Assembly (NCBI GenBank): GCA_005503065.1
Contig: SCOE01000015.1
Span: 1 to 64,000 of the forward strand
Direction of reading: 5' to 3'
Length of the DNA: 64,000 nt
Source: Comamonadaceae bacterium ALPHA2B
Lineage (GTDB): Bacteria; Pseudomonadota; Gammaproteobacteria; Burkholderiales; Burkholderiaceae_C
Below, piece after piece: positions 1-64,000 of this stretch. Every line of letters starts with the position of its first letter. Within the stretch, counting starts at the first letter, position 1. The translations under genes and the position numbers were made by a program. Under the pieces are notes generated by a model. The model had not been told where the DNA came from, did no database searches, and saw only the letters and a list, made by a program, of their open reading frames with translations.

Positions 1-1
1 G

Positions 2-448
2 CCGCAGGCCGTGCGCGAGACGCGGCCGATGCCGCCGCCACCCAACGCGCCGACGGGCGTGGTGGAGCCCCCTCCTCCGGCCCCGCCCGCACCGGAGACG
101 CCTCCCGCGCCGCCGGCACCTCCAGCACCGCCGCCAGCGCCGCCCGCCGCCCCGGCGCAGAAGGAACTGACCGGCGCGCAGGCGCAGTGGGTGGTGAAGC
201 CGCCACTCGTGTTCCCGTCCATGAGCAAGCGGCTCGGCGAGTCGGGCACGGTGGTCGTGCGGATCATCTTCGATTCCGATGGCAACGCGAAGCGCGCCAC
301 GGTGGTCACCTCGAGCGGCTACGAGCGGCTCGATGTCGCAGGCCGCGAAGCGGCGCTGCGTTCACGCATCGCGATCAACCTGCCCGCGGGTACGCCGCGG
401 TCGCCGGAATACGCGTACACCGCGCCGCTGGCCTTCGTCCTGAACTGA
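2..448 (+). CDS. tonB: TonB energy transducer, C-terminal part (5' end outside window)
   Basis: Couples the inner-membrane proton gradient to TonB-dependent outer-membrane receptors. The visible part has a long Pro/Ala-rich periplasmic spacer (about residues 10-50), then a C-terminal TonB domain with the VKPPLVFPSMSKRLGESG and GTVVVRIIFDSDG segments and the terminal AYTAPLAFVLN strand. The frame is open through the left edge, so the N-terminal membrane anchor lies upstream and the GTG at base 11 is not the real start. It is followed 19 bp later by exbB, which fits a tonB-exbB-exbD operon. The gene is truncated only by the window edge. Confidence 0.9.
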   Translation, partial: PQAVRETRPMPPPPNAPTGVVEPPPPAPPAPETPPAPPAPPAPPPAPPAAPAQKELTGAQAQWVVKPPLVFPSMSKRLGESGTVVVRIIFDSDGNAKRATVVTSSGYERLDVAGREAALRSRIAINLPAGTPRSPEYAYTAPLAFVLN

Positions 449-467
449 TTTTTTTCCTGGAGCACTT

Positions 468-1181
468 ATGGATTCCCAATTCGGCTTGATGCACGTCTGG
501 CAGCAGGGCGACTTCGTCACCAAGGCAGTGGCCATCCTTCTGGTGGGCATGTCGCTCGCCTCCTGGATCGTCATCCTCGTGAAGGCCTTCGACATCGTGC
601 GCTACAAGCGCATGGCCCGGCGCTCGGCCGACTTCTGGCACAGCGAGGACTTCGCCACCGCGCTCGACAAGCTGGGCAAGGACGACGCCAATCCCTTCCG
701 CGTGCTGGCGCTGGAAGGCCGCGAAGCCGCCGCACACCACCGCAACACCAAGGCGCACCTGCACGACGCACTCGACGTGAGCGACTGGATCACCCGCGCA
801 CTGCGCAACACCATCGACGAATTCACGGCGCGGCTGCAGACCGGGCTGGCGATCCTGGCGTCGGTGGGCTCCACCGCCCCGTTCATCGGCCTCTTCGGCA
901 CCGTGTGGGGCATTTATCACGCACTGATGAGCATCGGCTCGGCCGGCCAGGCGACCATCGACAAGGTCGCCGGCCCGATCGGCGAGGCGCTGATCATGAC
1001 GGCGCTCGGCCTGGCCGTCGCCATTCCGGCGGTGCTGGGCTACAACGCCCTCGTGCGAGGCAACAAGTTCGTGCTGACCAAGCTCAACAGCTTCGCGCAC
1101 GACCTGCACGCGTACTTCGTGACCGGCGCCCGCGTGCAGGCCGGTGGCGACGCGACCGTCGTCGCGCTGAAAAAGGGATAA
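468..1181 (+). CDS. exbB: TonB-system proton channel subunit ExbB
   Basis: Inner-membrane MotA/TolQ/ExbB-type proton channel subunit that energises TonB. The 237-residue protein has a first hydrophobic helix near residues 17-40 (AVAILLVGMSLASWIVILVKAF), a cytoplasmic domain, and two paired helices in the C-terminal half beginning ILASVGSTAPFIGLFGTVWG, the family signature. Length is normal for ExbB. It lies directly after tonB and before exbD. An 87-bp gap to exbD holds a family B repeat. Confidence 0.93.
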   Translation: MDSQFGLMHVWQQGDFVTKAVAILLVGMSLASWIVILVKAFDIVRYKRMARRSADFWHSEDFATALDKLGKDDANPFRVLALEGREAAAHHRNTKAHLHDALDVSDWITRALRNTIDEFTARLQTGLAILASVGSTAPFIGLFGTVWGIYHALMSIGSAGQATIDKVAGPIGEALIMTALGLAVAIPAVLGYNALVRGNKFVLTKLNSFAHDLHAYFVTGARVQAGGDATVVALKKG

Positions 1182-1189
1182 GACATGCG

Positions 1190-1260
1190 CCCCCAAGCTC
1201 ACATCCGTTCGCTGCCCCCGGAGGGGGCACATGCCTCCCTAGAGGCGGCTCGTCGGGAGG
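1190..1260 (+). repeat. Family B palindromic repeat, copy 1 (exbB-exbD gap)
   Basis: The gap between exbB and exbD is filled by a GC-rich palindromic element containing CGCTGCCCCCGGAGGGGGC and ending CGTCGGGAGG. The same type of sequence occurs in inverse orientation at 26749-26820 and 38217-38345. Its last bases, GGGAGG at 1255-1260, sit 8 bp before the exbD ATG and act as its Shine-Dalgarno sequence. Confidence 0.7.
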
Positions 1261-1268
1261 CATGACGC

Positions 1269-1682
1269 ATGGCCTTCGGTACCCAGGACGAACCCGATGA
1301 CGTGATGAACGAGATCAACATGACGCCGCTGGTCGACGTCATGCTGGTGCTCCTCATCATCTTCATCATCACCGTGCCGGTGATGAAGCACGCCGTGAAC
1401 ATCGACCTGCCGCGCGAGACCACGCAGCGGGAAGAAACCAAGCCCGAGACGATCTCGCTGAGCGTCGACGCCGATGGCAGCTACTACTGGAACCAGGAGA
1501 AGATCGACGACGCCACGCTGGAGTCGCGCCTGGCCGCCGCGGGCGCCCAGCCGCAGCCGCCGGAACTGCACATCCGCGCCGACAAGGCCGTGCGCTACGA
1601 GCGGGTGGCGGGCGCGATGGCCGCTGCGACGCGCGCCGGCGTGCACAAGATCGGCTTCATCAACGATCCGACGAAGAACTGA
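1269..1682 (+). CDS. exbD: TonB-system proton channel subunit ExbD
   Basis: Single-span partner of ExbB (ExbD/TolR family), 137 residues. Residues 14-45 carry NMTPLVDVMLVLLIIFIITV, including the conserved Asp of the transmembrane helix that conducts protons, followed by a periplasmic domain with the LSVDADGSYYW and LHIRADKAVRYE segments. The ATG at 1269 is chosen because GGGAGG lies 8 bp upstream. An out-of-frame ATG at 1262 is ignored. It is last in the tonB-exbB-exbD operon and is followed by the Fur-controlled hemP. Confidence 0.92.
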   Translation: MAFGTQDEPDDVMNEINMTPLVDVMLVLLIIFIITVPVMKHAVNIDLPRETTQREETKPETISLSVDADGSYYWNQEKIDDATLESRLAAAGAQPQPPELHIRADKAVRYERVAGAMAAATRAGVHKIGFINDPTKN

Positions 1683-1713
1683 CGGCGGCACACAAAAAAA
1701 TGCATCGCGGCGA

Positions 1714-1741
1714 TTGACTTCTTATTGCGAATCATTATCAT
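1714..1741 (+). promoter_or_regulatory. hemP promoter with overlapping Fur box
   Basis: A -35 element TTGACT (1714-1719) and a -10 element TATCAT (1736-1741) are 16 bp apart. The Fur-like 15-mer TGCGAATCATTATCA (1726-1740) matches the 7-1-7 consensus TGATAATnATTATCA at 12 of 14 defined positions and covers the -10. Iron-replete Fur would block RNA polymerase here. Fur binding is inferred from the match and from the heme-uptake context. Confidence 0.75.
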
Positions 1742-1772
1742 TTGATCATCGCCTCCCAGAAGGACTCCCTCC

Positions 1773-1991
1773 ATGCAAGCCTCGCCGACCGCTTTCAAAG
1801 TTCTGAGCCATCCGTCGCTGGACCAAGCCGGCGGCGGCACGGCCTCCGCCGCGCCCTCCACCGCGCATCCCGCCCACCTCGTCCAGAGCAACGAATTGCT
1901 CAAGGGCCAGAAGACCATCGGCATCATGCACAACGGTTCGCTCTACCGCCTGCAGGCCACCAAGCTCGGCAAGCTGATCCTCACCAAGTAA
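1773..1991 (+). CDS. hemP: Hemin uptake protein HemP
   Basis: Small HemP-family protein of 72 residues, usually Fur-repressed and linked to heme uptake. The family signature is at the C-terminus: a GQKTIGIMHNGSLYRLQATK segment followed by LGKLILTK. The N-terminal 40 residues are Ala/Ser/His-rich and not conserved. AGAAGGA lies about 8 bp before the ATG. It sits alone behind its own Fur-controlled promoter after tonB-exbB-exbD. In beta-proteobacteria HemP/HmuP has also been described as an activator of heme receptor genes, so a regulatory role is possible. Confidence 0.88.
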   Translation: MQASPTAFKVLSHPSLDQAGGGTASAAPSTAHPAHLVQSNELLKGQKTIGIMHNGSLYRLQATKLGKLILTK

Positions 1992-2024
1992 GGATCGGCG
2001 CCCCTCGCAAGTTTCATCGTGGGG

Positions 2025-2059
2025 CGACTCGAGGAGATCAGTCTCCGAGGGTCGTTTTT
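2025..2059 (+). terminator. Rho-independent terminator after hemP
   Basis: A hairpin with stem CGACTC/GGGTCG, a 2x2 internal loop, stem GGAGA/TCTCC and loop TCAG is followed by TTTTT at 2055-2059, 34 bp after the hemP stop. Confidence 0.65.
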
Positions 2060-2117
2060 GGCTAGCCACGGTTCTCCCAGCCAAGCCCTTTTTTTCCACG
2101 TTGCGACGCCCCAAGAC

Positions 2118-2144
2118 AAAGCCGGCCCTCGAGGCCGGCTTTTT
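2118..2144 (+). terminator. Hairpin terminator between hemP and the heme-binding gene
   Basis: AAGCCGGCC, a short CTCGA loop region and GGCCGGCTT form a strong stem followed by TTTTT. It lies between the convergent hemP and the gene ending at 2179, and may insulate both. Confidence 0.7.
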
Positions 2145-2178
2145 CATGGGCGAGCCGCGCACGCGCGGCCGCGATCGA

Positions 2179-2586
2179 TCAGAGGCCGAGGGCGGCGATG
2201 CCCGCCTTGGCGATCTGCGCATCCTCGTTGGACTTGACGCCGCTCACGCCGACGGCCCCGATGACCTGGCCGTCCTTGACGATCGGCACACCGCCTTCGA
2301 GCATGCCCTTGACGGCCGGCGCCGTGAGGAAGGCCGTGCGGCCGCCGTTGATGACGTCCTCGTAGCCCTTGCTCTCGCGGCGGCCCAGGGCCGCGGTGTG
2401 TGCCTTGGCCGGCGCGATGTGCGAAGACAGCGCGGCGGCGCCATCCAGGCGCTGCAGCCACAGCAGGTGGCCGGCGTCGTCGCTGATGGCGATGGTCACC
2501 GCCCAGTTGTTCTTCAGCGCTTCGGCTTCCGCGGCGGCGGCAATGCGCTTGACGTCGTCGAGTTCGAGGTAGTGCTTGGTCTTCAT
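2179..2586 (-). CDS. GlcG/HbpS-family heme-binding protein
   Basis: Member of the DUF336 (GlcG/HbpS-like) family, 135 residues. It has the family's alternating pattern of central strands (NNWAVTIAISDDAGHLLWL), the LSSHIAPAKAHTAALGRR helix and the conserved C-terminal GGVPIVKDGQVIGAVGVSG. Some homologues bind heme or small cofactors; others sit in glycolate or diol operons with no proven role. Position next to hemP and tonB-exbBD makes a heme role more likely here, but that is inference. The ATG at 2586 is chosen because the family starts at this point. The reading frame stays open further upstream only because of high GC. Confidence 0.8.
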   Translation of the reverse strand: MKTKHYLELDDVKRIAAAAEAEALKNNWAVTIAISDDAGHLLWLQRLDGAAALSSHIAPAKAHTAALGRRESKGYEDVINGGRTAFLTAPAVKGMLEGGVPIVKDGQVIGAVGVSGVKSNEDAQIAKAGIAALGL

Positions 2587-2712
2587 GGTGTGCTGCAAGG
2601 GGGCAAAAGCGGCAAGCATAGCGCCCGGGAGCGCCCGCATGGCAAGGCCGGACGAAGCAGGCGGTGGGCTTGCTGCCCACACGGTTTCTGCCGGCGGCCT
2701 CTTGCAGGCTCC

Positions 2713-2718
2713 TAGAAT
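2713..2718 (+). promoter_or_regulatory. TAGAAT -10 element upstream of the BI-1 gene
   Basis: TAGAATCCGCC lies about 75 bp before the ATG at 2788. The same TAGAATC motif is found ahead of three other transcription units (5071, 9011, 32489). No clear -35 is seen at 17 bp, so confidence is limited. Confidence 0.4.
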
Positions 2719-2787
2719 CCGCCCCATCTTCCACCCGTGCCTCCGCACCCGCGTTGCGCAGCCACCCTTTTCCCAGGAGTTCCTGCC

Positions 2788-3489
2788 ATGACCGATCGCG
2801 CCGACACCTTCGAATCCCCGGTCGCCTATGGCCAGACGCTGCCGCAGGCCGAACGCCAGCGCGTGCTGCGCAACACCTACTGGCTGCTGGCCTTGAGCCT
2901 GATCCCCACCGTGCTGGGCGCCTGGCTGGGCGTGGCAACCGGCCTCACCCGCTCGCTGACCGGCGGTCTCGGCCTGGTGGTGTTCATGCTGGGCGCCTTC
3001 GGCTTCATGTTCGCAATCGAGAAGACCAAGAACTCCGCCGCTGGCGTGCCGGTGCTGCTGGGCTTCACCTTTTTCATGGGCCTCATGCTCTCGCGGCTGA
3101 TCGCGATGGTGCTGGGCTTCAAGAACGGCTCCGAGCTGGTGATGACCGCCTTCGGCGGCACGGCCGGCGTGTTCTTCGTGATGGCTTCGCTGGCGACGGT
3201 GATCAAGCGCGACCTGTCGGGCATGGGCAAGTTCCTGTTCGTCGGCGTGCTCGTGCTCTTCATCGGCTCGATCATCAACGTCTTCGTCGGCTCGACGGCC
3301 GGCATGCTCGCGATCTCGGTGGCGGCCATCGGCATCTTCTCGGCCTACATGCTGTACGACCTGAAGCAGATCATCGACGGCGGCGAAACCAACTACATCA
3401 GCGCCACGCTGGCGCTGTACCTGGATCTGTTCAACGTGTTCCAGAGCCTGCTGGCCCTGCTGGGCATCTTCGGCGGCGAACGGGACTGA
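2788..3489 (+). CDS. Bax inhibitor-1/YccA family membrane protein
   Basis: BI-1 family inner-membrane protein of 233 residues with about seven hydrophobic segments, beginning at YWLLALSLIPTVLGAWLGVA and ending with ALYLDLFNVFQSLLALLGIF, the family's C-terminal signature (TLYLDxxNxFxxLL). Bacterial members are related to YbhL and YccA, and some behave as pH-gated calcium leak channels. The ATG at 2788 follows CAGGAG with 8 bp spacing. Earlier in-frame starts would add a non-family leader. It is monocistronic and converges on rlmD through a strong bidirectional terminator. Confidence 0.87.
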   Translation: MTDRADTFESPVAYGQTLPQAERQRVLRNTYWLLALSLIPTVLGAWLGVATGLTRSLTGGLGLVVFMLGAFGFMFAIEKTKNSAAGVPVLLGFTFFMGLMLSRLIAMVLGFKNGSELVMTAFGGTAGVFFVMASLATVIKRDLSGMGKFLFVGVLVLFIGSIINVFVGSTAGMLAISVAAIGIFSAYMLYDLKQIIDGGETNYISATLALYLDLFNVFQSLLALLGIFGGERD

Positions 3490-3506
3490 AAGACGCTTTG
3501 CCGAAG

Positions 3507-3538
3507 CGACAAGGGGGCCGCCGGCCCCCTTGTCGTTT
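3507..3538. terminator. Bidirectional terminator between BI-1 gene and rlmD
   Basis: A perfect 13-bp stem, CGACAAGGGGGCC (3507-3519) with GGCCCCCTTGTCG (3523-3535) and a 3-nt loop, lies in the 80-bp gap between two convergent genes and is followed by TTT. Confidence 0.8.
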
Positions 3539-3569
3539 CCGGCTTCGCCGCGCATGGACGGCAGGCTGC

Positions 3570-5018
3570 TCAGGTGTCGCGCTCGAACACGGCAATCGAC
3601 TCCACGTGCGCGGTGTGAGGGAACATGTTGATCGCCCCCGCCAACGTGCAGCGATAGCCCGCCTGATGCACCAGCAGCCCCGCGTCGCGCGCCAGGGTCG
3701 AGGGGTTGCAGCTCACGTAGACGATGCGGCGCGGCGCGGTCCAGCCGCCCGTGCGCAGTTCGGGCTGCTGCTCCAGGTCGGCCAGCGCCTTGGCCAGCGC
3801 GAAGGCGCCCTCGCGCGGCGGGTCGACCAGCCAGCGGTCGGCGCGGCCATCGGCCACCAGCATCGCCGGCGTCATCTCGAAGAGATTGCGCGCTACAAAA
3901 TTGGTAGCAGCCAGCGCCCGTCCCACGGGCGCCGCAGGCCGATTTCGTTCGAAATTCTCCCGTGCGCGCGCCACCAGCACCTCGCTGCCCTCGATGCCCA
4001 GCACCTCACCCGCCCGCGTGGCCAGCGGCAGCGTGAAGTTGCCGAGGCCGCAGAACCAGTCGATCACGCGGTCGCCGGCCTGCACGTCGAGCAGCCGCAG
4101 CGCACGCGACACCAGCACGCGGTTGATGTGCGGGTTGACCTGCGTGAAGTCGGTCGGCTTGAAGGGCATGGTGACGCCAAAGTCCGGCAGCTCGTAGGCC
4201 AGTTGCGGGCCGCCCTCTTCCAGCCGATGCACGGTGTCGGGCCCCTTGGGCTGCAGCCACCACTGCACGCCGGCGTGCGCGGCCGCGAAGTCCTTCAGGC
4301 GCTGCCCGTCGGCGCCGCTCAGCGGCTCGAGGTGCCGCAGCACGAGCGCGATCACGCCGAGCTGCGTGGTGCCCGGCGCGTCACCGCAGGCCATTTCGAT
4401 CTGCGGGCAGGTCTCCCGGGCGTCGAGCGAGTCGATCAGCCGGCGCAGCGGCACCAGCATGTCGCTCACCGCGCGCGGCAGCACGGGGCAGACGGTCATG
4501 TCGGCCACGTAGCGGCTCTTGCGCTCGTGGAAGCCGATCAGCGTCGTGCCCTTCTTCTGCACGTAGCGCACCGACAGCCGCGCGCGGTAGCGGTAATGCC
4601 AGCTCGGGCCCTCCAGCGGGCGCAGCAGTGTCTCGGGCCTGACCTTGCCCAGGTGCCACAGGTTGTCTTCCAGCGCGCGCTGCTTGACGGCCACCTGCGC
4701 CGCCGCATCGAGGTGTTGCATCTTGCAGCCACCGCAGGCGCCCGCATGCAGGCCGAAATGCGGGCAGCCCGGCCGCACCCGCTGGGAGGACTCGCGGCGC
4801 AGCGCCGACAGCGTGCCCTGCTCCCAGTTGTTCTTCTTCCGGTGCACGTTCACGCGCACCTGCTCGAAGGGCAGCGCGCCATCGATGAACACCACCTTGC
4901 CGTCAGGCCGGTGGGCGACGCCCTGTGCGTCGAGGTCGATCGATTCGACGTTCAGCCAGCCATCGTCGGGTGGCACCGCCGTGGGCGCCGCATTGTTCAG
5001 GGTCGAATCCGTCGTCAT
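3570..5018 (-). CDS. rlmD: 23S rRNA (uracil-1939-C5)-methyltransferase RlmD
   Basis: SAM-dependent m5U methyltransferase of 23S rRNA U1939, 482 residues. An N-terminal TRAM-like domain (about residues 15-75) precedes the 4Fe-4S cysteines in [16 protein letters not shown] plus a later Cys in TVCPVL. The catalytic domain has [14 protein letters not shown] for SAM binding and [14 protein letters not shown] with the nucleophilic Cys. An oddity is the stretch at 3892-3948 (about residues 357-376, [19 protein letters not shown]), which is a family A repeat read in frame. It lies in the loop after the [16 protein letters not shown] helix. The frame is intact, so the enzyme is probably functional. 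Confidence 0.9.
3892..3948 (-). repeat. Family A palindromic repeat, copy 1 (inside rlmD)
   Basis: The sequence GCTACAAAATTGGTAGC, followed by GCGCCCGTCCCACGGGCGC and a GGCCGATT end, is the same dispersed element seen at 9616, 13967, 18939, 28474, 35398, 38896 and 63473. It has two inverted repeats: a GCTA/TAGC pair around an A/T-rich loop and a GCGCCCG/CGGGCGC pair. Here it is translated as part of RlmD. Confidence 0.85.
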
Positions 5019-5070
5019 GCGCCGATTGTCGTTGGCCCACGCGGCGTCCTCGGCCGGCGGCGGACACCCC

Positions 5071-5076
5071 TAGAAT
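5071..5076 (+). promoter_or_regulatory. TAGAAT -10 element upstream of the YegD-like gene
   Basis: TAGAATCCGCGCC lies 73 bp before the ATG at 5149, in the divergent region with rlmD. It matches the recurring TAGAATC element of this window. No convincing -35 is visible. Confidence 0.4.
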
Positions 5077-5148
5077 CCGCGCCCCGCTTGCGCAGCATGC
5101 GCGCCTTTCCCGACCCCGCCGCCCCGCACGGCACCGCACGCCCGAGCC

Positions 5149-6465
5149 ATGACCCCTGCCTCCTCCACCGCCGTCCGGCGGCCTTTTTGCGCCATCGATT
5201 TCGGCACCTCCAATTCGGCCATCGCGCTGTCTCATGCGGGTGCCCGCCTGTCGCTGGTCGAGCTGGAGCCGGGGCAGCGCACCATGCCCACCGCGGTGTT
5301 CTACGGTGTCGAGGGACTCGCTCGCCACGAGGCGCCGCACCTGCTGTACGGGCGCCGGGCGCTGGCCGCCTACGTCGAAGGCCACGAAGGGCGCCTCATG
5401 CGTTCGATGAAGAGCATCCTCGGTTCGACGCTGGCCGACCAGAGCACCGAGGTCGGTGCCGGCCATTCGGTGCGCTACCTCGATGTCGTGTCCTCCTACC
5501 TGCGCCACCTCAAGGCCATGGCCGAGCGCGAAGCCGGGGACGCGATCGAGCACGCGGTGCTGGGACGGCCCGTCTACTTCGTGGACGGCGACGCCGTGCG
5601 CGACGCCCAGGCGCAGGCGGCGCTCGAAGCCGCCGCGCGCTCGGTGGGCTTCAGCGAACTGAGTTTTCAATACGAGCCCATCGCCGCCGCGCTCGACTAC
5701 GAGCAGGGCGCCGAGCGCGAAGAACTCGTCCTGGTGGCCGACATCGGGGGCGGCACCTCCGATTTCTCGCTGGTGCGCGTGGGCCCCCTGCGCCGCGGGC
5801 GGCTGGACCGCCGGGACGACATCCTGGCCAACCACGGCGTGCATGTCGCAGGCACCGATTTCGACAGGCACGTCGAGCTGGCGAGCATCCTGCCGCTGTG
5901 CGGCTACCGGGGACGCGGGCCTTCCCGGCCGGGCCAGGCCCCCCGCGAGGTGCCCAGCCGCGTGTACTTCGACCTCGCCACCTGGCACCTCATCAACACG
6001 GTCTACACGGCGCCCCGCGTGGCCGAGCTGCGCCGCATGCGCGAGTTCTACGGCGAGCCCGCGCAGTACCGCCGACTCATGACCGTGGTCGAGGAGCACC
6101 TCGGCCATGCCCTCATCGGGCTTGCCGAATCGGCCAAGATCGCGGTGGCCGAAGGGGGCGAAAGCCGCATCGACCTCTCACGACTGGAGACCGGCCTGCA
6201 CGCCCGGCTCGACCAGGCGCAGGCGGTGCAGGCGCTGGACGCCGACCTGACGCGCATCGCGCAGGCCGCGTTGCACACGCTGCAACTCGCTGGCGTGTCA
6301 CCGGGTGATGTCGCCGTCGTCTACTTCACCGGCGGCTCGACGGGCTTCAGGCCCCTGACCGAACGCATTGCAGCCGCGCTGCCGCAGGCGCGTGCGATCC
6401 ACGGCGACCGCAATGCCAGCGTGGCACAGGGCCTCGGGGTGCATGCGCAGAGCCTGTTCGGCTGA
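5149..6465 (+). CDS. Hsp70-family chaperone-like protein, YegD type
   Basis: Actin/Hsp70-fold ATPase of 438 residues related to E. coli YegD. The N-terminal phosphate-1 motif is CAIDFGTSNSAIAL (about residues 14-27), the phosphate-2 motif is VLVADIGGGTSDFSLV (about 193-208), and the adenosine motif is VVYFTGGSTGFRPL near the C-terminus. There is no C-terminal substrate-binding domain as in DnaK, which is usual for YegD. Its cellular substrate is unknown. It is a single gene divergent from rlmD; the next gene is convergent. Confidence 0.85.
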   Translation: MTPASSTAVRRPFCAIDFGTSNSAIALSHAGARLSLVELEPGQRTMPTAVFYGVEGLARHEAPHLLYGRRALAAYVEGHEGRLMRSMKSILGSTLADQSTEVGAGHSVRYLDVVSSYLRHLKAMAEREAGDAIEHAVLGRPVYFVDGDAVRDAQAQAALEAAARSVGFSELSFQYEPIAAALDYEQGAEREELVLVADIGGGTSDFSLVRVGPLRRGRLDRRDDILANHGVHVAGTDFDRHVELASILPLCGYRGRGPSRPGQAPREVPSRVYFDLATWHLINTVYTAPRVAELRRMREFYGEPAQYRRLMTVVEEHLGHALIGLAESAKIAVAEGGESRIDLSRLETGLHARLDQAQAVQALDADLTRIAQAALHTLQLAGVSPGDVAVVYFTGGSTGFRPLTERIAAALPQARAIHGDRNASVAQGLGVHAQSLFG

Positions 6466-6496
6466 AGGACCGGCGCAGCCTGCGCACAGGCGGGAT

Positions 6497-7099
6497 TCAG
6501 TTCAGGCTGCGGGCTGCAGGCGCTGCGCCTGCGGCCGGGTGACGCAGGGGCACGGGGGAGCCTGGCATGGTGTCGAAGTCGGTCACCGACTCGTGGCCGT
6601 GGATCGCTTCGCCCAAGTGCAAGGACGCGGCCCAGCGGCCGGCTGAGGAGTCGGCCGGTTCGTCGTTGGTGAAGATGCCGTTGCGCAGGAAGAAGACCTC
6701 CCCGTCCGCGCGCTCGGCATGCAGCTCGATGAGCCGCGCGATCGGGAAGGTGTAGGTCACGAGCTTCTCGCGCGAGCCCCGCTTCTTGCCACCGCAATTG
6801 AAGAAGCCTTCGGCTGCGATGACGATGGAAGAGCCGTCCACCTCGGTGGCGGCCTCGCCGGCACCGTTGCACCGCCAGATCGCCGAGGGCAACCGCACGC
6901 GGACCTTGTCGATCACGAGGTCGCGGTTGCGGTTCAGGCTGTTCAGCGGCGGCACGAGGGTGCGCAGTTGCCGCAGCCTTTCTGCAAAGCTGTCGTCGAG
7001 CGTGAACTCGACATGGTTCCATTCCTCACCCGCCCGGGTCAGGACCTGCATCACCACTTGTCGTGTCTTGCTCACCGCGTTCACCCCGCCTGAAAACAA
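6497..7099 (-). CDS. Hypothetical protein, unrecognised
   Basis: I do not recognise this family. The predicted protein is up to 200 residues, acidic-basic mixed, with no signal peptide or membrane helix. A central segment, VDGSSIVIAAEGFFNCGGKKRGSR cut by a Cys-Gly-Gly, and a C-terminal Ala/Pro-rich tail are the only landmarks. The first codon at 7099 is TTG. GTG codons at 7084 and 7075, behind a GGCGGGG stretch, are equally possible starts. Codon use looks like its neighbours. It stands alone between two convergent or unrelated genes with 180 bp of empty DNA upstream (7100-7280). Confidence 0.55.
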   Translation of the reverse strand: MFSGGVNAVSKTRQVVMQVLTRAGEEWNHVEFTLDDSFAERLRQLRTLVPPLNSLNRNRDLVIDKVRVRLPSAIWRCNGAGEAATEVDGSSIVIAAEGFFNCGGKKRGSREKLVTYTFPIARLIELHAERADGEVFFLRNGIFTNDEPADSSAGRWAASLHLGEAIHGHESVTDFDTMPGSPVPLRHPAAGAAPAARSLN

Positions 7100-7280
7100 A
7101 ATGGCACCTTGGTTGCCAACTGTTTCCTACTTTAGGGAGTATTGGTGGCGGTGGCTAGACAGCCAAAGGTTCGCATTCGCCCAGACAAGCCGGTGCACCG
7201 GCAGCGAGGTGAAGACCTTCGTTTGCAGCCTTCGCGGCGCGCGGGGGAGGATGCAGGCGCCGGCGGCGACCCCCGTGCAT

Positions 7281-8867
7281 CTACAGCAACATCTCCGGCA
7301 CGACCGGCGCAATCAGCGTGTTGTAAAAGCGCTGCCAGAACCCCGCCTCCGGCTCGCTGGTGAGCACCATCTCCTTCTCGCCGTCGGTGGTCAGCCATTC
7401 CAAGGTGCCGCCGGGCTGCGCCAGGCGCAGGCGGTACGAGTTCTGCAGCTTGCTCAGGTTGATGACGCGCAGCATTTCGCGCGCCAACTGCGGGCTGTCG
7501 ACGACCAGGCCCATCTCGGTGTTCTGCGTCGCCGAGCGCGGGTCGAGGTTCATCGAGCCGATGAAGATGCGCCGCCGGTCGATGGCCGCCGTCTTGGCAT
7601 GTAGGCGCCCCAGGGACGCACCGAAGGCGCCGAAGCGCTTATTGGCCATGGTGCGCTCGGGGCTGAGCTCGTAGAGGTCGGCGCCGCCCTTGAGCAGGCG
7701 CTCGCGGTAGCGCACGTAGCCGGTGTGCACCAGCGGCTCGTCATTGGCGGCCAGCGAGTTGGTCAGCAGCGTGAGCTTGACCTTGCGCCGCGCCAGGTCG
7801 TCGAAGGCGGCCATGCCCTTCTCGCCGGGCACCAGGTAGGGCGAAGTGAGGTCGACCTCGGTCTTCGCGTCCATCAGGAGGCCCCAGACCTTCATCGTGA
7901 CGCTGGTGGACAGCGCCTCGTCGGCGCTCATGGTCGCCGGCTTGGTCGGCGGGTCGGCGATGGCCTGTGCTTCGCCCCACAACAGGCCCAGACGGCCTTC
8001 GTCGAGCTCCTCGCCGATGGGGCCGTAGCCCAGCACGTCGACCGGCGGCAGCACGATCTGAGGCGGCGGCGCGGCCATGCCCACCCACTCGTCGAACTGC
8101 GCGGCCATCGGGCGCACGCCGCGTTCGCCGGTGACGATCTCTTCCACCGGACGCACCTGCTGGCTGTTCCAGAAGGCGTCGAAGATGCGCTCGAGCTGCG
8201 GCACCACCTTGCCGACCACGAGCGCGTCCATGTCGATGAAGTTCTGCGACGGGCTGAGCACGAAGTACTCGTCGGCGATGTTGCGGCCGCCCACCACGGC
8301 CATCGTGCCGTCGGCGACGAACAGCTTGTTGTGCATGCGGTGGTTCAGCCGCGGGATCTCGTGCGGCGAGGCCGCGAAGCGCGAGACCAGGCCGCCGCGA
8401 CCGCAGCAGAAGGGATTGAACAGGCGCACCTGCAGGTTGGGCGTGTCGGCCAGCGCCAGCAACAGCTGCTGGCTGTGCACGGTGTACAGGTCGTCGACCA
8501 GCAGCCGCACCTTCACGCCGCGCAGCGCCGCCTCGCGCAGGGTGCGCATCAGCAGGCGGCCTGTGGCGTCGTTCTCGAGCTGGTAGTACTGCACCAGCAG
8601 CGAGTGCTGCGCGCGGCGCGCGAGCTGGATGCGGGCGTCGAGCGAATACACACCCAGCGGCATGAGCCGAAAGCCCGAGTGCTCGCCCGGCGGTGTGGAC
8701 GCCGCGGCGATGCGCGCCAGCGGGCTCGCCGGATCGGGCGTGGCCGCATGCTCGGCCGGGCGCTCCCTGGGCGGCGGCAGGGTGCCGCAGGCGGCGAGCA
8801 GCGCGCCTGCGGTCAGCGCCGCCAGCCATCGGAAGACGCGGCGGACCCCGGCGGGGCAGGCGGTCAT
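7281..8867 (-). CDS. Phospholipase D-family lipoprotein (cardiolipin-synthase-like)
   Basis: Predicted PLD-superfamily enzyme of 528 residues, related to ClsC/YmdC-type cardiolipin synthases. It has two HKD motifs: HNKLFVADGTMAVVGGRN (about residues 170-190) and LHAKTAAIDRRRIFIGSMN (about 410-430). The N-terminus is a lipoprotein signal (RWLAALTAGALLAAC with the lipobox Cys near residue 27), so it is likely anchored in the periplasm. The ATG at 8867 follows GGAGGA with 7 bp spacing. The longer upstream frame is not needed. Function as a transphosphatidylase is known for the family; substrate here is inferred. It is monocistronic. Confidence 0.82.
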   Translation of the reverse strand: MTACPAGVRRVFRWLAALTAGALLAACGTLPPPRERPAEHAATPDPASPLARIAAASTPPGEHSGFRLMPLGVYSLDARIQLARRAQHSLLVQYYQLENDATGRLLMRTLREAALRGVKVRLLVDDLYTVHSQQLLLALADTPNLQVRLFNPFCCGRGGLVSRFAASPHEIPRLNHRMHNKLFVADGTMAVVGGRNIADEYFVLSPSQNFIDMDALVVGKVVPQLERIFDAFWNSQQVRPVEEIVTGERGVRPMAAQFDEWVGMAAPPPQIVLPPVDVLGYGPIGEELDEGRLGLLWGEAQAIADPPTKPATMSADEALSTSVTMKVWGLLMDAKTEVDLTSPYLVPGEKGMAAFDDLARRKVKLTLLTNSLAANDEPLVHTGYVRYRERLLKGGADLYELSPERTMANKRFGAFGASLGRLHAKTAAIDRRRIFIGSMNLDPRSATQNTEMGLVVDSPQLAREMLRVINLSKLQNSYRLRLAQPGGTLEWLTTDGEKEMVLTSEPEAGFWQRFYNTLIAPVVPEMLL

Positions 8868-9010
8868 CGGTCGGTCCTCCATCCTTCTTCTCCTCGGTCG
8901 GGCCAGGCGGCCCATCATGAACGAAATACGGATGATTCGACCCTTCGGTTTCACAGCGACGCGAGCGGCAGGCAGCGCGAATCGGGCGGCCGCGGCGGGC
9001 AGGCGCTCCC

Positions 9011-9016
9011 TAGAAT
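9011..9016 (+). promoter_or_regulatory. TAGAAT -10 element upstream of the peroxiredoxin gene
   Basis: TAGAATCCCAGG lies 28 bp before the ATG at 9044, giving a leader of about 20 nt containing the CGGGAG ribosome binding site. The -35 region is not convincing. Confidence 0.45.
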
Positions 9017-9043
9017 CCCAGGCCTCACTCCGGGAGCTTGCGC

Positions 9044-9607
9044 ATGGCCTTCGTCCCACTCTCTTGGCGCCTCGCGGGCGCACTGGCGATCGCACTGGCC
9101 GGCGGCGGCGCGCAGGCCGCGCTCGACATCGGCGATCCCGCACCGGCCTTCACCGCGCCGGCGGCCCTGGGCGGGCAGGTGTTCCGCTACTCGCTCAAGG
9201 ACGAGCTGGCCAAGGGCCCGGTGGTGCTGTACTTCTTCCCTGCCGCGGACTCGGCGGACTGCTCCCTCGAGGCGCATGCCTTCGCCGAGGCCATCGACCA
9301 GTTCAAGGCGCTGGGCGCCTCGGTCATCGGCGTCTCGGCCGACGACATCGGCACGCTCACGAAGTTCTCCGTCAAGTCCTGCCAGAGCCGCTTTCCCGTG
9401 GCGTCGGACGAGGGCAAGGCGGTGATCCGCAGCTTCGACGCGCTGATGCAGACGCGGCCCGATTTTGCCAACCGGCTGTCGTACGTGATCGCGTCCGACG
9501 GCAGGGTCGCGGCCTATTACCAGAACCTCAATCCGGGCCGGCACGTGGAGCGCATGCTCGGTGCGCTGCGCAGCCTGCCCGCTGCGGCAAGGGCGCCAGC
9601 ACGCTGA
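9044..9607 (+). CDS. Exported peroxiredoxin (AhpC/TSA, PrxQ/BCP-like)
   Basis: Thiol peroxidase of the AhpC-TSA family, 187 residues, with an N-terminal signal peptide (SWRLAGALAIALAGGGAQA, cleavage after AQA). The thioredoxin-fold core begins IGDPAPAFTAPAALGG. The peroxidatic Cys is in FFPAADSADCSLEAHAF, where Ser replaces the usual Thr of PxxxT/SxxC, an allowed change. A second Cys in VKSCQSRFPV may resolve the disulfide. The ATG at 9044 follows CGGGAG. Export suggests a role in periplasmic peroxide removal. It is a single gene, with a repeat and a convergent regulator downstream. Confidence 0.82.
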   Translation: MAFVPLSWRLAGALAIALAGGGAQAALDIGDPAPAFTAPAALGGQVFRYSLKDELAKGPVVLYFFPAADSADCSLEAHAFAEAIDQFKALGASVIGVSADDIGTLTKFSVKSCQSRFPVASDEGKAVIRSFDALMQTRPDFANRLSYVIASDGRVAAYYQNLNPGRHVERMLGALRSLPAAARAPAR

Positions 9608-9615
9608 GGGCGATC

Positions 9616-9680
9616 GCTATCGATTTCATAGCTGCTCGCGCCCGTCCGGCGGGCGTTGCGGCCACTTTTGGCTTGAAAAC
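9616..9680 (+). repeat. Family A palindromic repeat, copy 2
   Basis: GCTATCGATTTCATAGC, GCGCCCGTCCGGCGGGCG and a trailing GCTTGAAAACTCAA form a full family A element between the convergent peroxiredoxin and TetR genes. The TetR stop codon at 9681 lies at its very end. Confidence 0.88.
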
Positions 9681-10298
9681 TCAACCAGCGGCCGCCGCCA
9701 CCGCGTAGACCAGTTGCGTCGCGGGCGCCACCAGGGCGCGCAGATCGGCCTCGCGGCCCTGCTCCACCGCTTCCAGCACCAGCTCGTTGATGCCACCCAC
9801 CACTGTGAGCGCCAGGGCCCGCGACAGCACCGGCGGCTGCGCGGCGTCGCCCACCGGCCCGGCATGCAGCGTGCCGCGGATGAAGGCGGCAATCTCGTCG
9901 TTCACGCGCCGCCGCGCCGCCAGCCCCGGCAGGCCCAGCCCCAGGATCTCGACGAAGAGCGTGCGCAGCAGCACCGGGTTCTGCGCCAGGCAGTCGAAGT
10001 ACGCCGTCACCGCCCGCTCCACCTGCGCGCGCCACGGCTGCGCGGGGTCGACCGAGTCGGCCAGCACCTTCAGCGCCTCGCGGCTGGCCGCTTCGTAGAG
10101 CGCGATCAGGCACTCCTCCTTGGTCGAGAAGTGCTCGTAGAAGGTGCGGCGGGAGACGGCTGCCTCGCGCACGATGTCGGCGATGGAGGTCTGGGCATAG
10201 CCCTTGGCGGCCACGGCCTGCGCCATGCCTTCGAGCAGGCGGCTGCGGTGCTCGCGGGCGGCAGGGCTCAGGTCGGCCGGGGAGACATCGAGAGACAT
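9681..10298 (-). CDS. TetR-family transcriptional regulator
   Basis: TetR-type repressor of 205 residues. The N-terminal helix-turn-helix is AQTSIADIVREAAVSRRTFYEHFSTKEE, split by the turn at GYAQTS and VSRRTF (about residues 30-65). The remainder is an all-helical ligand domain. It is divergent from the hydrolase gene at 10478, with two matching inverted repeats in the shared promoter region, so it probably represses that gene and itself. Ligand unknown. Confidence 0.87.
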   Translation of the reverse strand: MSLDVSPADLSPAAREHRSRLLEGMAQAVAAKGYAQTSIADIVREAAVSRRTFYEHFSTKEECLIALYEAASREALKVLADSVDPAQPWRAQVERAVTAYFDCLAQNPVLLRTLFVEILGLGLPGLAARRRVNDEIAAFIRGTLHAGPVGDAAQPPVLSRALALTVVGGINELVLEAVEQGREADLRALVAPATQLVYAVAAAAG

Positions 10299-10390
10299 GC
10301 GGACGGATGCAAGGAACGGAACGGCCGCTTGGCCGGGACCGCGAGCGTAGCGCGTTGCGGCAAGCCTTCGTGCAACGGCTGCTCACGAAT

Positions 10391-10408
10391 TGGTACTTGA
10401 CAGTACCA
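10391..10408. promoter_or_regulatory. Predicted TetR operator 1 with overlapping -35
   Basis: Perfect inverted repeat TGGTACT-TGAC-AGTACCA in the divergent intergenic region. A consensus -35, TTGACA (10397-10402), lies inside it, directed toward the hydrolase gene. Half-site and spacing match operator 2. Confidence 0.75.
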
Positions 10409-10434
10409 GACGTCGCAACGACGATAGCGTGAAC

Positions 10435-10450
10435 GGTACGCAAACGTACC
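10435..10450. promoter_or_regulatory. Predicted TetR operator 2
   Basis: Perfect inverted repeat GGTACG-CAAA-CGTACC. It shares the GGTACn-N4-nGTACC architecture with operator 1, centred 43 bp away, about four helical turns. It lies 28 bp before the hydrolase ATG. Confidence 0.72.
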
Positions 10451-10477
10451 AATCCACCCCAAGCCCCTTCGCACACC

Positions 10478-11296
10478 ATGTCCCAACTCGTCGTCCGCCG
10501 CCTGCTCATCGATCTCGAAGCGCCCTTTGCCCGCGACTGGTGCGGGGGCGATGCGTTTTCCACCGCCTTCTTCAACGCCCTGTCGATGAGCTTTCCCTTC
10601 GGTGAGCAGTTCTTCATCGACGCCGTGCGCGCCGCCCTGCCGACGCTGCCGGCCGAGGAGCAGGCGCGACGCCAGGCCGAGGTCCGTGGTTTCATCGGCC
10701 AGGAGGCGACGCACCGGCGCATCCATGCCCCCTTCAATGCGCAGTTGGAGAAGCAGGGCCTCGTCGACCGCTGGACGCCGCGCGCGATGAAGCGCATGGA
10801 ACTGCTCAAGGACGCCGACCCGCGCCATGCGCTCGCGATCACGGCGGCCACCGAGCATTTCACGGCCATGTTCGCGCACTGGCTGCTCGCGCACCCGGAA
10901 GTACTGGCTGGTGCCGAGCAGCGCCTGCAGACCTTGTGGCTGTGGCACAGCGCCGAGGAATCCGAGCACAAGACCACCGCATTCGACCTGTACCGCGCGG
11001 CCGAGGGCTCCGAGGCCTGGCGCACCCGCTGGATGCGCCGCGTGACCACCCTCTTCCTGGGCGACCTGGCGCGCCAGACGGTCGCCAACCTGCGCCACGA
11101 GGGCCAGCTGTGGAAATGGTCGACCTGGAAGAGCGCCTGGCGCATCCTCGGCGCCCGCGGCGGCCTGCTGCGCGGCAACTGGGCGGCCTGGCGGCGGTAT
11201 TTCCGCGCCGACTTCCATCCCTCGCAGGACGACAGCCGCCTGGCCGAGCAGTGGCTCGCCAGCCACGCCGACCGCTTCGTGCCGGTCGGCGGCTGA
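10478..11296 (+). CDS. Predicted metal-dependent hydrolase (PF10118 family)
   Basis: Protein of 272 residues with the features of the PF10118 predicted metal-dependent hydrolases. It carries helical carboxylate/His motifs FIGQEATHRRIH (about residues 70-82), TEHFTAMFAHW (about 125-136) and WHSAEESEHKTTAFDLY (about 155-171), which look like a di-metal site of ferritin-like type. Substrate unknown. It is divergent from a TetR gene and preceded by two matching operators, so it is likely an inducible defence or catabolic enzyme. Confidence 0.82.
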   Translation: MSQLVVRRLLIDLEAPFARDWCGGDAFSTAFFNALSMSFPFGEQFFIDAVRAALPTLPAEEQARRQAEVRGFIGQEATHRRIHAPFNAQLEKQGLVDRWTPRAMKRMELLKDADPRHALAITAATEHFTAMFAHWLLAHPEVLAGAEQRLQTLWLWHSAEESEHKTTAFDLYRAAEGSEAWRTRWMRRVTTLFLGDLARQTVANLRHEGQLWKWSTWKSAWRILGARGGLLRGNWAAWRRYFRADFHPSQDDSRLAEQWLASHADRFVPVGG

Positions 11297-11314
11297 AAAG
11301 ACCTCAGGCTTGGT

Positions 11315-11767
11315 TCAGGCGGGCGCGTGCGAGCGCGCCCAGCGCACGATGTCGGCCGCGCCCATGGCGCCGGGCTGGCGCGCCACCTCGCGCCCGCCCG
11401 CGAAGAGGGCCAGCGTCGGAATGCTGCGGATGTTGAAGCGCGCACCGACGCGCTGCTGCGCTTCGGTGTCGACCTTGACGAGCTGGAACTGCGGCTCCAG
11501 CGTCTTCGCGGCCTGCGCGAAGTGCGGCGCCATCTGCAGGCAGGGCCCGCACCAGGGCGCCCAGAAGTCGACCAGCACCGGTAGGTCGCTGCGCGCCACA
11601 TGGCGGTCGAACTGGGCCTCGTCGAGCGCCACGGGGGCGCCCGCGAAAAGCGGCTGATGGCAGTTCCCGCAATCCGGCGCGCTGGCCAGGTCGGCGGCCT
11701 TCACGCGGTTGGTGGTGTGGCAGTGCGGGCACACCACGTGGAGCGATGCGGGGGCCTCGCCGCTCAT
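11315..11767 (-). CDS. trxC: Thioredoxin 2 (TrxC)
   Basis: Zinc-binding cytoplasmic thioredoxin of 150 residues. The N-terminal zinc finger has two CxxC pairs (VVCPHCHTT and DCGNCHQPL). The thioredoxin domain carries the active site FWAPWCGPCLQMAP and the cis-Pro in RSIPTLALF. Length and domain order match E. coli TrxC. GAGGTAG precedes the ATG. It is last in a three-gene minus-strand unit with two small unknown genes; spacing to the 77-codon gene is 8 bp. Confidence 0.92.
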   Translation of the reverse strand: MSGEAPASLHVVCPHCHTTNRVKAADLASAPDCGNCHQPLFAGAPVALDEAQFDRHVARSDLPVLVDFWAPWCGPCLQMAPHFAQAAKTLEPQFQLVKVDTEAQQRVGARFNIRSIPTLALFAGGREVARQPGAMGAADIVRWARSHAPA

Positions 11768-11775
11768 GATCTACC

Positions 11776-12009
11776 TCATCCCTTGAGCGACTCGTCCAGC
11801 TCCTTGCAGGACGGCGCACAGACCGGCTGGGCCTTGCCCAGCACGCGCTTGGTCTGCATCAGCGAGCGCGGGCGATGCTTGCCGCACAGGAAGCAGGACA
11901 TCGTGGCACCGCTGAACGAGGACGAAGCCTTGAAGGGCGAGCCCGGCGTCTTGGACTTGTAGCGCAGGCCGCCTTCGTTGACGGTGGTTTTGACATCGGC
12001 GTTGGACAT
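11776..12009 (-). CDS. Small Cys-rich conserved hypothetical protein
   Basis: Basic protein of 77 residues. The middle holds MSCFLCGKHRPRS and a further VCAPSC, giving a C-x2-C...C-x3-C pattern that could bind zinc. No named family is recognised. AAAGGGA lies about 6 bp before the ATG, which supports the start. It lies 8 bp upstream of trxC in the same direction, so co-transcription is likely. A redox or metal link with TrxC is a guess. Confidence 0.72.
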   Translation of the reverse strand: MSNADVKTTVNEGGLRYKSKTPGSPFKASSSFSGATMSCFLCGKHRPRSLMQTKRVLGKAQPVCAPSCKELDESLKG

Positions 12010-12027
12010 CGGTCCCTTTCTTCAAAC

Positions 12028-12378
12028 TCAAACAATCGATCCGGGCGGCGTCGCGCTGCCGGCGCGGGCGCGCTCGATGGCCTGGCGCGCCGCCAGCTCG
12101 GCGCTCATGGCCGGTTCCAGCGCGCTGCGGCACAGGCCGGCGTGCTGGTAGTGCAGGTTCTCGTAGAGCTCGGCGGCCGCAGGGAAGCGGTCCAGCAGGG
12201 GCCCGAGTTCGGCGCCGGAGGCGACGTCCTCGAACTCGTGCACCAGGTTCAGCACGACGGAGCGGTACTGCTCGGCGCCGATGGGGGTGGGGCTGTGTTC
12301 GAGCCGCTCGAGCAACTGTGCCAGCGTCGCCGTCACGGCCAGGTCGCGCCCGGCAGGGGGTGTGGAGGTGGCTTTCAT
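12028..12378 (-). CDS. Hypothetical protein
   Basis: Soluble, mostly helical protein of 116 residues (119 if the ATG at 12387 is used). Recognisable stretches are TLAQLLERLEHSPTPIGAEQYR and NLHYQHAGLCRSALEP; no family is recognised. There is no clear ribosome binding site for either start. It is 18 bp upstream of the 77-codon gene and transcribed with it toward trxC. Divergent from the aldehyde dehydrogenase gene. Confidence 0.6.
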   Translation of the reverse strand: MKATSTPPAGRDLAVTATLAQLLERLEHSPTPIGAEQYRSVVLNLVHEFEDVASGAELGPLLDRFPAAAELYENLHYQHAGLCRSALEPAMSAELAARQAIERARAGSATPPGSIV

Positions 12379-12525
12379 GCGTGGCATATGGCGATTTTCG
12401 GCGTTTTTTCCAGTGCCGACGGCCAAAGGGCCTTCGTGCACCGCAAATCGGGGCGAGAAACAGGCGCCGGCCGCCCTCGCCGGCACGCCTGCAACGGCGC
12501 CTGGGCTCACGCACAATCCGGGCCC

Positions 12526-13959
12526 ATGCAGCTCAACTTCATCGCCAACACCAACGTTCCCTCGGCCTCGGGCCGCCTCCTCCCGGTCCTCGACCCCTCC
12601 GACGGGCAGGCCTTCGACGAGCTGCAGCGCAGCAACGCGGACGACATCGACGCCGCCGTGCGTGCGGCACGCGACTGCTTCGACACCGTGTGGCACAAGG
12701 TGAGCGCGGCCGAGCGCGGCCGGCTGCTGTACAAGCTGTCACAAAAAATCGCCGAGCATGCCGACGAACTCACGGCACTCGAGCAGCGCGACTGCGGCAA
12801 GCCCACCAAGCAGGCCCGCGCCGACGCGCTGGCGCTGGTGCGCTACTTCGAGTTCTACGCCGGCGCCTGCGACAAGTTCCACGGCGAGACCATCCCCTAC
12901 CAGGACGGCTACAGCGTCTTCACCTGGCGCGAGCCGCACGGCGTGACGGGCCACGTCATTCCCTGGAACTACCCGATGCAGATCTTCGGCCGCAGCGTGG
13001 GCGGCGCGCTGGCCGCGGGCAACGTGTGCGTGGTCAAGCCGGCCGAGGACGCCTGCCTCTCGCTGATCCGCGTGGCACAGCTGGCGGCCGAGGTGGGCTT
13101 TCCGCCCGGCGCCATCAACATCGTAACGGGCTACGGCCACGAGGTCGGCGACGCGCTGGCCCGGCACCCGGGCATCGACCACATCAGCTTCACCGGCAGC
13201 CCGAAGGTGGGCACGATCATCCAGCAGGTGGCAGCCGAGCGGCACTGCCCGGTCACGCTGGAGCTGGGCGGCAAGAGCCCGCAGATCATCTTTGCCGACG
13301 CCGACCTGGGTGCGGCCATTCCCGTGATCATCAACGCCATCGTGCAGAACGCCGGCCAGACCTGCTCGGCCGGCTCGCGCGTGCTGATCGAGCGCGAGAT
13401 CTACGAGCTGCTGCTCGAGCGCCTGGGCCACGCCTTCGAGGCGCTGCGCGTCGGCCCGGCGGCGATGGACCTCGACGTCGGCCCGCTGATCCGCCAGTCG
13501 CAGCAGCAGCGCGTGTGGGACTTCCTGTCCGACGCCCATGCTGCCGACATCCCGATGGTGGCGCAGGGCCAGATCGTCGACGAGGCGCCCGACACCGGCT
13601 TCTACCAGGCCCCCACCTTGCTGCGCGACGTCCCGGTGCACCACCGGCTGGCGCAGGAAGAGGTCTTCGGCCCGGTGCTGTGCGCCATGCCCTTCGCCGA
13701 CGAAGACGAGGCCGTGGCGCTCGCCAACGCCACCCAGTTCGGGCTGGTGGCGGGCGTCTGGACCACCAATGGCGCGCGCCAGTTCCGCATGGCCAAGCGG
13801 GTGAAGAGCGGTCAGGTCTTCATCAACAACTACGGCGCCGGCGGCGGCGTGGAACTGCCCTTCGGCGGCGTGAAGTCCTCGGGCTACGGCCGCGAGAAGG
13901 GCTTCGAGGCGCTGTACGGCTTCACCACGCTGAAGACGGTCGCGGTGCGTCACGGCTAG
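12526..13959 (+). CDS. NAD(P)-dependent aldehyde dehydrogenase
   Basis: Aldehyde dehydrogenase superfamily enzyme of 477 residues, close in pattern to betaine-aldehyde and gamma-aminobutyraldehyde dehydrogenases. Motifs are HVIPWNYPMQIF (cofactor entry), FTGSPKVGT (Rossmann), the catalytic Glu in TLELGGKSP and the catalytic Cys in NAGQTCSAGSR. The C-terminal ELPFGGVKSSGYGREKG is typical. The ATG at 12526 has no Shine-Dalgarno; a CACAAT element lies about 9 bp upstream, so translation may be leaderless. Substrate is not known from sequence. It is followed by a family A repeat. Confidence 0.87.
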   Translation: MQLNFIANTNVPSASGRLLPVLDPSDGQAFDELQRSNADDIDAAVRAARDCFDTVWHKVSAAERGRLLYKLSQKIAEHADELTALEQRDCGKPTKQARADALALVRYFEFYAGACDKFHGETIPYQDGYSVFTWREPHGVTGHVIPWNYPMQIFGRSVGGALAAGNVCVVKPAEDACLSLIRVAQLAAEVGFPPGAINIVTGYGHEVGDALARHPGIDHISFTGSPKVGTIIQQVAAERHCPVTLELGGKSPQIIFADADLGAAIPVIINAIVQNAGQTCSAGSRVLIEREIYELLLERLGHAFEALRVGPAAMDLDVGPLIRQSQQQRVWDFLSDAHAADIPMVAQGQIVDEAPDTGFYQAPTLLRDVPVHHRLAQEEVFGPVLCAMPFADEDEAVALANATQFGLVAGVWTTNGARQFRMAKRVKSGQVFINNYGAGGGVELPFGGVKSSGYGREKGFEALYGFTTLKTVAVRHG

Positions 13960-13966
13960 CGTTTGT

Positions 13967-14028
13967 GAATGAAATCGGCCTCCAGCGCCCGTCCAGCGGG
14001 CGCCGGCAGCTATAGAAACCATAGCAAC
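13967..14028 (+). repeat. Family A palindromic repeat, copy 3
   Basis: AATCGGCCTCCAGCGCCCG, its CGGGCGC partner and AGCTATAGAAACCATAGCAA form a complete element in the 83-bp gap after the aldehyde dehydrogenase gene. The ribosome binding site of the next gene (GGAGGG) follows directly. Confidence 0.88.
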
Positions 14029-14042
14029 CGGAGGGAATAACG

Positions 14043-14738
14043 ATGCGACGGATCAGGTCACTCGGGCTGGCGTGGGCCGCCGCCTCGCTGCTCGCCGGCA
14101 CAGCGGCTGCCCAGAGCACCGCGCCGGCCCCCGGCGTCTACGTCTACGAGGGCGGCGCCGGCACGCTGGAGATCCGTCCGGACGGCCGCTTCAAGATCGA
14201 CACCGTCGGCGCCAACTTCCACACCTGCAACCTCGAAGGCCGCATCGCGCAGGGCCGGGGCCAGGTGTCGCAGTCGGCCTGCGTGCTGAGCTTCAGGCCG
14301 GGCAAGGACGGACTGACGGTCGGCACGAACCAGTCCGACCAGTGCCAGGAAAGCTGCGGCATGCGCGCCACCTTCGTCGGCGAATACATCCGCCCCGCGC
14401 CAGCCTGCGTGCCGACCACGGTGGGCGCCACGCGCAAGGCCTTCAAGCGCCAGTACGACGCGAAGCAGTACGCCCAGGCCCAGGCCACGCTGGCGCCCGT
14501 GCTGGCCGAGTGCGAGAAGACGCTCTCGTGGCTCGACAAGGGCTGGATCCGCAACGACCTCGCGCTGGCGCAGGTGCGTGCCGGCGACAAGGCCGCCTGC
14601 CTGAAGACGCTGGCCCCGCTGGCCGACGATGCGGCGGCCAGCGACAAGGACATCCAGGAGGGCTATCCGCCCTCGGACGCGGACGCCTGGCTGCGCGTGG
14701 TGCGCGCCACGCGGACGAATCTCAAGCTGTGCCGCTGA
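14043..14738 (+). CDS. Exported Cys-rich hypothetical protein
   Basis: Periplasmic protein of 231 residues with a signal peptide (LGLAWAAASLLAGTAAAQ, cleavage after AAA). The mature N-terminal half is a beta-rich domain (GVYVYEGGAGTLEIRPDGRF) with Cys residues in FHTCNLEG, SQSACVLSF and DQCQESCGM, probably disulfide-bonded. The C-terminal half looks helical and repeat-like (KRQYDAKQYAQAQATLAPVL). No named family is recognised. GGAGGG 7 bp upstream supports the start. Convergent with the ZIP transporter gene. Confidence 0.72.
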   Translation: MRRIRSLGLAWAAASLLAGTAAAQSTAPAPGVYVYEGGAGTLEIRPDGRFKIDTVGANFHTCNLEGRIAQGRGQVSQSACVLSFRPGKDGLTVGTNQSDQCQESCGMRATFVGEYIRPAPACVPTTVGATRKAFKRQYDAKQYAQAQATLAPVLAECEKTLSWLDKGWIRNDLALAQVRAGDKAACLKTLAPLADDAAASDKDIQEGYPPSDADAWLRVVRATRTNLKLCR

Positions 14739-14760
14739 AGCCGGCCCGGGGAGAAGGCTC

Positions 14761-15684
14761 TCAGCCCAGCGCCGTGTCGAGCAGCATCATGAGCACGAAG
14801 CCCACCATCAGGCCCCCGGTGGCGAAGGCCTCGTGGCCCTTGCGGTGCGACTCCGGAATGATCTCGTGGCTGATGACGAAGAGCATCGCCCCGGCCGCAA
14901 AGCCCAGCCCCCAGGGCAGCAGCGCCGCCGACCAGCCGATCACCGCAGCGCCCAGTACGGCGCCCAGCGGCTCCACCAGGCCCGAGGCCATCCCCAGGGC
15001 GACGGCGACCCGGCGCCGATAGCCCGCGGCGAGCAGCGCCACGGCCACCACCAGCCCCTCGGGCACGTCCTGGATCGCAATGCCCGTGGCCAGCGCGTCG
15101 GCGCGCAGGCCGTCGTTGCCCGCATAGCCCACGCCGATGGCCAGCCCCTCGGGCAGGTTGTGCAGCGCGATGGCGATCACGAACAGCCAGGTGCGGCGCA
15201 GCTTGCGTGCCGCGTGGCCGTCCATGCCCTCCCGGCCCTTGATGAAATGCTCGTGCGGCAGCAGCTTGTCCATCGCCATCAGCGCGATGCCGCCGAGCAG
15301 GATCGCCGTGCCGATGAGCCCGCCCGCCGCCCAGGTGCTGTCGCCCGCGCCGCCGAGGCGCCGCGCGGCCTCCAGGCCGGGGATGATGAGCGAGAAGGCG
15401 CAGGCCGCCAGCATGACGCCGGCGCCGAAGCCGAACAGGGTGTCCTGCACCCGGTCCGACAGGCGCTGCGAGAACATCACCGGCACCGTACCCAGGGCCT
15501 TTGCCAGCGCCGCCACCGAGCCGCCCAGCAGCGCATGCCAGACGAGCGCATCGCTGCGCACGAAGGCCCAGAACTGCCCGCCCAGCACGAGCGCGCCCGC
15601 GGCCACGATGGCCAGGCCCAGCCATTCGCGGGGCGACAGGGGCGCACGGAACGGTGCAGGCCTTGCGGTATCTGTGTCGTCCAT
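14761..15684 (-). CDS. ZIP-family metal transporter
   Basis: Inner-membrane ZIP-type importer of divalent metals (zinc or similar), 307 residues with about eight hydrophobic segments. The metal-binding helices IV and V carry IALHNLPEGLAIGVG and AIQDVPEGLVVAVAL, the family signature. HNLPEG is exact, while the second motif has Q-D in place of H-N. A cytoplasmic loop with PHEHFIKGREGMDGHAARK may sense metal. The start at 15684 follows AGGAGGG. It lies 44 bp after sodA, same strand, and may be co-transcribed; metal supply for the superoxide dismutase is a plausible link. Confidence 0.85.
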   Translation of the reverse strand: MDDTDTARPAPFRAPLSPREWLGLAIVAAGALVLGGQFWAFVRSDALVWHALLGGSVAALAKALGTVPVMFSQRLSDRVQDTLFGFGAGVMLAACAFSLIIPGLEAARRLGGAGDSTWAAGGLIGTAILLGGIALMAMDKLLPHEHFIKGREGMDGHAARKLRRTWLFVIAIALHNLPEGLAIGVGYAGNDGLRADALATGIAIQDVPEGLVVAVALLAAGYRRRVAVALGMASGLVEPLGAVLGAAVIGWSAALLPWGLGFAAGAMLFVISHEIIPESHRKGHEAFATGGLMVGFVLMMLLDTALG

Positions 15685-15728
15685 CGGAATCCCTCCTGCG
15701 CGTTCGACGTGCGGGCGTGGCGGGCCGC

Positions 15729-16361
15729 TCAGGCGCGCGCCGCCGCGTGGCGGCGGGCCACCTCGGCCCAGTTCACCACGTTGTAGAAGGCGGCGATGTA
15801 CTCGGGCCGGCGGTTCTGGTACCGGAGGTAGTAGGCGTGCTCCCACACGTCCAGGCCCAGCATGGGCGTGGCGCCGGAACCGATGCCCTGCATCAGCGGG
15901 CTGTCCTGGTTGCCGCTGCTTTCCACCGCGAGCCGGCCGTCGGGCCGAACCACCAGCCAGGCCCAGCCGCTGCCGAAGCGCGTGAGCGCCGCTTTCGTGA
16001 AAGCGTCCTTGAAGGCATCGAAGCCGCCGAGGTCGCGGTCGATGGCCTGCGCCAGCGCGCCCTGCGGCGTGCCGCCACCACCCTGTGCCGGTGGCGCCAT
16101 GACGGCCCAGAACAGGCTGTGGTTCGCATGGCCGCCGCCGTTGTTGCGCACGGCCACGCGGATCGCCTCGGGCAACTCGTCGATGCGGGCGATGAGCTGC
16201 TCGACCGGCACGCCGTCGTGGGGCGTGTCCTTCACCGCCGCGTTGAGGTTGTTGACGTAGGCCTGGTGGTGCTTGCTGTGGTGGATCTCCATCGTCTGCG
16301 CATCGATGTGCGGCTCGAGCGCGTCGTGGGCATAGGGCAGCGGTGGCAGGGTGTAGGGCAT
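15729..16361 (-). CDS. sodA: Superoxide dismutase, Mn-type
   Basis: Fe/Mn superoxide dismutase of 210 residues. Metal ligands are in [13 protein letters not shown] (first His), [11 protein letters not shown] (second His) and [17 protein letters not shown] (Asp and His). GGHANH and the Gln in [10 protein letters not shown] are the residues that distinguish Mn from Fe enzymes. There is no signal peptide, so it is cytosolic. Together with the gene at 16409 and the Fur box at 16982 it resembles the Fur-repressed orfX-sodA arrangement of pseudomonads, in which Mn-SOD replaces Fe-SOD during iron limitation. Confidence 0.92.
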
Positions 16362-16408
16362 GGGACTTCGGGTGAAAAGATGGGGTGAGAAAAAAGAACG
16401 GAATGCGA

Positions 16409-16906
16409 TCAGTGCAGATGCGCCGGCCGATGCCCGAAGGCCGGCGCGGGCGTGGCGTGCAGCGCCGCTTCGATCGCCGGCTCCTCGCCCTGCGCGCGAA
16501 GCCAGCCCAGCAGATGGGCGCGGGTCTCGCGAAGGTGGCGCCAGGCGGCCTGGCGCACGCCGTGGGGCCGGGCGCCCTCCCCGAGCAGCCGCAGCAGCAG
16601 GCGATGCGGCAGGCACAGGTGGTCGACCGCCTGCGCAACCTGCCCGCGGCAGTGGTAGAGCTCGGAGAGGTTGTGGTGCGAGACGACCAGCGCAGCCAGA
16701 CAATCGTCGGGCCGCATGGCGAGCAGCGCGCCGTCGACCAGCGCTTCGGCGGTCCACAGGGCCCGCACGTGGCCGGCGAGCGCGATTTCGAGCCGCCCGT
16801 GGCGGTGCGCTTCCAGCGCGGCGCGGGTCAGCCGCTCCCAGTGCTCGAGGCCGCGTGCGGCGTCGACAGGGGCTTCTGCCCGGGAAGGGATCGGGATGGG
16901 ATGCAT
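16409..16906 (-). CDS. OrfX-like hypothetical protein upstream of sodA
   Basis: Helical soluble protein of 165 residues, rich in Leu, Ala, Arg and His, with [19 protein letters not shown] as the most distinctive, TPR-like stretch. By position it corresponds to the small unknown gene (orfX) preceding sodA in Fur-regulated clusters of other proteobacteria. Homology itself is only suspected. The ATG at 16906 follows AAGGAG with good spacing; the TTG two codons upstream is less likely. The 47-bp gap to sodA suggests one transcript from the Fur-controlled promoter. Confidence 0.65.
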
Positions 16907-16981
16907 GCACAAGCTCCTTGCTCACAAGAAGCCCTTTGCGTCGATGCGTCCGTCATCCGTGCGTACTTGGGCGTGTCTGGA

Positions 16982-16996
16982 TGATAGTAATTCTCA
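16982..16996 (-). promoter_or_regulatory. Predicted Fur box of the orfX-sodA unit
   Basis: On the minus strand the 15-mer TGAGAATTACTATCA matches TGATAATnATTATCA at 12 of 14 defined positions. It lies 76 bp before the upstream gene's ATG in otherwise GC-rich DNA. This predicts derepression of Mn-SOD when iron is low. Confidence 0.72.
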
Positions 16997-17191
16997 ACAA
17001 CCTCGGTCCAGAAGGGTTTTCCCAGCACGCGACGACCCTACGGGCGGCTCGTGCGGACCGCGCTCGCTAAACTGGCCGGCCCCACCTGCCGGACCGCCCC
17101 GCGCGCCCGCGATTCCCCGTGACAGCCGCCCTCGCCCACCCGCCGTTCCAGGCGCCCACGCATGCCGTGGCGTCGCGCCACTGACCGCTCC

Positions 17192-18307
17192 ATGTCTGTG
17201 CGCGTGATCCCCCTCGTCGATGCACGCCGCCCCGTCGTGGCGCCGGCCGACGCGCCCGCGCAGGCGCCCACCGGCTCCCTCCTGGACCGCCTGGGCCGGC
17301 CGCTCACCGACCTGCGCATCAGCGTGACCGACCGCTGCAACTTCCGCTGCAGCTACTGCATGCCCAAGGAGGTGTTCGACAAGGACTACCGCTACCTGCC
17401 GCATGCCGACCTGCTGAGCTTCGAGGAGATCACGCGCGTCGCCCGCCTGTTCGTGCAGCACGGCGTGCGCAAGATCCGGCTCACGGGCGGCGAGCCGCTG
17501 CTGCGCAAGAACATCGAAGGCCTGGTCGAGCAGCTGGCGCAACTTCGCACGCCCGACGGCAAGGCGCTGGACCTCACGCTCACCACCAACGGCTCGCTGC
17601 TCGCCCGCAAGTCGAAGGCCCTGAAGGCCGCCGGCCTGCAGCGCGTGACGGTGAGCCTGGACGGGCTGGACGACGCGGTGTTCCGCGCCATGAACGACGT
17701 CGACTTCCCGGTCGCCGAGGTGCTGGCCGGCATCGAGGCGGCGCAGGCGGCCGGGCTGGGTCCGATCAAGGTCAACATGGTCGTCAAGCGCGGCACCAAC
17801 GAGCAGGAGATCCTGCCGATGGCGCGGCGCTTCAGAGGCACCGGGGTCGTGCTGCGCTTCATCGAATACATGGACGTGGGCGCCACCAACGGCTGGCGCA
17901 TGGACGAGGTGCTGCCGTCGGCCGAGGTGGTCGCGCGCATCGCGGCCGAATTTCCGCTGGTGCCGCTGGAGGCGAGCGCGCCCGGCGAGACGGCGCAGCG
18001 CTGGGCCTATGCGGACGGCGCCGGAGAGATCGGCGTCATCAGCAGCGTGACCCAGGCCTTCTGCCAGGACTGCAGCCGCGCGCGCCTGTCCACCGAGGGC
18101 CAGCTCTACCTCTGCCTGTTCGCCAGCCGCGGGCACGACCTCAAGCCCCTGCTGCGCGGCGACGCGAGCGATGCGCAGGTCCTCTCGGCCATCGGCCACA
18201 TCTGGCAGGGCCGCGCCGACCGCTATTCGGAACTGCGTGCGCTGCGCGAACCCGACACCGGCGACGGCGGCCCACGCCGGGTCGAGATGAGCTACATCGG
18301 CGGATGA
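17192..18307 (+). CDS. moaA: GTP 3',8-cyclase MoaA
   Basis: Radical-SAM enzyme that starts molybdenum cofactor synthesis from GTP, 371 residues. The N-terminal cluster motif is [13 protein letters not shown] (about residues 48-60), followed by the SAM-binding [11 protein letters not shown]. The C-terminal cluster ligands are in [21 protein letters not shown]. The usual C-terminal GG is present (YIGG). The ATG at 17192 is preferred; one at 17162 would add ten residues. It overlaps mobA by 4 bp. Confidence 0.94.
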
Positions 18308-18948
18308 CGCCGGTCCGGCCCGACATCGACGTCACCGGCCTCGTGCTGGCCGGCGGCCGCGGCAGCCGCATGGGCGGGCTCGACAAGGGCCTGCAGGACT
18401 TCGCCGGCGAGCCGCTGGCACTGCGCGCGCTGCTACGCCTGGCGCCGCAGGTGTACCGCGTGATGCTGAGCGCCAACCGCAACCTGCTGAGCTACGAGTT
18501 CTTCGGCGCACCCGTTGTGACCGACGCACAGCCCGACCATCCGGGGCCCCTGGCGGGCTTCCTGGCCGGCCTGCGGCACTGCGAGACGCCCTGCCTGCTC
18601 ACCGTGCCTTGCGACGCGCCGAACTTCCCGCCCGACCTCGCACAACGCCTCGCCGACGCGATGAACGCGCAACGCGCGGACATCGCCATGGCCAGCGCGT
18701 CCGAATTGCAGCCCGACGGCAGCCGCCGCCTGCGCCCGCAGCCGGTGTTCTGCCTGCTGCGCACCACGCTGCAAGGGAGCCTGGCGGCATTCCTGGAGGG
18801 TGGCGGACGCAAGGTCTCGGCCTGGACGGCGCAACATGCCGTGGCCATGGTGCCCTTCGACCAGCCCGACGACGCGCCGGACGCCTTCTTCAACGCCAAC
18901 ACGCTGGCCGAACTCCGGTCCATCGCGCCCTCGCGCCCAATTTTTTGA
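18304..18948 (+). CDS. mobA: Molybdenum cofactor guanylyltransferase MobA
   Basis: Attaches GMP to molybdopterin to form the MGD cofactor; 214 residues. The nucleotide-binding N-terminus is [19 protein letters not shown], the metal site is [12 protein letters not shown], and the C-terminal [10 protein letters not shown] is typical. Its ATG overlaps the moaA stop (ATGA), indicating translational coupling. No other moco genes follow; the next element is a repeat and then a convergent gene. Confidence 0.92.
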
Positions 18949-19007
18949 GCCAAATGGGCTTGCAGCGCCCTTGAAGCGGCCGCCAGCAGCTATTAAAAAG
19001 ATAGCAA
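18939..19007 (+). repeat. Family A palindromic repeat, copy 4
   Basis: CAATTTTTTGAGCCAAATGGGCTTGCAGCGCCC, cut here into its parts, is followed by a diverged second arm and AGCTATTAAAAAGATAGCAA. The first bases encode the last residues and stop of MobA. This copy has a weaker GCGCCCG/CGGGCGC stem than the others. Confidence 0.8.
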
Positions 19008-19021
19008 ATACAGGGCGCCGC

Positions 19022-19471
19022 TCAAAGTCGCCCCTGCGCGCGCAGAACGCCCTTGTTGGCCAGGGCGTCGGCCTTCTCGTTGCCCGGGTCGCCTGAATGG
19101 CCCTTCACCCAGCGCCACTCGATCTGGTGGCCGCCGTTCTGCACCAGGGCGTCGAGCCGCTTCCAGAGCTCGACGTTCTTCACCGGCTGCTTGGTCGAGG
19201 TGACCCAGCCCTTGGCCTTCCAGCCGCGGATCCACTCGGTGATGCCCTGCCGCACATACTGGCTGTCCAGGTACAGCACCACCTTGCAAGGCCGCTTGAG
19301 CGCCGCCAGGCCCTCGATGACGGCCGTGAGCTCCATGCGGTTGTTGGTCGTGTTCAGTTCGCCGCCGAACAGCTCCTTCTCGCTCGCGCCGGACTTCAGC
19401 CAGGCGCCCCAGCCGCCCGGGCCGGGATTGCCCTTGCAGGCGCCGTCGGTGTAGATCGTGACTTCGTTCAA
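19022..19471 (-). CDS. rnhA: Ribonuclease HI
   Basis: Degrades RNA in RNA-DNA hybrids; 149 residues. All catalytic residues are visible: Asp in [14 protein letters not shown], Glu in [12 protein letters not shown], Asp in [10 protein letters not shown], and His/Asp in [15 protein letters not shown]. The only start that gives the family N-terminus is TTG at 19471, which overlaps the stop of the upstream methyltransferase gene (TTGA), so translation is probably coupled. This rare start is easy to misplace. Confidence 0.9.
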
Positions 19472-20265
19472 TCTCTTGTCTTTCTCTCGGAATGGGCGGA
19501 GCGCGCGCGCCCGCCCTCGCGGTGCATGCGGCCCGCCACCGGCATCGGTGCGGTGGCGATCGCGGGGCGGCGCTTCCAGTCGGCCGGCAGCAAACGCATG
19601 CCGCGCACGCGCTTGACGGCGACGATGAAATACACCGCGCCGAAGATCGGCCACCAGCGTTCGCCGACCGCGTCGAACCAACGGCAGCGCTCGAGCCAGG
19701 CTTCGCTGCGCACCGCCGGCCGGTACAGCCCGAAGCGGCCCGACTCGACCTCGAAGCCCAGCAGCCGCAGCCAGTCGCGCATGCGCCAGTAGTTGATGAA
19801 TTCGCCCTCGGCAGGCAGGTACAGCTCGCCGAAGCCCAGGCGCCGGTACAGGCGCGCGCGGCGCTGCCGCATGCCCCACAGGCTGACCGGATTGAGGCCG
19901 CAGACGACCACGCGGCCCTCGGGCACCAGCACCCGTTCCACCTCGCGCAAGGTGGCGTGCGGATCGGGGCTGAGCTCCAGCGCGTGCGGCAGCGCCAGCA
20001 GGTCCAGGCTGTTGGCCGAGAAAGGCAGGGCCGCGAAATCGGCGACGAGCGCGGCCGGTGCACCGTCTGCGTGCGGCGATGCGACCCAACGGTGCGGCAT
20101 GCGGTTGGCGCGCAAGGCATCGATCGACGGCAGGCCCAACTGCAGCGCGTGGTAGCCGAAGACATCGGCCACCGCATCGTCGAACTGCGCCTGTTCCCAG
20201 TGGTGCAGGTAACGCCCGGCCGGGGTCTCGAACCAATCCTGCAAACCTATAATTTGACCGGTCAT
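19468..20265 (-). CDS. Class I SAM-dependent methyltransferase
   Basis: Predicted methyltransferase of 265 residues (Methyltransf_11-like). An unusual N-terminal part ([20 protein letters not shown]) precedes a Rossmann core in which [24 protein letters not shown] matches motif II/post-II and [20 protein letters not shown] matches the motif before strand 5. The GxGxG motif I is degenerate. A hydrophobic stretch ([17 protein letters not shown]) is near the C-terminus. The gene is commonly found beside gloB and rnhA in beta-proteobacteria. Its ATG overlaps the divergent gloB ATG, and ACGAGG precedes it. Confidence 0.8.
20248..20253 (+). promoter_or_regulatory. TATAAT -10 of gloB, placing transcription start at the ATG
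   Basis: A perfect TATAAT ends 10 bp before the gloB ATG, so the transcript would begin about 2-6 nt before the start codon or at it. There is no Shine-Dalgarno sequence. No good -35 is seen. Confidence 0.6.
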
Positions 20266-21046
20266 GACCCTCGTTCCGTTGCCCGCTTTCGCCGACAACT
20301 ACATCTGGATGTTGCAGGTCGGGGCGCACGCGGTCGTGGTCGATCCGGGCGATGCGAGGCCGGTGCTCGACGCGTTGGCGACGAGGCCCGACCTGACGCT
20401 GGCGGCGATTCTAGTCACGCACCACCACGCCGATCACACCGGTGGCGTGGCCGCACTGCGCGAAGCCACCGGCGCACGGGTCTACGGCCCGGCGCACGAG
20501 ACCATTCCCGAACCCTTCACGCCGCTGTCGCAGGGCGAGCGCGTGCAGGTGCTGGGCCTGGAGTTCACCGTCATCGACGTGCCGGGACACACGGCCGGGC
20601 ACATCGCCTACTACCTGCCGGCCCACCGCGGCGAGGCGCCGCTGCTCTTTTGCGGCGACACGCTCTTCTCCGGCGGGTGCGGGCGCCTGTTCGAGGGCAC
20701 GCCGCAGCAGATGCTGCACTCGCTCGACGCGCTGGCCGCGCTGCCCGGCAACACGCGGGTATGCTGCGCCCACGAGTACACGCTGTCCAATCTGCGTTTC
20801 GCGCGCGCCGTCGAACCGGGCAACACCAACCTGATCGAATACATCGCGCAGTGCGAGTCGCTGCGCGCCCACGGGCAGCCCACGCTGCCCGCCCTGCTGG
20901 CCACCGAGCGCCAGGTCAACCCCTTCCTTCGCAGCCGCGAAGCCACTGTCACCGCCGCCGTGCAAGAGCACGCCGACCTCCCCGCCGATGCGGGCGAGGT
21001 CGACGTCTTCGCCGCGCTGCGCCAATGGAAAAACGACTTCCGATGA
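20264..21046 (+). CDS. gloB: Hydroxyacylglutathione hydrolase (glyoxalase II)
   Basis: Hydrolyses S-lactoylglutathione in the glyoxalase pathway; 260 residues. The metallo-beta-lactamase fold has [10 protein letters not shown] as the dinuclear metal motif, a further His in [12 protein letters not shown], Asp in [17 protein letters not shown] and His in [11 protein letters not shown]. The family N-terminus ([15 protein letters not shown]) fixes the start at 20264, although it overlaps the divergent methyltransferase start and lacks a ribosome binding site. It overlaps mltD by 4 bp. Confidence 0.93.
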
Positions 21047-22665
21047 AGATCCTCCTAGCTGCCGTCGTGGCCAGCGCCCTGCTGCTCGCAGGCTGCGCCA
21101 CCGGCACCGGTCCCAACGGTTCCCCCTCCTCCTCGTCCCCCCTCTCCTCTTCGTCAGCCTCCGGCGGCAGCGCATCGCCGGTCTATCCCGACGGTTCGCT
21201 CTCGCCGATCGCGCCGGGCCGCACCGGCGGCAGCCAGCGCAGCGTGGTCACGCTCGCACCGCCGGCCGACATGTGGGACCGCATCCGCCGCGGCTTCAAG
21301 ATGCCCAACCTCGAGAGCGACCTGGTGCGTGACCGCGAGCAGTGGTACGCCACCCGGCCCGACTACATCCAGCGCATGACCGAGCGCTCGAACAAATACA
21401 TCTTCCACATCGTCGAGGAGCTCGAGCGGCGCGACATGCCGACCGAGCTGGCGCTGCTGCCCTACATCGAGAGCGCGTTCAACCCGCAGGCCGTGTCCAG
21501 CGCGCGGGCCGCAGGCATGTGGCAGTTCATGCCGGCCACCGGCACCGACTACGACCTTAAGCAGAACATCTTCCGCGACGACCGGCGCGACGTCATCGCG
21601 TCCACCCGCGCGGCGCTGGACTACCTGCAACGCCTCTACAACATGTTCGGCGACTGGCAACTGGCGCTGGCCGCCTACAACTGGGGCGAAGGCAACGTGG
21701 GCCGCGCCGTCGCGCGCAACCAGAAGGCAGGCCTGCCGGCCGGCTACACCGACATCAACATGCCGGCCGAGACGCGCCTGTACGTGCCCAAGCTGCAGGC
21801 GGTGAAGAACATCGTGGCCAACCCGCAGCAGTTCAACGTCGACCTGCCGGTGATCGCCAACCACCCCTATTTCCAGACCGTGACGCTCACGCGCGACCTG
21901 GACGTGACGCTGGCCGCCAAGCTGGCCGACGTGCGCATCGAGGATTTCCGCGCGCTCAACCCCGCGGCCCACAAGCCGGTGCTGCTGGCCGCCGGCGGCA
22001 ACACGCAGATCCTGCTGCCCTGGGACAACGCGGCCGTCTTCCAGCGCAACTTCGAGGCCTACAGCCAGGGCCAGTACGCCAGCTGGACGGCCTGGACCGT
22101 GCCCAGCACCATGACCGTGGCCGACGCGGCGCAGCGCTCGGGCATGAGCGAGACCGACCTGCGGGCGATGAACAACATCCCGCCGCGCATGCTGATCAAG
22201 GCCGGCTCCACGCTCATCGTGCCGCGCAGCGCGCGCGTGCAGGAAGACGTCGCCGCCGCCGTGGCCGACACCGGCCATTTGAGTTTCGAGCCCGAAATCG
22301 TCACGCGCCGCACCGTCGTCAAGGCCGGCCGCAACGACAACGTGGCCAGCATCGCGCGCCGCTACAGGCTGAGCCCGGCCAGCGTCGCGCAGTGGAACGA
22401 CGTCGGCACCGGCCACACGTTCAAGCGCGGCTACCAGGTGGTCGTCTACCTGCCGGTGCGGGCCGCGGCCGCGACACGCGTGGGCACCGGCGTCCGCGAA
22501 CCGGTTGCCGGCGGCAAGCACGCCGTCGTCACCAGCAAGCGTGGCGGCGGCGTCGTGAAGACCAGCACCGCCCCGGTGCGTGCGGCACCGGCAAAGGCGA
22601 CCGCTTCGAGCAAGCAGGTGGTCAAGGAAAAGCGCGGCGGCACGCCCGCGAAGAAGAAGCGCTGA
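21043..22665 (+). CDS. mltD: Membrane-bound lytic murein transglycosylase D, LysM domains
   Basis: Cleaves peptidoglycan glycan strands; 540 residues. An N-terminal lipoprotein signal ([15 protein letters not shown]) and a Ser-rich linker lead into the SLT domain with catalytic Glu in [15 protein letters not shown], then [12 protein letters not shown] and [13 protein letters not shown]. Two LysM modules follow (about residues 350-400 and 425-470). The tail is Lys/Arg/Ala-rich and basic. The ATG at 21043 overlaps the gloB stop (ATGA). An in-frame ATG at 21025 would place a non-hydrophobic leader before the signal. Confidence 0.9.
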
Positions 22666-22777
22666 TCGTGGCGCCGTACGGCGCCGACCATGGAACGAGG
22701 CCCGGCCTGCCACGGCGGCCGGGCACGAAGGGTGCGCACAAGACGCCCTCAACCCACACACACGGAGGACGTCGGTC

Positions 22778-24547
22778 ATGGCGGCAGAAGGCAGCGCGGG
22801 GGATCTGGTCAAGGTCGTGACCCTGCTCGGGGCAGCGGTGGTCGCCGTGCCCCTGTTCAAGCGCATCGGGCTCGGCTCGGTGCTGGGCTACCTGGCGGCG
22901 GGCCTGGCCATCGGGCCCTTCGGGCTCAAGCTCTTCAGCGACCCGCAGGCCATCCTCCACACGGCCGAGCTCGGCGTGGTCATGTTCCTGTTCGTCATCG
23001 GGCTGGAGATGCGGCCCTCGCACCTGTGGAGCCTTCGGCGCGAGATCTTCGGCCTCGGCAGCCTGCAGGTCGTGGTATGCGGCCTGCTGCTCACCGGCGT
23101 GGGCGTGGCCTTCGGCTTTTCGCTGGCGGTCTCCTTCGTCAGTGCCATGGGCTTCGTGCTCACCTCCACCGCCATCGTCATGCAGCTGCTGGGCGAACGC
23201 GGCGACATCGCGGCGCCGCGCGGCCAGAAGATCGTGGCCATCCTGCTCTTCGAGGACCTGCTCATCGTGCCGCTGCTGGCCATCGTGGCCTTCATGGCGC
23301 CGGTCGACGCAAGCGCGCCCGCAGGCCAGGTGGCGGCCGAATCGCGCTGGCTCGGCGTGGCCGTGGCCGTGGGTGCGCTGGCCGCGTTGGTCGCGGCCGG
23401 CCTGTGGCTGCTCAACCCGCTCTTTCGCATCCTCGCCAACGCCAAGGCGCGCGAGGTGATGACGGCCGCGGCGCTGTTGGTCGTGCTGGGCGCCGCGCTG
23501 CTGATGCAGCTGGGCGGGCTGTCGATGGCCATGGGCGCTTTCCTGGCCGGCGTGCTGCTGTCCGAATCCACCTTCCGCCACCAGCTCGAGGCCGACGTCG
23601 AACCCTTCCGCGGGCTGCTGCTGGGCTTGTTCTTCCTCGGCGTCGGCATGTCGCTCGACCTGGCCGTGGTGGCGCGGAACTGGCCGATCATCGTGGCCGG
23701 CGTGCTGTCGATGATGGTGGTCAAGGCCCTGTGCATCTACGGCGTGGCGCGCCTGGCCAAGAGCTCGCACGCCGACGCGCTGGACCGCGCCGTGCTGATG
23801 GCGCAGGGCGGCGAATTCGCCTTCGTGCTCTTCTCGGCGGCACTCGGCGCCCGGGTGATCGACCCGGTGGTCAATGCCAACATGACGGCGATCGTCGTGC
23901 TGTCGATGGCTCTCACCCCGCTGGTGGTGCTGGTGCACGGGCGCTTCGCGCCCAAGGCGAAGACCTCGATGGAGGGCGTGGAGGCGGCCCACGACCTCAT
24001 GGGCAGCGTGCTCGTCATCGGCTTCGGCCGCTTCGGGCAGATCGCCAGCCAGGGTGTGCTGGCGCGCGGCTCCACCATCTCCATCATCGACAGCGACACC
24101 GAAGCCATCCGCAACGCGGGCTCTTTCGGCTTCAAGGTCTACTACGGCGACGGCGGACGCGCCGACGTGCTCCACGCCGCGGGCGCGCACCATGCACGAG
24201 CGATCCTGGTGTGCGTCGACGACCGCGCCGCCGCCACGCGCATCGCCGAACTGGTGAAGGCCGAGTTCCCACATGCGCAGCTGCTGGTGCGCGCCTACGA
24301 TCGCGAACACGCGATGGAACTGCTCAAGGCCAACGTGGACTACCAGATCCGCGAGACCTTCGAATCCGCCATGCTCTTCAGCCGGGAGGCGATCCTGGCA
24401 CTGGGCGCGACGCCCGACCAGGCGGACGAGGCCTTGGCCGAAGTCCGTCGCCGCGACACCGAGCGCTTCAGCCTCGAAGCCGCGGGCGGTCTGTTTGCCG
24501 GGGCCGCCGTGCTGTTCAGCAACACGGTCAAGAACGAGGACGCATGA
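22778..24547 (+). CDS. Monovalent cation:proton antiporter-2 (KefB/KefC type)
   Basis: CPA2-family potassium/proton antiporter of 589 residues. About twelve hydrophobic segments (residues 10-390) include GVVMFLFVIGLEMRPSHLW and the STAIVMQLL helix. A C-terminal TrkA-N/RCK domain begins GSVLVIGFGRFGQIASQG with the GxGxxG nucleotide site and YYGDGGRADVLHAAGA. It resembles KefC, which is gated by glutathione adducts, and the nearby glyoxalase II gene fits a role in electrophile stress. CGGAGGAC precedes the ATG. It overlaps the next gene by 4 bp. Confidence 0.87.
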   Translation: MAAEGSAGDLVKVVTLLGAAVVAVPLFKRIGLGSVLGYLAAGLAIGPFGLKLFSDPQAILHTAELGVVMFLFVIGLEMRPSHLWSLRREIFGLGSLQVVVCGLLLTGVGVAFGFSLAVSFVSAMGFVLTSTAIVMQLLGERGDIAAPRGQKIVAILLFEDLLIVPLLAIVAFMAPVDASAPAGQVAAESRWLGVAVAVGALAALVAAGLWLLNPLFRILANAKAREVMTAAALLVVLGAALLMQLGGLSMAMGAFLAGVLLSESTFRHQLEADVEPFRGLLLGLFFLGVGMSLDLAVVARNWPIIVAGVLSMMVVKALCIYGVARLAKSSHADALDRAVLMAQGGEFAFVLFSAALGARVIDPVVNANMTAIVVLSMALTPLVVLVHGRFAPKAKTSMEGVEAAHDLMGSVLVIGFGRFGQIASQGVLARGSTISIIDSDTEAIRNAGSFGFKVYYGDGGRADVLHAAGAHHARAILVCVDDRAAATRIAELVKAEFPHAQLLVRAYDREHAMELLKANVDYQIRETFESAMLFSREAILALGATPDQADEALAEVRRRDTERFSLEAAGGLFAGAAVLFSNTVKNEDA

Positions 24548-25089
24548 GTTCCGTCACCTGGGACGAGGTCGTCCGCTTCTGGCGCGACGCGGGGCCCTCG
24601 GCCTGGTTCAGGAAGAACGCGGCATTCGACCGTCGCTTTCGCGAGCGCTTCCATGACGCGCACTTCGCCGCAGCCCGGCGCGAGCATGACGGCTGGGCCA
24701 CGCAAGGCCCGGAGAGTGCACTGGCGCTCGTGCTGCTGCTCGACCAGTACCCGCGCAACGCCTTCCGCGGCACGGGCCACATGTACGCCACCGACCCGCT
24801 GGCCCGCCACTACGCAGGCCTCCTGGTCGCGCAGGGCTTCGACCGACAGATCGACGAGTCGCTGCGCCTCTTCTGCTACCTGCCCTTCGCGCATTCGGAG
24901 GACATGGCCGACCAGCAGCGCTCGCTCGCACTGAACCGCGCCTTGAGCGCCGAGTCGGGCGAGCATGCGCAAGGGCACCTGGACATCATCCGCCGCTTCG
25001 GGCGCTTCCCGCACCGCAACCACCTGCTGGGCCGAACGACCACGCCCGAGGAACAGGCCTTCCTGGACGGCGGCGGCTTCGCCGGCTGA
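24544..25089 (+). CDS. DUF924 family protein
   Basis: Member of DUF924, 181 residues, helical. Family landmarks are VLLLDQYPRNAFRGT, RLFCYLPFAHSEDMADQQ and the C-terminal IIRRFGRFPHRNHLLGR. The family resembles TPR-like folds and its role is unknown. The ATG overlaps the antiporter stop (ATGA), so the two are translationally coupled. It ends exactly where the convergent permease gene ends. Confidence 0.85.
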   Translation: MSSVTWDEVVRFWRDAGPSAWFRKNAAFDRRFRERFHDAHFAAARREHDGWATQGPESALALVLLLDQYPRNAFRGTGHMYATDPLARHYAGLLVAQGFDRQIDESLRLFCYLPFAHSEDMADQQRSLALNRALSAESGEHAQGHLDIIRRFGRFPHRNHLLGRTTTPEEQAFLDGGGFAG

Positions 25090-25920
25090 TCAGAGCTTCT
25101 CGGTCTCGCCGCTGCGCGGTTGCCACTTCATGAGCCGGCGCTCGATGACACCGACCAGGCCATCGAGCACCAGCGCGAAGGCGGTGAGCACTGCGATGCC
25201 GGCGAACACCGTGTTCACGTCGAAGGTGCCCTCGGCCTGGAGGATGAGGTAGCCCACACCACGGGCCGAGCCCAGGTACTCGCCCACCACGGCGCCGACG
25301 AAGGCCAGTCCCACCGAGGTGTGCAGGCTCGAGAAGACCCAGCTCGTGGCGCTGGGCAGGTACACAGTGCGCAGCAGCTGCCGCTGGTTGGCCCCCAGCA
25401 TCCGCGCATTGGCCAGCACCACGGGGCTGACTTCGCGCACGCCCTGGTAGACGTTGAAGAAGACGATGAAGAACACCAGCGTCACGGCCAGCGCCACCTT
25501 GCTCCAGATGCCCAGGCCGAACCAGAGCGCGAAGATGGGCGCGAGGATCACGCGCGGCATCGAGTTGGCGGCCTTGATGTAGGGGTCCAGGATGAGGCTG
25601 GCCGTCGGCGCCAGGGCCAGCCACAGGCCGCAGGCCAGGCCGAGCACGGTGCCGATGCCGAAGGCCAGCACCGTCTCCAGCAGCGTCACGCCCAGATGGA
25701 TGTAGATGTCTGCATTGCCCTTGAGCCCGTCTGGAAAGAGCGCATTGGTCGGCACGTCGACCGGCAGGAACCAGCTCCAGATGCGGCCTGCCACCTGGAT
25801 CGGCTCTCCGAGGAAGAAGGCGATCTTCTGGTCGCGCGAGGCCACATGCCACAGCACCAGCAGCAGGACGAGCAGTGCCAGCTGCCACACGCGCGCGTTG
25901 CGTTCGTTCGGGCGCAGCAT
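25090..25920 (-). CDS. NitT/TauT-type ABC transporter permease
   Basis: Inner-membrane permease of 276 residues with six or so hydrophobic segments, similar to SsuC/TauC. The EAA loop (ANARMLGANQRQLLRTVYLP) is at about residues 170-190. It is the third gene of a binding protein-ATPase-permease operon and overlaps the ATPase stop by 1 bp. Substrate is unknown: the family carries sulfonates, nitrate, pyrimidine precursors and related small organics. Confidence 0.87.
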   Translation of the reverse strand: MLRPNERNARVWQLALLVLLLVLWHVASRDQKIAFFLGEPIQVAGRIWSWFLPVDVPTNALFPDGLKGNADIYIHLGVTLLETVLAFGIGTVLGLACGLWLALAPTASLILDPYIKAANSMPRVILAPIFALWFGLGIWSKVALAVTLVFFIVFFNVYQGVREVSPVVLANARMLGANQRQLLRTVYLPSATSWVFSSLHTSVGLAFVGAVVGEYLGSARGVGYLILQAEGTFDVNTVFAGIAVLTAFALVLDGLVGVIERRLMKWQPRSGETEKL

Positions 25921-26735
25921 CAGGCGGCCTTCTTCAGTTGCTGCGCGTAGCCCTTGAGGACCTCCTCGCGCAGCACGTCCCAGATCTGCGTGTGCAGCTC
26001 GACGAAACGCGGCTGCATGCGTACCTCGGCCACGTCGCGCGGCCGCGGAAGGTCGATCACGAACTCGCCGATGGGGTGCGTGGCCGGGCCCGCCGAGAGC
26101 ACGACGACGCGGTCGCTCATGGCGATGGCCTCATCCAGGTCGTGCGTGATGAACAGGACTGCTTTTCGCCGGGCTGCCCACAGCTCGAGCACCTCGTTCT
26201 CCATCAGTTGCCGCGTCTGGATGTCCAGGGCGCTGAAGGGCTCGTCCATGAGGATGATGTCCGGGTCCAGCGCCAGGGTCTGTGCAAGCGCGGTGCGCTT
26301 GCGCATGCCGCCCGACAGCTGGTGCGGGTAGCGGTCGCCGAATCCCGAAAGGCCCACGCGCGCCAGCCACTGCTCGGCCTGCGCCCTCGCCTCGCGCTCG
26401 GGCACGCCGCGGTACTGCAGGCCGACCATCACGTTGTCGGCCGCGCTGCGCCAGGGCATCAGCGCCTCGGTCTGGAACATGTACCCGGCGCGCGCGTTGA
26501 TGCCCGCCAGCGGCTGGCCGAAGACGCGCACCGTGCCCGACGACGGTTCCAGCAGCCCCGCCGCGACGTTCAGCAGCGTGGACTTGCCGCAACCCGTGGG
26601 CCCGACGACCGAGACGAACTCGCCGGCGCCGACGCGCAGCGTGGTGTCGGCCACGGCGGTGTAGCGTTGGCGCGCGTCGTCCTTGGCGCGGAAGGCGCAG
26701 GTGATGTCGAGCAGTTCGAGGGCGTGGTCGGACAT
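25920..26735 (-). CDS. NitT/TauT-type ABC transporter ATP-binding protein
   Basis: ABC ATPase of 271 residues. Walker A is GPTGCGKSTLLN, the signature is QLSGGMRKRTALAQ, Walker B is DIILMDEPFSALD and the H-loop is LFITHDLDEAI. It is similar to SsuB/TauB. Its upstream gap holds a family B repeat and a hairpin, so expression may be lower than that of the binding protein. Confidence 0.9.
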   Translation of the reverse strand: MSDHALELLDITCAFRAKDDARQRYTAVADTTLRVGAGEFVSVVGPTGCGKSTLLNVAAGLLEPSSGTVRVFGQPLAGINARAGYMFQTEALMPWRSAADNVMVGLQYRGVPEREARAQAEQWLARVGLSGFGDRYPHQLSGGMRKRTALAQTLALDPDIILMDEPFSALDIQTRQLMENEVLELWAARRKAVLFITHDLDEAIAMSDRVVVLSAGPATHPIGEFVIDLPRPRDVAEVRMQPRFVELHTQIWDVLREEVLKGYAQQLKKAA

Positions 26736-26748
26736 GTCAGTGGCGCCC

Positions 26749-26820
26749 GGCCGCCCGAAGGCACTGACGCACCCCCTCGGGGGGCAGCGGACCGCGCGCA
26801 GCGGGGAAGCGTGGGGGCAT
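26749..26820 (-). repeat. Family B palindromic repeat, copy 2
   Basis: Read on the minus strand, ATGCCCCCACGCTTCCCCGC, GCTGCCCCCCGAGGGGG and CTTCGGGCGGCC form the same GC-rich element as at 1190 and 38217. It fills the gap between the binding-protein and ATPase genes. Unlike the other two copies it lacks the terminal GGGAGG. Confidence 0.7.
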
Positions 26821-26829
26821 CTTCATTTC

Positions 26830-26866
26830 TCAGAAAAAGGAAATCCCGGCACGAAGGCCGGGACGC
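26830..26866 (-). terminator. Intra-operon hairpin after the ABC binding-protein gene
   Basis: On the minus strand TCCCGGC, a 6-nt loop and GCCGGGA are followed by TTTCCTTTTT. It lies 20 bp after the binding-protein stop and before the ATPase gene, a usual place for partial termination that raises binding-protein output. Confidence 0.65.
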
Positions 26867-26886
26867 AGCAGGGGCGGCGACCGCGT

Positions 26887-27921
26887 TCAGGCCTTGAACC
26901 GGTCCTTCGCGCGGCGGGCGAAGTCGTTGGTGTAGATCTTGTCCAGGTCGATGCGGTCGCCCTTGACCGTGGTGTCGAAGCTGGTGATCGCTGCCAGCGC
27001 GGTCTTCGGCCCCTCGGCCGGCACGATGCCATCGGGGGAGATCGATTCGCGCACCTTGTCGAACGACGCCAGGTACAGCGCCCTATCGCCGAGCAGGTAG
27101 GTCTCGGGCACGGTCTTGATGATGTCGCCGGGCCCGGCCGTCTGCAGCCATTTGAGGCCGTGCACGATGGCGTTGGCCAGCGCCTGGCAGGTGTTGGGGT
27201 TCTTCTGCACGAACTCGGCCGGCGCATACAGGCAGGCCGCGGGCATCGGGCCGCCGAAGACCTCCTGCGTGCCCTTGAGCGTGCGGGTGTCGCTGATGAT
27301 CTTCACGTCGCCCTTCTGCTCGAGCATGGTCATCACCGGGTCGGTGTTGCTGATCGCATCGATCTGGCCCGAGCGCAGCGCGGTGAGCGCACCGGCCGCC
27401 ACGCCCACGCCGATGTAGCTCACGTCGCTGGCCTTGAGGCCGCCGCGCGAGAGCACGAGGTTGGCGACCATGTTGGTCGACGAGCCGGGCGCGGAGACGC
27501 CGATCTTCCTGCCCTTGAGGTCGGCGATGCCCTTGTAGCTCGCCAGGTTCTTCGTCGACACGCCCACCGCGATCTGCGGCGCGCGCCCCTGCAGCACGAA
27601 GGCCTGGAAGAACTGGTTCTTGGCCTGCAGGTTGATGGTGTGCTCGAAGGCGCCCGAGCACACGTCGGCCGAGCCGCCGACCACGGCCTGCAGCGCACGC
27701 GCGCCGCCGGCGAAGTCGGAGATCTCGACCTCCAGCCCCTCCGCCTTGAAGTAGCCGAGTTGTTCGGAGATGGTGAGCGGCAGGTAGTAGAACGCGGCCT
27801 TGCCACCGACGGCGATCGAGACCTTCGACTTCTCGAGCTTGGGCTGCGCACGCAGCGCGGGCGCGGCGATCAGTGCGGCGCCGGCCATGGCCAGCGAATG
27901 GAAGGAGCGTCGGTTGAGCAT
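26887..27921 (-). CDS. NitT/TauT-type ABC substrate-binding protein
   Basis: Periplasmic binding protein of 344 residues (SsuA/NMT1-like). A signal peptide (RRSFHSLAMAGAALIAAPALRAQ) with Arg-Arg at its start could be Sec or Tat type. The mature protein starts KVSIAVGGKAAFYYLPL and has GLEVEISDFAGGARALQAVV and GVSAPGSSTNMVANLVL. First gene of the three-gene operon. The ligand cannot be assigned from sequence. Confidence 0.87.
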   Translation of the reverse strand: MLNRRSFHSLAMAGAALIAAPALRAQPKLEKSKVSIAVGGKAAFYYLPLTISEQLGYFKAEGLEVEISDFAGGARALQAVVGGSADVCSGAFEHTINLQAKNQFFQAFVLQGRAPQIAVGVSTKNLASYKGIADLKGRKIGVSAPGSSTNMVANLVLSRGGLKASDVSYIGVGVAAGALTALRSGQIDAISNTDPVMTMLEQKGDVKIISDTRTLKGTQEVFGGPMPAACLYAPAEFVQKNPNTCQALANAIVHGLKWLQTAGPGDIIKTVPETYLLGDRALYLASFDKVRESISPDGIVPAEGPKTALAAITSFDTTVKGDRIDLDKIYTNDFARRAKDRFKA

Positions 27922-28062
27922 GAGGGACAGGCGGATCGTTCTTGAAAGACCCGATCGAGCTTAGGTGGCACCCCTGCCGAAGGCATCCGGAACATCCCCA
28001 CGCGGGTTTCCACGGTAAGCCGAAACGCTCAGCGCAGGGCCTGCGCCGCCCTCAGGCAGAGG

Positions 28063-28455
28063 TCAGCGCGCGACGAAGAAGATCGCGACGTTGACCAGCA
28101 GCGCTGCGCCCCACACCAGGCTGCGCAGCGTGCTGCGGCCACGCACGTACAGCGAGATGTAGACCACGCGCAGCAGCACGTAGGCCAGCGCCAGCGCGTC
28201 GAGGCGTCCCTGCGCGGCCCCGAACTGATGCGCGGCGACGACCGCACCGATGAACAGCGGCAGGCCCTCGAAGCTGTTGGCCTGCGCCGCGTTGGCGCGC
28301 GCACGCCAGCCGCTCTGGCGCGCGGCCCATTCGCGTGGCGCATCGTTGTCGCCCAGCCCGAAGGCACCGGCCTTGGCCAGCCAGGCCGCGACGTAAGGCA
28401 ACGCCGCTGCGACCAGGACACACCAGTAGGCCAAAGTGAGGTGGCTGAAGCTCAT
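28063..28455 (-). CDS. MAPEG family membrane protein
   Basis: Four-helix membrane protein of 130 residues in the MAPEG superfamily. The family motifs are RARANAAQANSFEGLPLFIG (about residues 50-70) and LRVVYISLYVRGRSTLRSL (about 92-110). Eukaryotic relatives are glutathione-dependent enzymes; bacterial roles are mostly unknown. It is separated from recR by a family A repeat and is probably transcribed alone. Confidence 0.83.
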   Translation of the reverse strand: MSFSHLTLAYWCVLVAAALPYVAAWLAKAGAFGLGDNDAPREWAARQSGWRARANAAQANSFEGLPLFIGAVVAAHQFGAAQGRLDALALAYVLLRVVYISLYVRGRSTLRSLVWGAALLVNVAIFFVAR

Positions 28456-28473
28456 CGTGTCTCCGAATGAAAG

Positions 28474-28538
28474 TCATGAACCGAATCGGCCTGCATCGCC
28501 CGCCAGTCGGGCGCGAGCAGCTATCAAAAAAGTAGCAA
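28474..28538 (+). repeat. Family A palindromic repeat, copy 5
   Basis: AATCGGCCTGCATCGCCCG, CGGGCGCGAGCAGC and GCTATCAAAAAAGTAGCAA form a complete element between the MAPEG gene start and the recR stop. Confidence 0.88.
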
Positions 28539-28553
28539 TGGCCCGTTGCGACA

Positions 28554-29144
28554 TCAACGCCGGTCGACCAGCGCATGCGCGATGGTGCCGAGGTCGACGT
28601 ACTCCAGTTCGCTGCCCGCGGGCACACCACGTGCCAGGCGCGTCACGGTGAGGCCGCGCGCGCGCAGGGCCTCGCCGATCACGTGCGCCGTGGCCTCGCC
28701 CTCGGCGGTGAAGTTGGTGGCGAGGATCACTTCGCTGACCTGGCCGTCGAGGGCGCGCTCCATCAGCCGGTGCAGGCCGATGTCGCGCACGCCGATGCCG
28801 TCGAGCGGGCTGAGCTTGCCCATGAGCACGAAGTAGTAGCCGCGGAAGGCATTGGTGCGTTCCAGTGCGGCCTGGTCGGCCGGCGTCTCGACCACTGCGA
28901 GCTTGCTGGCATCGCGCCGCGGGTCGCGGCACACGTTGCAGATCTCGGCCTCGGTGAAGGTGTTGCAGCGGTCGCAGTGGCGCACGGTGCTGGCGGCCGT
29001 CTGCAATGCGCGCGCCAGCAGTTGCGCGCCTTCGCGGTCGTGCTGCAGCATGTGGAAGGCCATGCGCGAGGCCGACTTGGCCCCCACGCCCGGCAGGCGG
29101 CGCAGTGCATCGACCAGGGCATCGAGCGAGCTGGCGTCGGACAC
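28554..29144 (-). CDS. recR: Recombination protein RecR
   Basis: Part of the RecFOR gap-repair pathway, 196 residues. An N-terminal helix-hairpin-helix ([17 protein letters not shown]) is followed by the zinc finger [16 protein letters not shown] and a Toprim domain ([16 protein letters not shown], then [13 protein letters not shown]). The start is GTG at 29144, preceded by AAGGAG; no ATG is available. It lies 2 bp after the upstream DUF1176 gene, in an ebfC-DUF1176-recR unit below dnaX. Confidence 0.94.
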
Positions 29145-29146
29145 GG

Positions 29147-30214
29147 TCAGCGCTCCTTCTCGACCCGCGCGCGGTACAGCGGCAGCCAGTCGCCGGGCGC
29201 GCCGGCGCAACGGCGCTGGTAGTCGTAGCTCGCGGGCACGAAGCCCTTGCCGTCGAAGGCCCACTGCACCGCATAGCCGCAATCGCCGAGGCCGCGGCCC
29301 TTGGACGCGCTGGAGAGCATGGCCGTGTCGGGGGCGTAGTCGCCCTCGGACACGACAGCCGCATCCTCCGCGCGTTCCGGCGCGGGCGCACCCGGCGGTC
29401 GCGGCAACGCCACCGGCACGGCGCGCGCGGGCGCGTTGCGCGGCACCCGCAGCACGATCTGCCCCTGTTGGTAGGCGCCACGCCAGCAACTCAGCAACAC
29501 CAGTGCCTCGTCGGCCGTGAGCGGGTCGGCCTCGTCGCCGTCGAAGTCCTTGAGTTGCGGATCGCAGCGTTGCTTGAGCAGCGGACCCTGCGCCGCGCGC
29601 ACGGCCTTGGCCAGCGCGGCCGGGTCGGCCAGCGGGGGCGGCGTGGGCGCGGCGCGCACCACGGGCGCCATGGGCCCGTTGGGCACCGCGCCGGCACCGC
29701 CCCGCCCGGCCTTGCCCAGCGCCGTGCTGTTGCCGACGCGGCCCTGCACATCGTCGACGAACAGCAGCGCCGCCGCCAGCCCTTCGAGCGGTACCTGGGG
29801 ACCCTTGGCATCGCCCGTGAGCTGCAGCACGCGGCCGTTGGCGATCGCGCGCACGAAGCGCAGTGCATCGTCCTGCTTCAGGCCATGGCTTTCGCCATCG
29901 GCCTTGCCGACCCAGGCGGCCTTGAGCGCCAGCGGCTGGCCGTCCAGGCGCATCTGCGCGGGATCGAAGTCGGAGGCCAGCCAGAGCGTGGCCTGCAGTT
30001 CGCCGGTGCCGCCGGACTCGCGCCAGAGCTCGAGCGTGGCCGTGGCCTCGCCCTCCTTCTCCGGCGCGGACTTGGCGGTGCAGGCGCGCACGTTGTCGCA
30101 GCCGACGATCCAGTCCTTGAACTCGCGGTACGCCGGCACCGCGGGCGCGGCGATGGCCGTGCCGACGGCCAGTGCGCCGCAGGCGGCCGAGATCCAGCGC
30201 CAGGCGGTGCGCAT
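29147..30214 (-). CDS. Exported DUF1176-domain protein
   Basis: Periplasmic protein of 355 residues with a signal peptide ([20 protein letters not shown]). It matches the DUF1176 pattern: an N-terminal [16 protein letters not shown] with a conserved Cys pair, a central [16 protein letters not shown], and a C-terminal [19 protein letters not shown]. Function unknown. It sits between ebfC and recR, overlapping ebfC by 1 bp, an insertion in the usual dnaX-ebfC-recR order. Confidence 0.83.
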
Positions 30215-30546
30215 CAGAAGGGCAGCTTCATGCCCGGGGGCAGGCCCGGCATGCCGGAGGCGATCTTGCCCATCTTCTGCTCGCTCGTTTCCTCGGCCTT
30301 GCGCACGGCGGCGTTGAAGGCGGCGGCGACCAGGTCTTCCAGCATGTCCTTGTCGTCGGCCAGCAGGCTGGGGTCGATGGTGACGCGCTTGACGTCATGC
30401 TTGCAGGTCACGACGACCTTCACCAGGCCGGCACCGGACTCGCCCTCGACCTCGATCGTGGCGAGTTCTTCCTGGGCCTTCTTGAGGTTGTCCTGCATCG
30501 CCTGCGCCTGCTTCATGAGGCCGGCGAGTTGTCCTTTGTTGAACAT
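30214..30546 (-). CDS. ebfC: YbaB/EbfC nucleoid-associated protein
   Basis: Small DNA-binding nucleoid protein of 110 residues. The N-terminus [20 protein letters not shown] and central [20 protein letters not shown] are typical. The tail is Gly/Met/Pro-rich ([13 protein letters not shown]). It lies between dnaX and recR as in most proteobacteria; 47 bp separate it from dnaX. Confidence 0.93.
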
Positions 30547-30593
30547 GCTTGGGTTTCCTTGTGGTCGAAAAGGGATGGAAAAAGAAGCCGGGC

Positions 30594-32423
30594 TCAGGCC
30601 GGCTTGAGCGTGCCGGGCACGATGCGCGCGTCCCACTGGCGCATCAGCGACTGCACCTCGGGGTCGTTGTGGATCGCCTCCTCGGCAGCCCGCTGGCGGG
30701 CTTCGGCGGCCAGCCGGTTGCGGCGCGCCGGGCTGTCGCTCACGGCGCCGATCTCGATGGCGATGCGCACGGCATGCCCCGCACCCGCGAGCGCATTCTG
30801 CAGCTTCTCCCGGCTGGCGGGCTGGTTCAGGGTCTCGCGCTCCACGCGCAGCAGCCACTGGTCGACGTCGCGCGCGACGAGCTGCGATTGCAGCGCCAGC
30901 TCGCGCGCCAGCGCACCGATGGCCTCTGCCAGCACGAGCTGGGTCACGGTCGCGTGCCAGAAGTCACCCTCCTCGCTGGGTGGAATGGGCGCCAGCGCCG
31001 TCTCGCGCGGCAGTTCGCGCGCGCCGGGTGGCGGCTGTACGCGCAGCGGCACCGCGAGCACTTCGTCTCGCGGCGGCGCATCGGGTGGAGGTGCACGATC
31101 GGCCGCAGGGCGGCGCAGGGGCGCATCGACCACGGGCACGCGCTGGCCGGGACGCGCCGACGACGCCGGCGCCTCGTCGGGCATGGGCGCGGGCGCAGGC
31201 TCTGGGGCCGGCGCGGGCGCAGCCGTGAAGGTGGTGGCTGGGGCGGTGGCGCGACCTGCCGGCGCCTCAGCCGGCGCTTTCAGCGGACTTTTTTTTTCCG
31301 CCGCGGCGCCCTCGCCTGCCGGTTTGAAGGCCAGCAGCCGCAGCAGCACCATGGTCAGGCCGGCGTACTCGTCCGGCGCCAGGCCCAGTTCGCCGCGGCC
31401 GTGCAGGCACAGGCTGTAGAGCAGTTGCGTCTCGTCGGCGGGCATCAGCTCCGCCAGGCGCGCGACCTCGGCCGCGTCGGGGTCTGCACCGTCGGCCGCG
31501 GGCGCACGCGAAGGCACGGCCTGCAGCACGGCCATGGCCTGCAGCACGCTGGTCATTTCCTCCAGCGTGGAGGCAGCGGAAAGGCCGTCGCGGCGCAGCG
31601 CCTCGGCGGTCTCGACCACGGTGCGGCCATCGCCCAGCGCGAGCGCCTGGATCAGCGCATGCACGTGGCCGCGGTCGGCGCTGCCCAGCATCTGGCGCAC
31701 GCCGCCTTCGACCAGTTCGCCGTTGCCGTATGCGATGGCCTGGTCGGTGAGCGACAGCGCATCGCGCATCGAGCCGCGGGCGGCGCGTGCGAGCAGACGC
31801 AGCGCGCCGGGCTCGGCCGCCACCTGCTCGGCACCGAGCACGCGCGTGAGGTGCTCGAGCACTGTCTCGGGCGCCATCGGCCGCAGGTTGAACTGCAGGC
31901 AGCGCGACAGCACCGTGACCGGCACCTTCTGCGGGTCGGTCGTGGCCAGCACGAACTTGAGGTATTCGGGCGGCTCCTCCAGCGTCTTGAGCATCGCGTT
32001 GAACGCGGTGTTCGTGAGCATGTGCACTTCGTCGATCATGAAGACCTTGAAGCGGCCCTGCACCGGCTTGTAGACCGCCTGCTCGAGCAGCCCCTGCACC
32101 TCGTCGACGCCGCGGTTGGAGGCGGCATCGAGCTCGGTGTAGTCGACGAAGCGGCCGGCATCGATGTCGGTGCAGGCCTGGCACACGCCGCAGGGCGTGG
32201 CGGTGATGCCGCCCTGCCCGTCCGGGCCCTGGCAGTTGAGCGACTTGGCCAGGATGCGCGACACGGTCGTCTTGCCCACGCCGCGCGTGCCGGTGAAGAG
32301 GTAGGCGTGGTGCAGCCGCTGCTGCGTCAGCGCGTTCGTGAGGGCCTGCACCACGTGCTCCTGGCCCACCATCTCCCCGAAATTGCGTGGGCGGTACTTG
32401 CGGGCGAGCACGAGGTAGGACAT
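30594..32423 (-). CDS. dnaX: DNA polymerase III subunits tau and gamma
   Basis: Clamp-loader ATPase, 609 residues as full-length tau. Walker A is [15 protein letters not shown] (about residues 43-57), the zinc site is in CQGPDGQGG and [11 protein letters not shown], and the DExx box is [10 protein letters not shown]. Domain III ends near residue 365, then a Pro/Ala-rich linker leads to the C-terminal alpha/DnaB-binding part. The linker begins at a run of nine A (31297-31289, codons 376-379). Slippage to -1 gives seven new codons and a stop, predicting a 385-residue gamma. The start at 32423 gives the standard [15 protein letters not shown]-terminus. Confidence 0.94.
31261..31299 (-). promoter_or_regulatory. 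Predicted programmed frameshift or slippage site in dnaX
   Basis: On the minus strand GAAAAAAAAAGTCC carries nine consecutive A. The -1 frame reads AAG TCC GCT GAA AGC GCC GGC TGA, and the +1 frame reaches TGA within three codons. GCCGGC-TGAGGC-GCCGGC just downstream can form a stem-loop. This is the arrangement by which dnaX makes gamma in E. coli (ribosomal) and Thermus (transcript slippage). Confidence 0.75.
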
Positions 32424-32488
32424 TGCACCCATTCTAGAAGCGCCCCGTCGCACGACCCGGCGCGCCGAGGGTGCATTCGACGCGCGGG

Positions 32489-32494
32489 TAGAAT
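32489..32494 (+). promoter_or_regulatory. TAGAAT -10 element of the SRP RNA gene
   Basis: TAGAAT ends 7 bp before the predicted 5' end of the SRP RNA at 32502, the right distance for a -10 element. Confidence 0.6.
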
Positions 32495-32501
32495 CGTTCG
32501 T

Positions 32502-32595
32502 GACGGGCCTCCCCGCATGGTGAAGCGGCCAACCGGGTCAGGTGGGGAACCAAGCAGCCCTAACTGTGTAGCCAGTGCCGGGGGTAAGGCTCGTC
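32502..32595 (+). ncRNA. ffs: Signal recognition particle RNA, bacterial small type (4.5S)
   Basis: The ends GACGGGCCT (32502-32510) and AGGCTCGTC (32587-32595) pair with one G-U. The apical domain reads GGTCAGGT-GG-GGAA-CC-AAGCAGCC, which is the conserved Ffh-binding helix 8 with a GGAA tetraloop and the symmetric and asymmetric internal loops of E. coli 4.5S RNA. It lies divergent from dnaX, a common position. A T/C-rich stretch (CTTCTTCTCCCCCTTCTC) follows. Confidence 0.92.
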
Positions 32596-32691
32596 ACCTT
32601 CTTCTCCCCCTTCTCGATATTCGTCCGCAGACCGGCATGGTCTGCGGCGCAAGCCTGCGCGTGGTCCTTGTCATCGCGCGCTCGACGGGAC

Positions 32692-32726
32692 TTGAAGTGA
32701 TGAAAATACTGGATAAATAACCAGTA
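32692..32726 (+). promoter_or_regulatory. Promoter with LexA-like box ahead of a 66-codon gene
   Basis: TACTGGATAAATAACCAGTA (32707-32726) is a perfect 6-bp inverted repeat and has the CTG-N10-CAG form of the SOS box, matching the E. coli consensus TACTGTATATATATACAGTA at 16 of 20 positions. A -35 TTGAAG (32692-32697) and a -10 TAAATA (32714-32719, 16-bp spacer) overlap it. LexA control is inferred. Confidence 0.65.
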
Positions 32727-32764
32727 TGATGCCTCGTCCACTTCACCACCCCGAGGCAGACAGC

Positions 32765-32965
32765 ATGGACCATCCGGCCGCGCGACCGATGTCGGCAAGC
32801 GCACAGATCCTTCGTTTCCCCGCACGATCGCCGGCCGCGCTGCGCCGCTGCAAGCCATCAGGCTGGCCCTTCGGCCGGGCGTTGGCGCCCGCACCGGTCG
32901 ACCTCCGCCTGCAGGCCGCGCGAATATTGGCCACCACGGCACGCTGCTGGCTCGTGGGCAAGTGA
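32765..32965 (+). CDS. Small basic protein, predicted SOS-regulated, unrecognised
   Basis: Unrecognised 66-residue protein, strongly basic, rich in Ala, Arg and Pro, with SAQILRFPARSPAALRRC in the middle and a short C-terminal ARCWLVGK. No signal peptide or clear domain. The ATG at 32765 is chosen because a GAGGCAG sequence precedes it and because the ATG at 32726 lies inside the LexA-like box, at or before the expected transcription start. It follows the SRP RNA gene and precedes a membrane protein gene by 117 bp. A DNA-damage role is suggested only by the box. Confidence 0.5.
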   Translation: MDHPAARPMSASAQILRFPARSPAALRRCKPSGWPFGRALAPAPVDLRLQAARILATTARCWLVGK

Positions 32966-33082
32966 GGCGTGGCGCCATGCCCTGGTGTACATGCCGTGGG
33001 CGCACAGCGGGCAGCGCCCCGCTTGAATCCGATCGACGCCGTCGCGCGTAGACCCAGGTCCGCCTCCTTTCTTGGCTGCGTC

Positions 33083-33598
33083 ATGGACCTCTGGAAGCAC
33101 TACCGCCTCACCTTTCACCTGAACACCGCGCCGCCGGCGGCGACGGCCATCGCGCGGGTGCGCCAACGCGCCTCGCCCGACCGCCTGCAACGGGTACTTG
33201 CCCTCGGCACGGGCGCGGGCCTGCTGGGCGGGCTGGTGCCCGTCGTCGTGTCCGAGGCGGCTTGGGGTTGGGTGCTGCTGCAGGCCCTGCTGCTGGCCAT
33301 CGCCATCGCGCTGCCGATCTTCTACTGGGTGCGCATCGCCGACCTGCTTGCGACCGCCGCCCATCCGCTGGGCGCGGCCGAGGCCCGCGTGTTCGCGACT
33401 TGGGCGGAGCGCGACGAGGCCGTGGGCCGCTACTGGGTCGAACTGGTCGGGCAGCGCCGCGCAGCGGTGTATGGCGACTATGCAGCGCTGGTGACGCACG
33501 CGGCACGTGTGACGGGCCAAGCACCCGCCTCGAACAGCGACCTGCACCGGCTGGCGGGCGTGCGGCACCGACCCTGCCATGAGCTTCGCGCCGGTTGA
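33083..33598 (+). CDS. Hypothetical membrane protein
   Basis: Protein of 171 residues with two adjacent hydrophobic helices (LALGTGAGLLGGLVPVVVS and WVLLQALLLAIAIALPIFYWV, about residues 36-85), followed by a soluble helical part (EARVFATWAERDEAVGRYWVELVGQRR). No family recognised. The ATG at 33083 gives the DLWKHYRLTFHLN start; in-frame codons further upstream look non-coding. It could share the LexA-controlled transcript. Convergent with the flavoprotein gene. Confidence 0.6.
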   Translation: MDLWKHYRLTFHLNTAPPAATAIARVRQRASPDRLQRVLALGTGAGLLGGLVPVVVSEAAWGWVLLQALLLAIAIALPIFYWVRIADLLATAAHPLGAAEARVFATWAERDEAVGRYWVELVGQRRAAVYGDYAALVTHAARVTGQAPASNSDLHRLAGVRHRPCHELRAG

Positions 33599-33694
33599 GC
33601 CGACCTGCAGGGCATCCAACCTGTGCGTGCTGCCGGTACGCGCCAAGGCGCTGGCCGGGCGGGTGAGCGCCACGGGCAACCGCTCACTGGTGCG

Positions 33695-34948
33695 TCAGCT
33701 GCCCACGAGCGCCACGTACTGCACGACACCACGCGCCGCCACCATGCCGCTGGCCAGGGTGGCCGTGAGCAGGTAGCCACCGGTCGGGGCCTCCCAATCG
33801 AGCATCTCCCCGGCCACGAACAGGCCCGGCACCGCCCGGGCCATGAGGTCGCCCTGCAGCGCCTCGAAACGCACGCCGCCGGCGGTGCTGATCGCTTCGG
33901 CGACGGGGCGCGGCGCCGTCACGGTGACCGGCGCGGCCTTGAGCGTGGCGGCCACGCGCTGCGCGTCGTGCAGCGCCTCACGGGGCAGCACCTCGTGCAG
34001 CATCGCGGACTTGATCGCGTCCAGATTCAGCCGGCTCTTCAGGTGGCTGCCCAGCGAGCGTGCACCGCGCTGCTGCACGGCGGCCAGGACCTGGGCCGCA
34101 CTGCGGTCGGGCAGCAGGTCGACGTGCAGGGTGGCCTGGCCGCGTGCGGCGATCTCGTCGCGCAGCAGCGCCGACACGGCGTACACCAGGCTGCCCTCGA
34201 TGCCGGTGGCCGTGGCCACGAACTCGCCCTTGCGCGAGAAGCGCCGGCCCTGTCCGTCCTCGAAGTCGATGGCCACCGACTTGAAGGGCTGGCCGGCGAA
34301 GCGTTCGGCGAAGAAAGGCGTCCAGTTCGCCGGCCCGACGTCGAAGCCGCAGTTGGCTGGTTGCAGGGGCGCGATGTCGATGCCGCGTTCGCGCAGCAGC
34401 GGCACCCAGGCCCCATCGGAGCCCAGCCGCGGCCAGCTGGCGCCGCCCAGGGCCAGCACGGTGGCATCGGCCGACACCGACACCTCACCGTCCGGCGTGG
34501 CGAAACGCAGCGCTGCGCCCTCGCAGCTCCAACCCGTCCAGCGATGGCGCATGTGGAAGCGCACGCCCGCGGCACGCAGGCGGTGCAGCCAGGCGCGCAG
34601 CAGCGGGGCCGCTTTCATGTCGGTGGGGAACACGCGCTTGGAGGTGCCGACGAAGGTTTCGATGCCCAAGCCGTGCGCCCAGTCGCGCAGCGCCTGCGCA
34701 TCGAAGGTCTGCAGCATGGGCTCCACCTGCGCACGCCGTTCGCCGAAGCGGCCGGCGAAGGCCTCGAAGGGCTCGGCGTGCGTGAGGTTGAGGCCGCCAC
34801 GCCCTGCCAGGAGGAACTTGCGTCCCACCGATGGCATGGCGTCGTACAGGTCCACCTGCACGCCGGCCGCCGACAACTGCTCGGCGGCCATGAGACCGGC
34901 CGGGCCACCGCCGACGATGGCCACCGTGGTCGCTGCACCGCGCGTCAT
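33695..34948 (-). CDS. HI0933/YhiN-family flavoprotein (TIGR03862-type)
   Basis: FAD-dependent oxidoreductase-like protein of 417 residues. The N-terminal dinucleotide motif is [19 protein letters not shown], followed by [16 protein letters not shown], and the C-terminal FAD contact is [22 protein letters not shown]. The family's reaction is unknown. Its ATG overlaps the addA stop (ATGA), making it the third gene of the addB-addA unit. A link to repair is only positional. Confidence 0.85.
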
Positions 34949-37900
34949 TCGACTTCCACCAATTCGCCCTGCCCCGTGAGGAAGGCCGCGCGCACCGTGT
35001 CGCCCGGGTAGGCCTCGCGCACCGCGTCGCGGTAGCGCTGCAACTGCGCGATCAGGCTGTCGTCACGTTCCGGGTGGCCGGCGGACTTGTAGTCGAGCAC
35101 CCACCACCCTTCGCCGCGGCGGCGCACCAGCCGGTCGATGCGCAGCACCGCGCCGCCGTGCGTCAGGGTGACCTCGTTGCCGTGCCAGTCGATGGCCTTG
35201 GCGTCCCAGGCCCAGGCGCCAGCGCCGGCGCGGATGCGCTCGGCCAGCACGGCGGCGCCGCGCGCCTGCGACAGCGGCAGGCCGAACTCGCGCGCTGCGG
35301 CTCGCACATGGGCGCCCGGCACCGGCTGGCCCGGCTGTGCCCATTCGAGCAGACGATGCACGGCTTGGCCGAAGGCGGCCCAGACGGTGCCCGCAGCCGC
35401 TATCTTTTCGATAGCTGGTCGCGCAGGCGGGGCGGGCGTTGCGGGCATTTTTTTCATGAAAAAGGTGTCGTCGGATGCGCTGGCGGAGGCCCGCTCGGGC
35501 GTGGCCGTGGCAACCGCCGCGCCGACCGGCGCGGCCAACGCTTCGAGCCGCATCCACCAGCTCTGCGGATTGGCACGCGCCGCCGCCACGGCCGACACGA
35601 CCAGTTCCTCGCGCGCCCGCGTGGTCGCCACGTACAGCGCGTTGATCTCCTCGCGCTGCCGCTCGGCCTGCTCGCGCGCCAGCAACTCGGCGGCGCACGC
35701 GGGCGGCCGCTTCTCGCTGGCCAGGAAGACCAAGCGCTCGGGTGCCGGCGCCTCGCCCGGCCAGTCGACCAGCACGCCCATGGTCTGCGCGCGCTGGGCC
35801 TGCGCGTCGGTGTCGAGCAGCAGCACCAGTTCGGCCTCCAGCCCCTTGGCGCCGTGCACGGTGAGCAGTTGCACCGCATCGGCGGCGGCCACCGAGGGCG
35901 CGCGAAGCCGGCCCGCACGCAGAGCGCGCACGAAGGCGTAGGGCGTGGCGAAGCGGGCGCCATCGAGCTCGAGCGAGGCGGCCAGCAGCCCGCGCAGGTT
36001 GGCCAGCACGCCGGCACGCAGCGCCGCCGGCACGGCCGCGGCGAAGCGCGCCAGCACGTCGGCCTGGTGGTAGATGGCGTTCAGCGCGTCGTGCGGCGGC
36101 AGCGTATCGACCAGGCGTTGCCAGGCCAGCAGGCGCTCGCCGATGCCGGCCAGCGCGGGCGGCAGGTCGGTGGCCTGCGTCAGGAGCGCGAACCAGCCCG
36201 GCCTTGCCGACGCATCGGCCTGCCGCTGGCGAACGGCCAGCTCGACCAGCGCGGCGTCGTCCAGGCCGAAGATGGGCGACTTCAGCGCACGCGCCAACGA
36301 CAGCGTGTGCCGCGGCGAGACCAGCGCGTCGAGCAGCGCGGCCACGTCCTGCACCTCGGGCGCGGCGTGCAGGTCGTTCTTCTCGGGCTGCTGCACGGGG
36401 ATCTGCAAGCGCCGCAGCTCGTCCTGGAGCAGCGCGAGCCGGCTGCGCTTGCGCGCCAGCACCATGATGTCGCCGGGCGCGAGGCCGCCCACGATGCGCT
36501 CGGCGATCCATTGCGCCACCTGCCGGCTTTCGAGCTGCAACAGGCGCTCTTCGGGCAGCACGCGCGGCGTCGTGAGGCTGTCGCGCCAGGCGGGCGCCGG
36601 CTCGGCGCCGGCGTCGCCGGCCGCGGCCTTGTCGGGGCGCTCGATGCGCGGCAGCCGCATGACGGCGCCCGCCTCGGGCGACTCGGTGGTGTGGGCGCGG
36701 AAGCCCTGCGTCTCGCCGGCCTGCTGGGCCGCATCCATGACCGCGTTGACGGCCGCGATGACGCCCTGCGCGTTGCGGCGCGTGTGGTCGCACTGCAGCA
36801 GGTCGCCGCCCAGCCCTTCGCGCACGTACTGCTGGGCCGCGACGAAGACTTGCGGCTCGGCGCGGCGGAAGCGGTAGATGCTCTGCTTCGGGTCGCCCAC
36901 GATGAACACGCTGGGCCGGCGGCCGCCGGCGCCCGCATAGCTGCCCAGCCAGCCGTACAGCGCCTGCCATTGCAGCGGGTTGGTGTCCTGGAACTCGTCG
37001 ATGAGCAGATGCCGCACGCCGGCATCGAGCCGCTCCAGCACCCAGCCCCACAGTTCGGGCTCGCCCAGCAGCAGGCGCGCCGCGCGTTCGACGTCGTTCA
37101 TGTCGACCCACGCATGGGCATGCTTGACCTCGCCGTAGGTGGCGATCAGCAGGCGCGTGAGCCGCGCCACGCGTTGCTGGTACAGCCACGCCTCGTGCTG
37201 TGCCTGCGCCGCGCAGAGCAGTTGCAGCTCCTGCTCCGCGGCCTGCGCGGCCGGGAACTTCTGCAGGTTCTTCGTGAGCCGGTCTTCGTCGGCGACGAAA
37301 AAGGCCTTGCGCAGTCGCGCCAGGGCCTGCTCGGCCAGCGCTGCGTCGACCGGCGCCAGCCCCAGCACGTCGATCACCGCCTCGGCGGCCTTCTGCGGCG
37401 TCTTGTTCGATTCGCGGCCCAGCTCGCGCGCCCAGCCGATCCAGCGCTGGCGCACCGCGTCGTCGCACAGGCGGGCGGCGGGCGCCTCCACGCCGGCCAA
37501 CGCAGGCCAGCGTTCGGCGACCGGCTGCACGCCGGCGTCCACCGCGCCCGCGGCATCGGCCAGCACGAACTCGGTGCGGCGGTTGAGCGCCTCGTCGAGC
37601 GCCTTGGCGGTCTGCGAACGGCCATGGCTGGCGACCAGCGCCTCGTAGTCGGCACGCGCCGCGGGGTCGGCCACCAGCGCGGCCTGGAAAGGCCGCCAGG
37701 TGCGCGCGCGCGCCTCGGCGTCGTCTTCCAGCAGCTGGTAGCTGGCGGGCAGCTGCAGCCGCTGCAGCACGGCCAGCGGTGCGTTGCGCAGCAAGCCGGC
37801 GAACCAGGCGTGGAAGGTGCGGAACTGCACCGCACGGCCCTGGGCAAGCAGTTGCGCATAGAGCCCCGCCAGCCTCGGCGCGGCGGCCTCGGCCTGCGCA

Positions 37901-38220
37901 GGCGACATGCCGCGCGCGACGAGTTCGGGCACCAGCGCGGCCGGCGGCCGGTGCGCGAAGTCCTCCAGCCATTCGTCCAGGCGCTGGCGCATCTCGCCGG
38001 CCGCCTTCTTGGTGAAGGTGATGGCCAGGATCTCCTGCGGCAGGCAGGCCGCGTCGCCGTCTTCGAGCAGGGCGCGCAGGATGCGCGAGACCAGCATCCA
38101 GGTCTTGCCGGCGCCGGCGCAGGCCTCCACGGCCACCGATCGCCGCGGGTCGCAGGCCACGGCGTAGAAGGCTGCGCGCGGGACGAGTTGGGCGTTGTGG
38201 CGGTAGGCGGCTTGATTCAC
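34945..38220 (-). CDS. addA: AddA-like helicase-nuclease, UvrD superfamily
   Basis: ATP-dependent helicase/nuclease subunit for double-strand break resection, 1091 residues. Motifs: [18 protein letters not shown] (Walker A), [18 protein letters not shown] (Ia), [18 protein letters not shown] (II), [16 protein letters not shown] (III), [18 protein letters not shown] (V) and [15 protein letters not shown] (VI). The C-terminal nuclease has [13 protein letters not shown] and LQRYRDAV. The start is GTG at 38220, overlapping the addB stop (GTGA), with GGGAGG supplied by a family B repeat. Residues about 920-941 ([17 protein letters not shown]) are a translated family A repeat in the linker before the nuclease domain. 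Confidence 0.87.
35398..35462 (-). repeat. Family A palindromic repeat, copy 6 (inside addA)
   Basis: GCTATCTTTTCGATAGC, GCGCAGGCGGGGCGGGCGTTG and TTTTTTTCATGAAAAA form a family A element lying wholly inside the addA frame, without stops. The GCGCCCG arm is diverged. Confidence 0.8.
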
Positions 38221-38345
38221 GACCGGCCCTCCCGGCGAAGAGGCGTGTCCTCGGCCGCCGCCCGGCCGCCCCGAAGGCGGCCGGCCTCCCCCTCGGCGGG
38301 CTGCGTGACACGACCGGAGGGAGTGCAGAGCGGGGGGGCTTCATC
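38217..38345 (-). repeat. Family B palindromic repeat, copy 3 (3' end of addB)
   Basis: Read on the minus strand it runs from GAAGCCCCCCCGCTCTGCAC through GCCCGCCGAGGGGGAGGCC and GGCCGCCTTCGGGGCGGCC to CGCCGGGAGGGCCGGTC. It encodes the last 40 or so residues of AddB, and its GGGAGG lies 8 bp before the addA GTG. Confidence 0.72.
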
Positions 38346-40910
38346 ACTCCAGAAATCCTTGCGACAGAGCCCACGGGCGGCGCAGAACTCGCACACGGCG
38401 CCCTCGCCCAATGCGGGCATGGCGGCGCCCTCGCCGATGCGGCGCAGGTCGTGCAGGATGCCCTCGACCAGCGCATCGCGCGCCGCCACCACCTCGGTCT
38501 GCTCCACGGTCTGCGTGCCCGAAGCCTTCTCGCCCACGTTGACGTAGGCGGCGCGCAGCGTGTCCTCGTCGAGCAGCGCGGCGTAGAAGGCCAGCTGCGT
38601 GTCCTCGAAGGGCTCCTTCACGCGCTGCTTCGAGCTGTCGAGCGACTCGGTCTTGTAGTCGATGACGTAGGCGCGGCCATCGGCCTGCTGGCGGTCGATG
38701 CGGTCGAGGCGGCCGACCAGGCGCACCTCGCCCAGGGGCTGTTCCAGCCTCGGCTCGGCCTGCTCGAAGACGGCCCCTTCGTCCGCCTCGTGCGCGGACA
38801 GCCAGTCGAGGTAGCCCTCGCGCACCGCGGGCCACGCGGCGGCGAAGGGCAGGAAGTCGGCCTCGGACAGGCCCATGGCCTGCGTGGCCTGCTCGGATGC
38901 TATCGAAATCATAGCTGCCCGCGCCCGCCGGTCGGGCGTTGGCGCCGCTTTCAACGCCGCATGGAAGTGGTTCAGCACCTCGTGCAGCCAGTTGCCGAAA
39001 TCGCGCTTGTCGACCTCGCCCTCGAGCTCGTCGCTGCGCGCCAGGCCCAACTGGCGCAGCGCGAAGAAACGGTAGGGGCAATGGCGCAGGTCGTCGTAGG
39101 CACTGGCGGAAAGCTGCGTCACCGGCAGCGCGTCGCCGCGCGGCAGCGGCGGTTGCGTGGGCTGCGGTGCGAAGGGAACGAGCGAGCGCGGATCGTCGGC
39201 CGCGCGCGCCGCCCCGGCCAGGCGCAGGGCCTGCACGAAGGGACTGGGCCGCACGGGCTCGCCGCTGGCATCGAACTGACGCCACACCAGGTCGAGCGCA
39301 GGAGCCTGCAACGCCAGCGACCACGCGGCACGCTGCGCCTGCGCGAGCGTGTCGCGCAATGGCAGGCCGAGTGCGGCGCGCTGCGCTTCGGTCCAGTCGC
39401 CGGGCGGCTCGGGACTCGCAGGCAGGCGCTGGTCGTCGCAGCCGGGAATCACGACCGCCGCGAAGGCGCGTCCGAGCAGTTGCGCCAGCGGCAGCACGGT
39501 GACCGCGGGCTCGCCCATGCCGGGCACGGCCAGCACGACGCTGGCCGACTCCAGCACGTCGCGCGCCCAGGCACTGAACTCGACCGGGCTGCTGCGGCCG
39601 CTGCCGCGCAGTTCGCCCGGCGCCTCGTCGAGGTACAGCGCGCCGACGACCTCGATGCCGGCCGCGTCGGCGACCAGGGCGTCCCACTGGTCCGCGGCCT
39701 GCAGCAGCTCACGCATCGCGCGCAGCCATTCGTCCTGCATGCGCGGCCGGCCCATGGCGGCGCGGCAGGCCTCGACCTCGGCCGTGAGCCCGGCGAGTGC
39801 AGCGTCGCCCGCGCGTGCGCCCTCGCCCTCGGCCGCCTGGGCGATGAAGTGGCACCAGGCGTTCCAATCGCGCAGGCCGCGGTCGCGCAGGCGCACCTCG
39901 AGTCCATCCAGCACGTCGCCGCGCCAGCGCGGCGCGTTCTTCAGCCAGTCGAGCACCTCGTCGCTGCGCGCGTCGTGCGCGCAAGCGCGCAACGCGCTCA
40001 TGGCCTGCGCTGCAGCACGCGTGGTGGAGAGCTTCCAGCCCGTCTCGTCCTGCACCGCGATGCCATGCGCGGTGAGCTGGGCGCCGATGCGGCGCGTGAG
40101 CGCGCGGTCGGTGGCCACCAGCGCGACCGGCGTCCGGCCGGCCGCGACCCGCTGCATGACGCACGCAGCGGCGCGCTCGGCCTCGTCCTCCGGATCGTCG
40201 GCCGCATGCAGGGCCGCCAGTGCCGGGGCCTCGGGCATCGCCCCGGCGATCGGGAGCCGCAACACCTGCGATCCGAAGAGCGCGGCCAGCGACTGCGTGA
40301 GCGGGTCGGCCTGCAGGCCCTCGAGCACGATCAGCGCATCGGCCTGCGCCAGCGCAGCCCCCTCGAGCAGCACGTCGGTGGCGTACGACGAGCTGGCCAC
40401 CCAGGCCAGCGCAATGCCGTTGAGCGCACTCTCGGTGTCGAACCAGGCCGAGCCGCGGCCCGCGTCGATCGCGGGGCGCACGGACCGCGCCCAGGCCGCA
40501 CGCTGCTGCGGCAGTTGCGCCGCGGCCAGCGGCGCGAGCTGCTGCGCGATGTCGACCAGCCGACCGGCCAGCGCATGCCGCAGGCCGCCCTGGCCGGCGC
40601 GCGTCAGCAACGATTGCGCAGTGAGCAGGTCGCGCGCCATGTCGAAGGCGATGTCGTCCTCGGCCGGCACGAAGCCGCCCGCGCTGCGCGCCCAGTTGCG
40701 CGTGGTTTCGAAGCGGGGCGCGAAGCCGGCATTCCCGCACTGCGCCCACATCGCGCGGCCGATCGCGATCAACTGGCCGTAGGGCACCAGCACGACGGTG
40801 CGGGAAGGATGGAGCGCGTGCTGCGCGATGTGCGCGGCGATGCGTGCGACCAGGCCCTGCGCCGGGTCGCACCACGGCGCACGCGTGGGGTCGTTCAGGG
40901 CAGCATTCAT
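38217..40910 (-). CDS. addB: AddB-like PD-(D/E)XK nuclease, probable DNA repair protein
   Basis: Partner of AddA, 897 residues, matching the beta-proteobacterial AddB-like group (TIGR03623 type). An inactive helicase-like N-terminal part precedes the nuclease domain with [16 protein letters not shown] as the catalytic Asp/Lys motif. Iron-sulfur cysteines are in [18 protein letters not shown] and [10 protein letters not shown]. Two repeat-derived parts are present: residues about 651-671 ([19 protein letters not shown]; family A) and residues 858-897 after the last cluster Cys (family B). The second replaces the natural C-terminus. The frame is intact. Confidence 0.85.
38896..38960 (-). repeat. 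Family A palindromic repeat, copy 7 (inside addB)
   Basis: GCTATCGAAATCATAGC, GCGCCCGCCGGTCGGGCG and TTGGCGCCGCTTT form a near-complete element, fully inside the addB frame. Confidence 0.85.
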
Positions 40911-41050
40911 GGGGTGCGGCGCAGGGCGCGACGAGGGGGAAAGCTATCGCCGCCATAGCCTGCCCGCAGGGCACGCCGGCTCTTGGTTTCTGTCACAATG
41001 GCCTGCACTGTAGCTGCACCGCAACCACACACAGCGCTAAGGAACAGCCC

Positions 41051-41383
41051 ATGGCCAGCGAACTCATCAAGCACGTTTCCGATTCCTCTTTCGAAGCCGA
41101 CGTCCTGCAATCCGACAAGCCCGTGCTCGTGGACTACTGGGCCGAATGGTGCGGCCCCTGCAAGATGATCGCCCCGATCCTGGACGACGTCTCCGCCACC
41201 TACGAAGGCAAGCTGCAGATCGCCAAGATGAACGTCGACGAGAACCGCGACATCCCGGCCAAGTTCGGCATCCGCGGCATCCCCACGCTGATGGTCTTCA
41301 AGAACGGCCAGCTCGCTGCCACCAAGGTCGGCGCGATGAGCAAGGCACAGCTCACGGCCTTCATCGACCAGCAACTCGCCTGA
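41051..41383 (+). CDS. trxA: Thioredoxin TrxA
   Basis: Main cytoplasmic thioredoxin, 110 residues. The active site [16 protein letters not shown] and cis-Pro loop [14 protein letters not shown] are exact. AAGGAA lies upstream of the ATG at 41051. It is followed by a strong terminator and then rho, the conserved trxA-rho order. Confidence 0.96.
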
Positions 41384-41399
41384 GGCTTCAGGCCCCAAC

Positions 41400-41435
41400 G
41401 AACGGCCGGCGCGCAATGCCCGGCCGTTCTTTTTT
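41400..41435 (+). terminator. Rho-independent terminator after trxA
   Basis: GAACGGCCGG (41400-41409) pairs with CCGGCCGTTC (41420-41429), followed by six T. It lies 16 bp after the trxA stop. Confidence 0.88.
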
Positions 41436-41504
41436 CCTGTCATAATCTCTCGCACTCACCGGCCTCACCCAAGCCCGGTCGAATTCCAAGGTTTGCAGGG
41501 CATG

Positions 41505-41560
41505 CACCTCGCCCCGCCGCAAACCCCTCCCCTCCCGCAGACATTCCAGAATTCCCCCCA
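41505..41560 (+). promoter_or_regulatory. C-rich, G-poor rho leader (possible rut site)
   Basis: The leader just before rho contains CCTCGCCCCGCCGCAAACCC, then CCTCCCCTCCCGCAGACATT and CCAGAATTCCCCCC, with far more C than G in an otherwise balanced GC-rich region. Such tracts load Rho, and rho is known to be autoregulated by attenuation in its leader in E. coli. Confidence 0.45.
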
Positions 41561-41572
41561 CGGGGTCATTCC

Positions 41573-42838
<1,266 letters not shown>

Positions 42839-42867
42839 GCACCGGCACACCGCCCGCAACGAAACGA

Positions 42868-42899
42868 AACGCCGCGCCTTGCGCGGCGTTTTTGTTTTT
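42868..42899 (+). terminator. Rho-independent terminator after rho
   Basis: AACGCCGCGC (42868-42877), loop CTT, GCGCGGCGTT (42881-42890), then TTTGTTTTT. Confidence 0.88.
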
Positions 42900-43056
42900 G
42901 CGCGCCGCCAGAAAGAGCCAGACCCGCCGTTGCGCCGGATCTCGGCGCCATTCGACGGTGCGCTTGCGCCCGTTCCGGTGCACGCGGCCGCCATGGGGCG
43001 GCCAAATAGCAGAGGCGCGTCTCGCCCGCACCAAGGGAAATCAAGGATTCGGAATC

Positions 43057-43091
43057 TGGCACACATCGTGCTGAATGTCGTCTGTCGACAG
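43057..43091 (+). promoter_or_regulatory. Sigma-54-type promoter and palindromic operator of the amine cluster
   Basis: TGGCACACATCGTGCT (43057-43072) matches the -24/-12 consensus TGGCACR-N4-TTGCW with one mismatch and exact GG-N10-GC spacing. The predicted start point, near 43083, falls in the perfect palindrome CTGTCGACAG (43082-43091), which is flanked by TCGTC and GACGA arms. The palindrome is a good candidate for the GntR/FCD regulator encoded at 53396. The ATG is at 43116, behind CAGGAAC. Confidence 0.55.
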
Positions 43092-43115
43092 TTGACGATA
43101 ACCAGGAACCACCCC

Positions 43116-43904
43116 ATGCCGGTGCATCACGCGCTCAGTCCCTCCATCTCCCCCGCCGAGCGCCAGGTGCGCCGGGACCTGGCCGCTGCCTACCGGCTGG
43201 TTGCCCTCTACGGGATGGACGACAGCATCTACACCCACATCTCCGCGCGCGTGCCCGGCACCGACGACCAGTTCCTGATCAATCCCTTCGGCATGCTGTT
43301 TCGCGATATCACGGCGTCGTCGCTCGTGAAGATCGACCTGGACGGCAACATCGTCGAACCGAGCGACCACGACGTGAACCCGGCGGGCTTCACGATCCAC
43401 AGCGCCGTGCATGCGGCCCGCCACGACGCCGCCTGCGTGCTGCACACCCACACCGTGGCGGGAGTGGCCGTGTCGTCGCTGGCCGGTGGATTGCAGCCTT
43501 GCAACCAGTGGGCGCTGCAGTTTCACAAGCGCGTGAACTACCACGCCTTCGAGGGCATCGCGCTCGACCACGCCGAGCGCGAGCGCCTGGTGGCCGACCT
43601 GGGCCCGACGGCGCGTGCGCTGATCCTGCGCAACCACGGGCTGGTGACGCTGGGCCGCAGCGTGGCCGAAGCCTTCATCCTCATGCACAACCTGGAGCGC
43701 GCCTGCCGCGTGCAAGTGGCCATCCAGAGCACGGGACAGCCCGTCAACCCGGTGCCCGAGGACATCTGCGAACTCACCGCCCGCCAGTACGAGAGCGGCG
43801 ACACGAACCGCCTGGCGGCCGTTCCCACCGACCCCTATGCCCGCGAATGGCGCGCACTGCTTCAGCGGCTGGAGCCGGCCAGCCCCGTTCCCTTCCGCGA
43901 CTGA
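43116..43904 (+). CDS. Class II aldolase/adducin-family protein
   Basis: Zinc-dependent aldolase/epimerase fold, 262 residues. Metal-binding His residues are in CVLHTHTVAGVAVS, and a further His is in ALILRNHGLVTLG. The N-terminal YGMDDSIYTHISARVPG and NPFGMLFRDITASSLVKID are typical of this family. Substrate unknown: members cleave or decarboxylate hydroxy-sugars or hydroxy-acids. First gene of the long operon starting at the sigma-54-type promoter. Confidence 0.85.
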   Translation: MPVHHALSPSISPAERQVRRDLAAAYRLVALYGMDDSIYTHISARVPGTDDQFLINPFGMLFRDITASSLVKIDLDGNIVEPSDHDVNPAGFTIHSAVHAARHDAACVLHTHTVAGVAVSSLAGGLQPCNQWALQFHKRVNYHAFEGIALDHAERERLVADLGPTARALILRNHGLVTLGRSVAEAFILMHNLERACRVQVAIQSTGQPVNPVPEDICELTARQYESGDTNRLAAVPTDPYAREWRALLQRLEPASPVPFRD

Positions 43905-43969
43905 GTCTCGTCACCAATTTCTCCCCAAGCCGCCTTCCTGCCCCACCTGACACCGAAAGGTCCGCACCG

Positions 43970-45532
43970 ATGAAACGCCGCCACCTGATCCAAGCCGCCC
44001 CCGCCGCCCTCGGCCTGTCCATTGCCGGAGTGCCCCTTCACAGCCTGGCCCAGGCCAGAAAGGGCATCGTCAACGTGCTGGTCCAGCCAGAGCCGCCGGG
44101 CCTGATGATGGGCATCGTGCAGAACGGGCCCACGCAGCTGATTTCCGGCAACATCTACGAAGGCCTGCTGCGCTACGACGAGAAGCTGCAGCCGCAGCCG
44201 CAACTGGCCACGTCCTGGACCATGAGCCCGGACGCCAGGACCTACGTCTTCAAGCTCAAGCCCAACGTCAAGTGGCACGACGGCAAGCCCTTCACGGCCG
44301 ACGACGTGGTGTTCTCCTGCGACGTGTTCCTGCGCAAGACGCACGCGCGTTTTCGCGCCAGCCTGGCGCAGGTGGAATCGATCAAGGCACTCGACCCGCT
44401 CACCGTGGAGTTCAAGCTCAAGCAGCCGTTCGGGCCCTTCATGGGCATCTTCGAGAACGGCACCATGCCGATGGTGCCCAAGCACATCTACGAAGGCACC
44501 GACTTCGCGACCAACCCGGCCAATGCCACGCCCATCGGCACCGGCCCGCTCAAGTTCAAGGAATGGGCCAAGGGCTCGTACATCCACCTCGTGGCCAACG
44601 AGAACTACCACCAGGTCGGCGCAGTCAACGTGGAAAGCGTGTATTTCCACGTCATTCCGGATGCCGCCGCACGCGCCGCCGCCTTCGAGTCCGGCAAGGT
44701 CGACATCGCACCGGGCGGCACGGTGGAGTACTTCGACGTGGGCCGTCTGGCCAAGCTGCCGGGCGCGGCCGTGACCACGAAGGGCTGGGAGTTCTTCGCG
44801 CCGCACAGCTGGCTGTGGATGAACAACCGCACCAAGCCGATGGACAACGTGAAGTTCCGCCAGGCCGTCTGGACCGCCATCGACCGCGAGGCCATGGCCA
44901 AGATCGCCTGGTACGGCTTCGCCAAGCCGGCCACGGGTCCGTTCAACAGCCACATCGCCTTCGCCAGCGACGACGTTGCCAAATACCCGCGCGATCTCGC
45001 CAAGGCCAAGGCCCTTCTCGCCGAGTCGGGCTACAAGGGCGAGACCCTGCGCCTGCTGCCCCTGCCCTACGGCGAATCCTGGCAGCGCCAGGCCGAGATC
45101 GTCCGCCAGAACCTCACGCAGGCCGGCATCAAGATCGAAATGGTCGCCACCGACGTGGCCGGCTGGAACCAGCGCTGCAACGAGTGGGACTTCGACCTGG
45201 CCTTCACCTACGTCTATCAGTACGGTGACCCGGCACTGGGCGTCGGGCGCAACTACACCAGCGACAACATCGCCAAGGGCTCGCCTTTCAACAACGTGGC
45301 CGGCTACGTGAACCCGAAGGTCGACGCCCTGTTCGCCGCCGGGGCCAAGGAAGGCGACCCGGCCAAGCGCAAGGCGATCTACCTCGAGGTGCAGAAGCTG
45401 CTCGTGGACGAGGTGCCCGTCGCCTGGCTGCACGAGATCAATTTCCCGACGCTGTACCGCACCAAGATCCAGAACGTCGTCAGCTCCGGCATCGGCCTGA
45501 ACGACAGTCTGGGCCGGGTGAAGCTGGCCTGA
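43970..45532 (+). CDS. ABC substrate-binding protein, dipeptide/oligopeptide type
   Basis: Periplasmic SBP_bac_5 protein of 520 residues. The signal peptide starts KRRHLIQAAPAALGLSIAG and has twin Arg. Family landmarks are NIYEGLLRYDEKLQPQPQLA, WTMSPDARTYVFKLKPNVKWHDG and FRQAVWTAIDREAMAKIAW. Homologues bind peptides, but also opines, nickel or glutathione. Ligand unknown. First component of a complete importer (45599, 46584, 47423). Confidence 0.9.
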   Translation: MKRRHLIQAAPAALGLSIAGVPLHSLAQARKGIVNVLVQPEPPGLMMGIVQNGPTQLISGNIYEGLLRYDEKLQPQPQLATSWTMSPDARTYVFKLKPNVKWHDGKPFTADDVVFSCDVFLRKTHARFRASLAQVESIKALDPLTVEFKLKQPFGPFMGIFENGTMPMVPKHIYEGTDFATNPANATPIGTGPLKFKEWAKGSYIHLVANENYHQVGAVNVESVYFHVIPDAAARAAAFESGKVDIAPGGTVEYFDVGRLAKLPGAAVTTKGWEFFAPHSWLWMNNRTKPMDNVKFRQAVWTAIDREAMAKIAWYGFAKPATGPFNSHIAFASDDVAKYPRDLAKAKALLAESGYKGETLRLLPLPYGESWQRQAEIVRQNLTQAGIKIEMVATDVAGWNQRCNEWDFDLAFTYVYQYGDPALGVGRNYTSDNIAKGSPFNNVAGYVNPKVDALFAAGAKEGDPAKRKAIYLEVQKLLVDEVPVAWLHEINFPTLYRTKIQNVVSSGIGLNDSLGRVKLA

Positions 45533-45598
45533 CCTTCCTTTCCACGCATGGGGCAGGCTCGCCAGGCCGGGCCGCTGCATGCCCGAACCGAGCTTGCG

Positions 45599-46573
45599 AT
45601 GAAACGACTCCAGTTCATGTCCGTGCGAGTGCTGCAGGGCCTGTTGGCCCTGCTGGTGATCGCCACCGCCAATTTCATGCTGGTACGCGCGGCTCCGGGC
45701 GACCCGGTGTCGATCATGGCCGGCGAGGCCGGAGCGTCCGACCCGCAGTTCGTGGCCCAGCTGAGAGCGCAGTTCGGCCTGGACCAGCCGCTGCCCACGC
45801 AGCTGGCGAACTACCTGGGCCATGTGCTCAGGCTCGACCTGGGCTACTCCTACCGGCAGCAGCAGCCCGTGGTCGATCTGATCCTGGACCGCCTGCCCGC
45901 CACGCTGCTGCTCACGGGCACGGCCTTCGGCCTGTCGCTGTTGTTCGGCATCGTGCTGGGCGCGTTGGCCAGCCGTCACGCGGGCAAGTGGCAGGACAGC
46001 CTGATCACCGTCGTGGCCCTGGTCTTCTACGCCACACCGCTGTACTGGCTGGCGATGATGGCCGTGCTGCTGTTCACCGTCCAGATGGACCTGCTGCCGG
46101 CCTTCGGCTTCTTCACCGTGGGCGCCGACCTCACCGGCATGGCCAAGGCGCTGGACATCGCCAGGCACCTGGTGCTGCCCGCATTCACGCTGGCGCTCTT
46201 CTACATGGCGGTCTACGCACGCATGACGCGCGCCTCGATGCTCGAGGTCGCGCAGATGGATTTCGTCAAGACCGCACGCGCCAAGGGCGTGCATCCAGGC
46301 CGCATCCAGCGCAAGCACATCCTGCGCAATGCGCTGCTGCCCGTGGTCACGCTCGCCGGGATCCAGGCGGGCGGCATGATCGGCGGCGCCGTGCTGACCG
46401 AAACCGTGTTCGCCTGGCCAGGCATCGGTCGGCTGATGTTCGACGCGCTGCTGCAGCGCGACTACAACCTGCTGCTGGGATGCTTCCTGTTCACCGCGGC
46501 CATGGCCGTGCTGTTCAACCTGATCACCGACTTCGTCTACACGCTGGTCGATCCCCGAATCGAACTGGGTTGA
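45599..46573 (+). CDS. ABC transporter permease, DppB type
   Basis: Inner-membrane permease of 324 residues with six hydrophobic segments. The N-terminal RVLQGLLALLVIATANFMLV, the extracytoplasmic FGLDQPLPTQLANYLG and the EAA loop (VKTARAKGVHPGRIQRKHIL) are typical of DppB/OppB. The ATG at 45599 is preferred over one at 45548, which would add a hydrophilic leader. Confidence 0.9.
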   Translation: MKRLQFMSVRVLQGLLALLVIATANFMLVRAAPGDPVSIMAGEAGASDPQFVAQLRAQFGLDQPLPTQLANYLGHVLRLDLGYSYRQQQPVVDLILDRLPATLLLTGTAFGLSLLFGIVLGALASRHAGKWQDSLITVVALVFYATPLYWLAMMAVLLFTVQMDLLPAFGFFTVGADLTGMAKALDIARHLVLPAFTLALFYMAVYARMTRASMLEVAQMDFVKTARAKGVHPGRIQRKHILRNALLPVVTLAGIQAGGMIGGAVLTETVFAWPGIGRLMFDALLQRDYNLLLGCFLFTAAMAVLFNLITDFVYTLVDPRIELG

Positions 46574-46583
46574 GGAGGTTCAC

Positions 46584-47426
46584 ATGAAGAACAGATTCTG
46601 GCGACGCTTCTGCCGCAACAAGGGCGCGGTCTTCGGCCTCATCGTGCTGATGCTGGTGGCGCTGGTCACTGCGCTCGGCCCCTTCTTCGCCCAGAACAAC
46701 CCCTGGGACATGGTCGGCATGCCCTTCGCACAGCCAGGCGCCGAGCAGGGCCTGCCCCTGGGCACCGACACCATGGGCCGCGACATCCTCGCAGGCATCG
46801 TGGCCGGCGCGCGTGTCTCGCTGCTCATCGGCGTGGTCTCCACCGTGGTGTCACTGCTGATCGGCGTGTCGATCGGCGCCATCGCGGGCTACTTCGGCGG
46901 CTGGGTCGACGCCACGCTGATGCGCTTCACCGAGCTCTTTCAGGCCGTGCCGAGCTTCGCCCTGGCCATCGTGCTGGTGGCGATCTTCGAGCCCTCGGTC
47001 GGCTCCATCGTGGCAGCCATCGCAGTGGTCTCCTGGCCGCCGGTGGCGCGTCTCGTGCGCAGCGAGTTCCTCACGCTGCGACAGCGCGATTTCGTGGCCG
47101 CGGCCCAGCTCGCGGGACAGTCCACGCCGCGCATCATCCTCACGCAGATCCTGCCCAGCGCCGCCTCGCCCATCGTCGTGATGGCTTCGCTGATGGTGGC
47201 CACGGCCATCCTGCTGGAGTCGTCCCTGAGCTTCCTGGGCCTGGGCGATCCGAACCAGATGAGCTGGGGCTACATGGTCGGCTCGGCCCGCACGGTGCTG
47301 CGCCAGGCCTGGTGGATGGCGGTGTTCCCGGGCGTGGCCATCCTCCTCACGGTGCTGGCGCTGAACCTGGTCGGCGAAGGCCTGAACGATGGACTCAACG
47401 CACGTGCCGACGGGAGGGGGAAATGA
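46584..47426 (+). CDS. ABC transporter permease, DppC type
   Basis: Second permease subunit, 280 residues. It has the DppC-type N-terminal OppC_N region (RRFCRNKGAVFGLIVLMLVA), then LPLGTDTMGRDILAGIVAGA and the EAA loop FVAAAQLAGQSTPRIILTQI. GAGGAGG lies upstream. It overlaps the ATPase gene by 4 bp. Confidence 0.9.
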   Translation: MKNRFWRRFCRNKGAVFGLIVLMLVALVTALGPFFAQNNPWDMVGMPFAQPGAEQGLPLGTDTMGRDILAGIVAGARVSLLIGVVSTVVSLLIGVSIGAIAGYFGGWVDATLMRFTELFQAVPSFALAIVLVAIFEPSVGSIVAAIAVVSWPPVARLVRSEFLTLRQRDFVAAAQLAGQSTPRIILTQILPSAASPIVVMASLMVATAILLESSLSFLGLGDPNQMSWGYMVGSARTVLRQAWWMAVFPGVAILLTVLALNLVGEGLNDGLNARADGRGK

Positions 47427-49063
47427 AGATGGAGAACATCGAACTGCCGGTGCTGGACATCCAGGACCTGGACATCCGCCTGCCCCAGGGTGGTGACCGG
47501 GCGCTCGCCGTGCAGCGCGCCTCGCTGCATCTGCTGCCAGGCCAGACCCTGTGCGTGGTGGGCGAGTCCGGATCGGGCAAGTCCATGATCGCCAACGCCA
47601 TCATGGGCCTCTTGCCGCGGCCGCATGTGGAACCCGTGGCGGGCAAGATCCTGTTCGACGGCAAGGACCTGCTGAAGTTGAACGAAGCCCAACTGCGCGA
47701 GCTGCGCGGCCGGCGCATCGGCATGGTGTTCCAGGAGCCGATGACGGCGCTCAACCCCGTCATGCGTATCGGCGAGCAGATCGCGGAGGTGCTCGATGCG
47801 CACGTGAGCATGCCGGCCGCCGAGAAGCGTCGGCGCATCCTCGCGGCGCTGGCGGACGTGGGCCTGCCCGAGCCCGAGGCGCTCATCGACAGCTACCCCT
47901 TCCGCCTTTCGGGCGGCCAGCGGCAGCGCGTGATGATCGCCTGCGCGCTGATCCTGGAGCCGGCCCTGCTGATCTGCGACGAGCCCACGACCGCGCTGGA
48001 TGTGACCACCCAGGCGCAGATCCTGAAGCTCATCCGCGAGTTGCAGCAGCGCAAGGGCACGGCCGTGCTGTTCATCACGCACGATTTCGGCGTGGTCGCC
48101 GAGATCGCCCACCAGGTCGTCGTGATGCAGACCGGCCGGGTGGTCGAGGCCGGCCCGGCCGCCGCCGTGCTGGCCCGCCCCCAGCACGACTACACCCGCA
48201 AGCTGATCGCCGCGATCCCGAACGGTCACGTGCGGCAGTTGGCGCACGAACGCCCGATCGACCGCGTGCTGCAGGTGCAGGACCTGCGCAAGACCTATGT
48301 CACGGGTGGCAGCCTGTTCAAGAAGGGCCGGCGCGTTGAAGCGGCCAAGGGCCTGTCCTTCGACCTGCGCCGCGGCGAGACGCTGGGTCTGGTGGGCGAG
48401 TCCGGCTCGGGCAAGTCCACCGTGGGCCGCTGCATCGTGGGTCTGGCGCCCTTCGACAGCGGGCGCGTGCTGTTCAAGGGGCGCGCGCTGCAGCCGGGCG
48501 CACGGTTCCGCCAGCAGACGCAGGGCAGGATCCAGATGGTGTTCCAGGACCCCTACGCCTCGCTCAACCCGCGCCACCGCATCGGTTCGGCCATCGCCCA
48601 GGGCCCGATCGCCCAAGGCCTGTCGAAGGAGAAGGCCATGGCCCGCGCCATGGAACTGCTGGAACTGGTGGGCCTGAAGCCCGACGCCGCCGATCGCTTT
48701 CCGCACGAATTCTCGGGCGGCCAGCGGCAGCGCATCGGGATCGCGCGTGCGTTGGCCATGGAACCCGAGCTGCTGGTGGCCGACGAGCCGGTCTCGGCCC
48801 TGGACGTGTCGGTGCAGGCCCAGGTCCTGAAGCTGTTCGCGCAGGTGCGCGAGCGCTTCCAGCTGGCGATGGTCTTCATCACCCACGACCTGCGCGTGGC
48901 CGGCGAGATGTGCGACCACATCGCCGTGATGCAGCGCGGGCAGATCGTCGAGTATGGCGAGACGGCCCAGGTGCTGGCCGATCCGAGGCACGCCTACACA
49001 CGCACGCTGATCGAGGCGCAGCCCAGGCTGTCGGCGGCTGCCGCGGAGGTGGCCACCGCATGA
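47423..49063 (+). CDS. ABC ATPase with two fused nucleotide-binding domains (DppD-DppF type)
   Basis: Single chain of 546 residues carrying both ATPase domains of a dipeptide-type importer. Domain 1: [46 protein letters not shown]. Domain 2 (from about residue 275): [46 protein letters not shown]. Both signatures are intact. GGGAGGGG precedes the ATG at 47423. Overlaps the next gene by 4 bp. Confidence 0.92.
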
Positions 49064-49962
49064 CGCTGAACATCGCCCTGGTCTCCGACCAGATCGCCAT
49101 GGACTACCTGCGGCCTGCCTTCAGCGCGCGCTTTCCCGATGCCAAGCTCCACCGCATCGACACCGAGGTGCAGGAACTCGAGGCGCTCGACGACATCGAC
49201 GCCGTCGTCTGCTGGTCGCCCCCCGTCGGCCTGCTCGCCCGCATGCCCAGGCTTCGCCTGATCCAGTCGGTTGGCGCCGGCACCGACCACATCACGCGCG
49301 ACACCGCGCTGCCCGACGTGCCGATCCGCCGCATCGTCGACCCCGAGATGGCGGCCGGCATGAACGCCTACGTGGCCTGGGCGGTGGTGCATGGCCAGCG
49401 CCACATGGCCCGTTACATCGAGAACCAGCGCCGTGCCGCATGGGAGGAAGCGCCCGTGGTGTCTCCAGGTCGCCACCGGGTGGGCATCGCAGGCCTGGGC
49501 GTGCTCGGCCAATCGGCTGCGCGCGCGCTCACGGCCATCGGCTACAGGGTGCGCGGCTGGAGCCGCAGCGCCAAGAGCGGTCTGCCCGACGGCGTGGAGG
49601 CCTTCCACGGCGACGCGGCGCGCGCCGATTTCCTCGCCGGCTGCGACACCCTGGTCTGCCTGCTGCCGCTGACAGAAGACACCCGCGGCATCCTGAACGC
49701 CGCACTTTTCGAGCAACTGCCGCACGGTGCGCACCTGGTCAACGCGGGCCGCGGTGCCCAGCTCGTGCAGGACGACCTGCTCGCCGCGCTGGAGAGCGGC
49801 CAGGTTGCCTCGGCCGTGCTGGATGCCTTCGTGGAGGAGCCGTTGCACGCCGCGCATCCGTTCTGGCACCACCCGCGCATCACCGTCACGCCGCACATCG
49901 CCACGCGCACCGGCCCCGAGGCCATCGCGCGGCAGACCGAAGACAACCTGAAGCGCCTTTGA
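49060..49962 (+). CDS. GhrA-like D-2-hydroxyacid dehydrogenase
   Basis: NAD(P)-dependent glyoxylate/hydroxypyruvate reductase A-like enzyme, 300 residues. The Rossmann motif is VGIAGLGVLGQSAARAL (about residues 140-156). Catalytic residues are Arg in VNAGRGAQLVQ, Glu in LDAFVEEPLHAAH and His in TVTPHIATRT. In this operon it could reduce or oxidise a 2-oxo/2-hydroxy acid formed by the aminotransferase. Direction and substrate are inferred. The ATG overlaps the ATPase stop. Confidence 0.87.
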   Translation: MTLNIALVSDQIAMDYLRPAFSARFPDAKLHRIDTEVQELEALDDIDAVVCWSPPVGLLARMPRLRLIQSVGAGTDHITRDTALPDVPIRRIVDPEMAAGMNAYVAWAVVHGQRHMARYIENQRRAAWEEAPVVSPGRHRVGIAGLGVLGQSAARALTAIGYRVRGWSRSAKSGLPDGVEAFHGDAARADFLAGCDTLVCLLPLTEDTRGILNAALFEQLPHGAHLVNAGRGAQLVQDDLLAALESGQVASAVLDAFVEEPLHAAHPFWHHPRITVTPHIATRTGPEAIARQTEDNLKRL

Positions 49963-49998
49963 GGGCCCTTCACGCCTGAAAACCCAGGAAGAACATCC

Positions 49999-51384
49999 AT
50001 GGCCAAAGACATGCTGAGCACCGGCGAGAAGGACGTCGCCACCCACCTGCACTCGTACACCAACCTCGCCGCGCTGCCGCAGACGCCGCCGCTGGTGATC
50101 GTGAGCGGCGACGGCATCCACGTCGTCGACGACCAGGGCAGGCGTTACGTCGAGGGCATGTCCGGTCTGTGGTGCGCCTCGCTGGGCTTTTCGAACAAGC
50201 GCCTGGCTGCGGCCGGCGCCAGGGCGCTGGAAACCCTGCCTTATTACCACACCTTCAACCAGCGCACCAACGTCGCCGTGGCCGACCTGGCCGAGAAGCT
50301 GCTGGCACTGGCGCCAGCACCGATGGCGCGCGTGTTCTTCGCCAACTCGGGCTCCGAGGCCAACGACAGCGCCGTCAAGATGGTCTGGTACTACCACAAC
50401 GCCATCGGCCAACCCGGCAAGAAGAAGATCATTGCGCGTCGCAACGCCTACCACGGCGTGACCGTGGCCGCCGCCAGCCTGGGCGGCCTGGACGGCAACC
50501 ACCGCGACTTCGACCTGCCCATCGCCACGGCGCCTGCTGCGCGCTTCCTTCATGTGGATTGCCCGCATCACTACCGCTATGCCCAACCCGGCGAGACCGA
50601 ACAGGACTTCTCCACGCGCCTCGCGCAGCAGCTCGAGGAACGCATCCTGGCCGAAGGCCCCGACACCGTGGCCGCCTTCATCGCGGAGCCCGTCATGGGC
50701 GCAGGCGGCGTGCTGGTGCCGCCGGCCGGCTACTTCGACAAGGTACAGGCCGTGCTGCGCAGGTACGACGTGCTCATGATCGCCGACGAGGTGATCTGCG
50801 GCTTCGGCCGCACCGGCAACATGTTCGGCTCGACGACCTTCGGCATCCGGCCCGACATCCTCACCTGCGCCAAGGCGCTGTCCTCGGGTTACATGCCGAT
50901 CTCGGCCGTCATGGTCAACGACAAGGTGCACAGCGCCATCGCTGCCCACAGCGGCAAGCTCGGCAGCTTCGGCCACGGCTACACCTACTCGGGCCACCCG
51001 GTCGCCTGCGCGGTGGCGCTGGAGACGCTGCAGGTCTACGAGGACGAGAAACTCGTCGACCATGTGCAGGCGCTGGCACCGGCCTTCCGGGCCGGCCTCG
51101 AGGGCTTTGCCGACCGCCGCTGGGTCGGGAACGTGCGCTGCGCGGGCCTGATCGGCGCCATCGAACTCATGGCCGACAAGGCGGCGCGCACCCCCTTCGC
51201 GGCCGACCGCAAGGCCGGGTACCGCTTCGCCACGCTGGCGCTGGAAGAAGGGCTGATCGTGCGCGCCATGGGCGACAGCATCGGCCTGTGCCCGCCGCTG
51301 GTCATCACCACGGTCGAGCTGGCCGACCTGTTCGCGCGCCTTGCGCGCGCCATGGACCGTTTCGACGCGGAACTGGAGGCCTGA
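49999..51384 (+). CDS. Class III aminotransferase
   Basis: PLP-dependent omega-aminotransferase of 461 residues, in the group with putrescine- and beta-alanine-pyruvate aminotransferases. It has YVEGMSGLWCASLGFSNKRL, the PLP phosphate-binding FFANSGSEANDSAVKM, IADEVICGFGRTGNMFG, and the Schiff-base Lys292 in TCAKALSSGYMPISA. It probably moves an amino group from an amine to pyruvate or a similar acceptor. The exact amine is unknown. Confidence 0.9.
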   Translation: MAKDMLSTGEKDVATHLHSYTNLAALPQTPPLVIVSGDGIHVVDDQGRRYVEGMSGLWCASLGFSNKRLAAAGARALETLPYYHTFNQRTNVAVADLAEKLLALAPAPMARVFFANSGSEANDSAVKMVWYYHNAIGQPGKKKIIARRNAYHGVTVAAASLGGLDGNHRDFDLPIATAPAARFLHVDCPHHYRYAQPGETEQDFSTRLAQQLEERILAEGPDTVAAFIAEPVMGAGGVLVPPAGYFDKVQAVLRRYDVLMIADEVICGFGRTGNMFGSTTFGIRPDILTCAKALSSGYMPISAVMVNDKVHSAIAAHSGKLGSFGHGYTYSGHPVACAVALETLQVYEDEKLVDHVQALAPAFRAGLEGFADRRWVGNVRCAGLIGAIELMADKAARTPFAADRKAGYRFATLALEEGLIVRAMGDSIGLCPPLVITTVELADLFARLARAMDRFDAELEA

Positions 51385-51386
51385 CC

Positions 51387-52424
51387 ATGCAAGCCTTTTT
51401 CTCCGAAGACCAGCTGCTGCACGACCCACAGCAGTACATGCGCGTGGGCCGCATCTGCAAGCCCGCCGACCTGCCCACGCGCGCCGAGGCACTGATGGGA
51501 ACCTTGGCCGCGCGCGGCATCACGGTGAGCGCGCCGCCCGAGGCGGGCCGCCAGGCGCTGGAGCTCGTCCACGCCACCGATTACCTGGACTACCTGGAAA
51601 CGGCGTTCGAGCGCTGGCAGAAGATCGAGTCCTTCGGCCTGCAACCCGGCATCGAGGTCCTGCCCAACATGTCGCCGCACGGTCCTCGCGAAGGCGCGTG
51701 CCCTTCGCCCGCCATGCTCGCTCAGACGGGCTGGTACGTGGGCGACCTGTCCTGCCCCATCGGCCCGAACACCTGGCGTTCGGTGCTGCGCTCGGCCCAC
51801 GCAGCACTGGCCGCAGCCAAGACGGTGCAAGCCGCAGGCGGCGTGGCCTATGCCCTGTGCCGGCCTTCCGGCCACCATGCCCAGCGTGCCCGCGCGGCCG
51901 GCTTCTGCTACGTGAACAACAGCGCCATCGCGGCAGCGACGCTGCGCCAGACGCATGCCCGCGTGGCCGTGCTCGACATCGACGCGCACCATGGCGACGG
52001 CACGCAGCAGATCTTCTACGGCCGCGGCGATGTGCTGACCATCTCCACGCATGCCGACCCTTCCAACTACTACCCCTGGTACACGGGCTACGCACACGAG
52101 CGCGGCACGGGCGAGGGCGCCGGCTGCAACCTGAACCTGCCGCTCGCCCACGGCAGCGGCAACGAAGAGTTCGCGCATGCGCTGGACCAGGCCGTGGCCG
52201 CCATCGAGCGCTTCCAGCCCCAGGCGCTGGTGATGCCGCTGGGCTTCGACACGTACAGGGACGATCCCATCAGCGTGCTCAAGTTCGACATGGAAGCCTT
52301 CCGGCTGGCCGGCGCCCGCGTGCGCGCCCTCGGCCTTCCCACCGTGGTGGTGCAGGAAGGCGGCTACATGGTGAGCGCCATCGGCGCTGCGCTGGATGCC
52401 TTCCTGGAAGGGCTGAACGCGTGA
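51387..52424 (+). CDS. Acetylpolyamine-amidohydrolase-like deacetylase 1
   Basis: Zinc-dependent HDAC-family enzyme of 345 residues. Metal ligands are Asp199 and His201 in LDIDAHHGDGTQ and Asp288 in GFDTYRDDP, where Tyr replaces the usual His two residues after the Asp. The His-His pair is in RPSGHHAQRARAAGFCYVNN, and the transition-state Tyr327 is in QEGGYM. Its N-terminus resembles acetylpolyamine amidohydrolases, which release acetate from N-acetylated amines. GGAGG lies ahead of the ATG, 2 bp after the aminotransferase stop. Confidence 0.87.
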   Translation: MQAFFSEDQLLHDPQQYMRVGRICKPADLPTRAEALMGTLAARGITVSAPPEAGRQALELVHATDYLDYLETAFERWQKIESFGLQPGIEVLPNMSPHGPREGACPSPAMLAQTGWYVGDLSCPIGPNTWRSVLRSAHAALAAAKTVQAAGGVAYALCRPSGHHAQRARAAGFCYVNNSAIAAATLRQTHARVAVLDIDAHHGDGTQQIFYGRGDVLTISTHADPSNYYPWYTGYAHERGTGEGAGCNLNLPLAHGSGNEEFAHALDQAVAAIERFQPQALVMPLGFDTYRDDPISVLKFDMEAFRLAGARVRALGLPTVVVQEGGYMVSAIGAALDAFLEGLNA

Positions 52425-52467
52425 CGCCGGCGTTGAATCACGAGCGGCTCTGCCGGGACCGGGCCCG

Positions 52468-53361
52468 ATGAACTCCGTGGCGGCTTCGACATCACTGCCG
52501 CACGGCGATGGCGCGGCCACCGGCATCGCGCTGTTCCTGGGTGCGCTGGTGCTGTTCGCGGCCTACGACGCCTTCGCCAAGCAGATGGTGGCGCACTACG
52601 CCCCGGCCGTCGTCAACCTGGGACGCTATACCTCCATCAACATGCTGGCCCTGGTGCTGCTGCTGCGTCATGGCGACTTGCGCCTGTGGCGCCAGCCTCA
52701 TCAGAAACTGCTCGTGGCGCGCAGCGTGGCGCTGGCCGTCGTGGCCACCTGCTTCATGACCGCGCTGGTCACCATGCCGCTGGCCGAGGCCACGGCCATC
52801 TACTTCACGGCACCGCTGATCATGGTGGCGGTTTCACCCTGGCTGCTCGGCGAGCGCGTGGACCGCGCCCAATGGACGGCGGTGCTTCTGGGCTTCGCAG
52901 GCATGCTGTGCATCGTGCGACCGGGGGCCGACCTGCCCCTGGCAGGCACACTGCTGATGGCGGTGTCGGCCGTGTGCTACGCGCTGTTCCAGGTCCTCAC
53001 GCGCCGGCTCTCCGGGCTCGTGGCCGCACCGGTGCAGTTCGCCCATGCGGCATTGGCCTGCCTCGTCATCACCAACCTGCCCGCGCTGTTCGTTCCGCAC
53101 ATCACGCTGCCGCCCTGGCCCGAGATGGCGGTGCTGGTCGCCGGCGGCGCCCTGAGCGGCAGCGCCCAGCTGCTGCTGCTGGCCGCATTCCGGCGCGTGG
53201 GCGCGGCTACCCTGGCGCCGCTCAACTACGTGCAGCTGCTGCTGGCCGTGCTGATCAGCACGCTGTGGTTCCAGCGCCCGCCGGACGCACCGGCCCTGGG
53301 CGGCATGGCGCTGATCGCGGTGGCCGGCGCCTACCTGGCGCGGGCGCGGCGCCCGGCATGA
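52468..53361 (+). CDS. EamA/DMT-family transporter
   Basis: Ten-helix drug/metabolite transporter of 297 residues with two EamA repeats (about residues 18-145 and 160-290). RYTSINMLALVLLLRHGD and AEATAIYFTAPLIMVAVSPW are typical. Members export or import amino acids, amines and related compounds. It may export a toxic intermediate of the pathway, which is inference. Confidence 0.87.
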   Translation: MNSVAASTSLPHGDGAATGIALFLGALVLFAAYDAFAKQMVAHYAPAVVNLGRYTSINMLALVLLLRHGDLRLWRQPHQKLLVARSVALAVVATCFMTALVTMPLAEATAIYFTAPLIMVAVSPWLLGERVDRAQWTAVLLGFAGMLCIVRPGADLPLAGTLLMAVSAVCYALFQVLTRRLSGLVAAPVQFAHAALACLVITNLPALFVPHITLPPWPEMAVLVAGGALSGSAQLLLLAAFRRVGAATLAPLNYVQLLLAVLISTLWFQRPPDAPALGGMALIAVAGAYLARARRPA

Positions 53362-53395
53362 TGCGGGGGCACACAAGACAACGATGGAGATCACC

Positions 53396-54085
53396 ATGAG
53401 CACGAGCCGGGCCGAAGCGGCCGCCGCACCGTCCTTTTCCTCTATCCAGGTCCCCGACCTGGTCGGCGTGGTCGAGGCGCAGTTGCAGCAGGCCATCCTG
53501 TCTGGACGCATCGCGCCCGGCGAGCGCATCGTCGAAGCCGAGCTGGCGCGCCAGATGGGCGTGAGCCGCGCGCCCGTGCGCGAGGCGGCGCGTCGGCTGG
53601 AGAGCCTGGGCCTGCTGGTCTCGCGCCCGCGCCACGGCTTCGCGGTGCGTACGGTCTCGCCCAAGCAGGTCAACGACCTCTACGAGGTGCGCATCCAGCT
53701 CGAATTGCTCGGCGCTGCGCTGGCATGCCAGCACGCCAGCGACGCCGACCTGGCCGCGCTGGATGCGCGCGTCGACGACATGGTGGCACGCGCCGACACG
53801 CTCGCGACAGCCGAGCGCGTGGCGCTGGACCTGGACTTCCATTTCGCGATCAGCGCGCTGTCGGGCAACGACTATCTGCACCGGCTGTTCGACAACCTCC
53901 AGACCGAGGTCCGCATGTTCCTGGCGCTCAGTGAAGACAGCTACGGCGACCTGAAGACCCTGGCCGAGACGCACCGCCCCATTGCCCAGGCGATGGCGCG
54001 GCGCGATGTGGATGCCGTTCAGCACGCGCTGCGTTTCCACCTCGAGGACGCCAAGGCCCATGCCTGCGGCCTGTTCAGGACCTGA
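53396..54085 (+). CDS. GntR-family regulator, FCD type
   Basis: Repressor-type regulator of 229 residues. The N-terminal winged helix contains LQQAILSGRIAPGERIVEAE and RQMGVSRAPVREAARRLESLG (about residues 28-75). The C-terminal FCD ligand domain has the metal-binding pattern LYEVRIQLELLG, DLDFHFAISALSGN and ETHRPIAQAMARRD. GGAG precedes the ATG at 53396. It lies inside the operon it probably controls, perhaps through the palindrome at 43082. Confidence 0.9.
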   Translation: MSTSRAEAAAAPSFSSIQVPDLVGVVEAQLQQAILSGRIAPGERIVEAELARQMGVSRAPVREAARRLESLGLLVSRPRHGFAVRTVSPKQVNDLYEVRIQLELLGAALACQHASDADLAALDARVDDMVARADTLATAERVALDLDFHFAISALSGNDYLHRLFDNLQTEVRMFLALSEDSYGDLKTLAETHRPIAQAMARRDVDAVQHALRFHLEDAKAHACGLFRT

Positions 54086-54096
54086 AGCACCCACCG

Positions 54097-55125
54097 ATGA
54101 AAGTCATCTACAGCGACCGGCACATCGGGCACGACCCGCAACAGTTCGTCGTGCGCGGCAAGTTCAAGCGCAGCAACGAGCAGCCCGAGCGCGCCCACCT
54201 GCTGCTGCAGGCAGCCCGCGAGCAGGGCCACGCCGTGCTCGCGCCCGAGGACCACGGCGCCGGCCCACGCGCCGCCATCCACACGCCCCAGTACCTGCGC
54301 TTCCTGGAGACGGCCTGGGCGCGCTGGCAGCAGCTCGACGATCCCTCCTTCGAGGTGATCCCCAACGTCCACCCCTTCCCGGGCCAGCCCTTCACCTACC
54401 CGGACAGCCTGGTCGGCCAGGCCGGCTACCACCTGGGCGACATGGCATGCGCCATCGGCCCCCATACCTGGGAGGCGGCCGTGTGGTCGGCCCACACGGC
54501 CACGCACGCGGCCCAACTGGTGCTCGACGGCGAGCGCGCCGCCTATGCCTTGTGCCGCCCGCCGGGGCACCATGCCTATGCCGACCGGGCCAACGGCTTC
54601 ACCTACCTCAACAACGCGGCCATCGCCGCGCAGCAGCTGCGCCGGCTTTTCGACCGCGTGGCCATCGTGGACGTGGACGTGCACCACGGCAACGGCACGC
54701 AAGGCATCTTCTGGCGACGACGCGACGTGCTCACGGTCTCCCTGCACGGCGACCCGCACTTCTGCACGCCCTTCTTCACCGGCCATGCCCACGAGCAGGG
54801 CGAAGGCGACGGCCTGGGCTACAACCTGAATGTGCCGCTGGCCCGCGGCACCGACACCGAGGGCTACCTCGCGGCGTTGCGGCGCGCCCTGGACGCCGTG
54901 CGTGCCTACGCCCCCGGCGCCCTGGTGGTGGCACTGGGCCTCGACGCCCACGAGCACGATCCCTACCAGGCCCTGGCCGTGAGCACCGAAGGCTTCGCGC
55001 GCATCACCGCCGAACTGGCCCGGCTGGGCCTGCCCACCGTGCTGGTACAGGAGGGTGGCTACCTGTCTCCCGACCTCGGGCCCAATCTTGGCAGCGCGCT
55101 GGCCGGCTTCGAGCAGGCGGCATGA
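54097..55125 (+). CDS. Acetylpolyamine-amidohydrolase-like deacetylase 2
   Basis: Second HDAC-family amidohydrolase of the operon, 342 residues. Zinc ligands are in VDVDVHHGNGTQG and LGLDAHEHDPY, the His pair is in RPPGHHAYADRANGFTYLNN, and the Tyr is in QEGGYLS. It is clearly homologous to the protein at 51387 but well diverged, so the two probably act on different acyl-amines rather than being a recent duplicate. It overlaps the kinase gene by 4 bp. Confidence 0.87.
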   Translation: MKVIYSDRHIGHDPQQFVVRGKFKRSNEQPERAHLLLQAAREQGHAVLAPEDHGAGPRAAIHTPQYLRFLETAWARWQQLDDPSFEVIPNVHPFPGQPFTYPDSLVGQAGYHLGDMACAIGPHTWEAAVWSAHTATHAAQLVLDGERAAYALCRPPGHHAYADRANGFTYLNNAAIAAQQLRRLFDRVAIVDVDVHHGNGTQGIFWRRRDVLTVSLHGDPHFCTPFFTGHAHEQGEGDGLGYNLNVPLARGTDTEGYLAALRRALDAVRAYAPGALVVALGLDAHEHDPYQALAVSTEGFARITAELARLGLPTVLVQEGGYLSPDLGPNLGSALAGFEQAA

Positions 55126-56180
55126 CCGAGGCCGCCTTCGAACACCTGCCCGAGGCGGCGGTGCTGAGCGCTCCCCCGGCCCCGGTGTCGCTTGCAGAGG
55201 CGAGGCGCCTGCTTGCGCAGCACTACGGCCTCGAGGGGCAGCTCGAACCGCTCGGTGGCGAGCGCGACGCCAACTTCCTGCTGCACCCGGCCGACGGCGG
55301 CGCACCGTGCATGCTGAAGGTGTCGCATCCGGCGGAAAGCGCCACCGTCGCCGACTTCCAGACACAGGCGTTGCTTCATCTGGCCGCCACCGCGCCCGAG
55401 CTGCCCGTGCAGCGCCTGCGGCCCGCCCGTGACGGACGCCCAGCAGTGCAGGATGTGGCGGGGGACGACCGGCCGCGGGTGGTGCGCCTGTTCAGCTACC
55501 TGGACGGCCTGCCGCTGCCCAAGGCGCCGCATACCGAGGGCCGCGCCGCCCACATGGGCGCGCTGCTGGCCCGCCTGGATCTGGCCCTGGCCGACCTGCG
55601 GCATCCGGCCGGAGACCTGCCTCTGCCCTGGGACCTGCAGCGCGCCATCGGCACCCGCAGCCTGCTGTCGCATCTGCCCGATGCGACCCGCCGCGCCATG
55701 GCGGCCGCGGCGCTCGACCATTTCGCCGCCCAGGCGCTGCCCCGGCTGCTGGCTCTCCCGCGGCAGGCCATCCACAATGACTTCAACCCCTCCAATCTGC
55801 TGGTCGACCCGCAGGCGCCCGATCGATTGGTGGGCATCCTGGACTTCGGCGACATGGTGGCGGCACCGCGCATCGCCGACCTGGCCGTCGCCGCCTCGTA
55901 CCAGCTCGACGCGCAAGCGCCGGCCGCCAGCATCGCCGCCTTCGCCGGCGCTTACCACGCGGTCGCGCCGCTGGCAGCAGCCGAACGCGAACTGCTGCCC
56001 GCGCTGGTCGCCGCCCGGCTGGCCATGGTGGTGGCCATCAGCGGCTGGCGCGCCGCACGGGAGCCCGGCAATGCACCCTACCTGCTGCGCAACAACGGCG
56101 CTTCCTGGAGCCGGCTGGAGGCGCTGCTCGCGCTGCCGGCGGGCGCGCTGGACGACGCGCTGCGCAGCGCCTGTCCCTGA
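55122..56180 (+). CDS. Hydroxylysine-kinase-like phosphotransferase (APH fold)
   Basis: Aminoglycoside-phosphotransferase-fold kinase of 352 residues. The ATP site includes LGGERDANFLLHP and the Lys in PCMLKVSHP. The catalytic loop is IHNDFNPSNLLVD (His218, Asp220), and the metal Asp241 is in ILDFGDMVAAPRIADLAVA. It resembles hydroxylysine kinase (HYKK/AGPHD1) and lies just upstream of an AGXT2L-like phospho-lyase, the same functional pair known in animals. The exact hydroxylated amine it phosphorylates is unknown. Confidence 0.78.
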   Translation: MTEAAFEHLPEAAVLSAPPAPVSLAEARRLLAQHYGLEGQLEPLGGERDANFLLHPADGGAPCMLKVSHPAESATVADFQTQALLHLAATAPELPVQRLRPARDGRPAVQDVAGDDRPRVVRLFSYLDGLPLPKAPHTEGRAAHMGALLARLDLALADLRHPAGDLPLPWDLQRAIGTRSLLSHLPDATRRAMAAAALDHFAAQALPRLLALPRQAIHNDFNPSNLLVDPQAPDRLVGILDFGDMVAAPRIADLAVAASYQLDAQAPAASIAAFAGAYHAVAPLAAAERELLPALVAARLAMVVAISGWRAAREPGNAPYLLRNNGASWSRLEALLALPAGALDDALRSACP

Positions 56181-56201
56181 GAACCCGAGGCTCGTTCATC
56201 C

Positions 56202-57473
56202 ATGCCCACCACCGCCGAACTGATCGAACGCCGCGCCCGCCTGCTCGGCCCCAGCTACCGCCTGTTCTACGACGAGCCGCTGCACCTGGTGCGCGGCGCA
56301 GGCGTCTGGCTGCACGACGCCGCGGGCCGGCGCTACCTCGACGCCTACAACAACGTCGCGTGCGTCGGGCATGCCCATCCACAGGTGGTGGAAGCCATCG
56401 CCCGCCAGGCTGCCACGCTCAACACCCACACGCGCTACCTGCACGAAGGCGTGCTCGACTATGCCGAGCGCCTGCTGGCGACCCTGCCGCCCGAGCTGGG
56501 GCATGCCGTCTTCACCTGCACAGGCAGCGAAGCCAACGACCTGGCCTTGCGCATCGCGCGCACCCACACCGGCGGGCGGGGCGTCATCATCACGCGCTTC
56601 GCCTACCACGGCGTCACGGCGATCCTGGCCGAGGCTTCGCCCTCGCTGGGCCGCTACGTGCAGCTGGGCGATGCGGTGCGCACCGTGCCCGCGCCGGATG
56701 GCGACGACCTGCACGCCGAAGAGCTCGGCCGCCGCTTCGCCGACGGCGTGCGCAGCGCCATCGCGGACCTGCACGCCGCAGGCCTCCAGCCCGCAGCCCT
56801 GCTGGTGGACACCGTGTTCTCCAGCGACGGCATCTTCACCGGCCCGCGCGGCTTCCTGCAGCCGGCGGTCGACGCGATTCACGAGGCAGGCGGGCTGTTC
56901 ATCGCCGACGAGGTACAGCCCGGCTTCGCCCGCACCGGCGAGGCGTTCTGGGGCTTTGCGCGTCACGGCGTGGTGCCCGACATCGTGACGATGGGCAAGC
57001 CCATGGGCAACGGCCATCCGGTGGCGGGCCTCGCCGTTCGACCGGAGGTGATGGCCGCGTTCGGCCGGCAGTGCCGCTACTTCAACACCTTCGGCGGCAA
57101 TCCGGTGTCCATGGCGGCGGCAAGCGCGGTGCTCGACGTGATCCAGGGGCAGGCCCTGCAGGCCAACGCGCTGGCCGTGGGCGGGCACCTGGTGACCAGC
57201 TTGCGCCAACTCGGCGAGAAACATGCGCTGATCGGCCAGGTGCGCGGCGCCGGCCTGTTCGTGGGCGTCGAGCTGGTCACCGACCGCGCGCGGCGCACGC
57301 CCGCCACGGCCGAGGCAACCCGCGTGGTCAACGGCCTGCGCGAGGCCGGGGTGCTGCTCAGTGCCACCGGCGAGGCGGGCCACATCCTCAAGCTGCGACC
57401 GCCGCTCGTCTTCGAACGCCAGCACGCGGACCTGTTGGTCCAGACCCTGGACGAAGTCCTGCGCCGCCTTTGA
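56202..57473 (+). CDS. AGXT2L/PHYKPL-like PLP phospho-lyase (class III fold)
   Basis: PLP enzyme of 423 residues resembling ethanolamine-phosphate and 5-phosphohydroxylysine phospho-lyases. Diagnostic stretches are YLDAYNNVACVGHAHPQVVE, LNTHTRYLHEGVLDYAERLL, DIVTMGKPMGNGHPVAG with Lys266 as the Schiff-base residue, and FNTFGGNPVSMAAASAVLDV. These enzymes release ammonia and phosphate from a phosphorylated amino-alcohol and leave an aldehyde. The kinase just upstream supplies such a substrate. Last gene of the operon; the next gene is convergent. Confidence 0.82.
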   Translation: MPTTAELIERRARLLGPSYRLFYDEPLHLVRGAGVWLHDAAGRRYLDAYNNVACVGHAHPQVVEAIARQAATLNTHTRYLHEGVLDYAERLLATLPPELGHAVFTCTGSEANDLALRIARTHTGGRGVIITRFAYHGVTAILAEASPSLGRYVQLGDAVRTVPAPDGDDLHAEELGRRFADGVRSAIADLHAAGLQPAALLVDTVFSSDGIFTGPRGFLQPAVDAIHEAGGLFIADEVQPGFARTGEAFWGFARHGVVPDIVTMGKPMGNGHPVAGLAVRPEVMAAFGRQCRYFNTFGGNPVSMAAASAVLDVIQGQALQANALAVGGHLVTSLRQLGEKHALIGQVRGAGLFVGVELVTDRARRTPATAEATRVVNGLREAGVLLSATGEAGHILKLRPPLVFERQHADLLVQTLDEVLRRL

Positions 57474-57480
57474 GCTTCCG

Positions 57481-58569
57481 TCAGAGGGACAAGGCGCGCC
57501 CTTCGTCCGCGCTGCGACGACCGAGGTCGAGCCAGGCCATGAGCTCGACGGCCTCCTCCAGGGTCACGGGGACCGGGCCTGTGCCGCGGACGGCGTCGCG
57601 CACCCGCTCGTAGTAGCGTGCATAGTCACCCGGCAGGTTGGGCACCGGCCTGCGTTCGACCGTGCCGTCGTCCCGCGGCGACACCAGCAGCCCCTCGCGC
57701 GGATCGACGCCCCAGCCGGCGCCGCCCGGACGGCCGCCCGCGCGCAGGGCGTCCTCCTGCGGGTCGACGCCCTCCTTCACGTAGCTGCCCAGCGAGCCAT
57801 GCAGCAGGTAGCGTGGCGCCGCGTGGGCAGCCAGGGTGGTCGCGTGCAACACGACGCGCAGGGGCGCCGACAAGCCGGATTCATAGCGCAGCACGGCGTG
57901 GAAGCAGTCCTCGACCTGCGCCCCCTCGCGCAGCGCCGCGGTATCCAGCTGCAGCGTGTCGGGTGGCCCGAAAAGCTGCAGTGCCTGGTCCAGCAAATGC
58001 GATCCCAGATCCACCCACAGGCCGGCGCCCGGCATCGCCCGTTCGCGCCAGCGGTCGCGCACCTGCGGCCGGAAGCGGTCGATGTGCGATTCGAAGTACA
58101 CCGGCCGGCCGACGGCGCGCTCGGTCAGCAGCGCTCGCAGGGTGAGGAAGTCGGCATCCCAGCGCCTGTTCTGATAGACGGTCAGGACGCGGTCCTGCGC
58201 CGTCGCCAGCGCGGCCAGTTCGCGTGCCTGCGCCACGTCGAGCGTGAAGGGCTTGTCGACCACGACATGCTTGCCAGCCCGCAGCGCGGCCGTGGCCACG
58301 GGATGGTGCTGCGCATTCGGCGTGGCCACCACCACCAGATCGATGTCCGGCCGTGCGACCAGGGCCTCGACATCGGGCACGACGGCCACGCCGGGCCAGT
58401 CGTTGTGCACCTTGTGCGGCTGTGAGCTGGCCACGGCCGAAAGCACCATGTCGGGCACGGCGGACAGCACCGGTGCATGGAAGGTCTGGCCGGCGAAGCC
58501 GTAGCCCACGAGACCGACACGGACAGGCGCGAAAGCATGCGGGGTCGGCGGCGGCGGCTGGCTGGACAT
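57481..58569 (-). CDS. Gfo/Idh/MocA-family oxidoreductase
   Basis: NAD(P)-dependent oxidoreductase of 362 residues, close to YdgJ and scyllo-inositol dehydrogenases. The Rossmann motif is RVGLVGYGFAGQTFHAP and the catalytic Lys is in KHVVVDKPFTLD. The C-terminal domain has YFESHIDRFRPQVRDRWRE and LWVDLGSHLLDQALQLFG with a catalytic His. The ATG at 58569 gives the family length. It converges on the phospho-lyase gene with a 7-bp gap. Confidence 0.87.
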   Translation of the reverse strand: MSSQPPPPTPHAFAPVRVGLVGYGFAGQTFHAPVLSAVPDMVLSAVASSQPHKVHNDWPGVAVVPDVEALVARPDIDLVVVATPNAQHHPVATAALRAGKHVVVDKPFTLDVAQARELAALATAQDRVLTVYQNRRWDADFLTLRALLTERAVGRPVYFESHIDRFRPQVRDRWRERAMPGAGLWVDLGSHLLDQALQLFGPPDTLQLDTAALREGAQVEDCFHAVLRYESGLSAPLRVVLHATTLAAHAAPRYLLHGSLGSYVKEGVDPQEDALRAGGRPGGAGWGVDPREGLLVSPRDDGTVERRPVPNLPGDYARYYERVRDAVRGTGPVPVTLEEAVELMAWLDLGRRSADEGRALSL

Positions 58570-58579
58570 GCGCGGGGAT

Positions 58580-58610
58580 TTGACGAGTTGACCTGCCAGT
58601 ATGCGATAAT
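58580..58610 (+). promoter_or_regulatory. Promoter of the L31 gene with extended -10
   Basis: TTGACG (58580-58585) and an extended -10, TGCGATAAT (58602-58610), lie 19 bp apart. They are in the divergent region with the oxidoreductase gene and give a leader of about 110 nt before the L31 start. Confidence 0.5.
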
Positions 58611-58727
58611 CGAAGGCTTCCCGCGAAAAGTGCACCCGGCACACCGCCGGCATGCCAGTTGCCCCACGACACCCGGTCCGGCGCAATGGGCAGATGTGGC
58701 TCTCGCATCGACCTCAAGGAAAAGACC

Positions 58728-58991
58728 ATGGCCAAAGAAGGCATCCACCCCAATTACCGCGAAGTCCTGTTCGTGGACCTCTCCAACGGTTTCAAGTTCG
58801 TGACGCGCTCGTGCGTGAACACCAAGGAAACCGGCAAGACCGACGACGGCCGCGAACTGCCGCTGTTCAAGCTCGACACCTCGAGCGAGTCGCACCCCTT
58901 CTACACCGGCACCCAGAAGTCGGTCGACAACATGGGCGGCCGCGTCGAGCGCTTCCGCAACAAGTTCGGCAAGACCGCGCTGTCGAAGTAA
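58728..58991 (+). CDS. rpmE2: 50S ribosomal protein L31, type B
   Basis: Zinc-independent L31 paralogue of 87 residues. It has [44 protein letters not shown] split at the Leu-Pro, and [17 protein letters not shown]. Only one Cys is present, so the CxxC zinc site of type A L31 is absent. Type B L31 is often Zur-repressed; I see no clear Zur box here. AAGGA precedes the ATG. Confidence 0.94.
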
Positions 58992-59035
58992 GCTTCTTCG
59001 CCGACCACCTGCACGCCGGGCCCCGGATGTGCAAC

Positions 59036-59066
59036 GGGCAGCCCGGGTGACCGCGCTGCCCTTTTT
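59036..59066 (+). terminator. Rho-independent terminator after rpmE2
   Basis: GGGCAGC (59036-59042) pairs with GCTGCCC (59055-59061), followed by TTTTT. Confidence 0.8.
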
Positions 59067-59108
59067 CATGCCTCTTCCCATCGTCATCCTCGACGACACT
59101 CGGTTCCG

Positions 59109-60842
59109 TTGAATCAGCCCACGCCTGCCATCGTCGCCCAGAGCGCCGTGCGACGCCTCCCGCGCATCGCGCTGCTGCTGCTGTGCGCGGCCTACCTGAT
59201 GCCAGGCCTGCTGGGGCGCGGCCCCTGGAAGAGCGCCGACGTCACCGCCTTCGGCTACATGGCGGCGTTGGCGCAGAACACCGCCGGCATCGCCCGCTGG
59301 TTCGACCCCCTCCTGCTCGGCCTGCGCCCCGAGACGCCGGCCCTGCTGCCCTACTGGCTCGGCGCCTGGGCGATCCAGCTGGCCCCCTGGCTGCGGCCGG
59401 ACCTGGCCGTGCGCATCGTGTTCGCCCTGATGCTGTGGGGCACCTTCACGGCCACCTGGTACGCGGTCTACTACCTGGCCCGCACGCCGCGTGCGCAGCC
59501 GGTGGCCTTCGCCTTCGGCGGGGAAGCACGCCCCACCGACTACGCGCGCGCCATGGCCGATGGCGGCCTCCTCGCCCTCATCGCCAGCCTGGGGCTGGCC
59601 CAGCTGGGCCACGAGACCACGCCTGCGCTGGCGCAGCTTTTCTTCGTCGCCTGCCTGTTCTACGGCGTCGCCGCCCTGCCCTATCGCCGCACTGCACCGC
59701 TGGTCGGGCTGGCGGTCGGCAGCCTCGGCCTGGCGTTGAGCGGCGCCCCTTCGCTCGGGCTGGCGCTCGGCCTGGGCGCGCTATGGCTGGCGATTCGCGA
59801 ACTGCGCGGCGCGGTGCGCGAAGACAACGCCGAACCCGCGCCGACCTTCGGCTGGCCGGCCATCGCCGGCATCGCCCTCGTGACGGCGATCGCGCTCGCC
59901 GTGGCCGTCGCGCTCAAGCAGGTGCACTGGCGCATCGCGCCGCCGGGCTCGCACGCCGGCGTATCCGCCTGGTCGGACTGGCGCAGCCTCATCAAGCTCT
60001 TCATCTGGTTCACCTGGCCGGCCTGGCCGCTGGCCGTGTGGACGCTGTGGCGCTGGCGCCGGCAGCTGGGTGCGCGTCACGTCGCGCTGCCGCTGTGGTT
60101 CATGCTGGTGCCGGTGGCGGCCACGCTGCTCACCGATTTCGCCGATCGCTCGCTGCTGCTGGCGCTGCCCGCTCTGGCCACGCTGGCCGCCTTCGCGCTG
60201 CCGACCTTCCGGCGCAACGTGTCGGCGCTCATCGACTGGTTCACGCTCCTGTTCTTCAGCGGCTCGGCAGTGCTGATCTGGCTGTACTGGATCGCCATGC
60301 AGACCGGCATCCCGCCCAAGATGGCCGGCAGCGTCGCGCGCCTGGCGCCCGGCTACGTGGCGGAGTTCTCGCCGCTGGTGTTCGTGCTGGCCGTGCTCGC
60401 GACGCTGGTGTGGTGCTGGCTGGTTCGCTGGCGCACCGGCCGCCACCGGGCGGCGCTGTGGAAAACGCTGGTGCTGCCGGCCGGCGGCGTGACGTTGTGC
60501 TGGATGCTGCTGATGACGCTGTGGCTGCCGGCGCTCGACCATGCCCTGAGCTACGCGCCCCAGGTGCGTGCCATCGCGCAGCGCACCGGCCCGACGCGCT
60601 GCGTCGCCGAGCTCGGCGTGGGCCGTGCGCAGATCGCCGCGCTGCGCCACCATGCCGGCTTCGAGCTGCGGCCGATCAACTCGCACACCGAGTGCGACTG
60701 GCTGATCGTCAAGCCCGAGGTCGTCAGCCTGCTGCACCACATCGTGAGCCTCGAGGACTGGCGCCTGATCGGCACCTTCCGCCGCACGACCAACCCCAAC
60801 GACGACCTGCTGCTGTACCAGCGCGCGCCGGCGAGTCGGTGA
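59109..60842 (+). CDS. ArnT-like multi-pass membrane protein, possible glycosyltransferase
   Basis: Membrane protein of 577 residues with about eleven or twelve hydrophobic segments and a periplasmic C-terminal domain (GPTRCVAELGVGRAQIAALR to the end). The layout, with an acidic pair missing but GRGPWKSADVTAFGYM in the first loop, resembles the GT39/ArnT glycosyltransferases that use polyprenyl-phosphate sugars. The match is only by general pattern. The start appears to be TTG at 59109, with a weak ribosome binding site; no earlier ATG fits. It lies 7 bp before the MATE gene. Confidence 0.65.
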   Translation: MNQPTPAIVAQSAVRRLPRIALLLLCAAYLMPGLLGRGPWKSADVTAFGYMAALAQNTAGIARWFDPLLLGLRPETPALLPYWLGAWAIQLAPWLRPDLAVRIVFALMLWGTFTATWYAVYYLARTPRAQPVAFAFGGEARPTDYARAMADGGLLALIASLGLAQLGHETTPALAQLFFVACLFYGVAALPYRRTAPLVGLAVGSLGLALSGAPSLGLALGLGALWLAIRELRGAVREDNAEPAPTFGWPAIAGIALVTAIALAVAVALKQVHWRIAPPGSHAGVSAWSDWRSLIKLFIWFTWPAWPLAVWTLWRWRRQLGARHVALPLWFMLVPVAATLLTDFADRSLLLALPALATLAAFALPTFRRNVSALIDWFTLLFFSGSAVLIWLYWIAMQTGIPPKMAGSVARLAPGYVAEFSPLVFVLAVLATLVWCWLVRWRTGRHRAALWKTLVLPAGGVTLCWMLLMTLWLPALDHALSYAPQVRAIAQRTGPTRCVAELGVGRAQIAALRHHAGFELRPINSHTECDWLIVKPEVVSLLHHIVSLEDWRLIGTFRRTTNPNDDLLLYQRAPASR

Positions 60843-60849
60843 CGCGGCC

Positions 60850-62235
60850 GTGAACGCCATCCGTTCCGGCACGGGCGAGCGCGCCACCATCGCCCGCCAC
60901 GCCGGCACCGTGCTGGTGGGACAGCTCGCGGTGATGGCCTTCGGCGTCACCGACACCATCGTCGCCGGCCGCTTCGCCGAGAACGCGCTGGCGGCGCTGT
61001 CGGTCGGGGCCGCCATCTTCATCAGCGTGTTCGTCTCGCTGATGGGCGCGCTGCAGGCACTGCTGCCGATCTGGGCCGAGTTGCACGGCGCGGGCCGCGG
61101 CCACGACATGGGCCGCTCCGTGCGGCAGTCGCTGTATCTGTGCGGGGCCGCCATCGTGGTGGGCATGGCGGTGCTGCTCTTTCCGCAACCGCTGCTGCGC
61201 TGGACGCAGGTGCCCGAGGCGATGCAGACCGACGTCGCGCGCTACCTCGGCGTGCTGGCCTTCGCGCTGCCGCCTGCACTGCTCTTTCGCCTCTACAGCA
61301 CGCTCAACCAGGCCCTGGGACGCCCGCAGCTCGTCACCTGGCTGCAGCTCGGATCGCTGGCCCTGAAGCTTCCGCTGTCGATCCTGCTGACCTTCGGGGG
61401 CCTGGGCATACCGCCGCTCGGCCTGCTGGGCTGCGGGCTGGCGACGCTGGCCGTCAACTGGCTGATGCTCGGCATGGCCGTGTGGCTGCTGCGCACCCAG
61501 CCGCTGTACCGCGCCTTCGCGCTCTGGCGCCGCCCCGAACGGCCGGACTGGGCCCAGTTGCGGCAGTTCGCGCGGCTGGGCGTGCCCGGCGGGCTATCGG
61601 TGCTCGTGGAAGTCACCTCCTTCACGCTGATGGCGCTCTTCATCGCGCGCCTGGGCACCACCGCGGCGGCAGCGCACCAGATCGCCTCCAACCTCACCGC
61701 AGTGGCCTACATGGCGCCGCTGTCGCTGGGCCTGGCGACAAGCGCGCGCGTGAGCTACTGGCTCGGTGCGGGCGATGCCGCGAAGGCCCGCCATGCCTGC
61801 CGCCTGGGCTTCGAGCTGGCCCTGGCCTGTGCCCTCGTCGCGGCCGGCACCATGGCGGTAGCGCGCATGCAGTTGGCCGGGCTGTACTCCACCCACCCGG
61901 ACGTGGTTGCCCTGGCCGCGACGCTGCTGCTGGCCACGGCCGGCTACCACCTGGCGGATGCAACGCAGACGATGTGCGTCTTCGTGCTGCGCTGCTACCG
62001 CGTCACGGTGCTGCCGCTGGCCATCTACTGCGCGCTGCTGTGGGGGCTGGGGCTGGCCGGCAGCTACCTGCTGGCGTACCACGGGCTCGGCCCGGTCGCG
62101 GCGATGCGCTCGCCCCTGGCCTTCTGGATCATGAGCGCTGCGGCGCTGGGGCTCACGGCGCTGATCTTCGTGGTGCTGCTGGTGTCAGTCCTCAGGCGTT
62201 CACGCTCACCGGCCGCGCCGGCCGCAGCCGCGTGA
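60850..62235 (+). CDS. MATE-family efflux transporter
   Basis: Multidrug and toxin extrusion transporter of 461 residues with twelve hydrophobic segments. VMAFGVTDTIVAGRFAENAL and LGVPGGLSVLVEVTSFTLMAL are the paired family motifs, one in each half, and SNLTAVAYMAPLSLGLATSARV is a further signature. The start is GTG at 60850. Its last 44 bp overlap the 3' end of the convergent phoR. Confidence 0.88.
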   Translation: MNAIRSGTGERATIARHAGTVLVGQLAVMAFGVTDTIVAGRFAENALAALSVGAAIFISVFVSLMGALQALLPIWAELHGAGRGHDMGRSVRQSLYLCGAAIVVGMAVLLFPQPLLRWTQVPEAMQTDVARYLGVLAFALPPALLFRLYSTLNQALGRPQLVTWLQLGSLALKLPLSILLTFGGLGIPPLGLLGCGLATLAVNWLMLGMAVWLLRTQPLYRAFALWRRPERPDWAQLRQFARLGVPGGLSVLVEVTSFTLMALFIARLGTTAAAAHQIASNLTAVAYMAPLSLGLATSARVSYWLGAGDAAKARHACRLGFELALACALVAAGTMAVARMQLAGLYSTHPDVVALAATLLLATAGYHLADATQTMCVFVLRCYRVTVLPLAIYCALLWGLGLAGSYLLAYHGLGPVAAMRSPLAFWIMSAAALGLTALIFVVLLVSVLRRSRSPAAPAAAA

Positions 62236-63532
62236 CCGGGAACAGCAGCGCGAAGCGCGAGCCCTGCCCCGGCGTGCTCTCGATGCGCAACTGCGCACCG
62301 TGGCGCTGCGCGATGTGCTTGACGATCGCCAGGCCCAGGCCCGTGCCGCCGGTCTCGCGCGAGCGGCTGCGGTCGACGCGGTAGAAGCGCTCGGTCAGTC
62401 GCGGAACGTGCTCGGCCGCGATGCCCGGCCCGGTGTCGCGCACGGCGAACTCCCCACGGCCGTCGGGCAGCAGGCGCCAGGTCACCGTCACTTCGCCGCC
62501 CGGCGGCGTGTAGCGCACCGCGTTGCTCACCAGGTTGGACATGGCGCTCTGCAACTCGGTGGCCGCCCCCGAGAGTTCCGAATCGGATTCGATGGCGAAG
62601 AAGAGCCGGTGCCCCTGCGCCGACAGCCGCTCCGACAGTCCGCGCGCCTCGTCTTCGCAGTGCGCGAGCAGCGCACGCACCCGCGTCCACTGGTTCATCG
62701 GCGGCGCGGCGCTCCCCTCCAGGCGCGACAGTGTCAGCAGGTCCTGCACCAGCGTGCCCATGCGCTGCGCCTGCTGCCCCATGAGGCCGAGGTAGCGGCT
62801 GCGCTCGTCCGCCTCCAGCGGCAAGCTCTGCAGCGTCTCGACGAAGCCGGTGAGCACCGTGAGCGGCGTGCGGATCTCGTGCGACACGTTGGCGACGAAG
62901 TCGCGCCGCATCGCATCCGCCTGTTCCAGCGCCGTGATGTCGCGCGTCAGCAGCAGCCGCCGGTTGCCGGCATAGGGATGCACCTGCACCGACAGCCGCA
63001 TGAGCTTGCCGTGCGGCCCGGTCTGCATCGAGGGCGCGTCGATGATCACGTCGCGGCTGTAGTTCCACGATGCAAGGTAGGCCACGAAGGCCGGGTCCCG
63101 CACCAGGTTGGCCAGGTGCTGCTGCAGGTCGCGTTCGGCGTCGATGCCCAGCTGGATGGCCGCCGTCTGGTTGCACCATTCGATGCGCCCCTGCTCGTCA
63201 ATCAGCACCACGCCGTTGGGTGAGGCCTGGATGGCTTCAAGGAATTCGTGCAGCCGGTCCTCGGCCTGCCGCGTCTGCTGCTCGCGCGTGCGCAGCAACT
63301 TGCGGATGCGCTCGGCCAGTTCGCCCCAGATCCCCGGACCGCGCGACGGCAGGCCGGCCGCGTCATCGCGCAGCGCCAGCAGCAGACGCTGTGCGCGCCA
63401 TGCGTCGAGCAGCAGCCAGGCCAGCGCGCCGGCCCAGGCGCCGATCCACAGGAATTTCCAGCCAAACAGGGCTCCAACGCCCGCCCCACCTACGCAGGAA
63501 GCTATCAAAAACGTAGCAATTCGGAAAGGCAT
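62192..63532 (-). CDS. phoR: Phosphate regulon sensor histidine kinase PhoR
   Basis: Membrane sensor kinase of the Pho regulon, 446 residues. Two N-terminal hydrophobic segments (about residues 4-22 and 25-45) are followed by a PAS domain (SPNGVVLIDEQGRIEWCN), the phosphoacceptor His in DFVANVSHEIRTPLTVLTG, and the ATPase site with VRYTPPGGE, VRDTGPGIA and GGTGLGLAIVKHIAQRHGA. The start at 63532 lies inside a family A repeat, and residues 3-21 (FRIATFLIASCVGGAGVGA) are encoded by it. The ATG has no strong ribosome binding site. Confidence 0.92.
   Translation of the reverse strand: MPFRIATFLIASCVGGAGVGALFGWKFLWIGAWAGALAWLLLDAWRAQRLLLALRDDAAGLPSRGPGIWGELAERIRKLLRTREQQTRQAEDRLHEFLEAIQASPNGVVLIDEQGRIEWCNQTAAIQLGIDAERDLQQHLANLVRDPAFVAYLASWNYSRDVIIDAPSMQTGPHGKLMRLSVQVHPYAGNRRLLLTRDITALEQADAMRRDFVANVSHEIRTPLTVLTGFVETLQSLPLEADERSRYLGLMGQQAQRMGTLVQDLLTLSRLEGSAAPPMNQWTRVRALLAHCEDEARGLSERLSAQGHRLFFAIESDSELSGAATELQSAMSNLVSNAVRYTPPGGEVTVTWRLLPDGRGEFAVRDTGPGIAAEHVPRLTERFYRVDRSRSRETGGTGLGLAIVKHIAQRHGAQLRIESTPGQGSRFALLFPVTRLRPARPVSVNA
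63473..63525 (-). repeat. Family A palindromic repeat, copy 8 (5' end of phoR)
   Basis: On the plus strand AACGCCCGCCCC leads into GCTATCAAAAACGTAGCAATTCGG, a diverged family A element read in the opposite sense to the three other coding copies. It encodes most of the first transmembrane helix of PhoR. Confidence 0.75.
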
Positions 63533-63620
63533 GGGAGGCGATTATCCGTACCGGCCAGGCGCCGGGAAACGGCCATGGATGGCCGGCGCCCGGCGGCAAG
63601 GCCCAGCGCCTGAGAGCGAC

Positions 63621-64000
63621 TCAGACGGTCGCCTGGGCGGTGAAGCGGTAGCCCGCGCCACGCACGGTTTCCACCATCACCGCGGCGGCGCCCAGCGATT
63701 CGCGCAGGCGCTTGACGTGCACGTCCACCGTGCGTTCCTCGATGAAGACGTGGTCGCCCCACACCTTGTCGAGCAACTGCGAGCGGCTGTGCACGCGCTC
63801 GGCGTTCTGCATCAGGTAGGCCAGCAGCTTGAACTCGGTCGGGCCCATCTTCAGGGGCGCGCCCTGCCAGGTCACGCGATGCGTCGCGGTGTCCAGCGCC
63901 AGCTCGCCCACCTCCACGCGCTCGGCTGCCGCCTCGGGGGCGCGGCGGCGCAGCACGGCGCGGATGCGCGCGAGCATCTCCTGCGTCGAGAAGGGCTTGG
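63621..64000 (-). CDS. phoB: Phosphate regulon response regulator PhoB, C-terminal part (5' end outside window)
   Basis: OmpR/PhoB-type response regulator. The visible part begins at the end of the receiver domain with the conserved KPFSTQEMLARIRAVLRRR, which contains the Lys-Pro pair. The winged-helix domain follows with MGPTEFKLLAYLMQNAERVHS, LLDKVWGDHVFIEERTVDVH and VETVRGAGYRF. The frame is open to the right edge, so the receiver domain with its phospho-Asp lies outside. It is 88 bp upstream of phoR, same direction. Confidence 0.92.
   Translation of the reverse strand, partial: KPFSTQEMLARIRAVLRRRAPEAAAERVEVGELALDTATHRVTWQGAPLKMGPTEFKLLAYLMQNAERVHSRSQLLDKVWGDHVFIEERTVDVHVKRLRESLGAAAVMVETVRGAGYRFTAQATV

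What the first reader, a model, noticed from the sequence alone, without database searches (positions are those of the whole stretch)
43057..57473. Candidate undescribed catabolic operon pairing deacetylases with a kinase and a phospho-lyase
Thirteen same-strand genes with short gaps or overlaps encode a peptide-type importer, a class III aminotransferase, two acetylpolyamine-amidohydrolase-like enzymes, a hydroxylysine-kinase-like phosphotransferase next to an AGXT2L/PHYKPL-like phospho-lyase, a GhrA-like dehydrogenase, a class II aldolase, an EamA transporter and a GntR regulator. Known chemistry of the families suggests import, N-deacylation, O-phosphorylation, then elimination of phosphate and ammonia to an aldehyde. 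I know of no described pathway with this combination; the substrate (an acylated hydroxy-amine, hydroxylysine derivative or amino-alcohol) is inference.
Basis: partly seen in the sequence, partly recalled or inferred. Interest (0 to 1): 0.85.

Follow-up and report, generated by a model that had tools for sequence, protein, structure and literature searches.

The report
Conserved operon degrading acylated amino alcohols
Thirteen genes in a betaproteobacterium form one switchable unit, shared by many relatives, that probably imports an acylated amino alcohol, strips off the acyl group and removes its amine through a phosphorylated intermediate; the exact compound is unknown.

Summary
In detail: 13 same-strand genes (43116-57473), no gap over 66 bp, all named families present. 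It is a conserved unit: 55 of 59 loci with enough flank keep HD2 beside the kinase, and the aldolase heads the unit in 40 of 41 genomes. HD1 is missing in 15 of 51. I also found a probable operator: CTGTCGACAG, 24 bp before the first gene, the only copy in the window. It is present in 17 of 17 related head promoters checked, and its TGTCGACA core lies between the GntR and aldolase genes in 4 of 4 divergent clusters from other classes. Kinase-lyase pairs lie within 8 kb of an HDAC-type deacylase in four further contexts with different transporters, so the pairing recurs, although most kinase-bearing genomes sampled show no HDAC nearby. The kinase model is closest to homoserine kinase and an aminopropanol kinase; the lyase to two solved phospho-lyases. 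Best reading: catabolism of an N-acylated amino alcohol, perhaps with a second amine taken by the transaminase. The substrate is not established; hydroxylysine is only one candidate. Ten full-text searches listed no description of it. Verdict: new variant of a known kind.

The parts
42866..42892 (+). terminator-like hairpin that separates the upstream gene from the operon
   Evidence: 12-pair stem and T run
43082..43091 (.). CTGTCGACAG palindrome, probable GntR operator
   Evidence: only copy of its TGTCGACA core in the window; 17 of 17 betaproteobacterial head promoters checked; one of two copies of the 10-mer in the own genome, the other inside a predicted coding frame
43116..43904 (+). ALD: class II aldolase/adducin family protein (PRK07044 type)
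   Evidence: head of operon in 40 of 41 genomes
43970..45532 (+). SBP: family 5 solute-binding protein
   Evidence: PF00496
45599..46573 (+). PM1: ABC permease (start 45599 or 45617)
   Evidence: PF00528/PF19300
46584..47426 (+). PM2: ABC permease
   Evidence: PF00528/PF12911
47423..49063 (+). ATP: double ABC ATPase, Dpp/Opp type
49060..49962 (+). GHR: GhrA-like 2-hydroxyacid dehydrogenase
   Evidence: NF012013, 188 bits, below cut-off 403
49999..51384 (+). AT3: class III omega-type aminotransferase (PRK06105 subfamily)
   Evidence: (693 bits, cut-off 517)
51387..52424 (+). HD1: HDAC-fold deacylase, acetylpolyamine-amidohydrolase-like
   Evidence: Zn ligands and Tyr invariant in 37 sequences, window's included
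52468..53361 (+). EAM: EamA/DMT transporter
53384..54085 (+). GNT: GntR/FCD regulator
54097..55125 (+). HD2: second HDAC-fold deacylase, other clade
55122..56180 (+). KIN: APH-fold small-molecule kinase
56202..57473 (+). LYA: class III PLP phospho-lyase (ETNPPL/PHYKPL subfamily)

Best explanation
The 13 genes form one operon controlled by its own GntR/FCD regulator through the palindrome at 43082-43091. A family 5 ABC importer brings in an N-acylated amino alcohol. HDAC-fold zinc deacylases free its amine(s). The APH-fold kinase phosphorylates the hydroxyl next to the freed amine, and the PLP phospho-lyase eliminates phosphate and ammonia to leave an aldehyde. The class III aminotransferase and HD1 most likely deal with a second terminal amine, so an acylated hydroxy-diamine would fit best. 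The dehydrogenase and aldolase process the oxo-acid or carbon remainder and EamA exports an intermediate. Shown by sequence: gene content, conservation, the conserved palindrome, catalytic residues, recurrence. Inferred: co-transcription, control by this regulator, each reaction and their order. Unknown: the substrate.
For: Tight + strand array; order conserved in Comamonadaceae, Cupriavidus, Ralstonia and a plasmid; aldolase head in 40 of 41. Catalytic residues are kept in HD1 (37 sequences), HD2 (56), kinase (56) and lyase (65), window's included. Kinase model pLDDT 92.4, best PDB hits homoserine kinase 2ppq and aminopropanol kinase 6ef6. Lyase best hits 5g4i phospholyase and 6tor ethanolamine-phosphate phospho-lyase. 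Recurrence with other arrangements: L107 (importer, ALD, GHR, KIN, LYA with divergent GNT-HD2), L108 (SBP and ATPase, KIN, LYA, AT3, ALDH, HDAC), L109-L112 (M20 deacylase, KIN, LYA, HDAC, branched-chain-type importer; domains checked in L109); Chelatococcus pCO-6, L128 (importer, HDAC, GntR, Zn hydrolase, KIN, LYA, DMT).
Against: No assay or expression data. Of 33 phylum-sample genomes with a kinase match only 8 (own included) show a listed HDAC hit within 10 kb (read by eye from a truncated HDAC list). The importer-ALD-GNT-HD2 core also exists without kinase and lyase in the stretch read (L114, L121, L126), so the two may serve partly different substrates. The palindrome is absent from L128, L108, L092 and L087, and its number per genome is only about twice that of the reversed control (27 against 14 in 8 genomes): the position, not the count, is the evidence. 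No aldehyde dehydrogenase is in the operon. ALD and GHR are not explained. HD1 is missing in 15 of 51 loci.
Confidence: 0.6

Rival explanations
1. Two pathways under one switch: importer, AT3 and HD1 degrade an acetylated diamine, while HD2-KIN-LYA degrades an unrelated amino alcohol found in the same material.
For: Simple importer-AT3-HDAC module without kinase (L092); importer-HD1-EAM without kinase (L087); KIN-LYA without HDAC but with GntR and SDR (L099-L102). HD1 and HD2 lie in separate clades.
Against: AT3, HDAC and KIN-LYA recur together beside another transporter (L108); only one conserved palindrome was found, at the head.
Confidence: 0.2
2. Salvage of a simple N-acylated ethanolamine or 1-amino-2-propanol: only one amine, aldehyde product acetaldehyde or propanal.
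For: Kinase fold and sequence hit aminopropanol kinase 6ef6; lyase hits 6tor ethanolamine-phosphate phospho-lyase and 5g4i. Amino-alcohol kinase plus phospho-lyase is an old bacterial pathway (recalled).
Against: Does not need AT3, GHR, ALD or two deacylases; identity to 6ef6 is low (22 percent).
Confidence: 0.25
3. Hydroxylysine or N-acetyl-hydroxylysine degradation to aminoadipate semialdehyde (one of the first reader's candidates).
For: Metazoan pathway uses the same two enzyme types (passages of PMC5200902).
Against: No aldehyde dehydrogenase in the operon; closest solved kinases are others, though no hydroxylysine kinase structure appeared for comparison.
Confidence: 0.12
4. The APH-fold protein is an antibiotic kinase and the unit is for detoxification.
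For: APH fold, many drug kinases among lower fold hits.
Against: A lyase gene match is present in 63 of the 64 loci (the exception, L044, ends just after the kinase); importer present; fused kinase-lyase family.
Confidence: 0.03

Closest known systems
Amino-alcohol kinase plus phospho-lyase pathway, incl. the microcompartment aminopropanol kinase 6ef6
   Same: Kinase fold and (inferred) reaction logic: phosphorylate hydroxyl, eliminate phosphate and ammonia to an aldehyde
   Different: No microcompartment domain among the 13 genes; coupled here to HDAC-type deacylases, transaminase and a family 5 importer
Metazoan hydroxylysine pathway HYKK + PHYKPL; ethanolamine-phosphate phospho-lyase ETNPPL (6tor); phospholyase 5g4i
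   Same: Lyase subfamily, kinase-lyase pairing
   Different: Bacterial operon with deacylation; substrate unknown; KIN and LYA match the two ends of the 1015-residue fused family PRK06148 but are separate genes here
Acetylpolyamine amidohydrolases (3men, 9gkz, 3q9b, 6phr)
   Same: Whole-length similarity, Zn ligands, His pair, Tyr
   Different: Acidic residues at the 3q9b positions 106 and 117 are not kept in HD1 or HD2; two copies of different clades in one operon
Omega-aminotransferase 6g4b family
   Same: AT3 matches over almost its whole length (555 bits)
   Different: Operon context

Membership tests
ETNPPL/PHYKPL phospho-lyases | PLP lysine (role recalled), and best match to solved phospho-lyases rather than transaminases | tested here: met
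   K266 in all of 65 sequences; 373 bits to 5g4i and 6tor against 167 or less to the next
ETNPPL/PHYKPL phospho-lyases | releases phosphate and ammonia from an O-phosphorylated amino alcohol | not testable with these tools
   needs assay
APH-fold amino-alcohol kinases | fold and catalytic motifs H-x-D-x-N-x-x-N and D-F-G (recalled) | tested here: met
APH-fold amino-alcohol kinases | substrate is an amino alcohol | not testable with these tools
   only 2ppq and 6ef6 as nearest folds
Acetylpolyamine amidohydrolases | HDAC fold family with Zn ligands, His pair and catalytic Tyr (roles recalled) | tested here: met
Acetylpolyamine amidohydrolases | acidic polyamine-recognising residue at 3q9b position 117 (role recalled) | tested here: not met
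   alignments: Ser in HD1, Ala in HD2 (HD2 mapped through 6phr); both carry Asp two residues earlier, as does 3men
Hydroxylysine catabolic pathway | kinase plus phospho-lyase pair | tested here: met
Hydroxylysine catabolic pathway | aminoadipate semialdehyde dehydrogenase with the pair | tested here: not met
   no aldehyde dehydrogenase domain among the 13 genes; the rest of the genome was not searched for one
Aminopropanol microcompartment operon | shell protein genes | tested here: not met
   no such domain among the 13 genes

The most novel reading that the evidence does not exclude
A previously undescribed catabolic route, spread over several classes of Pseudomonadota (Betaproteobacteria and, in shorter forms, Alphaproteobacteria), for N-acylated hydroxy-diamines such as acetylated or hydroxycinnamoyl 2-hydroxyputrescine: one amine leaves by transamination and the amine next to the hydroxyl leaves through phosphorylation and elimination. 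It would be a dedicated bacterial pathway for the degradation of hydroxylated polyamines.
Probability: 0.15. Interest if true: 0.7.

Novelty: new variant of a known kind. Interest (0 to 1): 0.5.

Why it matters
It ties bacterial HDAC-fold deacylases, many of unknown natural substrate, to a likely chemistry through strong genomic linkage, and gives a probable operator with which the inducer can be found by a simple reporter screen. If the substrate is an acylated hydroxy-diamine or plant amide, it would explain how genera such as Variovorax feed on it.

Tried and rejected
Literature: ten full-text searches. Two returned no paper; in the rows listed by the other eight (several had far more papers than rows) no title or abstract start describes this operon. 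Two papers (Veiga-da-Cunha 2012, PMC3293546, and one looked up by DOI as the 5g4i paper) are not held. Considered and set aside: that the lyase is an ordinary transaminase (separates them); that HD1 and HD2 are a recent tandem duplication (44 percent identity, separate clades); a link to ectoine use, since the Chelatococcus locus L128 is followed by ectoine genes, which none of the five other annotated plasmid stretches show. A first tally of HD1 by raw tblastn overcounted it through cross-hits to HD2 and was replaced. The gene caller failed on the low-GC loci L090 and L097, and these were dropped. The proximity probability rests on an assumed HDAC density (2.5 per 6 Mb) and includes the ascertained own genome, so it is only a rough guide and is not used above.
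Full report
WHAT IS THERE. The window has 69.9 percent G+C and is part of contig C6 of a 6.0 Mb genome. The closest named relatives by this locus are Xenophilus aerolatus (kinase 92 percent identical) and Pseudacidovorax (78 to 82). Thirteen + strand genes run from 43116 to 57473: class II aldolase (ALD), family 5 solute-binding protein (SBP), two permeases (PM1, PM2), double ATPase (ATP), GhrA-like dehydrogenase (GHR), class III aminotransferase (AT3), HDAC-fold deacylase 1 (HD1), EamA transporter (EAM), GntR/FCD regulator (GNT), HDAC-fold deacylase 2 (HD2), APH-fold kinase (KIN) and class III PLP phospho-lyase (LYA). The gaps lie between -4 and 66 bp. A terminator-like hairpin stands before the operon (42866-42892), and a convergent Gfo/Idh/MocA gene ends 7 bp after LYA.

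CONSERVATION. A scan of one genome per species with the kinase gave 64 named loci, L023-L086. A lyase match is present in 63 of 64; the exception, L044, ends 179 bp after the kinase match. Of the 64, 63 carry a match to at least one operon protein at 45 percent identity or more and 55 have both HD2 and KIN; of 59 with 1.1 kb or more upstream of the kinase, 55 have HD2. The eight without HD2 are cut by the contig end (L062, L077, L086), have only a partial kinase match (L073), or are other contexts (L034, L074, L075, L079). Of 51 loci selected for having GNT, HD2, KIN and at least 4.6 kb upstream, HD1 is present in 36 and absent in 15; in 13 of these 15 AT3 and EAM are both present, 3 to 105 bp apart by their aligned ends. 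For the other genes, among loci with enough flank: GNT 53 of 57, EAM 50 of 54, AT3 49 of 54, GHR 50 of 53, ATP 49 of 51; the non-operon loci L034, L074 and L075 account for most misses. The best aldolase match lies within 5 kb upstream of the locus, in the right orientation, in 40 of 41 genomes; the exception, L054, also looks rearranged. In that comparison I matched contigs by coordinate and strand, not by name. Accessory gene families: an SDR between GNT and HD2 in 13 loci; an ArgE/DapE-type M20 deacylase in 17 loci, on the + strand downstream of LYA in 13 and on the other strand in 4; a hydantoinase/carbamoylase-type Zn hydrolase between HD1 and EAM in L040, L046 and the plasmid locus L127.

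HOW RARE. The kinase (E 1e-20 or better) is found in 9 of 200 sampled genomes of the order and 11 of 200 of the family, own genome included in each. Of the 11, 8 have HD2 directly upstream. So the operon is patchy.

RECURRENCE ELSEWHERE. In 349 genomes of the phylum, KIN matches occur in 33 and HD2-type matches (E 1e-30 or better) in 95. In 8 of the 33, own genome included, a listed HDAC hit lies within 8 kb of KIN (picked by eye, the HDAC list being truncated, so a lower bound). L107: ALD-SBP-PM1-PM2-ATP-GHR-KIN-LYA with divergent GNT-HD2 (HD2 58 percent). L108: KIN and LYA beside an SBP and ATPase, opposite IclR, aldehyde dehydrogenase, AT3 (50 percent) and HDAC (45 percent). L109-L112, four genomes of one genus: M20 deacylase, KIN, LYA, GntR opposite HDAC (37-41 percent) and a branched-chain-type importer (domains checked in L109). 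A fourth is a plasmid of the alphaproteobacterium Chelatococcus (L128): importer, HDAC (56 percent to HD1), GntR, Zn hydrolase, KIN (50), LYA (67) and a DMT transporter in one row. Against this, KIN-LYA pairs stand without HDAC, with GntR and SDR (L099-L102) or in other settings, and the importer-ALD-GNT-HD2 core occurs without KIN-LYA in the stretches read (L114, L121, L126; L113 has importer and HD2 only). The HD2 tree puts the window clade beside L107, L113, L114, L121, L126 and also L115, in which no importer was seen. The LYA tree puts L107 with L109-L112 beside the window clade, but the KIN tree does not group L107 with it, so the pair may have joined the core more than once (FastTree, no formal test).

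OPERATOR. The window holds TGTCGACA once, at 43083-43090, within CTGTCGACAG. I compared the head promoters of 15 relatives out of the 41, plus L127 and the window: 17 of 17 carry CTGTCGACAG while the flanks differ. The distance to the first aligned ALD codon, not always the start codon, is 24 to 126 bp in the 15. A weaker outer repeat, TGTC...GACA, is visible in some. TGTCGACA also lies in the GNT/ALD divergent gap of L107, L114, L121 and L126 (4 of 4), and once in L113, L109 and L110; it is absent from L128, L108, L092 and L087. L111 and L112 were not checked. The loci L023-L086, which mostly stop short of the head promoter, hold 2 copies in 1.17 Mb. In 8 whole genomes the 10-mer occurs 1 to 5 times (27 in all; reversed control 14, so the count itself is not remarkable), and in 8 of 8 one copy is at this operon (compared). 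The only other copy in the own genome lies inside a predicted coding frame. That GNT binds it is inferred from its position in the divergent loci.

ENZYMES. HD1 and HD2 match acetylpolyamine amidohydrolases over their whole length (best 3men). The residues that align with Zn ligands, His pair and Tyr (roles recalled) are invariant in 37 HD1 sequences; in 56 HD2 sequences the ligands are invariant and Tyr is kept in 98 percent. By the alignments, the acidic residues 106 and 117 of 3q9b correspond to Leu and Ser in HD1, and to Val and Ala in HD2 (mapped through 6phr); that residue 117 recognises polyamines is recalled. KIN keeps H218, D220, N225, D241 and G243. Its model (pLDDT 92.4) is closest to homoserine kinase 2ppq and to 6ef6, titled microcompartment-associated aminopropanol kinase; 6ef6 is also the only PDB sequence hit at E 0.001. 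LYA scores 373 bits with 5g4i and 6tor, against 167 for the next, and keeps K266, the expected PLP lysine, in all 65 sequences. KIN and LYA match the two ends of one fused family, NF004799/PRK06148, and open frames of about 1000 aa around some kinase matches fit such fusions. AT3 is a PRK06105-type aminotransferase.

MECHANISM. From these families: import, deacylation, phosphorylation of the hydroxyl beside the amine, elimination to an aldehyde. Two deacylases plus a separate transaminase suggest a molecule with two amines, one beside a hydroxyl; L108 adds an aldehyde dehydrogenase to the same set. 2-Hydroxyputrescine, known from betaproteobacteria and plant amides (recalled), fits this outline, as do others. 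ALD and GHR remain unexplained. No assay supports any substrate.

NOVELTY. Kinase plus phospho-lyase chemistry is known (amino alcohols, recalled; hydroxylysine pathway in animals, passages of PMC5200902; lyases of this class, passages of PMC8154272). I saw no account of it coupled to HDAC-type deacylation in the rows listed by ten full-text searches. Most subscription papers are not held, so this is weak evidence of absence.

Noticed in passing
window 43082-43091: Palindrome CTGTCGACAG, rare in these genomes and conserved at the head of the operon and of its core form in other classes; a ready tool to find the inducer.
   Followed up: yes
L128 8902-18882: The Chelatococcus kinase-lyase operon is soon followed by an ectoine/hydroxyectoine operon (EutB, EutC, DoeA, DoeB); hydroxyectoine breakdown also passes a vicinal amino alcohol (recalled).
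   Followed up: no
L117, L118: HD2 relatives (57-58 percent) sit with an SBP/ATPase importer, class III aminotransferase, beta-keto acid cleavage enzyme and FAD oxidoreductase (GNAT in L118), another deacylase cluster that I did not identify.
   Followed up: partly
L069; G346:C34: In Polaromonas sp. P2-4 ATP and AT3 are each called in two pieces, and G346 (same genus as G220) has a stop inside the kinase match: possibly decaying copies.
   Followed up: no
L087: An HD1 gene nested inside the operon HD1 clade sits with importer and EamA but no kinase or lyase, next to a TRAP transporter and dehydratase: possible transfer of a half-module.
   Followed up: partly
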